A DNA stretch of 30,007 bases from a virus: positions 1-30,007 of IMG/VR virus record IMGVR_UViG_3300046010_000922; one strand, given 5' to 3'. Shown here piece after piece: positions 1 through 30,007 of this stretch. The translations under genes were made by a program, and so were the position numbers. The number at the start of each line of letters is the position of its first letter. Within the stretch, counting starts at the first letter, position 1. The notes under the pieces are model-generated. The model was not told the DNA's origin. It made no database searches and was given only the letters and a program-made list of their open reading frames with translations.

Positions 1-586
1 GACACGGTTTGCCTTCCACAGCCTCCGATGTATGATGTAGTACGATAATCGCAGCGTTAGTCGCTCTAGCAAGGTACTTCAACTCCTTCATAATCGCCCT
101 CATAGAGGCGAACTCTTCGCCCCCGTCAGTGGCTACATCCATCAGGTTATCTACAAATATCGCTACAGGAGGACAGCCCCACAATTCTTCAAATGCCTGA
201 ACCTCTTCATCAATATCGACAAGGCTAGGGCTAGATTCAAATGACCATACAATGTGACTACCTTTAGCAAGGGTAGCCCTAGTCCAACCTAAGTCATTTT
301 GTAATAGATACTCAACGTCAGTTTGATTCTTACCACTAATCATTGATGCTAGGCGCATAGCCATAGTATGTGCATTGGTATCTGCTGAGATGTAAAGGGA
401 TGGAACTTTCATCTTAAGTGCTAAACCTAGGGCTAGTGTTGACTTACCTACACCTGGCGTTCCCGCCATCATTGATACTTCTGCCCTACGAAATATAATC
501 TTATTAGTTTCAAATGCTTTAAAGACAGAGGGCAATGGCTCTCCGCCTATATCAGTTCTACCAACTGACCTTGCTAATGTTTTCAT
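1..586 (-). CDS. RecA/DnaB-fold replicative helicase or NTPase, 3' part missing
   Basis: This gene starts at ATG 586 and runs off the left edge, leaving about 195 codons. It encodes a P-loop NTPase of the RecA/DnaB class. The Walker A motif GTPGVGKST is near residue 45. A Walker B-like strand (AIFVDNLMD) follows near residue 140, and then a strand ending in IIVLHHTSEA, like the sensor strand of DnaB and RAD55-like proteins. The P-loop comes very early, so the N-terminal primase-binding domain of bacterial DnaB is absent, as in compact phage helicases. The likely role is unwinding DNA at the phage fork or loading recombination proteins. It follows the nuclease and zinc-ribbon genes on the same strand. 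The Shine-Dalgarno AGGAG lies 5 bases upstream of the start and next to inverted repeats described separately. The class is clear; whether it is a true replicative helicase is not, because the C-terminus is missing. Confidence 0.85.
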   Translation of the reverse strand, partial: MKTLARSVGRTDIGGEPLPSVFKAFETNKIIFRRAEVSMMAGTPGVGKSTLALGLALKMKVPSLYISADTNAHTMAMRLASMISGKNQTDVEYLLQNDLGWTRATLAKGSHIVWSFESSPSLVDIDEEVQAFEELWGCPPVAIFVDNLMDVATDGGEEFASMRAIMKELKYLARATNAAIIVLHHTSEAVEGKPC

Positions 587-646
587 CTTGCTCCTGTCTT
601 AAGTTGAAACCACCTACCACCTTCCCCGAATAGCAAGTGGTTTCAA
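587..646 (-). promoter_or_regulatory. Structured leader of the helicase gene (possible pseudoknot)
   Basis: Between the zinc-ribbon gene and the helicase start, TTGAAACCAC (604-613) and GTGGTTTCAA (637-646) form a perfect 10-base inverted repeat. A second pair, CTTGCT (587-592) and AGCAAG (632-637), interlocks with it and shares base 637. In the minus-strand RNA the second pair covers the end of the Shine-Dalgarno site and the bases up to the start codon. Order along the RNA is stem 1 5', stem 2 5', stem 1 3', stem 2 3', which is H-type pseudoknot topology. The second stem is short and could be chance. Confidence 0.45.
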
Positions 647-659
647 TTCTTATAAGTTA

Positions 660-1043
660 TTAACTAACTGGTTTGCATTGAGTCGCGCCCATTGGTTGTG
701 AGCAAGACCAAAATGCATATGGCTTTCCTGACGCTTTACTTATGCCACTTTTCCACACCCGCGGTCCGTGAATACAAGTAGGGGATGCTTGCTTTGCCTG
801 GTCTGGTACGGAGGAGACTGGTGGCTGCGTGTCTGGAATTGAAGGCGGCGTCACTAAAGGGAGTGTTGTATACGCTGCCTGAACCATCTTAGCAGTTGCT
901 GCTATTTGTGTTGAGTAATTAGATACGCCCTCAAGTAATACACTGAGTTCATCAGCAGTATTAGCACGGACGTTAATCATATCTGCATCCTTAGATGCTG
1001 ATGATTTGATGGAGACTTGAATCTTCCAATCGTCGTTGTTCAT
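660..1043 (-). CDS. Small protein with C-terminal zinc-ribbon-like domain, possible ssDNA-binding protein
   Basis: This 127-aa protein has three parts. Residues 1-60 are mixed helix and strand, residues 61-88 are a Pro/Ser/Gln-rich linker, and the C-terminal module holds Cys90, His92, Cys114 and Cys123 around a Gly-Lys-Pro-Tyr turn and an aromatic pair (Phe-Trp). The spacing looks like a small zinc ribbon of a kind seen at the ends of phage replication or ssDNA-binding proteins; that comparison is from memory. Its start overlaps the stop of the nuclease gene (ATGA), so the two are probably translationally coupled, and the helicase lies downstream. This supports a replication or recombination role. 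The N-terminal part has no recognised fold. Confidence 0.6.
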   Translation of the reverse strand: MNNDDWKIQVSIKSSASKDADMINVRANTADELSVLLEGVSNYSTQIAATAKMVQAAYTTLPLVTPPSIPDTQPPVSSVPDQAKQASPTCIHGPRVWKSGISKASGKPYAFWSCSQPMGATQCKPVS

Positions 1044-1642
1044 TTATTCTCTTTCGTAAATGTGCAGTGTTCTGTGAGTCCACAGAAACTACAACTGGAT
1101 AGGTTAGGAAGAAATATACCAGCCTTGCGAGCCTTATCAAAGCCCGACACTAAATATTCGAGCATATCTACGGTATATCTACTTAGGTCAATCATCTCTC
1201 CTGTCCCAGAATCTCTGGACATCCAGTAGTTTCCTTGATTGACTTTTACGCCAAGCATCATCTCTAACCCGACTTTATAGAAGCCAAGTTGTAGGTCAGA
1301 TGTTGGTCTACGCGCTGATGTCTTAAGGTCAACGATAACAAGTTCACCGTCAACCTCAAAGACACGGTCAATCACCATCTTCACAGGCACGTCTGCGATG
1401 ACAGGATTGAGTTCTATTTCAATTGCTCTAGCCCCTTGAGGGGTTTTCCAAATCTTCCAATTCTTGTTGCTCTTACGCCAAGAGATGTAGTCCTCCACCC
1501 ACTGTGGCCCTTGCTCGTTCCACCAAGTTGCATCTTCCTTATTTGGATTAGCCTTGGTAGACCTACCCGCAACGCGGGCTAGAGTTAAATCAATGTCCTT
1601 GGTTTCTTTTGCCCAAGCCTTTGTCCATAGTTCATTAGTCAT
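1040..1642 (-). CDS. PD-(D/E)XK nuclease, RecB/Cas4-like, catalytic and Cys-rich C-terminal part
   Basis: The 200-aa product carries the core of a RecB-family (Cas4/AddB-like) nuclease: Asp92 in MVIDRVFE, Asp105 and Lys107 in VIVDLKTSA (the D-x-K of the active site), and Gln118/Tyr122 in the following helix (LQLGFYKVG). The C-terminus has Cys184, Cys187 and Cys193, the usual three-cysteine end of the iron-sulfur clamp in Cas4 and AddB. The fourth cysteine and the motif I histidine are missing here but are present in the small upstream ORF (1635-1823). The two overlap by 8 bases, and this frame is +1 to that one. The role is probably DNA end processing in phage recombination or replication. 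It may work as a complex with the upstream fragment or be half of a broken gene; see the finding on the 7-base duplication. Confidence 0.75.
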   Translation of the reverse strand: MTNELWTKAWAKETKDIDLTLARVAGRSTKANPNKEDATWWNEQGPQWVEDYISWRKSNKNWKIWKTPQGARAIEIELNPVIADVPVKMVIDRVFEVDGELVIVDLKTSARRPTSDLQLGFYKVGLEMMLGVKVNQGNYWMSRDSGTGEMIDLSRYTVDMLEYLVSGFDKARKAGIFLPNLSSCSFCGLTEHCTFTKENK

Positions 1643-1823
1643 TTGCTAGGTCCCATTCCTCAGTTGCTGCGTGGAATGCACGACCACCTGCAGACCAGAT
1701 GCTTGGCTCTTCAGGCAGTTGTAGTAGTCGACCTAGATAATACTGATACCCACAAGTCAGGTATGTGGTGAATGCCGAGTAGGATATATGGGCTGGCAAT
1801 TCATAGCCCTGTAATTGAATCAT
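1635..1823 (-). CDS. N-terminal segment of the RecB/Cas4-like nuclease, split from the rest
   Basis: This 62-aa product starts at ATG 1823 with the SD AGGAG six bases away. It matches what should precede the catalytic part downstream: a helix with Cys24 (YLTCGYQYY), as in iron-sulfur RecB-type nucleases, and GRAFHAATEE (His51, Glu55/56), the motif I histidine region of Cas4/AddB/RecB. It stops at TAA 1635-1637 just after the motif. Alone it cannot be a nuclease. Removing one 7-base copy of a near-duplication (AATGACT/AATGAACT) at the junction joins it in frame to the downstream gene, giving about 260 aa, a normal length for the family. It is either a recent split, a true two-subunit arrangement, or a sequencing error. 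Confidence 0.7.
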   Translation of the reverse strand: MIQLQGYELPAHISYSAFTTYLTCGYQYYLGRLLQLPEEPSIWSAGGRAFHAATEEWDLAND

Positions 1824-1828
1824 AGTTG

Positions 1829-1898
1829 TCTCCTGTCAGTTAGATACATAACCCCTTTATGGAGGACAGGAGAGTACTCGACATATCGGGGTTATGTA
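1829..1898 (-). promoter_or_regulatory. Interlocked inverted repeats in the nuclease leader; candidate SD-sequestering pseudoknot
   Basis: Two perfect inverted repeats interlock: TACATAACCCC (1845-1855) with GGGGTTATGTA (1888-1898), 11 bases, and TCTCCTGTC (1829-1837) with GACAGGAGA (1865-1873), 9 bases. In the minus-strand RNA the order is stem 1 5', stem 2 5', stem 1 3', stem 2 3', followed by CAACU and the AUG at 1823. The last strand, GACAGGAGA, is the Shine-Dalgarno site of the nuclease gene. Loops are about 14, 9 and 7 bases. If both stems form, this is an H-type pseudoknot hiding the ribosome site. If they compete, it is a two-state switch. Confidence 0.6.
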
Positions 1899-1985
1899 AT
1901 ATTTAGTTATATATATTATAATATATATATTATATAAGGGGCTTCGCCCCTATATATATTATCTATTATATATAAATTATACACA
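1899..1985. other. AT-rich tract with a short GC hairpin between late and replication modules
   Basis: This stretch is almost pure A/T with many TATA-like runs, interrupted by GGGGC-TTC-GCCCC (1938-1950). The flanking TATATA repeats extend that stem, with one A bulged. It lies just after the late terminator and just before the nuclease leader. A promoter for the replication module or an easily melted origin region are both reasonable. No single -10/-35 pair can be chosen because TATA-like boxes occur throughout. A similar AT tract with GC hairpins lies at the other end of the late operon (29881-29968). Confidence 0.4.
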
Positions 1986-2020
1986 CAATGTCAAAGTTTT
2001 TTCCAAACCGACACGCCGAC

Positions 2021-2070
2021 AAAAAGAAAAAGAACCCCCTTCCCAAGGTGATTACCTTAGGTCGGGGGTC
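2021..2070 (-). terminator. Strong intrinsic terminator at the end of the late operon
   Basis: On the minus strand GACCCCC (2070-2064) pairs with GGGGGTTC (2039-2032). Inside that stem, CCTAAGGT and ACCTTGGG pair around an AATC loop. The hairpin is followed directly by TTTTTCTTTTT (2031-2021). A long GC-rich stem and a T tract on the transcript's 3' side is the classic Rho-independent layout. It sits 38 bases after the last lysis gene and ends the late transcript before the replication genes. Confidence 0.85.
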
Positions 2071-2080
2071 TTATGGTCTT

Positions 2081-2101
2081 AAATCGCCTTATACGGCGTT
2101 T
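2081..2101 (-). other. Small hairpin just after the last lysis gene
   Basis: AAA-CGCC and GGCG-A-TTT pair around a short GTATAA-like loop on the minus strand, between the holin-like stop (2108) and the main terminator. No T run follows, so it may be an mRNA 3'-end stabiliser or part of a tandem terminator. Confidence 0.4.
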
Positions 2102-2107
2102 AAAGGT

Positions 2108-2293
2108 CTACTCTGCGCCTCTGCCAAACTCCTTAGCAGATGGGTCAAGCCACTTCAGAACTGGTCCGAGGAACCCTGCTAGGGCTGCCATTCCGAGAGT
2201 CTTCAGGTCGGTCTCGCCCGCTAGATAGAGTGCGATTGCAGCAGATGCCGCAGCACGGAACCAAGTCAACGATACTTGCTTTAGTTGTTCCAT
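2108..2293 (-). CDS. Small membrane protein, holin-like
   Basis: I chose ATG 2293 (61 aa) because it overlaps the endolysin stop as TAATG and has AAAGG about 7 bases upstream; a longer reading to 2338 has no good start signal. The protein begins with a short amphipathic stretch, then has two hydrophobic segments (about residues 12-25 and 33-45) joined by a polar turn (AGETDLKT), and ends in a charged tail. The size, the hairpin-like hydrophobic layout and the place directly after the endolysin suit a holin, which would form holes in the membrane and time lysis. The hydrophobic segments are short and alanine-rich, so membrane insertion is not certain. It is the last gene before the late terminator. 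Confidence 0.5.
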   Translation of the reverse strand: MEQLKQVSLTWFRAAASAAIALYLAGETDLKTLGMAALAGFLGPVLKWLDPSAKEFGRGAE

Positions 2294-2817
2294 TAGATTG
2301 CCTTTCGTTTTGTATTGTGAACCTTGCAGCAGGTACATACGGGTGGCAAATTGCCACCTTTTGCTACCTTCTTCTTTGGCTGAGGCTGTAATTTAGCCAG
2401 AGCCTGATTCACAATCTTTGGTTGATTCAGCCACCAAAACCAGGGGCTAGTGTCGCTACGGTGAGTAGCATTAATAGAAATATGTAGATGCCGAGTGTGA
2501 GGATTACTACCCGTATACTTCCTATTGCCTTCTTTGCGTCTGGCTCTTGACCAAATTTTTTTATTGTATATAAGGTAATCCACTCGTTCATCTTCTTTAA
2601 GTTTCTCAAAGATGACAGCACAATCAATACCGCCCTCAGGGTCGTGAGTCAAATCTACTGCTAGGCCAGTGTTGTGGTCCGAGTTCGGACTGGCTTTCTG
2701 ATGCGCTAGAGAGGGCAATAATCCGTCTGACAGTTTCTTGCGCTTCGGAAACAACGCTGTCGCTTGACGGAGTACAGCAATAGCCGCAGGACTCGCGGCC
2801 TTCACTACAGGTTTCAT
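2293..2817 (-). CDS. Endolysin, M15-type zinc peptidase
   Basis: This 174-aa protein has the zinc-site signature of the M15/VanY-like peptidases. SxHxxGxAxD is exact at Ser46, His48, Gly51, Ala53 and Asp55, and the second metal motif HxH is at His110/His112. The expected metal ligands are His48, Asp55 and His112. Members cleave peptide cross-links or stems of peptidoglycan (D,D-carboxypeptidase or L-alanyl-D-glutamate peptidase), so the likely role is host wall lysis at the end of infection. There is no signal peptide, so release would need a holin. The C-terminal tail is basic and holds a CTCC cluster, which may bind the wall or a metal. Genes for two small membrane-type proteins flank it, forming a lysis cassette. 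The exact bond cut cannot be read from sequence. Confidence 0.85.
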   Translation of the reverse strand: MKPVVKAASPAAIAVLRQATALFPKRKKLSDGLLPSLAHQKASPNSDHNTGLAVDLTHDPEGGIDCAVIFEKLKEDERVDYLIYNKKIWSRARRKEGNRKYTGSNPHTRHLHISINATHRSDTSPWFWWLNQPKIVNQALAKLQPQPKKKVAKGGNLPPVCTCCKVHNTKRKAI

Positions 2818-3021
2818 TCATTTCCTCAATGCTTCCTTGACTAAATCAGTTAGTAGTTCTACTTTTTCTTCGAGTAAGTTAACTTTATCCTTAAGACTTG
2901 AACCCCCATTGGGGCGTAGTTCGTATAGATAATGCTTGACCATCCAGCGCACAGCGCCAGCAAATCCAGCAACTAAAGTTAATATGGCTACGGCTAATCC
3001 AGCCCAGTCAGCAGGTGTCAT
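2818..3021 (-). CDS. Single-pass membrane protein with coiled coil, lysis-cassette protein
   Basis: The 67-aa product has one clear transmembrane helix (about residues 7-27, WAGLAVAILTLVAGFAGAV), a short basic/aromatic segment, a Pro-Asn-Gly-Gly turn, and a charged heptad-like helix (about residues 43-66) that should form a coiled coil. This layout, including the NGGSSLKD turn, resembles small actinophage membrane proteins next to endolysins that are often annotated as holin or DUF2746-like; that comparison is from memory. It could be a second holin, an antiholin or a membrane anchor. Start ATG 3021 overlaps the stop of the tail gene (TAATG). Confidence 0.6.
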   Translation of the reverse strand: MTPADWAGLAVAILTLVAGFAGAVRWMVKHYLYELRPNGGSSLKDKVNLLEEKVELLTDLVKEALRK

Positions 3022-5234
3022 TACACAGTCCTTATAGTTATTTCCAGTACCCCGCCATATCCCGAGAACCCTCGGTCAGGTGGAGTGAGTCGAGTAAAGT
3101 TAATTTGTTCAATAACTGCCTGACGAGATTCACCAGTAGTTAGGTCTTGCCAAGTGACAACGTCACCATTTTCTTCGATAGATTCTAGTGAGGATAATCT
3201 ATCAAAGGCCCTGCCTTCATAACCAACCATTACGTTGTATTTATCTGTCTCAACATCGAAACAGTAGACAGGAAATCTAATTACTCGCTGACGAGGTGTA
3301 GCAATAGTGGCTTTAATTTGATAGCCCTTAAAGACTGGACCTTTAGTAGGGTCCGTATCATCTCTAAATAAGTCAAACTTATACGCAAGATACTCTTGAG
3401 CATTGAATGGCTGAGTAGTTGTAACTTCTACTGGAGCAACCGTATCACCATAAGAGATGACATCATAGATAGTTCCACCTTCATCAACCGTATTCAAGGT
3501 CATAGAACCATAAGTGAATTCACCCCGCCCCAGCAAACGTTTAAAGTTCTTAGGTTCCAGAGTGTTGTAACGAATGTAACCCGTAGTCAGGTATCCGCTT
3601 ACTGCTTTCTCTGTTGCGCTTTCTAGGTATGTTGCACCAGGAACGTTAGCCAAAGCAGTAGCAGATGTGACCGCTGTAGATGCTACGTTAGTTGCTGCCT
3701 TGGTGTAGGAAAATGTTGTGGTTGTAGCAGCGGTAATTGTGTAGGCAGATGTTGTTGAATTGAAGGTTGTATCAACACCCTGAATCCATATATCATCGCC
3801 AACTTCTAGGCCGTGAGCAGATGCTGTAGTTAAGGTTGCAACGTTGCTAGTTAGTTGCTTATTAGTAATTGTTCCGCCAGCACTATTGGCAGTTGATGAA
3901 AAGAATAGTTGGTCAGTTCCATTACCAAAAGCACAAGAGGTTGTCAGGTGCCCTAGTAAATCACCATAGTAAACATCGCTTGCGTAAGCAAATACCAATG
4001 GTTCAAGTTGCTGACTTAAGTCAATACGAGTTAGACCAGGGTATCCATCTACCCCAGTTGTTGCCCAGATGTAGTGGTCACGGGAACAGAAGTCATAGAC
4101 TGGTTGGTCAGTTTCTACAATCAATGGACCGTAGTTAATAGAGCCGTCAACATCTGAGACTACGGCTACACGGATACCTTTGTTGGTACCGATAATCATA
4201 TAACCTAGGTAATAGTGAATCTTATGAACAATCTCGCCCGTTGGAAACTCTGCTGAAACTACGGCCTGAGTTAAGGTAGGCATTAGACCTGCTGTTGACA
4301 GCGTAAATTTAATAATTGTAGATTGAATACCGTTGTAACCAGCCACATAGATAGCAGCACCTGAGGCTGCGATAGAGGTGTAGATATGAGATGTAGATGG
4401 ATGGGTATAGAGGGCAGTTGGGAATGAACTTGCATTGGACGCAAATTCATAGACCGCATTGTTGACGCACATAACGATACGCTCTTTAACAAAATCCATT
4501 ACTGCATTAGATACAACTATGCTCGGTGATGAGAAGAGAGAGACTGCTGCTGTAGATGAGTTGCCAGTTAAAGGCTTCTTGTAGACGGTAGCCTTTCCGC
4601 CTCCGCTAGCATCGTTAGTAACCCAATAGGAAGTAGTACCATCGTCACATATATCATAAACAGGAAAGTCAGTAGCAGCATTGTAGTCAATAAAGTCTGT
4701 AACATTTCCCGCAACATCGATTTTATCAACATCATATTCATCTTTTAATAGTACACCCTCAGTGTTATTCCACTTGATAGAGCGTAGTCTTTGGTTTGCA
4801 CGTCCACTGCTAGTCAATGCGCCAGTGGTAAGATGCTCTGAACTTACTGAGTTAAGCAGAGTTACCTGTCCTTGAGTCCAGACGTCTACGTTACGACTGT
4901 CAGCAAAGCGATACGCACCCTCATTAGATACTAGAGCAGGGTCAAAAAAAGTAATCCCCGCTCCATTATGGAACGAGGATTGACTTCTAATCCACCAACC
5001 TGTGAGGCTCTGCTCACCAGGTTCTGTCTGGTTATCAAATTGTTCTTTACGGAAAGGGGCAGTCTGACGAATGTAAGGACGATTATCGCTAATTGCATAT
5101 ATGAATGGTTGCCCGCCAAGGGCTACGTCATAAGCAATGTCAGTGTTTTGCCATACGCTTGTGTCGGAAACTACACCAACGTCAACAGCAATCGCTCGCG
5201 TAGCCCTGCCCTCGGTGATATCTCTCCCAGCCAC
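3021..5234 (-). CDS. Large tail protein, propeller-like with a small beta-domain insertion
   Basis: The 737-aa protein starts at GTG 5234 with AAGGAG five bases upstream, directly after the glycosyltransferase stop. Residues 1-450 are rich in short strands with repeated aromatic and Asp/Gly turns, the look of a beta-propeller. Residues about 457-523 (TNKQLTSNVATLTTASAHGL onwards) form a compact beta module, with a Val-Gly-Asp turn and many Thr, that occurs as an insert in many phage tail proteins. The last 200 residues are again beta-rich. Its length, its place at the end of the tail genes and the podovirus-like setting suggest a tail hub, nozzle or knob (tail tubular protein B-like) role. 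I could not find an enzymatic motif. Function is inferred mainly from context. Confidence 0.6.
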   Translation of the reverse strand: MAGRDITEGRATRAIAVDVGVVSDTSVWQNTDIAYDVALGGQPFIYAISDNRPYIRQTAPFRKEQFDNQTEPGEQSLTGWWIRSQSSFHNGAGITFFDPALVSNEGAYRFADSRNVDVWTQGQVTLLNSVSSEHLTTGALTSSGRANQRLRSIKWNNTEGVLLKDEYDVDKIDVAGNVTDFIDYNAATDFPVYDICDDGTTSYWVTNDASGGGKATVYKKPLTGNSSTAAVSLFSSPSIVVSNAVMDFVKERIVMCVNNAVYEFASNASSFPTALYTHPSTSHIYTSIAASGAAIYVAGYNGIQSTIIKFTLSTAGLMPTLTQAVVSAEFPTGEIVHKIHYYLGYMIIGTNKGIRVAVVSDVDGSINYGPLIVETDQPVYDFCSRDHYIWATTGVDGYPGLTRIDLSQQLEPLVFAYASDVYYGDLLGHLTTSCAFGNGTDQLFFSSTANSAGGTITNKQLTSNVATLTTASAHGLEVGDDIWIQGVDTTFNSTTSAYTITAATTTTFSYTKAATNVASTAVTSATALANVPGATYLESATEKAVSGYLTTGYIRYNTLEPKNFKRLLGRGEFTYGSMTLNTVDEGGTIYDVISYGDTVAPVEVTTTQPFNAQEYLAYKFDLFRDDTDPTKGPVFKGYQIKATIATPRQRVIRFPVYCFDVETDKYNVMVGYEGRAFDRLSSLESIEENGDVVTWQDLTTGESRQAVIEQINFTRLTPPDRGFSGYGGVLEITIRTV

Positions 5235-5960
5235 TTATTCTCCTTGTTGCTCTTTGAGTTTAGTCTTTAAATGTTCATTAGACCAATACAATGCATAGTA
5301 GTCATAGTCAACGCTAAAGCGTTTCATATGCTTTACTAGCGCCCCAGTATGGGCGTGTAGTGGTATGCCTGCCTTCTTCATACGGCGGAAGAAGATAATA
5401 TCTTCGCCGACAAACTTACTATCATCAGCATCACCGCGTTCCATAAACATAGACTGTCCTGGATATGCTTCTCGCATCTTAGGAACAATAGACTTATGCA
5501 TTAGGACGAAACCAAAGCCTGCTGAGTCACACTTGATGACTTGGTTATCAGGTAATGGGTGGTGATAGCGTACTTGGAATTCATCTACATCATCAAACAA
5601 GACAGGGAACGGGCGCATTAGACTGCCCTCATTCTCTTTAGATATGAAGTAAACACCACTAACTACAGGGCGGTTAATCTTATCTGCTGTCTGCCAGAGT
5701 TTCTGCATAGCCTCTAGGTTTAATACTATGTCTGAATCTACCCATAGTATCCAGTCTGTCTTTAGTTTATCTGCCCAGTAGTCAAAGAGTATCTGGCGTT
5801 GTCTGCCTATCTGATTACCCTGAACACGGATAGATGTAGTAAAGCGCATACCATTGTTAGGACCAGCAATGACTGCTGTCATTAGTCCTTCGGTAAACTT
5901 ACCATCGGTGTTGCCGTTATCGCACCAGCCGATGGCTACTGTCTCTTGCTTTTGTATCAT
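5235..5960 (-). CDS. GT-A fold glycosyltransferase encoded among tail genes
   Basis: The 241-aa product has the marks of a family 2-like GT-A glycosyltransferase. A DxD motif (Asp75-Ser-Asp77 in WILWVDSDIV) would bind the metal and nucleotide sugar. A Gly-Phe-Gly loop follows near residue 148, then VGED (184-187), the usual acidic residues near the acceptor site, and a late His-rich strand (202-211). No signal peptide or membrane helix is seen, so it acts in the cytoplasm. It lies between tail genes, downstream of a very Ser/Thr-rich fibre. Two roles are possible: sugar decoration of the phage's own fibre or tail proteins, or modification of DNA or host surface precursors. The position favours a virion protein target, but this is inference. 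The start is ATG 5960; upstream GGGGA is a fair ribosome site. Confidence 0.75.
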   Translation of the reverse strand: MIQKQETVAIGWCDNGNTDGKFTEGLMTAVIAGPNNGMRFTTSIRVQGNQIGRQRQILFDYWADKLKTDWILWVDSDIVLNLEAMQKLWQTADKINRPVVSGVYFISKENEGSLMRPFPVLFDDVDEFQVRYHHPLPDNQVIKCDSAGFGFVLMHKSIVPKMREAYPGQSMFMERGDADDSKFVGEDIIFFRRMKKAGIPLHAHTGALVKHMKRFSVDYDYYALYWSNEHLKTKLKEQQGE

Positions 5961-5976
5961 TGTCCCCTTGCTTTCT

Positions 5977-6201
5977 TTACTTGTTTAGTGCTGCGATTTC
6001 TTCTGCTGTTAAACCAAGTGCTGCAAGTTTAGCCTCGGCGCTAGCCTTAGCCTCTGCCTTAGCCTCTGCTGCTGCATCATCTAGCGCTTTCTGTGCAGCA
6101 TAAGCAACTGCATCTGCTTCGCGCTGAGCAAGTTCCTCAGCCGTTAGTTCTACCTCTGTGGCTACTCCTGTTGAGCAGTCCACTACGAGTTTATGTGTCA
6201 T
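5977..6201 (-). CDS. Small helical protein, fibre-chaperone-like (copy 2)
   Basis: The 74-aa product has a short beta start (KLVVDCSTG) followed by a long Ala/Glu/Lys helix and the ending AKLAALGLTAEEIAALNK. The C-terminal pattern (leucine pair, Leu-Gly-Leu-Thr, two acidic residues, leucines) recurs in the 81-aa gene at 8181-8426. Small proteins of this shape behind tail-fibre genes are often fibre assembly chaperones or tail-tip caps. That role is inferred. The ribosome site AAAGGA lies five bases before ATG 6201, and the gene directly follows the triplet of paralogous tail proteins. Confidence 0.55.
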   Translation of the reverse strand: MTHKLVVDCSTGVATEVELTAEELAQREADAVAYAAQKALDDAAAEAKAEAKASAEAKLAALGLTAEEIAALNK

Positions 6202-6213
6202 TGTTTTCCTTTC

Positions 6214-6723
6214 TTAGGAGTTTTTGATGCCGTATAAGGTGGCGGTTGAATATTGCTTCAAATTGGCTGAATTACTACTTGCCAATTTGATACTGGTAAT
6301 TGCTGCGCTGTTAGACCATAGCATTGCATTTAAGTAAATATATGCAGTTGAACCATTATTTTCGTTAACTGTATCACCTGAAACTGATTTATTATTTGAA
6401 CCAGCATAATTGGGAATGTATATCTCGCCATTTCCAAAGGTATTTGCTGTGGCAGTATCACCATTGGCAATAAAAAACTGCCTTGTGCTACCAGAGGTAG
6501 AACCAGCAGACGAGCCTGTTCCATAGAATAATCTCTCAGAATAACTGGAAGTGTTAGAATTGAAAGTCACTTGTATTTCATCCCAAGTTAGGCTAGCAAC
6601 AGTTCGTAATGAAAATTTTACAACTAAATCGGTATAAGTTCCAGGTATGCTAGTGAACTCTATATTAGCCGCCCCACCGCTACCAACTGTTACTGTGGCT
6701 ATTGCTTTATAAGTAGTTGCCAT
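6214..6723 (-). CDS. Beta-rich tail protein, member 3 of a tandem paralogous triplet
   Basis: The 169-aa protein opens with a Tyr-x-x-Ile-Ala-Thr strand, then Val-Gly-Ser-Gly-Gly-Ala-Ala, then FTSIPGTYTDL, and closes with ATLYGIKNS. The same opening and LYGI ending occur in the next two upstream genes. The middle (residues about 45-140) differs strongly between copies and is rich in Ser, Asn, Gly and Tyr. This is the look of a lectin-like or jelly-roll receptor-binding or tail-spike tip domain with a conserved frame and variable loops. Start ATG 6723 is directly next to the stop of the preceding copy. Function is inferred from family look and position. Confidence 0.6.
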   Translation of the reverse strand: MATTYKAIATVTVGSGGAANIEFTSIPGTYTDLVVKFSLRTVASLTWDEIQVTFNSNTSSYSERLFYGTGSSAGSTSGSTRQFFIANGDTATANTFGNGEIYIPNYAGSNNKSVSGDTVNENNGSTAYIYLNAMLWSNSAAITSIKLASSNSANLKQYSTATLYGIKNS

Positions 6724-7212
6724 CTATGCACTCGCAATTCCGTAGAGGGTAAAGGTTGAGCCTGTATTAAAAGTGTTAGGAGTTGTTTTTACATCAATAG
6801 ATGTAATGGCAGATGTTGAACGCCATAAACCGACTATTGCATCAACGCCTTGTGTCGCTTGGTTTGCTCTGTTAATAAGAGTTTTATACGTTGTTGTATT
6901 GCTGTAATTTTGTATAGAAGCCAACATTAAAGCAGCATTGGTATCTGGATAGCCTGCTATTGTTAGTCTTATGTTACTTGCACTAGATGACCTAGATGAG
7001 GCTGCTGTAGAGCCGTTGCCACTAAGACGAGTCCAAGAATAATTAGTGCCTGTATCCCCGTTAAATTGGCAGAAAACATCACTTCCACCTGTTGATGCAC
7101 CTAAAGCAATTAAAATTAAATCTGTATAAGTTCCAGGAATAGAACTAAATGTAACTGTTGCCGTAGCACTACCAAGTGTCTGCGTTGCTATCGGTTCATA
7201 AGTAATTGCCAT
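6724..7212 (-). CDS. Beta-rich tail protein, member 2 of a tandem paralogous triplet
   Basis: The 162-aa protein shares with its neighbours the opening YEPIATQTLGS, then FSSIPGTYTDL, a late WRSTSAITSI strand, and the ending TLYGIASA. It lacks the N-terminal extension of copy 1. The centre holds Ser/Asn-rich loops not shared with the other copies. The three genes are 12-18 codons apart in length but clearly related end to end, so duplication followed by divergence is the simplest history. The likely role is a host-contact tip or a decoration of the tail. ATG 7212 lies three bases after the preceding stop. Confidence 0.6.
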   Translation of the reverse strand: MAITYEPIATQTLGSATATVTFSSIPGTYTDLILIALGASTGGSDVFCQFNGDTGTNYSWTRLSGNGSTAASSRSSSASNIRLTIAGYPDTNAALMLASIQNYSNTTTYKTLINRANQATQGVDAIVGLWRSTSAITSIDVKTTPNTFNTGSTFTLYGIASA

Positions 7213-7215
7213 TGG

Positions 7216-7839
7216 CTATGCCCCCTTTATGCCGTATAGGGCGAAGTGTGAGTATTGGACAAAATTTGTTCCAACATTTGGTGCAATTGTTATTGTTGAT
7301 ACTGCGGAAGTTGAACGCCAAGAACCTGAATTAAAAGGTAAATAACCTGGTTCAGTTCCTGTGTTATTAGTATCATATCCACCTAATAAACGTATTGTTT
7401 TGTATTTATTTGTATTCGCATAATCAAGTAAATCTAAAACACCAACTCCAAAAATACTTGCAGTATGTCCTGATGTTGAAATTCTTCCTATCTGCATATT
7501 CGCAACAGTTGCATCAGCAGTTGCGCCAACAGCAGAACCATTTCCGTATAACATATGATAAGAATAGTTTGTTGCTGTATCAGAATTTAAAGTTATTTTT
7601 AAATAATCACCACTTGAGCCAGACCTATCATCTCTTGCAATATACCTAATCTGCAAGTGCGTATAGGTAGCAGGTATAGAACTAAAAGTCACGCTAGCAG
7701 CACCGCCACTACCAACTGTTGTGGTAGCGATGGATTCAAAGTCGGTAGCAACAAAAGCAGTATTACCTGCCAGCATACTCCCATAGACAGTTCTGCCATT
7801 CTTTACAGAGTTAGCAGATAATTTATAGACAGGAGTCAC
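7216..7839 (-). CDS. Beta-rich tail protein, member 1 of a tandem paralogous triplet, with N-terminal anchor
   Basis: The 207-aa product begins at GTG 7839, overlapping the stop of the upstream gene (TAGTG), with GGAG about nine bases before it. Residues 1-33 (VYKLSANSVKNGRTVYGSML region) are an extension absent from the other two copies and may anchor the protein to the tail. The rest has the shared frame: FESIATTTVGSGG, FSSIPATYTHL, WRSTSAVSTI, and the end FALYGIKGA. The variable middle is Gly/Asn/Tyr-rich. I read it as the founder or attached member of a tail-tip triplet; the role in adsorption is inferred. Confidence 0.6.
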   Translation of the reverse strand: MTPVYKLSANSVKNGRTVYGSMLAGNTAFVATDFESIATTTVGSGGAASVTFSSIPATYTHLQIRYIARDDRSGSSGDYLKITLNSDTATNYSYHMLYGNGSAVGATADATVANMQIGRISTSGHTASIFGVGVLDLLDYANTNKYKTIRLLGGYDTNNTGTEPGYLPFNSGSWRSTSAVSTITIAPNVGTNFVQYSHFALYGIKGA

Positions 7840-8153
7840 TAGACTATCTCCACTCCAGAGATATGAAAGTTAACGCCAGTAGTAGAAGCAGAGCCAGTGA
7901 TGGTTGCTGCTGGGCTAGTAGGTGGGATTACCTGCTTCATATCTATCACTGTAGTGTCATAAGCACCAACAGATACTGATGATGCTGAGGTTACAGTAGC
8001 AAAAGCCAGTGTAAAGTTAGCAGTGCTACCAGTAGTATTAGTCACCAAGATATTGGTAACAACTGTTGTAGTTGTAGTATTCGGTTGTGTGTATAGGGTT
8101 GTGCTTGTTGTTGCTGCTGCTGTTCTAGCCAGCGTCTTTGATGTTACAGCCAT
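7839..8153 (-). CDS. Small Thr/Val-rich beta protein of the tail
   Basis: The 104-aa product is nearly all beta-prone: runs of Thr and Val (TTTTVVTNILVTNTTG), a YDTTVIDMKQ strand, and the end FHISGVEIV. There are no cysteines and no catalytic motif. The pattern suits a single Ig-like or beta-sandwich domain, for instance a collar, decoration or tail-tip protein. It precedes the paralogous triplet with a one-base stop-start overlap, so it is probably made in similar amounts. Not assigned to a family. Confidence 0.5.
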   Translation of the reverse strand: MAVTSKTLARTAAATTSTTLYTQPNTTTTTVVTNILVTNTTGSTANFTLAFATVTSASSVSVGAYDTTVIDMKQVIPPTSPAATITGSASTTGVNFHISGVEIV

Positions 8154-8180
8154 TAGTTACTGTACCTTTCTGTTTGTTTG

Positions 8181-8426
8181 TTAGGATAGTAAAAGTTTTG
8201 CTTCGTCTTCGGTAAGACCTAGTCTGTCTAGCAAGGCTGCCTTTTGGGCGGCCTTTGCTGAATCTTGTTCTGCTTTCCAGGTATCGTATTGGGCAAAGCC
8301 TGCTTCATATTCTGCCTTAGTAATTGGCTCACACTCTAAAAATTGTATGCCTTCATATTCTTCGCCCACTTGAATATAACCGCCATTTGGTATAAGCATT
8401 GATAAAACTTGATTACACTTTGCCAT
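8181..8426 (-). CDS. Small protein, fibre-chaperone-like (copy 1)
   Basis: I use ATG 8426 (81 aa) rather than GTG 8435, because ATG has AGGTG at good spacing and follows the upstream stop as TAATATG. The N-terminal half is a small beta region (MLIPNGGYIQVGEEYEGIQF). The C-terminal half is a charged helix (about residues 41-80) ending with LLDRLGLTEDEAKLLLS, the same LGLT-acidic-leucine ending as the 74-aa gene at 5977-6201. A fibre assembly chaperone is the likeliest role from its position behind two fibre genes. Confidence 0.5.
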   Translation of the reverse strand: MAKCNQVLSMLIPNGGYIQVGEEYEGIQFLECEPITKAEYEAGFAQYDTWKAEQDSAKAAQKAALLDRLGLTEDEAKLLLS

Positions 8427-8427
8427 A

Positions 8428-9114
8428 TTATGCACCTATCTCTAGTAAAGTAATTGTGCTCATCGCATCATCTATCTGAACATAAGCGGCATTGGCAGCA
8501 ACATTATTCTTGAATTGGGTTTTGTAAGTAGTGGCAGAGGTTGTAGCAGGTGAATCTTTGTAAGCCGTAGATAAAGTTGTGCCAAATTGTCCAGTTGTTG
8601 TAAAATTAATCGTTGCCCTAGTTGCTATCAATGAGATTTCGGTAGATGCGCGCATTAATCTTAAACCAACACCGCTATTAACATTTCCATCTTCTGTAGC
8701 AATTCCATTTTGATTTACCAAAACTAAAATTGTGCTTGATGCTAAAGTAGGAGTTATGGTAGCAGTTAAAGTTGTATCTGTATAGGTGGTTGTAGCGTTT
8801 GTTGTAAATGTTGTGGTTGTTCCAGTTACCACCTGCAACACCTTGCCACCACTAGCAGGAGCAGACCACTTCAACCCTGTCGTTTCTCCAGAATCAACCG
8901 AAAGAAGGTAGCCTGCAGTAGATGCTACTGCCAGCCTAGAGAAAGTATCTGCACCTGTTCCAACTACTAAATCACCTTTGGCATCTATAGCAGTAGCCAT
9001 AGAGTTAGTAACTGTTACCGTGCCTGATGTACCACCACCTGTGATACCAGTACCTGCGGTAATCCCGTTTATATCTGCGGCAAAGTTATCCGCAAGTGTT
9101 CTTGCTTTTGTCAT
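8428..9114 (-). CDS. Tail fibre or receptor-binding protein, short
   Basis: The 228-aa protein has a Gly/Thr-rich start (residues 15-38), a DAKGDLVVGTGADTF module (about 44-84, ending GLKWSAP), then a beta-rich C-terminal domain (about 90-228) with strands such as STILVLVNQNG and AAYVQIDDAMSTITLLEIGA. The DAKGD module also forms the C-terminus of the long fibre directly upstream, so the two probably share a fold and may pair in one fibre. The C-terminal part is the candidate receptor-binding domain. Start ATG 9114 overlaps the fibre stop (TAATG). Confidence 0.65.
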   Translation of the reverse strand: MTKARTLADNFAADINGITAGTGITGGGTSGTVTVTNSMATAIDAKGDLVVGTGADTFSRLAVASTAGYLLSVDSGETTGLKWSAPASGGKVLQVVTGTTTTFTTNATTTYTDTTLTATITPTLASSTILVLVNQNGIATEDGNVNSGVGLRLMRASTEISLIATRATINFTTTGQFGTTLSTAYKDSPATTSATTYKTQFKNNVAANAAYVQIDDAMSTITLLEIGA

Positions 9115-11162
9115 TAGTATGCTCCCATTATAGACATTATTTCAACAGAAGTTAAATCTGGTTCTGGTACTGCAGCCCAGACTAATCCTGTTGCGGTGCT
9201 TGAGTCAGCCTTGAGGAAATATCCATTAGTGCCAACTGTTAACTTGCCAGGGGTATCTGCTGAGGTTGCTACCAGTATGTCACCTTTAGCATCAAAGAGT
9301 GAGTTAGGTATTGCAGTAGCAACATCAAAGGCTGTAAAGGTAATAATCTCAATTACATCAGAGGCAGCAAGTGCTGGGCTAAAGCCAGTAATGCTTGTGC
9401 CGTTAGTTGCTGTGTAGTCCTGAGCACGAACCATAAGCACACCGTTTAGGTATACCTGCTCTTTGCCTGTTAGGTAGGCAAGAGTATTACCATTGTCATC
9501 TACACCAGATACGCTGGTTTCTCCGCCAGATAATGTGTAGCGATAGCGGAACAAAGCAGCAGTAGATGAAATACCGCCCCAAGCAGTTCCACTCCATACA
9601 AACATTTCATTGGTGACTGTGTTCCAATATAGAGCACCAGTTAGTAATGGGTTGCCATCATTGTCTAGCGTAGGTGGTGTTGACTTAGCACCTAGGTATC
9701 TATCATCAAAGTCATCATAAGAAGTAGCAGCACTGCTTGCTGATGTTGCTGCGCTGTTAGCGCTGGTCAAGGCTGACGATGCTGAAGTGCTTGCTGAGTT
9801 AGCCGAGGTAAGTGCTGAAGAGGCTGAAGTGCTAGCCGATGAAGCAGATGTTGCTGCATTGGTTTCTGATGTAAGCGCATTTGCTGCTGATGTGCTAGCC
9901 GAGTTAGCAGATGTTAAAGCGCTGGCTGCAGAAGTACTGGCAGAGTTAGCAGAAGTCAAAGCAGAAGAAGCAGATGTGCTAGCAGAAGCAGCAGATGTAG
10001 CAGCAGCGGCTGCATCACCTACAATGCTTGCTGCGCTAGCAGCAGCGCTAGCAGCAGAAGTAGAAGCGCTGTTAGCAGAAGTTAAAGCCGAGGAAGCAGA
10101 AGTAGCAGCCGATGAGGCCGAAGTCGCTGCAGCAAAGGCTGAGTTAGAAGCCGTAGTAGCGTAAGCAGCAATGCTGGCTACAGAGTTAGCAGCAGTTGTA
10201 GCATCGGCAGCAGCAGAGTTAGCCGAAGTTAAGGCCGATGATGCTGAGGTAGCAGCAGATGATGCTGAGGTAGCAGCGCTGGTTGCGCTTGTGGCTGCTG
10301 CTGAGGCACTCGTTGCCGAGGCTGTGGCGCTATTAGAGGCACTTGTAGCGCTGGTTGCAGCACTAGCAGCACTGGTAGCAGCACTGGCTGCTGAGGTTGC
10401 TGCAGCCGTTGCTGAGCCTAAAATGCTATCTACATAATCTTTAGGGGTAGCAGAGGATGAAATCATACCTGCGCTAGACAGACCTGTAATGACTGGGCTA
10501 CCAGAGATGGTAGGGCTAGTTAAAGTCTTGTTGGTCAGGGTTTGGGTAGCATCAGCAATAACTACCGTACCTGTTGTATTAGGTAGGGTAATTGTGTTGT
10601 CCTGTGTAGGGTCAACTACAGTCAGGGTAGTCTCATAAGCATCAGCCGTAGTACCTTCAAATACTATGCTTGCTTCAGCGCTAGGTGTGCCTGTAAGAGT
10701 AGGGTTAGAAATTGTAGGGCTGGTAAGAGTCTTGTTAGTAAGAGTCTGTGTCTTAAGAGTTCCTACTACTACACCTTCGCCAGATGCAATGCCGTGCATT
10801 GTGTGAGCATTACCTGCTCCATCATTGTAGGAAGCATCAGCCTCTGCGTGTAGGTTGGCATCGCGGTAATCTCTACCGATAGCCATATGTCTTACTACTG
10901 CACCTGCTGAGTGTGCTTGTGCAGATGAGCCATCAATGGCTCTGGTTATTGTAAAGGTATTAGTAGATACCGCCGTAGCATCTACAATTTCTTCAAGAGC
11001 AGTATCTGGGTCAATGACTAAAGTAAATGTGGTGCCTGCTGGAATGGATTGACCACCAAGTAATGTAGTGCCACTTACAACAGTCATAGAGGTTGTTCCC
11101 GCGGTAATGGCACCAGTCAGCGTTGATTGCTGGGAGCGAGAAGAGTATTTGCGAGTTGTCAT
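9114..11162 (-). CDS. Long tail fibre with Ala/Ser/Thr heptad-repeat shaft
   Basis: The 682-aa protein reads as a trimeric fibre. Residues 1-130 are a beta-rich base, probably the tail attachment. Residues 138-160 and 207-227 carry two copies of an LTNKTLTSPTIS motif. Residues about 250-480 are the shaft: nearly uninterrupted seven-residue units of the type A-T-S-A-S-S-A or L-T-S-A-N-S-A, giving small residues at coiled-coil core positions. After a DDFDDRYLG hinge comes YWNTVTNEMFVWSG, then a YLNGVLMVRAQDYT module (571-612), and a DAKGD module (624-664) close to the C-terminus. It would project from the tail and contact the cell. The very high Ser/Thr content of the shaft makes it a possible substrate for the nearby glycosyltransferase. 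Confidence 0.8.
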   Translation of the reverse strand: MTTRKYSSRSQQSTLTGAITAGTTSMTVVSGTTLLGGQSIPAGTTFTLVIDPDTALEEIVDATAVSTNTFTITRAIDGSSAQAHSAGAVVRHMAIGRDYRDANLHAEADASYNDGAGNAHTMHGIASGEGVVVGTLKTQTLTNKTLTSPTISNPTLTGTPSAEASIVFEGTTADAYETTLTVVDPTQDNTITLPNTTGTVVIADATQTLTNKTLTSPTISGSPVITGLSSAGMISSSATPKDYVDSILGSATAAATSAASAATSAASAATSATSASNSATASATSASAAATSATSAATSASSAATSASSALTSANSAAADATTAANSVASIAAYATTASNSAFAAATSASSAATSASSALTSANSASTSAASAAASAASIVGDAAAAATSAASASTSASSALTSANSASTSAASALTSANSASTSAANALTSETNAATSASSASTSASSALTSANSASTSASSALTSANSAATSASSAATSYDDFDDRYLGAKSTPPTLDNDGNPLLTGALYWNTVTNEMFVWSGTAWGGISSTAALFRYRYTLSGGETSVSGVDDNGNTLAYLTGKEQVYLNGVLMVRAQDYTATNGTSITGFSPALAASDVIEIITFTAFDVATAIPNSLFDAKGDILVATSADTPGKLTVGTNGYFLKADSSTATGLVWAAVPEPDLTSVEIMSIMGAY
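9723..10415 (-). repeat. 21-base repeats coding the Ala/Ser/Thr fibre shaft
   Basis: This stretch encodes about 33 seven-residue units of the fibre shaft, so the DNA is a degenerate 21-base tandem repeat rich in GCA, GCT, AGC and TCA-type codons. Codons vary between units, which limits perfect repeats. Some pairs (units reading LTSANSA STSA) are close to identical and could recombine. Because of the repeat, the plus strand also stays open for long runs that code only Ala/Glu/Val; these are not genes. Confidence 0.75.
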
Positions 11163-11170
11163 TCAGGTTC

Positions 11171-12088
11171 CTATCGGTTAAAGCGAATGCGGGGAGGGTA
11201 CTGACCTTGGAAAGCGGATATTTCTTCTCTTAGTCTCTGTTGATAGAGAGCAAAGAGTTGACGAGTAGCATTGTTAGATGAACCAAATGGACGCTTAGCG
11301 TCAATCTCATCAGCCTGTGGGCTAATCTGAGAAGCACGTGCTGGGTCAAGATAAGCAAGTAATCTATAAGCAGCACCTAGAATTATTACATCTCTTGCTG
11401 ATTCAGGGTATCCTGTCTGAGTTGTAAAGGTTTGGCTATTAGATGTAAAGGCTTCTGGTTGGGTAACATACATAATTTTAACTGTACGTCCAGGAGTAAT
11501 GTAGTCATAGATACTGATTGTCTGGCTTCCAGAACCCCAGTAAGTTGATTCAGCCAACGGGTCAAAGTCATAACGATTGACTCTAATCCACTCTAGGGAT
11601 GGACCAACATCTTGCCACATTACAGTCAGGATAGATTCGATATTAAGATTACTTAAGTCATAAGTATTTTGAGCAGCATTAAATGTGAACGTAGTCTGTT
11701 TGATAACCATCAACTGAGTTCCGACTGCTCGGATAGTATCGTTGATAGCCTTCTTAACTACATATCTAGGAAAGATTGGAGAGATAGTTACTTTGGTATC
11801 AACAGCAGCAGTTGAGGCAGTAGTGCCTAGATAACCGCGACCATAGGGAGCAACAGTTGCAGTATTAGCAATACGGTCAAATGAGTCAACCCACATCAAC
11901 TCTTCGCCTACCTCAAGTACACCTTTGCCCACTGAATCGGTTGAGGCTAGGCTTAGGATTGTAGGAGAAGAACTAGGGGAAGTTAATGTTGTTACTGCCG
12001 CAGTCAGATAGGTAGAACGGTCCTGTTGATAGGTATAACCTGAGAGGTTAATTAAAACCTCATCAATCATTTCGCTAAGTGTTGTCAC
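11171..12088 (-). CDS. Head-to-tail adaptor or tail-tube-like protein (podovirus gp11-like position)
   Basis: The 305-aa product starts at GTG 12088, overlapping the previous stop as GTGA. It has helical ends (MTTLSEMIDEVLINLSGYT; ARDVIILGAAYRLLAYLD and a long C-terminal helix) and a central beta domain with a VLEVGEELMWVDSF strand and PYGRGYLGT turn. Helical ends around a beta core, at this place between head and fibre genes, is what tail tubular protein A/adaptor proteins of short-tailed phages look like. It would join the portal to the tail nozzle. No sequence motif clinches this, so the name rests on layout and fold impression. Confidence 0.55.
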   Translation of the reverse strand: MTTLSEMIDEVLINLSGYTYQQDRSTYLTAAVTTLTSPSSSPTILSLASTDSVGKGVLEVGEELMWVDSFDRIANTATVAPYGRGYLGTTASTAAVDTKVTISPIFPRYVVKKAINDTIRAVGTQLMVIKQTTFTFNAAQNTYDLSNLNIESILTVMWQDVGPSLEWIRVNRYDFDPLAESTYWGSGSQTISIYDYITPGRTVKIMYVTQPEAFTSNSQTFTTQTGYPESARDVIILGAAYRLLAYLDPARASQISPQADEIDAKRPFGSSNNATRQLFALYQQRLREEISAFQGQYPPRIRFNR

Positions 12089-12360
12089 AGGTCAATACTC
12101 CTTAAGGCATCAGTAGGTGAAAGATTAGTTGTCCCTGCTAGTTCATTACAGATACCACCAAGAGCCTTGAAGTCATTAGGCTGACGATTAGCATCTGCTG
12201 CTAGGTTTAGTGCGCCAATAAGCGCCTTACCTGTTGTATTTGCATAGTCATTGGCAGCACCAGTAGCAGCCAAGTATGAAGTCAGCGCTGGATATGTCCC
12301 ACTATTTGCTAAGCGATTTAGTTCGCTTGTAAATGAACTACCTGCTGTGCCTGTCGCCAT
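12085..12360 (-). CDS. Small conserved-type phage protein, unknown function
   Basis: The 91-aa product is mostly helical, rich in Ala, Asn, Leu and Thr, with motifs such as GTYPALTSYLAATG and LGGICNELAGTTNLSP. There is no charge bias, membrane segment or metal site. The position directly before the adaptor-like gene suggests a minor head or head-completion protein. The start ATG shares one base with the preceding stop (TAATG). Confidence 0.5.
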   Translation of the reverse strand: MATGTAGSSFTSELNRLANSGTYPALTSYLAATGAANDYANTTGKALIGALNLAADANRQPNDFKALGGICNELAGTTNLSPTDALRSIDL

Positions 12361-12524
12361 TACTTACCTTTCTTACGCAGTACCGCTGCATTATCTACTA
12401 GGTTTGGATACGGTCTACCTGCAGCCTTAGCCCGCTTTTTAGCGGCAGTCTTCTGTGCTGGTGTTAACTTTGTAGATTTCTTCTTTGGGTTCTTTGTATC
12501 CCAGAATGCTTTCTTCTTCACCAT
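12360..12524 (-). CDS. 54-aa lysine-rich basic protein
   Basis: This short gene runs from ATG 12524 to TAA 12360-12362. The product begins MVKKKAFWDTKNPKKK, continues through a Lys/Ala-rich stretch (residues 18-36) and ends VLRKKGK. It is strongly basic and almost without acidic residues. It overlaps the upstream stop by 7 bases and the next start by one (TAATG), so it fits the operon perfectly. Likely a nucleic-acid-contacting or capsid-lining protein, by charge only. Confidence 0.65.
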   Translation of the reverse strand: MVKKKAFWDTKNPKKKSTKLTPAQKTAAKKRAKAAGRPYPNLVDNAAVLRKKGK

Positions 12525-12817
12525 TTCACCTTATCTGCCCAGTAAGCAGCAGACATCTTTCCTTTGGCAATGTTCTTTGAGTGGCGTGCTTTAAATGATG
12601 CACGCTTCTTTTTCATTCTGTCAGACTCTCCAGCCTTTGGTTTGCCAGCAGTCTTAGCACCTTGTTCGCCAAAGCGAATAGTCTTTACTTGGCTGCCTTC
12701 TTTAGCCACAACAATGTGTGACTTCTTTGGGTGGCTAGGTGTGCGCTTAGGTTTATTGAAACCTGATACGCCTGCTCTCTTAAGCCTTGGGTCTGCCTTG
12801 TTTGCCATATTCCCCAT
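12518..12817 (-). CDS. Conserved-type small basic phage protein with RFG/SFKARH/YW motif
   Basis: The 99-aa product (or 96 aa if ATG 12808, MANKADPRL, is used; both starts have a purine-rich site nearby) has a Lys/Arg/Pro-rich first half. It then has KTIRFGEQGAKTAG, MKKKRASFKARHSKN and the end AAYWADKVKW. I recall this motif series from many small phage proteins encoded in head modules, with no established function. The Arg-His and Trp/Tyr pattern may form a small zinc-free DNA- or capsid-binding unit. It overlaps the end of the upstream 49-aa ORF. Confidence 0.7.
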   Translation of the reverse strand: MGNMANKADPRLKRAGVSGFNKPKRTPSHPKKSHIVVAKEGSQVKTIRFGEQGAKTAGKPKAGESDRMKKKRASFKARHSKNIAKGKMSAAYWADKVKW

Positions 12818-12929
12818 ACTTTCCTAGTGTTGCTCTTACTGTTCCATTTTTGTTTAACCGCACCACATATCCGTCTTTGATTTGCACGGAGTTAAAACCG
12901 CGGTGCGGTTTCAATTGTCCCGATGACAT
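12780..12929 (-). CDS. 49-aa basic protein, overlapping gene
   Basis: The ORF runs from ATG 12929 to TAA 12780-12782 and fills an otherwise empty gap of 115 bases, overlapping the next gene by 38 bases. The product begins MSSGQLKPHRGFNSVQIKDG, then YVVRLNKNGTVRATLGKYG, and ends KQGRPKA. Alternating hydrophobic residues suggest a small beta hairpin with a basic tail. The ribosome site is weak, so expression may depend on coupling to the upstream stop (12932). Confidence 0.5.
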   Translation of the reverse strand: MSSGQLKPHRGFNSVQIKDGYVVRLNKNGTVRATLGKYGEYGKQGRPKA

Positions 12930-12931
12930 TG

Positions 12932-13141
12932 TTATCGAGAGAATCTGCCAGATGTCCAGCGATAAACTGGTCCAACGCCTGATTGGTCTTCAAACTTACT
13001 ACGCATCCGAGCAAGACCTCGGGTACGAGGTGACAAAGTTGGTGATGGAACATCAGTTGTATATGCACTACCACTAATTGAACCGCTGGTTTTTGTCATT
13101 CCGCGCTTTGACGACAACGCTCCTGGTGCTTTCTTTTCCAT
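12932..13141 (-). CDS. 69-aa Ser/Arg-rich basic protein
   Basis: The product begins MEKKAPGALSSKRGMTKTSG and continues with a Ser/Pro/Thr stretch and an Arg-rich end (RTRGLARMRSKF; WTSGRFSR). It seems largely unstructured and basic. It starts on the TAATG overlap with the 88-aa gene. No family is recognised. It belongs to the small basic-protein cassette between capsid and tail genes. Confidence 0.55.
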   Translation of the reverse strand: MEKKAPGALSSKRGMTKTSGSISGSAYTTDVPSPTLSPRTRGLARMRSKFEDQSGVGPVYRWTSGRFSR

Positions 13142-13407
13142 TAGTTAGCCTTTCCGAGTCTACTCTTCTTTTGATTAATGCTTTTCATAGGCTCTGTATT
13201 TTTAACACGGTTTTCAAATAATTTAAACTTGCCAGCAATGCCAGGATACTTAGCCTCAAGATATTTAACATCTTGCTCTGCTTTTGCTTTCATTGCTCTT
13301 TCTTTATCTGTAGCAGCAGGCTGCCCAGCAACTTCTAAAGCATAGATATAATCTTCTGGTTGAATATTGCCAGGTTTATATCCTTGCATTCTACGAACTT
13401 TAGCCAT
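13141..13407 (-). CDS. 88-aa helical basic protein
   Basis: I take ATG 13407 as the start, which overlaps the upstream stop as TGATG and has AAAGGAA eight bases before it; a GTG three bases earlier is possible. The product has a QPEDYIYALEVAG helix and a charged helix (DKERAMKAKAEQDVKYLEAK), then a basic end. No motif of known function is present. It may be a minor capsid-associated protein by context. Confidence 0.55.
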   Translation of the reverse strand: MAKVRRMQGYKPGNIQPEDYIYALEVAGQPAATDKERAMKAKAEQDVKYLEAKYPGIAGKFKLFENRVKNTEPMKSINQKKSRLGKAN

Positions 13408-13685
13408 CACTCTGTTCCTTTTCCATACTGAAAACCTTTAATCTTGGGAGGGTCCATCTCGCGTCCACCAAGTTTAGTATTTGGTTTCTTTCTTGTTTCT
13501 GTATTTCTATAGAGGTCAACAACGTGAGACTTAGCGTTTGAGTCAGTGATTCCAGCAGCCTTACGGTGGGCTTTGTAAAGTTTTTCTAACGCAGCCAATT
13601 CGCTCTTAAGATTCTTTTTATCTTTAGGCGTTTCCGCTGTATCGATAAGCCACGACTTTCTATTTTCATATTCGCGTTTGTTCAT
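13407..13685 (-). CDS. 92-aa charged helical protein
   Basis: The product opens with a long charged helix (MNKREYENRKSWLIDTAETP, then DKKNLKSELAALEKLYKAHR), likely a coiled-coil hairpin, followed by a less ordered Lys/Asn-rich tail ending with KIKGFQYGKGTE. It is unassigned. The gene sits 26 bases after the 58-aa basic gene, and its ribosome site is weak (GAAAG). Confidence 0.55.
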   Translation of the reverse strand: MNKREYENRKSWLIDTAETPKDKKNLKSELAALEKLYKAHRKAAGITDSNAKSHVVDLYRNTETRKKPNTKLGGREMDPPKIKGFQYGKGTE

Positions 13686-13711
13686 TGTTATACTTTCTAT
13701 AGTTAGAGTAG

Positions 13712-13888
13712 TTACTTCTTAGCCTTACCCTTAACCTTTTTCAGGTTGGGGTTTTTCTTCTTGGCTGCTGCAGAGGCTTTGCGGGCTCCAGATGCGAGGA
13801 TTGCACCAGCACGTTCCATCGACACACCTTGCTTCTTGGCTATCGATTTCTGTGCTGCCTTGAAGCCCATTCCTTTTTTTGCTTTCAT
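13712..13888 (-). CDS. 58-aa lysine-rich basic protein with KKQGVS/AGAILASGARKAS motif
   Basis: The gene runs from ATG 13888 to TAA 13712-13714. The product has MKAKKGMGFKAAQKSIAKKQ, then a GVSMERAGAILASGARKAS helix pair and a Lys-rich tail (KKKNPNLKKVKGKAKK). The middle resembles a helix-hairpin found in other small phage proteins I recall (the KKEGVSKERAGAILA type). Strong positive charge suggests DNA contact inside the head or during packaging. ATG 13888 shares its A with the preceding stop (TAATG). Confidence 0.7.
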   Translation of the reverse strand: MKAKKGMGFKAAQKSIAKKQGVSMERAGAILASGARKASAAAKKKNPNLKKVKGKAKK

Positions 13889-14061
13889 TACTTCTTCTTG
13901 CCCATCTTCTTCATTGCAGCCTTCTTCTTAGGTGCAGCCTTCTTCTTGGACATCTTCATCATCATCGCTTTGTCTTCCATCTTCTCAGCCTTGGCGTACA
14001 TCTTTGCTGCTTTCTTGCCCTTTGCTGTGTATGGGAATTTTTTTTCGCCTACCATTGGCAT
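13888..14061 (-). CDS. 57-aa extremely lysine-rich protein (KKFPYTAKGKKAA type)
   Basis: The gene runs from ATG 14061 to TAA 13888-13890. The product begins MPMVGEKKFPYTAKGKKAAK, continues with MYAKAEKMEDKAMMMKMSKK, and ends in repeats of KKKAA/KKMGKKK. A histone-tail-like Lys/Ala/Met composition stands out. The FPYTAKGKKAA opening recurs in small proteins of many phages, of unknown function. It follows the 103-aa gene by one base (TAATATG). Confidence 0.7.
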   Translation of the reverse strand: MPMVGEKKFPYTAKGKKAAKMYAKAEKMEDKAMMMKMSKKKAAPKKKAAMKKMGKKK

Positions 14062-14062
14062 A

Positions 14063-14374
14063 TTATGCTCCTAGTTGATTAAGTACTTCTGCTGATTTTT
14101 TGGTTATATGTTTTGTTGGTGCCATCTTGCTAGAGTCATATGGTTTACCCAATATCTCGCTAGCCTTTACTGCCTCTTGAATCTTCTTCATAGAAGTTCC
14201 AGCGGGCTGAATGCCTTGGGCTCTCGCCTCTTTGTAAGCATCCAATTCTTTATTAAATGCTTTAGTCGGCATACTTCTACGACTATCTGCATCTCCAGCA
14301 TTCATCTGTAAACTTAAACCCTTGCAGCCAAAGCATCCTTCAACTGGTTCAGGGTGATGTTCCCAATGTTTCAT
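14063..14374 (-). CDS. 103-aa protein with CFGC knuckle, actinophage-type
   Basis: The product starts MKHWEHHPEPVEGCFGCKGL. The two cysteines (14 and 17) with the His cluster at residues 3-7 suggest a small metal-binding knuckle. A helical middle follows (FNKELDAYKEARAQGIQPAG) and then a helix-rich end (KKIQEAVKASEILGKPYD). I recall this N-terminal signature from small proteins in actinobacteriophage head modules, and it is my main hint for the host. It begins by ATGA overlap with the upstream gene. Confidence 0.65.
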   Translation of the reverse strand: MKHWEHHPEPVEGCFGCKGLSLQMNAGDADSRRSMPTKAFNKELDAYKEARAQGIQPAGTSMKKIQEAVKASEILGKPYDSSKMAPTKHITKKSAEVLNQLGA

Positions 14375-14646
14375 ATCGCTGTAAAGTTACTTTCTGTTAC
14401 TCCTACACCACCAGCAATAAGTGCTGCCTTAGTAGCGTCATCTACTGTGTGGTTATAGCCACCAGCATACACCTCAGGATAATCGGTTAACGAGTCATCA
14501 AGTGCATATCTAATCTGTTGATACGCTCCAGTGGTCGGATTTCTTACTATCGTAATTCCTCTATCAAGTTTATAAAACTGAAAGAGTCGTTGAACGCCAG
14601 TGAAACCCTCTTCTACTGTTGGTGTAACAAAAAGCCATTCAGTCAT
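14371..14646 (-). CDS. 91-aa protein following the major capsid gene
   Basis: The best start is ATG 14646, with AGGAGG four bases before it, rather than further upstream at 14706. The product begins MTEWLFVTPTVEEGFTGVQR, has beta-type segments (LDRGITIVRNPTTGAYQQIR) and a YAGGYNHTVDDATKAALIAGG helix-turn. It is likely a small head protein (completion or decoration), from position just after the capsid gene and its strong ribosome site, which suggests high expression. The family is not named. Confidence 0.65.
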   Translation of the reverse strand: MTEWLFVTPTVEEGFTGVQRLFQFYKLDRGITIVRNPTTGAYQQIRYALDDSLTDYPEVYAGGYNHTVDDATKAALIAGGVGVTESNFTAI

Positions 14647-14673
14647 AAGTCCTCCTAATGAACTCACCCCGAG

Positions 14674-14695
14674 GGGTAGGTTTCTAGGCCTACCC
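14674..14695 (-). other. Hairpin between major capsid gene and next gene
   Basis: GGGTAGG (14674-14680) and CCTACCC (14689-14695) form a 7-base GC-rich stem with an 8-base loop, in the gap after the capsid stop. A second small stem, CCCC-GA-GGGG, adjoins it. No T run follows on the transcript, so full termination is unlikely. It may protect the capsid mRNA 3' end or lower read-through into the small-gene cassette. Confidence 0.5.
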
Positions 14696-14710
14696 TTCAG
14701 AGTCAATCAA

Positions 14711-15913
14711 CTAGAGAGCAGCGATTGAGGAGCCTGATTCGATACGATACAGTGCTTCTTCACGATAACGTGCAAAGCCGAGTACGCCGTACCAGCCCAT
14801 TGGGCGGAAGCGCATCAACTTATCGGTTACGTTTCCGATAACAATGTGTGGCTCTTCTGCAACAGCCTCAGCAAGTGCTTGCTGTCCGCAGAGGATAGTA
14901 TCAAATACGCGTGTTACTGGAGTTACGGTTACAACTGTTGTTGCAGTAACTGCAGCAGTAAAGGCTGTATCTACAGTAAATGTAGTGGTTGAGCCAGATG
15001 TGCTAATTGCAGTAATCTTGGAACCTGAAGCGATACCAGTTCCTGCAACCTTGTCGCCTACCTCAGCACGAGTTGCGATGACAGCAGAAGAAGCAACACC
15101 GAAGGTGAAGCCTGCTGATGTACCTGCAACGGTTACTGCGGTTGTAGCGAGAGCGGTCTGGTCTGCACCATCTTTAGCATTTGGCAAACGAGAAGACTCA
15201 ACAAAGAATGCTCCTTCGTAGTCGCCAATTTCTCCTGCCCATACGTTATTAACGGCTGGGTCAGAGTTAATGTGAGCAAAGTTCCAGCCTAGGTTTCCAG
15301 ACTCTGCACGCAGGTCGTGGGAAACTTCTGGGTGGATTCCGCACCAGTAGTAAGAACCACGGCGAGCCTTGGCCTTATTAGCACGGAGTTTAGCAACAGC
15401 CTTACGGATGTCTGCTGAATCAATTGTCGCTGCAGCAGAGATTGTGGCGGTGCTTGTAGCGGTTGAACCGCTGTAGATTACGTTAGTTCCGCCAGATAGA
15501 GTTGTTGACACAACAGCATCGATAGAATCAGCAAGGTTGTATGCAATGATGTTTGCAATTGCTGGGTCTACGTCTGCTAGTGAGAATAACTCAAGAGCGC
15601 GGGTTACTAGAACAGCATTACCATACTCGTTAAGAGTAATGGTTACAGATGTTGGAGTTGTTAGAGCAACTGCATCTGGGTCAACTGTTTCTGTTAGTGT
15701 TGAGGTCTTCTGGTCCAAATCAACATAGCGCTGTAGCACTACGGTTGAGCCAGGAATTGCTTGACGGGCAGGACGCTTATCTGCTACAGAACGAAGTAGT
15801 GGTTCTGAACGGAGAGCGAACTCGAGAAGACGGTCATACGCCTTCTGTACGAGACCTGCGCCACCAACTGTACCACCGAGAGATGTACTCGCGGTTGATG
15901 TATATTGTGACAT
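14711..15913 (-). CDS. Major capsid protein, N4-gp56-like, with beta insertion
   Basis: The 400-aa product has the start and core typical of the N4-gp56-like HK97-fold family: an early helix with LVQKAYDRLLEFALRSEPLL, ADKRPARQAIPGSTVVL, a VDPDAVALTTPTSVTITLNE strand pair, and ALELFSLADVDPAIANIIAY. The end (IVIGNVTDKLMRFRPMGWYG, FARYREEALYRI) matches the usual C-terminal shape. Residues about 248-333 are a Thr/Ala/Val-rich beta insertion (EVGDKVAGTGIASGSKITAI inside it) that looks like a small surface domain added to the capsid lattice. The scaffold lies directly before it. AGGAG stands 11 bases before ATG 15913, a long spacing. Assembles the phage head. Confidence 0.85.
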   Translation of the reverse strand: MSQYTSTASTSLGGTVGGAGLVQKAYDRLLEFALRSEPLLRSVADKRPARQAIPGSTVVLQRYVDLDQKTSTLTETVDPDAVALTTPTSVTITLNEYGNAVLVTRALELFSLADVDPAIANIIAYNLADSIDAVVSTTLSGGTNVIYSGSTATSTATISAAATIDSADIRKAVAKLRANKAKARRGSYYWCGIHPEVSHDLRAESGNLGWNFAHINSDPAVNNVWAGEIGDYEGAFFVESSRLPNAKDGADQTALATTAVTVAGTSAGFTFGVASSAVIATRAEVGDKVAGTGIASGSKITAISTSGSTTTFTVDTAFTAAVTATTVVTVTPVTRVFDTILCGQQALAEAVAEEPHIVIGNVTDKLMRFRPMGWYGVLGFARYREEALYRIESGSSIAAL

Positions 15914-15943
15914 TAGTTTTTAGTCTCCTTGACTATGAACGGA

Positions 15944-16414
15944 TTATTGTTGTGAGCGCAACAGACTTAGAATCTCTTCTTCCGAAGATGCGTTATTAAG
16001 ACGCGATTCTATGTCTTGCGCTTTGTCGGGAGTAACCGCTCCCTGAGTAATGATGTCTTGGCTACGCAATGTAGCAAGATTATCTCTATCTATTTCAGGA
16101 GCATCTGACGTTTTAATTCCGAATAAGTCGGCGTTATCATTGAGCCAGTTATTCACTGCCTCTTCGTTAACGTCCTCTAGGTCTTTCATAATTAAACGCG
16201 CAGCCTTTTGGTTTACGCCCTTCTTTTCTAGGACTTGACGGACGGTTGATTCTTTCTTCTCTTTGAGGAATCCCTCAAGTTGTTCAGAAAGTTCCTTGAT
16301 ACGTTTCTCATCTGACCTTTTGGCTTTTCTTAGTTTCTTGACTAAGTCATTTCCATCTAGGCTATCGTTGGTATCTAGTTCGTCTTCTTCGTCTTCCCAG
16401 TAGTTGTTGCTCAT
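15944..16414 (-). CDS. Scaffolding protein
   Basis: I start at ATG 16414 (156 aa), which has a GGGTGG site, not at the TTG 11 codons earlier. The product is acidic at the start (WEDEEDELDTND), then a long charged helix (residues about 24-65, KLRKAKRSDEKRIKELSEQL onwards) that should form a coiled coil, then a helix-rich acidic middle and an end with EEEILSLLRSQQ. Acidic, helical, lacking cysteines and coded just before the capsid gene is the standard picture of a scaffold, which directs procapsid assembly and is then removed. The nearby Ntn-hydrolase is the obvious candidate to cut it. Confidence 0.75.
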   Translation of the reverse strand: MSNNYWEDEEDELDTNDSLDGNDLVKKLRKAKRSDEKRIKELSEQLEGFLKEKKESTVRQVLEKKGVNQKAARLIMKDLEDVNEEAVNNWLNDNADLFGIKTSDAPEIDRDNLATLRSQDIITQGAVTPDKAQDIESRLNNASSEEEILSLLRSQQ

Positions 16415-16536
16415 AGCAACCACCCTTCTATTCGTTGTTAGTCGCAAGCCTCAATGACCACGCGGGGACTGTGGGTTGGCTCTTGCTATCGGTCTGTTAC
16501 GCTGGCGGGGCCGATGGGTCCGCTCAGGATTCTCTT
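16415..16536 (-). other. Intergenic region before the scaffold gene, GC-richer than surroundings
   Basis: This is the longest gap inside the late operon (122 bases). The stretch around 16455-16525 is clearly richer in G/C than the flanking genes, with runs such as GCGGGG and GGCGGGGCCG, and has no good ORF. It holds the ribosome site of the scaffold gene near 16420. It could carry a promoter or a structured leader that raises scaffold and capsid expression. I see no clear -10/-35 pair. Confidence 0.35.
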
Positions 16537-18270
16537 TTAGAAAGCGCGATTTGCTCTGCGCTGTGATGCAAGTCCGAGTTCTGCTCGTCCTGCTTTGCCA
16601 CTATATCGGGCCATTTCTTGTTCGCCTAATAATTCTAATTGCTCAAGTTCTTTTGCAGATTGGCTAATAACGGCCTTCTCTAAACCTACTTGACCAATGT
16701 CTTCAACTTTAGAGATTCCAGAAAGTTTACTTACTTGAGGAAGTGCTCTAGCAATTTTGCTAAATTGAGGTGTTAAAGAGGCATAGGTTTGACCACTGCG
16801 AGCATATTCCTGTGCTCGGCCTAGGTCAACTCCACCGATTCTATTGATTGCTCCAAGACCTTGCTGCTCTGCAGAGGCTAAAACTTCAAATGTTTCAAGT
16901 TCATCAACCAATTCATTGACACCCTTTTCGCCAAGAAGCAAAGTTCTAGCAAGTTTTGTTTTATCAACGGTTGGGAAGAAACGACTAAAAGTATCTTTAA
17001 TAGCCTTAGGAGCCATATCAATACGTTGATATGCTTTGGCTATCTTCTCAGCAATAGTAGTAACCGAGTTGCCTTTGCTAATAAGTTCAGTTGTAAAGTC
17101 ATCAGTTGCTAAATCTCCTAGATTGGCCTCTCTAAGAACATCCCCCATCTTTGCCTGAGATACAACATACTCAGCAATGGTTGGAACAAGCACTGGCTTA
17201 CCTGTAAGTTTTAAATCTTGAAGTGCGTATATACCTTTGAATCTATCAGTAAATGGTTTCAAAGCAGGATTGTTACGAGCATCTTGAAGTGCTAAATTAA
17301 ATGATTCGTTTACATCAGAACCAGTTCTGTAGAACTTTGATACCACATCATAAAGTGCATCTACCCAAGGTTTGGCTGCTTCAGCAGCACCAAAAAATAG
17401 GGCTAGACTGTTTTTGAATTGGTCTCTACCTAAAGAGCGTGTGGTACTAGTTGAACCCAAAGTAGAAGTATCTGAAATAATTGGCTGAGATGTAGATACT
17501 GTTGATACAAATGTATTTACAGGTGCACTAGATGTAGCAACAACACTAGAATTAGCCCAAAGAGTCTGTCCTTCAGAAACTTCGTTTCCAGCATCATCAT
17601 AATATTTTCCATCATATAAATAAAGGTTTTCACCTTTTGGCCCAATTCCTGGTTTAACTTGAAATTTAGTTCCAGTGTATCCTGAACGAATAGAGGCTTT
17701 TACTGGATTATCACCTTGAGCAATATAATAGTCGTATGCTTTTTTTGCGGAAGCAAGATTGATAGCCGAACCTGCCCCAGTGGTTCCTATTCCGCCCTCA
17801 AGTCTTGCTGTTTGATATTCTCTTTCGGTAAGCGTTAATCCAGCAGTATAAGAGTCGCCATAGTAACCAGACTGGTTTATGCCACCACGAAGATTATAAT
17901 ATTCTTCAGGAGTAGGTGTTCTAGTTTTTCCAGTTTTTGGGTCGGTTACTGTAAAACCAGAATATGCAGCATTAGCAGCAAGTGTGCCTTTAGTTTTAGG
18001 GTCTAGTTTATCAAAGGGAATTGCTTTAAATTCTGATGCTGTAGAATATGTTGCAAGATTTTCTGCTGCCCTAATATCTTTTAATGCTTCTACACGTTCT
18101 TGAGTTGTTGCGCCGACTTTAACGGGAGTAGGAGTTACTCCATAATATTTTGCGGCTTCTGGGTCAACAGCAGCAGCACGAGTGCTTAACCTAGCAGCAG
18201 CCATTTCTTGAAGTTTGGCTTCGCGTTCTTCTTTTAGTCTTGCTAATTTTTCTTCGCGTGTTTCTGCCAT
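16537..18270 (-). CDS. Large helical virion protein, putative ejection protein (577 aa)
   Basis: The product starts with a charged coiled-coil helix (MAETREEKLARLKEEREAKL), a Tyr/Gly-rich middle with GPKGENLYLYDGKYYDDAG, a Ser/Thr linker (about residues 245-280), and a long helical C-terminal half with a FKNSLALFFGAAEAAKPWVD segment and basic end (ASQRRANRAF). No enzymatic motif is seen. It is the last of three large helical genes between the minor head genes and the scaffold. In short-tailed phages, sets of three large helical proteins are internal virion proteins ejected into the cell to build a channel, so I infer that role. The C-terminal half has short stretches that resemble the 377-aa neighbour, such as a helix ending in FxxFFP or YPLF. 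Confidence 0.5.
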   Translation of the reverse strand: MAETREEKLARLKEEREAKLQEMAAARLSTRAAAVDPEAAKYYGVTPTPVKVGATTQERVEALKDIRAAENLATYSTASEFKAIPFDKLDPKTKGTLAANAAYSGFTVTDPKTGKTRTPTPEEYYNLRGGINQSGYYGDSYTAGLTLTEREYQTARLEGGIGTTGAGSAINLASAKKAYDYYIAQGDNPVKASIRSGYTGTKFQVKPGIGPKGENLYLYDGKYYDDAGNEVSEGQTLWANSSVVATSSAPVNTFVSTVSTSQPIISDTSTLGSTSTTRSLGRDQFKNSLALFFGAAEAAKPWVDALYDVVSKFYRTGSDVNESFNLALQDARNNPALKPFTDRFKGIYALQDLKLTGKPVLVPTIAEYVVSQAKMGDVLREANLGDLATDDFTTELISKGNSVTTIAEKIAKAYQRIDMAPKAIKDTFSRFFPTVDKTKLARTLLLGEKGVNELVDELETFEVLASAEQQGLGAINRIGGVDLGRAQEYARSGQTYASLTPQFSKIARALPQVSKLSGISKVEDIGQVGLEKAVISQSAKELEQLELLGEQEMARYSGKAGRAELGLASQRRANRAF

Positions 18271-19404
18271 TTATACTCCGAATCCTGCAACGCGGGCAAA
18301 GCCTGTTGCTAAATCGCGTGCTCCTTCTATAGCCCAAGTTGCTCCATCAGCCTTGGGGTGCAACTTAAGATAATTATCCCAGTCAGCAAGGCTGCCCATT
18401 TGGGCCTTACCTGCTGTTCCATCTGGACGAATAAACTTATCCAAATCTGGGTTATCTAAATCAATTGTTGCTGGGTCAATATCCCACCATTTAGCCATTC
18501 GACTTATATAAGGTTGCACTAAATCTAAAACTGTAAGACTAGGGTTTGCTCTAAGGCGGTCTCCAAATAATGGATAAAGTTCTGCAGCCTTAGCATTAAA
18601 TTCTTTTTGTAGGCTAGTTAAATCAACTTCACCTTTGCTTAGTTGAACTGCATAGTTAGCAAGTTCTTTCTCACTTAAGTAGCCTAGGCCATTGGCCTTG
18701 ACTATTGACCTCAATGAATCAATCTGATTGATAACTGAGGTAGGTAAAGTCTTTGGGTCCCCAATATTAACCTTGGCCCATAGGTAGTTCTTAGCAAAAG
18801 CGTTAGCATCAAAAGCGCCACCACTGACAATTGTTTCTTCTGTTCCATCTGGACGAACTACAACTTTGGTCTGCTTACCGCTAGCCTTTGCGGCCTCTGT
18901 TAACTTCTTATAGAAGTCAGCAAGGTCTTGTTCTCCGAATTGGGCGAATGGTCCTTGCGAAAAACCAATTGCTTTTGCAGCCTGACTTAGGATTGCGTCT
19001 GAAGCAAACTTGTCATAATCAGTATAGGTAATCTTTGTATCGCTGGTCTGAGGAGCATTCTTTAATTGAACCTCCAAGATATCCCAAGGGGTCTGTTTCT
19101 TACCCTCTTTGTAAGAGGCTACTGCAGCATCTATGAGGGTATTGAATACAGTTTTACGGGCTGCGTCAGTTGGTTGACGATTCTGAACAGCAATAACATA
19201 TTCAGCAAGTATTCGTTGAGCAGATTTAGATAGAGTAGAAAAAGTTTTCTTAATAATCGCAGAATCTTTTTTGACCAAGTTGCCATTTTTATCTGGCATC
19301 CAGATGTAGTTAATAACTTTTCCTGAGCCTTTGGTACCAAACTGGTTACGGATACCTTCTACATCGCCAGCAGGAATATCCCCTGCTTCTCTATATCTAG
19401 TCAT
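18271..19404 (-). CDS. Helical virion protein, putative ejection protein (377 aa)
   Basis: The product has a short N-terminal region (MTRYREAGDIPAGDVEGIRN), a helical body, a YLSEKELANYAVQLSKGEVD / ELYPLFGDRL module (about residues 245-300), and an end with MGSLADWDNYLKLHPKADGA followed by ATGFARVAGFGV. That last module, with the LxYPxFxDxL-like helix and a terminal W/T-A-F-G-F pattern, is familiar from large tail or internal proteins of actinophages, where its role is unclear. Start ATG 19404 overlaps the end of the 1756-aa gene by 8 bases, and its stop abuts the 577-aa gene, so the three are a tight unit. Function inferred. Confidence 0.5.
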   Translation of the reverse strand: MTRYREAGDIPAGDVEGIRNQFGTKGSGKVINYIWMPDKNGNLVKKDSAIIKKTFSTLSKSAQRILAEYVIAVQNRQPTDAARKTVFNTLIDAAVASYKEGKKQTPWDILEVQLKNAPQTSDTKITYTDYDKFASDAILSQAAKAIGFSQGPFAQFGEQDLADFYKKLTEAAKASGKQTKVVVRPDGTEETIVSGGAFDANAFAKNYLWAKVNIGDPKTLPTSVINQIDSLRSIVKANGLGYLSEKELANYAVQLSKGEVDLTSLQKEFNAKAAELYPLFGDRLRANPSLTVLDLVQPYISRMAKWWDIDPATIDLDNPDLDKFIRPDGTAGKAQMGSLADWDNYLKLHPKADGATWAIEGARDLATGFARVAGFGV

Positions 19405-22400
19405 TACCTACCTCCGTAAGTTGGTCATTTAAAAAATATCTATCAAATAGGTTTGCTAATTTTGGGTCCATCTTATCAATGACGGATTCAACGTATTGAG
19501 TCCAAGCATTTTTTACATATGTTTTACTTCCGTCTGGAGCATCTTTAAGAAGTTTTGCATAGTCATCACGATACTTCATCATTGCCGCGGCATCTGTCCA
19601 AAATGGGGTGTTGCCGTGCTTTTTCATAAAGGCTTCGTTGTTAACAATCTTAGTTAAACCCCAAGCATATTTGAAAGCAACATTCTCGCTTTTTCTTAGG
19701 TCGTATTCATACTTCCAGTCTGGGCTAAATTCACCAAGTTGAGCAGAATAGTTACTAAGAGCATCTCGTAATACCTCTACTGAGGCATAACTTGCATATC
19801 CTTTTTCTTTAGCAAGTTTATTAAGGTCAGCCTTGTAAGCGCTGTAAGCCTTCCATACTCTACTTACTTCAATGTCTATTTCAACATCGGCTACTGACTT
19901 AAGTGGTAAATTCAAAGTTGTTCCATCAGGGAGAGTAGCACCAGGCTTGTTAAGAATCCTAGATATATTAGGGTCTGCTTTTTCACCAGCAAGGTCAGCA
20001 GTAATAAGACCAACAAGGTTCTTATCTTTCTCTGCTAAATTCCTAGCAAGTCCTGAGAACTCTTCCCATACTCGCTTATATCCTTCAGCCGTTGGAATTA
20101 CATAAGCAGCCTTTGGGCGGCGCTTTGCGCCATAATATAAACGCTCCATTGGGAATGGATTCTTTGCTCCGAATGCCAACACTTGAGTGTTAAGTTCAAC
20201 CTCAGCGGCTGCCTTAGCATCTCTATCGCTCATACCTTGAGCCTTATATTTATCAACAGCATTTCTAAAGTATGTTGAAAATATGCTATCAGGGCGAGAA
20301 TCAATTACAGCAGGGCTGCCAATTGGAGAACCAAACTGCCAAGCGGCTTTTTCTAAAAATTTCTTTTTGGCTTCGCTAGTCACTGATTTATCTGTTGGTT
20401 TTTTACCAAGCCCCATATCATATAAAGCCATTTGGTAGTTCCACTCAGAAGTATATGAGTCAACCCATTCTTTCTTTGAGTCATCTCCATTTAGATATAG
20501 TAAAAAATTTCTAGCCCAAGCGGGAGTAAATGCTTGAGTAGCAGCCTTACCTAAATCAGTTTCAAGTCCATATGGAAATAATTCTTCATAAGAATATCCA
20601 GGTAGTTTACCTAATGTTTCATTAATTGATTTTCTAAGAATTTCATCGTTGCCAGGTTTAAGAGCCAATACCTGCCCAAGGGCAGCAGGAACTATGTATG
20701 AAGGACCAGCAAAGTTAGCAAGGAAGTTTATGGCTCTAGTTCCAACCATAACTCCTTGACCTTGTTTTAATCCAAGTTCTTTGGTTCCTGGAATCATTAA
20801 ATATTCTGCGTCTAAAACATCTTCAACTGGATTTCCGTATTTATCTACACCAAAGGAATTATATATTCCATAGTAAGAGTTAAGGAATCCAGACATACGT
20901 TGAGGTGCCTTAGCAGCAAAACGAGTATAGCGATAAATACCACTAGCAGATGCTGCGGGGAATGAAAGAACTGTACGGGCTGCAAACAACGCTCTATTCT
21001 GACGACGAATCGAATAGAATGTCTTCTCTGCTTCTTTAACCATTTCAATCGCTGCTGCTTGGCGAACAGAGTTAGCAGTTCCTGTTGTAATATCATAGCC
21101 TTGAGATGCTAATAATTCTAGTTTTTGCGCTGTGCGTTGTTTTAACTCTACACTACCCCAAGCCCAACGGATTAAATTTTCAGGAGCAGAAAGAGCAGAC
21201 CAGGCTTTACCTGTTAGCCTGTCGAATCCATCTAAGAAGCCTTTGGCCTGCATAAGAGGCGTTGCGTATTTATTCTCGAGTGGATTAATCGGAGTTAATC
21301 TATCTAGTTTATCGCCAAGCAATTGGGCTAATTGATTACCGCGAACTTCACCTTGGAGCGCAGCAGCCTTTGCCTCTAGGGTCGGTAGATAACGATTAAC
21401 GTATGAAATCTGGTCATCGATAATATCTATGATATCTGAAGCATCTCTGCCGAACTCATCTGCATAAGCACGCCCTGGGCGTTTTAATCCCCAAGTTTGA
21501 ATAATCTCGTCACGAGAACGACCAGCAAGAATCTGGTCAATCAGTTGGTCTCCACGCATATAGTTATTAACTGTATATGCTAGTTCATCAAAATACAATG
21601 GATTAGTAACATCGGTTATGCCATTAGCGGTACGTCGACCAAGCATTTGAGTGCGAGTAGCGAACTGTTTATCACCAAGTATTTCTATTTCGCGTGTATT
21701 ACGGTTAGATATTTCAGCCTTGTAAGCGGTACCTAAATGATTCTGATTTTCAAGACGAGGAAGTGGAACAGTTTGTCCATTACTTAAAACATAATTTTCT
21801 TCTTCTTGGCTTCCACGTCTGCGAATTCTGGCATTGTCTACAACAGAAAACTCATCAGCAAGTTCTTTGCGGGTTGGGCCCATAGAAACCAGTAATGCAT
21901 CAATATCATCATAAGCATTCTTAACTGCAGCATTTACTGTATTAAGGTCAGGGGCTAAAGTGTTAATATCTCCTGCAGCCCTAGTAATAGCCAACTCTGC
22001 AGCACGGATTTCGCCAGCAATCTTAGGGTCTTTTAATGTCTTAAGATATTGAACTCGGCGAATCAAACCATAAAGAGTTGGAACTTCTTCTCTTTGTAGA
22101 CCAAACTCTCGCGCCCTTTGGCGCATTCTTCCTTCTAGGTTATTAATCAATCGTTCTGCTGCACGAAGGTCATCTGCTACTTGAGCAGCATTCTCTGCCC
22201 TAGTTACTGGAGAGCGAGCCCCAGTATTAACAAAAAACTCAACCCATTCGGCTACAGCGTTATCGACTATATCTACAGCCTTGTCATACTGTTGTGTCAA
22301 CAAAGCATATTCTTCTTTAATAGCCTTGCGGCGAGCGGTGCTTTTAATATTAGCCTTATTTACCAACTGATTAAATCTTTGTCTATTATTGAATAAAGTA

Positions 22401-24667
22401 TTTTTAACGAAAGTTTCTGTGCTATCAGTAATAAACTTAGAACCTTGCGACATAAGCGCTGCGTTAAATGGTTCAAAAATTGAGTTCTTAGGAATATATG
22501 CTGGACGAACCAATTGAGCAAATGAAAATATTCTGTTTCCGCCTTCAAAGAGGAAACGTCCAGCAGAAGTAAAGTTCATTTTTGTTGGACTAAGAGCGCC
22601 GTTAACTGAACTAGCCTCACGAACAATCTTGCCTACTGGAATCAATGGGGTAGAACTAGCAAGTTGGCGTTGAGTCTGTGGGTCAATAACGGTGCGAACA
22701 CCACTTGGGTCCATAGCAAAAGAATCACGACGAAGGTCAGAGTGATACTTAGTAAGGTTTTCTGAAAACTCGTCAATGAATGCTTGGGCCTGATTACGGC
22801 TAAGACCCATTGTTGCTAAAGTATCAATTGCTACTTCTTTGTTTACTTGTTGAAAAAGTAGTTCTCTTTCTGCATCAGTTCTTGCTACTAAGACTTTATC
22901 AATAAGATTTCTGCGATACTCAGCAGCAGTAATCGTTGAACCGTTCTTAAGTTGCACTGCATTGGTACCACGAGCAAAAAGTGGAATATCATCTAGCCAA
23001 GCATTCAACTCTTCTATTGCATCTCCAGGTCTTAAACCTGAATGAGTTACAAATCCACGTGGAAGTTTACCGCCAACAAACTGAACTAGAGCAGTTGCAG
23101 CGCCTCCGCGCTTACCGCTTCCAATAAGAATCTGAGATATACCGCCTACATTGCTATAGTCACGAACCTCTGTCGCTGCAGCGAGTTCTTGTTTTCTTGT
23201 GCGAACTTTGGCTACTGCTTCACGAACAATTGGAATTACTGGCTCAACTGGTTTGTATCCTTGACCAAGCACACGAGGCTGAGGTAGAAATGCGCCAGTT
23301 TGAACATCAAATTCATCACGTAAGAAAGCATTGAAGATACGTTCAGACTCTGGATTCTTAGCAATTGCATCATCAAATGCTTGGCTCCAACGTTCACGAG
23401 CCTGATTATTATATGAACGATATACGTTATTCTTCATAAATTCTGCAGATATTTCTGCTGCAGCATCTGATAAATACCACAAATCGTCAGCCTTCTTAGC
23501 CTGCATTAAGCGCTCTATTGCTGGGGCATAGCCCTTGTCAGCAAGAAGAAGGTCACGAACAAAGTTAGGGTCTTCAGTTTCTTTAACTAAAGCCGCTAAA
23601 CGAGGGTTGTTAGTGTGAGGCTTTAGAATCTTATTAATAAGAACAATGTCTTTTGTATTCGCAAGATTAACTACATCAGTGCCAAACACAGTTGTTTCCC
23701 TACCAGATATTTGGTCATCTGCTAGTTTCTCTAATTTAGAAAGAGCATTCACATCGTAAACATTAAGTTTATTGCTTAGACCAGCGGCTCTTGCTGCGGC
23801 CTTTGCTGCTGAAAGGCTTATGCTTACTGAACCCATAACTGCTACGTTTCCAATTAAAGCATCAGTGAAACCAGTAAGCCAGCGACCTGTAGTGTTATCG
23901 GTAAAGTTGGCCTCAATATCTGCATCATTCCAAAGGTTAACGCGGTCAATATCTATTCCGCCATCTTCAAGAATTGCGTCAGATACTCCAGTAATATGAA
24001 ATGGGTTTAGATAAGACTTTGTGAGGGCTACACCAAGAGAAACATCTTTGCTTCGATTATATGCAGTCTGGATATCACTAAACTGAATCCCTTTGCCGTA
24101 GGCATCATCTTCAAATAAAGGACTTTCTGGGTCAGTTAACAACGCTGCCGTTGATATTGGGCGTTTTACATAAGGACTAAATACTTTTTCTTCAGCAAGA
24201 ATAGCAACTTGTAATAATGGGTCATAAACATTAACATCTTCTGCTGCAGTTTGCGCTGCATAATCAGCCATACCATCTTTAAGAAAAGCATTTAAATCAG
24301 TACCCGACTCACGTGATACCTGAGAGGCAAAACGAGTAGTTCCTATTTTTGCTCCAGCGCCAAGGGCTGCTGCGCTAGGCCCTGCTGCAACTTGTTTACC
24401 AATAGCACGAAAAGGTTCAGTTGCTGCTGATAAAGTTTTTCCACCTTGAGTCAAAGCCGATTTTAATCCCTGGCTAACTGGCTCTGGAATAGCCTGACCA
24501 ATAGCCTTTACTCCACTAGCAACAGCCTTTGCTCCAGTTAAAACATCTTTAGTGTTTTGCTGTAAAGCCCTCTTAGCAATATTCCAAGGAGAAAGTCTAT
24601 CGACAATTTTTTCCATAGCGTCTTTGTCGCCACCAAAAGATTTTCTAAAGTCACTCCAAAAAGACAT
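19397..24667 (-). CDS. Giant virion protein of 1756 aa, putative ejection protein
   Basis: This is by far the largest gene, about a sixth of the window. The product is helical throughout and Ala/Lys/Arg/Asp-rich. It starts MSFWSDFRKSFGGDKDAMEK, has an N-terminal Ala/Gly/Lys amphipathic region (residues about 40-110), several long charged coiled-coil helices in the middle (about 800-1000), and hydrophobic stretches near LFAARTVLSFPAASASGIYR and FLANFAGPSYIVPAALGQVL. I see no lysozyme, transglycosylase, protease or polymerase motif. A protein of this size with amphipathic and hydrophobic helices, encoded beside capsid genes in a phage without tape-measure, best fits an internal protein ejected to span the envelope, like T7 gp16 in role but not in sequence. 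Other readings: a polymerase too diverged to see, or a multidomain polyvalent protein. Confidence 0.55.
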   Translation of the reverse strand: MSFWSDFRKSFGGDKDAMEKIVDRLSPWNIAKRALQQNTKDVLTGAKAVASGVKAIGQAIPEPVSQGLKSALTQGGKTLSAATEPFRAIGKQVAAGPSAAALGAGAKIGTTRFASQVSRESGTDLNAFLKDGMADYAAQTAAEDVNVYDPLLQVAILAEEKVFSPYVKRPISTAALLTDPESPLFEDDAYGKGIQFSDIQTAYNRSKDVSLGVALTKSYLNPFHITGVSDAILEDGGIDIDRVNLWNDADIEANFTDNTTGRWLTGFTDALIGNVAVMGSVSISLSAAKAAARAAGLSNKLNVYDVNALSKLEKLADDQISGRETTVFGTDVVNLANTKDIVLINKILKPHTNNPRLAALVKETEDPNFVRDLLLADKGYAPAIERLMQAKKADDLWYLSDAAAEISAEFMKNNVYRSYNNQARERWSQAFDDAIAKNPESERIFNAFLRDEFDVQTGAFLPQPRVLGQGYKPVEPVIPIVREAVAKVRTRKQELAAATEVRDYSNVGGISQILIGSGKRGGAATALVQFVGGKLPRGFVTHSGLRPGDAIEELNAWLDDIPLFARGTNAVQLKNGSTITAAEYRRNLIDKVLVARTDAERELLFQQVNKEVAIDTLATMGLSRNQAQAFIDEFSENLTKYHSDLRRDSFAMDPSGVRTVIDPQTQRQLASSTPLIPVGKIVREASSVNGALSPTKMNFTSAGRFLFEGGNRIFSFAQLVRPAYIPKNSIFEPFNAALMSQGSKFITDSTETFVKNTLFNNRQRFNQLVNKANIKSTARRKAIKEEYALLTQQYDKAVDIVDNAVAEWVEFFVNTGARSPVTRAENAAQVADDLRAAERLINNLEGRMRQRAREFGLQREEVPTLYGLIRRVQYLKTLKDPKIAGEIRAAELAITRAAGDINTLAPDLNTVNAAVKNAYDDIDALLVSMGPTRKELADEFSVVDNARIRRRGSQEEENYVLSNGQTVPLPRLENQNHLGTAYKAEISNRNTREIEILGDKQFATRTQMLGRRTANGITDVTNPLYFDELAYTVNNYMRGDQLIDQILAGRSRDEIIQTWGLKRPGRAYADEFGRDASDIIDIIDDQISYVNRYLPTLEAKAAALQGEVRGNQLAQLLGDKLDRLTPINPLENKYATPLMQAKGFLDGFDRLTGKAWSALSAPENLIRWAWGSVELKQRTAQKLELLASQGYDITTGTANSVRQAAAIEMVKEAEKTFYSIRRQNRALFAARTVLSFPAASASGIYRYTRFAAKAPQRMSGFLNSYYGIYNSFGVDKYGNPVEDVLDAEYLMIPGTKELGLKQGQGVMVGTRAINFLANFAGPSYIVPAALGQVLALKPGNDEILRKSINETLGKLPGYSYEELFPYGLETDLGKAATQAFTPAWARNFLLYLNGDDSKKEWVDSYTSEWNYQMALYDMGLGKKPTDKSVTSEAKKKFLEKAAWQFGSPIGSPAVIDSRPDSIFSTYFRNAVDKYKAQGMSDRDAKAAAEVELNTQVLAFGAKNPFPMERLYYGAKRRPKAAYVIPTAEGYKRVWEEFSGLARNLAEKDKNLVGLITADLAGEKADPNISRILNKPGATLPDGTTLNLPLKSVADVEIDIEVSRVWKAYSAYKADLNKLAKEKGYASYASVEVLRDALSNYSAQLGEFSPDWKYEYDLRKSENVAFKYAWGLTKIVNNEAFMKKHGNTPFWTDAAAMMKYRDDYAKLLKDAPDGSKTYVKNAWTQYVESVIDKMDPKLANLFDRYFLNDQLTEVGND

Positions 24668-24874
24668 TTAGAACTCCAAATATTCTGGGTTAAAAGTAGA
24701 AGGTTCTCCACCCTTAACATCTTCGTTGGTAATTTCTCTAATAAAATCATCTCTATCGGTAGGGCTCTGCCAAGGAACCATTGACAACATAAAAGCAATA
24801 CCAAAGTTTTCGTAACCTAGTGAGTTACCGAATTTGTCAAGATGGTCGAAGAATGTATTCTCCATCCATCTCAT
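24668..24874 (-). CDS. 68-aa protein of unknown function
   Basis: The product is short, acidic and aromatic-rich: MRWMENTFFDHLDKFGNSLG, then FGIAFMLSMVPWQSPTDRDD. The hydrophobic patch at residues 24-35 is too short for a membrane helix. It overlaps the previous stop as TAATG and is followed directly by the giant gene, which may be coupled to it. It may be a small partner of the giant protein. No family recognised. Confidence 0.5.
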   Translation of the reverse strand: MRWMENTFFDHLDKFGNSLGYENFGIAFMLSMVPWQSPTDRDDFIREITNEDVKGGEPSTFNPEYLEF

Positions 24875-25377
24875 TATAATATCTCCCGCAGTAGCGCATT
24901 AACCATTCTTTTATAAGAATCAGGCGCTCCTGGCAAACGTGCTGCGTTAATTAAATCATTTCTATATCTTTGAATTAATTCAACATTTTCAATTTGACGA
25001 CTATCAGGATTTAAACTCTTTGGAAGAGCCTCTTCTCCACGTCCACCACCAATAGGTGCACCATCAGAAATAGGTCTAAACTCAACTGGTTCAGAATCAA
25101 GAGGGTCGAGTGAACCTAAAAGTTCAGCAAGTCCCATTCCGCTAGGAACTTTTGATGCTGGATTAGCAGCATTCGCAGTTGTTGATACGTTGCCACCTTG
25201 ATTAATTTGTTGTGCCACAGCAGTATTTTCTCCTTGAGGAAGTCCAGACATACGAAGTTGTGCAGCCTTTTCTGTTTTCTTTGCTGCAAACTTTCCTGAT
25301 TGACCATTGCCACCAGTAGCAGAAACGCTCATAGGATTGTTTTGTGATGCAGTAGGGCGTAATCCTCCGCTTACCAT
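24874..25377 (-). CDS. 167-aa disordered virion-associated protein
   Basis: The product is rich in Gly, Ser, Asn, Gln and Pro for its first 120 residues (for example QPTAS-like and GGNGQSGKF stretches), with a short GMGLAELLGSLDPLDSEPVE segment, and ends in two helices (IENVELIQRYRNDLINAARL; YKRMVNALLREIL). A disordered arm followed by a helical tail suits a linker or head-lining protein, or a substrate of the nearby protease. Function unknown. It starts by TAATG overlap with the upstream gene. Confidence 0.5.
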   Translation of the reverse strand: MVSGGLRPTASQNNPMSVSATGGNGQSGKFAAKKTEKAAQLRMSGLPQGENTAVAQQINQGGNVSTTANAANPASKVPSGMGLAELLGSLDPLDSEPVEFRPISDGAPIGGGRGEEALPKSLNPDSRQIENVELIQRYRNDLINAARLPGAPDSYKRMVNALLREIL

Positions 25378-25604
25378 TACTTCTCCTCTGGTGTATATGA
25401 ATATTCTTCAGCGCTTTGCAGCATACCTTTGGCTAACCAAGGGTTCATATTGTCGCTAACATCTGTCATTAAATATCGAGTGCCTTCAAAATCCGACCAC
25501 TCGCTTACCAATACCCAGCCAGTGCATATCTGGCTATCTGAATCCTCTAACTCTTCAGCAAGGATTCTCATTGCGTTATCTATAGCATTATTAAATTTTT
25601 TCAT
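25377..25604 (-). CDS. 75-aa acidic protein next to the protease
   Basis: The product opens with an amphipathic helix (MKKFNNAIDNAMRILAEELE), then a beta part with QICTGWVLVSEWSDFEGTRY and a C-terminal AKGMLQSAEEYSYTPEEK helix. It is acidic and small. Its start overlaps the protease stop (ATGA), so it may be made in step with the protease, possibly as a partner or inhibitor. This is speculation; no family is recognised. Confidence 0.5.
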   Translation of the reverse strand: MKKFNNAIDNAMRILAEELEDSDSQICTGWVLVSEWSDFEGTRYLMTDVSDNMNPWLAKGMLQSAEEYSYTPEEK

Positions 25605-26137
25605 TTGTATTGAATCTCTTCGTAGAATGGAGGTGCTGAATAAGCACTTACCTTAGAGGCTATCTCCATTGCCTGCATAGGCTCTGCTCCTGCGTATAGA
25701 GCACCTAAGGCAAAAGAACCTCCGCTGCCTATGGCATACATATTGTCTTCGTTCTTCATTACCGATAGGTCTTCGTCTATGTCGAAAAGTTCTCCACCGA
25801 CTGATATCAAGAACTGAAATCTTGTCCCATCTTTTTTATCTTCATCAAAGTTATAACCATTATCAGTTAAGCATTTGCGTAGAGATGGCATCACCTTAGT
25901 AATCATAAAGCGATAAATATCTTTTTTGTCTTTTGTTGTAAACTGAGGTGGTATCCAAACGTTCTGGGCTATGTCGCAAGGGGCTACTTCGCCTGCTCCT
26001 GCTATTAGTAACGCCCCGCGTGATGATATCTTCTTCATCACCTTATGGGCATATATACGACCAGTATCGTCGGTGACACGACTGTCAGCAACAATTACGC
26101 TGTGGTCGTCATATTCAATGCCGATAATTGTTGTCAC
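25601..26137 (-). CDS. HslV/proteasome-type Ntn-hydrolase, putative head-maturation protease
   Basis: The 178-aa protein is a full-length proteasome beta-fold Ntn-hydrolase. It starts Met-Thr-Thr-Ile-Ile-Gly, so loss of Met leaves Thr2 as the N-terminal nucleophile, as in HslV. Asp18 (VIVADSR) matches the conserved Asp17, and Lys36 (VMKKIS) lines up with catalytic Lys33 with a two-residue shift. LIAGAGE follows the core strand, and AIGSGG (135-140) is the conserved Ser loop, followed by an ALGALYAG helix. It starts at GTG 26137 with AGGAGGGG beside it. It sits between portal and minor head genes, where phages normally encode the prohead protease, and no HslU-type ATPase is in the window. It probably cuts scaffold or other head proteins; a host-directed peptidase is the alternative. 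The fold call is strong, the role is inference. Confidence 0.8.
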   Translation of the reverse strand: MTTIIGIEYDDHSVIVADSRVTDDTGRIYAHKVMKKISSRGALLIAGAGEVAPCDIAQNVWIPPQFTTKDKKDIYRFMITKVMPSLRKCLTDNGYNFDEDKKDGTRFQFLISVGGELFDIDEDLSVMKNEDNMYAIGSGGSFALGALYAGAEPMQAMEIASKVSAYSAPPFYEEIQYK

Positions 26138-26152
26138 GTGTCCCCTCCTAAA

Positions 26153-27940
26153 TTATCTTCGCCGAATACTTCTTACGCTTGCGTTTGCTTCACCAGCCCC
26201 TGATATGCTCGAGAGAAGACTTAGAATATCTGGAGCAGCCTCAGCAGGTGGTAATTCTACTGGTGCTTCACCAGGAAGAGCGCCTTCTGCTGGAGCGCCT
26301 AAGGGAGCAGGGGACGGTTGCTCAACCATTTGTTCGGTAGCCCCAGCAGAAGGAACTTGTTCTGCAGGTGCGAAGGTTTCTTCAATCGCATCTTCAAGGG
26401 CTACGCCTTTCTGGCGAGCCTTAATCACTGCAGCAATCTTACGAACTACATCGCTAGCATCTCCGCCTTGTGTTGCCATAGCAGGAATTGCTTGAGTGTA
26501 TGCAGTCAAAGAACCAAGCAATGCTTGACGCATATTCTCAACTTCAATCTTCTCTAGTTCTTGCGTGACGTTAACTGTGAATGGAAGTTCACGCATAGCA
26601 AGGTCTTTGGAGATAAGTCCTCCACCTAGAGCCTGTAGCATAAAGATAAGACCTTGGGCTGGATTTAAACCAGCAAGCATTCCATAACGAACATCGGCTG
26701 AGTAGTCGCCCTTGATGTCCTTGGAAGGATTATAAGTAATTTCATATGGCGAACCAGAATCAACGCCACGGATTGTTTTAGAATCTGGGAAAATCTTCTC
26801 GTCTACTTCAAAACAAATCTGAATAACGTCACGAAGAGCGCTAGCAAAGATTGCTTGAGCAGACTTAACTTGGGTATCAAAGGCACCCATAAGAGCCTGC
26901 ACGCCTTGTCCTGTGACAACAGATGCATCAATGTTACCTGTACGTCCTTCAGGGTAACGTGCACCTACACGCATTTCTTGATTGAGCAATGTCTGCTCTG
27001 TGAATGCGCCTTGTGGCAGAGTAAGTTCTACACGACGAACGCCCGCTGGGTTGTTTGTGCGGATAACCGCATCGCCACCAAGCATAAGTTCTTGAACGTC
27101 AGAAGGAAGAACAATAGGAGCCTGAACAGATTTCTCTGCTGCCTCCATAGCAAGAAGTGCAAAACGGTTGCGTAGCAACTGAATACCAATGATGTCATCA
27201 AACTGACCACGCATTTCACCATCAACAGATGGCTTACGTGCGCAAACAATCATCATTCTACCTAGAGGATTTTTAGCCTGAGATAAAACTAAATTATCTT
27301 TTGTAGGTAAATAGACAACTGATTGCTCTTGGTCGTAGTAGCGAATCATATCAACCTGTTGAGTTAGACTCTGCTCATAGCGAAGTTTGCCAAGCAGTTC
27401 ATACTCAAATTCAGGGAACAAGGAAACGAGTTCGCCTAGTGTCATTGTGTAGCGTTTTGCAAAAGCAACGCAACGTCCATAGCGGTCAAACTCAGGGTAA
27501 GCACCTATTGGGTTTTCTAGGCGTATGCGCGGCAGTTTTGCTTCTTCATCCAATTCAATTACGAACGGGAGGAATCCATATGTTAAGTACCAGTCTGCTC
27601 CTTGATACATCTGTACAGATAAATCTGAATGAGCAAAATAGTTAGAGGCAATGCGAGTGCGAGTATCAGCAAATTTGCGAGCACGGTCAGAAACCGAATT
27701 CGCCGCGTTACAGTTAACCGCTGGTAGTGGCGCCATAACCTCTGATAGGTCTCGCGCAACAATATCAACAAAATTTGCCACGACATTGGCATCTACCCCA
27801 TCTGGAAAGAAGTCAGGATATACGCTAGCAATCTGTCCTTTGCGTACAGCAAGGACGTCAAGATTGCGAGCATCCCTGTCTGAGGCGCGATAGCGAAGAG
27901 ATTCAACTCTTGCTGCTACCTGTTCAATTGATAGTGCCAT
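26153..27940 (-). CDS. Portal protein
   Basis: The 595-aa protein lies directly after the terminase gene, the standard portal position. Residues 1-300 are a mixed domain with YRASDRDARNLDVLAVRKGQ, a long DIVARDLSEVMAPLP helix and a DWYLTYGFLPFVIELDEEA strand region. The middle (about 330-450) contains the SVVTGQGVQALMGAFDTQVK helix expected around the channel. The last 80 residues are Pro/Ala/Glu-rich, probably a disordered tail facing the head interior. The overall shape and length fit portals of short-tailed phages of Gram-positive hosts. It forms the dodecameric ring at the head vertex where DNA enters and leaves. ATG 27940 lies six bases after the terminase stop. Confidence 0.8.
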   Translation of the reverse strand: MALSIEQVAARVESLRYRASDRDARNLDVLAVRKGQIASVYPDFFPDGVDANVVANFVDIVARDLSEVMAPLPAVNCNAANSVSDRARKFADTRTRIASNYFAHSDLSVQMYQGADWYLTYGFLPFVIELDEEAKLPRIRLENPIGAYPEFDRYGRCVAFAKRYTMTLGELVSLFPEFEYELLGKLRYEQSLTQQVDMIRYYDQEQSVVYLPTKDNLVLSQAKNPLGRMMIVCARKPSVDGEMRGQFDDIIGIQLLRNRFALLAMEAAEKSVQAPIVLPSDVQELMLGGDAVIRTNNPAGVRRVELTLPQGAFTEQTLLNQEMRVGARYPEGRTGNIDASVVTGQGVQALMGAFDTQVKSAQAIFASALRDVIQICFEVDEKIFPDSKTIRGVDSGSPYEITYNPSKDIKGDYSADVRYGMLAGLNPAQGLIFMLQALGGGLISKDLAMRELPFTVNVTQELEKIEVENMRQALLGSLTAYTQAIPAMATQGGDASDVVRKIAAVIKARQKGVALEDAIEETFAPAEQVPSAGATEQMVEQPSPAPLGAPAEGALPGEAPVELPPAEAAPDILSLLSSISGAGEANASVRSIRRR

Positions 27941-27946
27941 AGATTC

Positions 27947-29812
27947 CTATCCGTATGTATCTTGCCATTGCTCTGCAAAGGCATCATCTAAATTAATTGA
28001 GAATCTTCTCTCGGTTTGTGCTCTAGTCGCCCAGCGATTTTGAACCCAACGTTGTTGCGAAGTACTCTTTTGCATCATCTCACGTATGCGGATGACGGCA
28101 AACCATAAAGCCATTACGCAGTCTGTAGGGTTCTTAGTGTCAGGCTTCCAAGTAATTAATTGTTGCACTAGCGCCTTAAGACCTTCACTACCTTCATTAC
28201 TTGGTAGTTCTATTAAGTTGTTATCCTGAAATCTTCCATCTCGTAGAGAACCAAAGAGACCCGCCATAGAAGCCACACCAAAGTTAGTATCCCACTTATT
28301 CTTACCAGTGAAGTGAGAGTTGAGTTGGCAGCCATACATCGAGAGCCAGTTGCGCAAGTCATCGTCGAGTGCGTAGGCTTTCTGGTGTGCGTTGATTTCA
28401 ATTCGTAATTCCTGTGGCTTGTAGCGTTGCACCCAATCTTCGATAAGGGTACGAATCTTTGCAGGTGTTGGGTCTGTCATATTTACGCAATCAAGAACGT
28501 AAATCATAGAATCGACTTTGTTATAAGTTGCAACAACGGCTGCAGTATTACCAGTCATAGCAGGGTCTAGCCCTATAACGGTATAGCCCTCGAGGTGTTG
28601 TGGATGACCTGGAACACCTGGTTTAAGTGGCCCACGCTTTCGCATACCATTGACGCATCCTGCCACCGAGGCTGGCGCGAATATCGCGTCGTCTGTGACA
28701 TCTTCTTGCTGATAGACCATAGCCCATATAGAGGGAGCAACTTCGCTTCTTCTTGTAAAGAGAGCGGGTCCGTCCCACTTTGGGTAGAGTCCATCTTTAT
28801 CAATCTCATCATCTCCGCCTTCAGCGCGGTCAGTCTTAGGCCATAAGGTTTTCCAGTTGGCAGGCTTCTCATCAAACTCGAGGACTGCTGGCATAGCGCA
28901 GTAAGTGAATGGCGATTTCCCACCAGTCCAGTTAGAGCCGTCCCTTATCTGTTTGTATAAGTCGACAGGAGCAACACGGGTTCCTACGATTAATAGTCGC
29001 CCGTGTCGTCCCAAACGCGTGATGACTTCTTTTTGAAGCCATTCAATTTGCTTCTCCCACTCGTGGGAATTTGAGTTCATCACGACATCATCGAGGATAA
29101 TCAGGTCAGCGCGTGCACCGTAGATTTGGCTACCAAAGCCTAGGGCTTGAACCGTAGGGTCTTTTTCGCCAGAGTCTCGACCTGTGCCTAGATAAATCAT
29201 ATCGGCGGACCACGTAGGCGAGTCCGCTTTATAGCCACCATTTGGTCCAAAGGCTGTCTGGAGTTTAATCCAGGAAGGGTGGCTTAGCCTTGTCTTAATT
29301 GCTGAAAGGAACTTACGAGCCATACCCTGAGTCTTAGAGACCAGAATGATTCTTATGTTAGGGTCGGTAGCAATTCGGTAGGTGACGTAGTTGATGGTCA
29401 GTACCGTGGACTTAGCGTGCTCAGGAGGAACGTTAATTAAAACTCGGTTATCAGCATTCTTTTCAAAAATCATACTAGGGTGGACCCAGCGGGGCTCACG
29501 ACCTTCAATCAGGTCAATCCAGTCAAGTTGATGTGGAAACAACTTGGTGTCTAGGAACTGCTCAGAGAATTCCTCAAAGGTAATATCCTTTAGGTTCTTA
29601 AAGTCGGCCTTAACGCCCTTGCCCTCTAAACGGGCCTTGTCGGCTCTTTCCTTAAAGTCAGGGCTAGCCATTGTCCATTGGCGGAAGGTAACCTCATTGC
29701 GGTTAACCGACTCCATAGCGGCCTTGATAGTGCTACCTTGGCTCAGTTGAAGGAGCACCCGCTCCATAGCCTCGCCCTTTGGGATGTCTACTTTTCCTGC
29801 TTTTCGTCCCAT
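27947..29812 (-). CDS. Terminase large subunit with N-terminal HTH-like extension
   Basis: The 621-aa product contains the complete terminase motor: Walker A-like VPPEHAKST (128-136), Walker B LIILDD (237-242), and a LLIVGTR motif (273-279) coupling ATP to motion. The nuclease half follows with Asp416 in VIGLDPAMTG and an acidic site at LRIEINAHQ (469-477). It cuts the concatemer and drives DNA into the head through the portal. Residues 14-64 form an HTH-like piece (STIKAAMESVNRNEVTFRQW, then a short helix ending near ERADKARLEGKG) that looks like the DNA-binding domain usually found in the small terminase. No separate small-subunit gene is visible. ATG 29812 has a GGGGG site. Confidence 0.9.
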   Translation of the reverse strand: MGRKAGKVDIPKGEAMERVLLQLSQGSTIKAAMESVNRNEVTFRQWTMASPDFKERADKARLEGKGVKADFKNLKDITFEEFSEQFLDTKLFPHQLDWIDLIEGREPRWVHPSMIFEKNADNRVLINVPPEHAKSTVLTINYVTYRIATDPNIRIILVSKTQGMARKFLSAIKTRLSHPSWIKLQTAFGPNGGYKADSPTWSADMIYLGTGRDSGEKDPTVQALGFGSQIYGARADLIILDDVVMNSNSHEWEKQIEWLQKEVITRLGRHGRLLIVGTRVAPVDLYKQIRDGSNWTGGKSPFTYCAMPAVLEFDEKPANWKTLWPKTDRAEGGDDEIDKDGLYPKWDGPALFTRRSEVAPSIWAMVYQQEDVTDDAIFAPASVAGCVNGMRKRGPLKPGVPGHPQHLEGYTVIGLDPAMTGNTAAVVATYNKVDSMIYVLDCVNMTDPTPAKIRTLIEDWVQRYKPQELRIEINAHQKAYALDDDLRNWLSMYGCQLNSHFTGKNKWDTNFGVASMAGLFGSLRDGRFQDNNLIELPSNEGSEGLKALVQQLITWKPDTKNPTDCVMALWFAVIRIREMMQKSTSQQRWVQNRWATRAQTERRFSINLDDAFAEQWQDTYG

Positions 29813-29835
29813 CAGATACCCCCGTTAAAAACTAC

Positions 29836-29858
29836 TATAAACGGCCCTTTATAAACGG
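29836..29858 (-). repeat. Direct repeat TATAAACGG upstream of terminase
   Basis: TATAAACGG occurs at 29836-29844 and again at 29850-29858, with starts 14 bases apart (CCGTTTATA on the transcript). The CCGTT part of each copy could also pair with AACGGG at the terminase ribosome site. This may be an operator or promoter element for the late genes, or a local translation control. Confidence 0.45.
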
Positions 29859-29880
29859 TCAGAATACGGGCACCTTGGTC

Positions 29881-29968
29881 TATATATATAATATTAATAT
29901 ATATTATATTAAGTCGCGTAGCCCGCAAGAGGCGGAGCGACGCTCCTATAGATATATAAATATCTATA
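29881..29968. other. AT-rich leader region with nested hairpins at the head of the late operon
   Basis: There is no gene here. Pure A/T runs contain ATATAATAT (29886-29894) and ATATTATAT (29901-29909) as an inverted repeat. A GC-rich island follows in which GTCGC (29913-29917) can pair with GCGAC (29937-29941), or alternatively GGAGC (29934-29938) with GCTCC (29942-29946). A 9-base stem TATAGATAT/ATATCTATA comes next (29947-29968). The late promoter should be in or upstream of this area. The rest of the gap to 30007 shows no further feature. Confidence 0.4.
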
Positions 29969-30007
29969 CATATAAGAAAACCTGTTCAAATCGTAAAACC
30001 GAACAGA

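Follow-up and report, generated by a model that had tools for sequence, protein, structure and literature searches.

A conserved structured leader RNA as a candidate pseudoknot gate on translation of a phage DNA-metabolism operon

Organization of the operon and its leader

The DNA analysed here (the window) comprises the 30,007 bases of a virus record. Among named genomes, those nearest to it are OX376640 and OX376641, the Planktophila phages LanE43AprE7 and LanE43AprF5, for which 'Ca. Planktophila' was the isolation host (PMC10202952). Going by this kinship, the window's virus probably infects very common freshwater bacteria. Viral contigs, searched by protein and by motif, yielded many further relatives.

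An early DNA-metabolism operon lies on the minus strand, to which all positions of the window given below refer. A putative sigma-70-type promoter, TTGACA-18 nt-TATAAT (1994-1965), assigned by consensus match (12/12), places the predicted transcript start near 1958, and is followed by a tight 5' hairpin, AGGGGC-GAA-GCCCCT, with A+T-rich flanks (1951-1937). Hairpins of the GGGGC-GAA-GCCCC type near the predicted transcript start varied in sequence among the relatives (AAGACCCCGAAGGGGTCTT, GGCGCGAAGCGCC) and were retained with or without the element described below. The first gene (1823-1635) encodes the N-terminal part of a Cas4-like exonuclease (PF12705, phrog_69/1870), and the C-terminal part is encoded in the +1 frame (1642-1040; PF12705, phrog_1870, E=6e-41) with an overlap of 8 nt; the matches to PF12705 and phrog_1870 place the exonuclease in the PD-(D/E)XK family. 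The two ORFs are of 62 and 200 aa, and the nuclease was split in this way in the relatives inspected. Frameshifting was rejected as the reason for the split, since one relative (L069) carries an extra gene between the two halves and a second ORF with its own Shine-Dalgarno (SD) sequence, which argues for two polypeptides. Next in the operon are a gp49-like gene (1043-660; PF25690, phrog_364) and a DnaB-like helicase gene (586-2; phrog_243, E=2e-55), the latter cut by the window end. The helicase gene is preceded by the SD sequence GACAGGAG (598-591, box 2) and by a second hairpin (646-604; z = -5.3) with GGGGAAG in its apical loop. Nearly all of 40 relatives had GGGGA in this loop on diverse stems, and the hairpin is probably another structured element, with a conserved loop and stems that differ among relatives.

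The leader of the first gene, from 1898 to 1821, reads TACATAACCCC-GA-TATG-TC-GAG-TAC-TCTCCTGTC-CTC-CATA-AA-GGGGTTATGTA-TCTAACT-GACAGGAGA-CAACT-ATG. As the first-pass annotation had noted, two perfect repeats interlock here and the last strand is the SD itself, which we could read directly on the minus strand. Stem S1 pairs TACATAACCCC (1898-1888) with GGGGTTATGTA (1855-1845) over 11 bp, and stem S2 pairs TCTCCTGTC (1873-1865) with the SD GACAGGAGA (1837-1829, box 1) over 9 bp, 5 nt ahead of the ATG at 1823-1821. Above its 11 bp, S1 continues past a GA/AA mismatch into TATG/CATA and, beyond a bulge of 2 nt (TC), into GAG/CUC (5' side 1885-1877, 3' side with CTC and CATA 1864-1858), and ends in a 12-nt apical loop, UACUCUCCUGUC (1876-1865), which contains the anti-SD strand of S2; the full length of S1 was 17-22 bp in most copies. 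A 7-nt linker, L3 (TCTAACT, 1844-1838), connects S1 to the SD. Folding of 1900-1843 gave z = -6.3.

An interlocked 11+9 arrangement was obtained in 0/2000 dinucleotide-preserving shuffles of the 85-nt leader, the largest sum being 16; the first-pass annotation had judged the 11-base repeat unlikely by chance. The leader scored highest of all sites on either strand of the window. Apart from two weak sites, the other high-scoring segments overlapped the leader or the A+T-rich sequence flanking it, and no unrelated location approached its score. The A+T-rich leader does hold several other hairpins, as would suit a chance arrangement or an ordinary stabilising hairpin with no regulatory role, but the outcome of the shuffles and the covariation across 73 copies, described next, make this reading highly improbable.

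Conservation and covariation of the leader element

The element was kept in >150 related records, with exactly one copy per record in 14/14 matching records. Both isolated phages, LanE43AprE7 and LanE43AprF5, carry it, there with an 18-bp lower stem. We aligned 73 distinct copies without use of structure (alignment A1). S1 with its upper stem (5' side in columns 36-38 and 42-44) was paired in 96.2% of cells, as compared to 87.5% in shuffles and 42-55% with slid partners; across tests, the values for S1 were 95-96%, 86-88% and 39-55%, respectively. Double-sided changes were seen at 12 pairs, and 182 cells were changed on both sides as against 49 in shuffles, with 0/500 shuffles reaching either value. 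Within the 11-bp lower stem (93.7% of cells paired), 8/11 pairs showed double-sided changes, and about 33 independent double-sided compensations were counted on a nuclease tree as against 1-9 with a slid partner, both tree and parsimony counts being approximate. RNAalifold, to which the structure was not supplied, recovered S1 and extended it upward to GAG/CUC. These closing pairs were paired in 73/73 copies, with two compensatory exceptions, C-G (L043) and A-U (L024). The covariation shows S1 to be a real RNA structure, and it is near certain that the leader element is a structured RNA. That sequence changes while pairing stays fits RNA, and a DNA operator was rejected on this ground.

The evidence for S2 was of another kind. 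Pairing of S2 was kept in 97% of cells across the 73 copies. At its seven inner pairs, the changes on the SD side kept the pair through G-U wobble in 12/12 events, whereas at the two end pairs 12 change events broke pairing. No double-sided change in S2 was found among the 73 copies, so that S2 is supported by exact complementarity and pair-preserving drift rather than by compensation. Compensatory changes in relatives, which the first-pass annotation had proposed to look for, were thus abundant in S1 and absent as double-sided changes from S2. The apical loop was identical in 60/73 copies, an invariance inflated in part by the way the copies were chosen, many of them having been found via the exact loop motif.

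Other readings of the element were considered and rejected. A leader peptide is contradicted by the lack of a conserved start codon or frame, by 1-nt indels near the loop, such as GTTAGAG and GAGCAT, and by third codon positions that are as invariant as the others. A kissing dimer through the palindrome GAGTACTC was discarded as the palindrome is broken in the GAGTCATC clade. A host-derived element was also rejected: the motif had 20 exact matches among 84,980 genomes of bacteria and archaea, none with hairpin plus box together.

Among the loci from nuclease-based searches, the core CTCCTGTCCT was exact in 152 and absent from 111, and no intermediate forms were found. The latter 111 loci belong to two sister clades that have the same operon and promoter-proximal hairpin without the element, and with a different SD. 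The first-pass annotation would have counted loss of both pairings from phages that keep the gene against its proposal; the pairings are indeed missing from these clades, and the SD box is missing with them. This joint absence points to a module that was gained or lost, and not to drift. In another observation, several leaders of the L249 clade (L297, L310, L326, L341) had a TATACT-like hexamer only about 8 nt before the nuclease ATG, a position suggestive of a leaderless start; a repeat of the GTAGGCA/TGCCTAC type lay further upstream.

Coexistence of the two helices

Nested folding favoured S1 over the S2 hairpin in 68/73 copies, by a median of 5.4 kcal/mol, and left the SD open; masking of the SD would therefore need the pseudoknot. 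Its geometry was evaluated with a simple model of A-form helices, for which the known distance across the deep groove served as calibration. L2 is 0 nt, L1 has 3 nt to cross the deep groove, and 17-22 bp must be bridged by L3, the length of which is mostly 7-9 nt; the 7 nt of the window are near the geometric minimum for bridging S1. Loop lengths permit both helices in most copies if 1-3 basal pairs of S1 are opened, at a median cost of 2.7 kcal/mol in this model; one copy (L077) has a linker of 4 nt, for which about 4-5 pairs must open. Formation of S2 contributes -14.0 kcal/mol, leaving a net -11.4 kcal/mol before any pseudoknot penalty. Pseudoknot penalties are commonly several kcal/mol, and the knot should thus be marginally stable, which would suit a gate. 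The pseudoknot is feasible but taut, and the earlier picture of both stems in one knot has to be qualified, since the short linker usually demands the opening of 1-3 basal S1 pairs.

The same tight geometry raises the reading that the stems are mutually exclusive, forming a bistable switch between a full S1 hairpin with the SD open and a nested S2 hairpin with the SD closed. S1 would form first during transcription and a factor would later shift the balance. The bistable mRNA of lambda cIII is a phage example of alternative folding at a start site; the leader would resemble it in this respect, and is not known to be related to it in sequence or gene. In most copies the linker cannot accommodate the two helices at full length, which fits such a switch, as do the S1 and S2 states of the window copy, only about 1 kcal/mol apart in the nested model. 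Over all the copies, however, the median preference for S1 means that the S2 hairpin would hardly ever form, and the GAG/CUC cap lies directly beside the S2 strand (L2 = 0), which fits coaxial stacking rather than exclusion. We regard such a switch as rather unlikely.

A proposed translational gate and its relation to known systems

Our preferred reading, to which we assign a probability of roughly 0.6, is that the leader pseudoknot gates translation of the DNA-metabolism operon. As predicted from the sequence, the leader would fold into the long S1 hairpin, the 12-nt apical loop of which would pair with the SD of the first gene, giving an H-type pseudoknot in which the SD is hidden. The loop likely masks the SD, and pairing of the SD would block 30S binding. 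Given the marginal stability and the taut linker, the pseudoknot might be opened by ribosomes, by a trans-acting factor or by other phage mRNAs that bear the GACAGGAG box, and its opening would switch on the operon, with the effect carried to the next genes through starts that overlap or lie adjacent. That the gate is a regulated one is plausible. The masking pseudoknot of the first-pass annotation is retained here to the extent that a conserved leader, compensated in S1, is able to mask the SD, with the changes in S2 limited to one-sided wobbles.

The annotation had further taken the nuclease to be the gated gene. The operon is indeed that of the nuclease, but in many relatives a small ORF (e.g. 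MFNKEL..., MLKKTN..., MFFWKK...) is inserted before the nuclease, behind the same element and SD. Since the element persists through replacement of the first gene, it is the operon that would be gated, through whichever gene comes first, and not the nuclease as such. The element is found upstream of whichever gene is first, behind a consensus promoter and in single copy, in keeping with a gate, and the variation of the first gene argues against autoregulation by its product.

The earlier statement that the sequence belongs to no known riboswitch class agrees with Rfam 15, which gave no hit at gathering score and only weak sub-threshold hits in the leader. The fold proposed here resembles in outline the preQ1, SAM-II and SAM/SAH riboswitches, H-type pseudoknots whose last strand is or overlaps the SD. 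Unlike them, the element has a far longer S1 (17-22 bp) and a loop strand that S2 would take up entirely; it shows no apparent ligand pocket and fits none of the Rfam models.

Among phages, the leader of T4 gene 32 contains a pseudoknot 67 nt upstream of the start codon which nucleates gp32 binding; a 2010 review considered it perhaps the sole viral pseudoknot known to serve in translation autoregulation (PMC3014915). Both cases combine a leader pseudoknot, a phage DNA-metabolism gene and translational control, the pseudoknot and the control being proposed here; the T4 knot excludes the SD, whereas in the present leader the SD would form one of the strands. Binding of gp32 to a pseudoknot in its own leader (PMC3014915) is also a precedent for a protein operator, in which a phage or host protein would recognise the invariant loop, the box or both, with loop-SD pairing being part of the site or incidental. 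Conservation of the loop beyond what pairing alone requires is consistent with this. The exact 9-nt complementarity and its drift in pair-preserving ways only speak against it, as does the absence of RegA- or RegB-like genes from six genomes, and we consider a protein operator very unlikely. GGAG-type SDs of early genes are the targets of T4 RegB (PMC3014915), and here also a set of early genes is marked by one SD followed by A-rich sequence, with RNA structure that would protect the site; the two systems differ in the lack of a RegB-like gene, and regulation by RegB or RegA was rejected, there being no homologue of either in the six genomes.

The element is a new structured leader RNA with >150 copies, and its presence in isolated phages of a very abundant freshwater bacterial order makes it testable in culture.

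A start-site box complementary to the loop

A box at the starts of several other phage genes, (ACTTAA)GACAGGAGAA (consensus ACTTAAGACAGGAGAA), is complementary to the apical loop, a feature overlooked by the first-pass annotation. Besides the helicase gene, GACAGGAG serves as SD of many small genes, which form a cluster of their own outside the window; among box-led genes tested, most had no family and one was SprT-like. GAC preceded AGGAG at 101/336 AGGAG-type starts in 15 element-bearing genomes, as compared to 2/67 in four genomes without the element. Element-bearing genomes had 1-13 exact boxes each, or 2-13 including wobble forms, with 8-13 in many; all box counts are weakened by the shared ancestry of the genomes. 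Single-base variants of the box at starts mostly still paired with the loop (GACGGGAG, 13 starts; GATAGGAG, 8 starts) or affected end pairs only, and GAAAGGAG, a better match to 16S rRNA, was found at 0 starts in the 15 element-bearing genomes. Extended pairing of GACAGGAG with the 16S tail is interrupted at its C, a base that does pair with the G of the loop, and this counts in favour of the proposed gate.

The loop, presented by the leader itself or by an RNA excised from the leader, might instead act in trans as an antisense hairpin that pairs with GACAGGAG boxes of other mRNAs, a single RNA thereby controlling a set of early genes. Boxes at 8-13 starts in many element-bearing genomes, a near-invariant loop, box deviations by loop-compatible wobbles, the strong consensus promoter and stable 5' hairpins are all in line with this. 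Evidence for a separate small RNA is lacking, however, the loop never changed to match box drift to GACGGGAG (G012), and the element persists in two genomes (G006, G016) with just 2 boxes each. An antisense role of this kind is unlikely, and the persistence of the element in the latter genomes makes a role in cis seem primary.

The cis-acting gate may be combined with the shared box in a riboregulator, in which the anti-box loop senses box-bearing early mRNA by competition or silences it in trans; we hold this to be unlikely. Were it true, translation of about ten early genes would be linked to the DNA-metabolism operon. Coordination with the box genes, by competition or in trans, is an attractive hypothesis of limited support.

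A comparable box is known from cluster K mycobacteriophages, in which the start-associated sequence (SAS/ESAS), an AGGAG-containing box at the SD, occurs in 11-19 copies before a subset of non-structural genes; about half of the copies have an upstream inverted repeat, which, according to the authors, does not support RNA pairing, and their function is unexplained (PMC3203893). Both are AGGAG boxes repeated a few nt before starts of non-structural genes in actinobacterial phages (here GACAGGAG, 101 starts, 15 genomes). The boxes themselves differ (GGGATAGGAGCCC as against (ACTTAA)GACAGGAGAA), and in the present phages a covarying hairpin presents the complement of the box, whereas the right half of TM4, with 10 SAS sites, had no box complement on the sense strand and no matching loop. 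For the start-associated sequences of actinobacterial phages, so far unexplained, the matching box offers a concrete hypothesis, namely that boxes of this kind may be targeted by RNA pairing.

Type II hammerhead ribozymes (Rfam RF02276, above the gathering score) were detected in the early small-gene cluster of three relatives, L279 (18967-18903, minus strand), L288 (1289-1353, plus strand) and L458 (19262-19324, plus strand), a few nt upstream of GACAGGAG boxes, and more hammerhead-like sequences lay ahead of other boxes. Self-cleavage of the hammerheads may yield defined 5' ends for box-led messages. Several boxes in L284 and L279 were preceded by folds of a three-way-junction or tRNA-like type (GCCCCAA...UUGGGGC, with GGGUAUUCAAGAUACC as an arm), a hairpin lying between fold and box.
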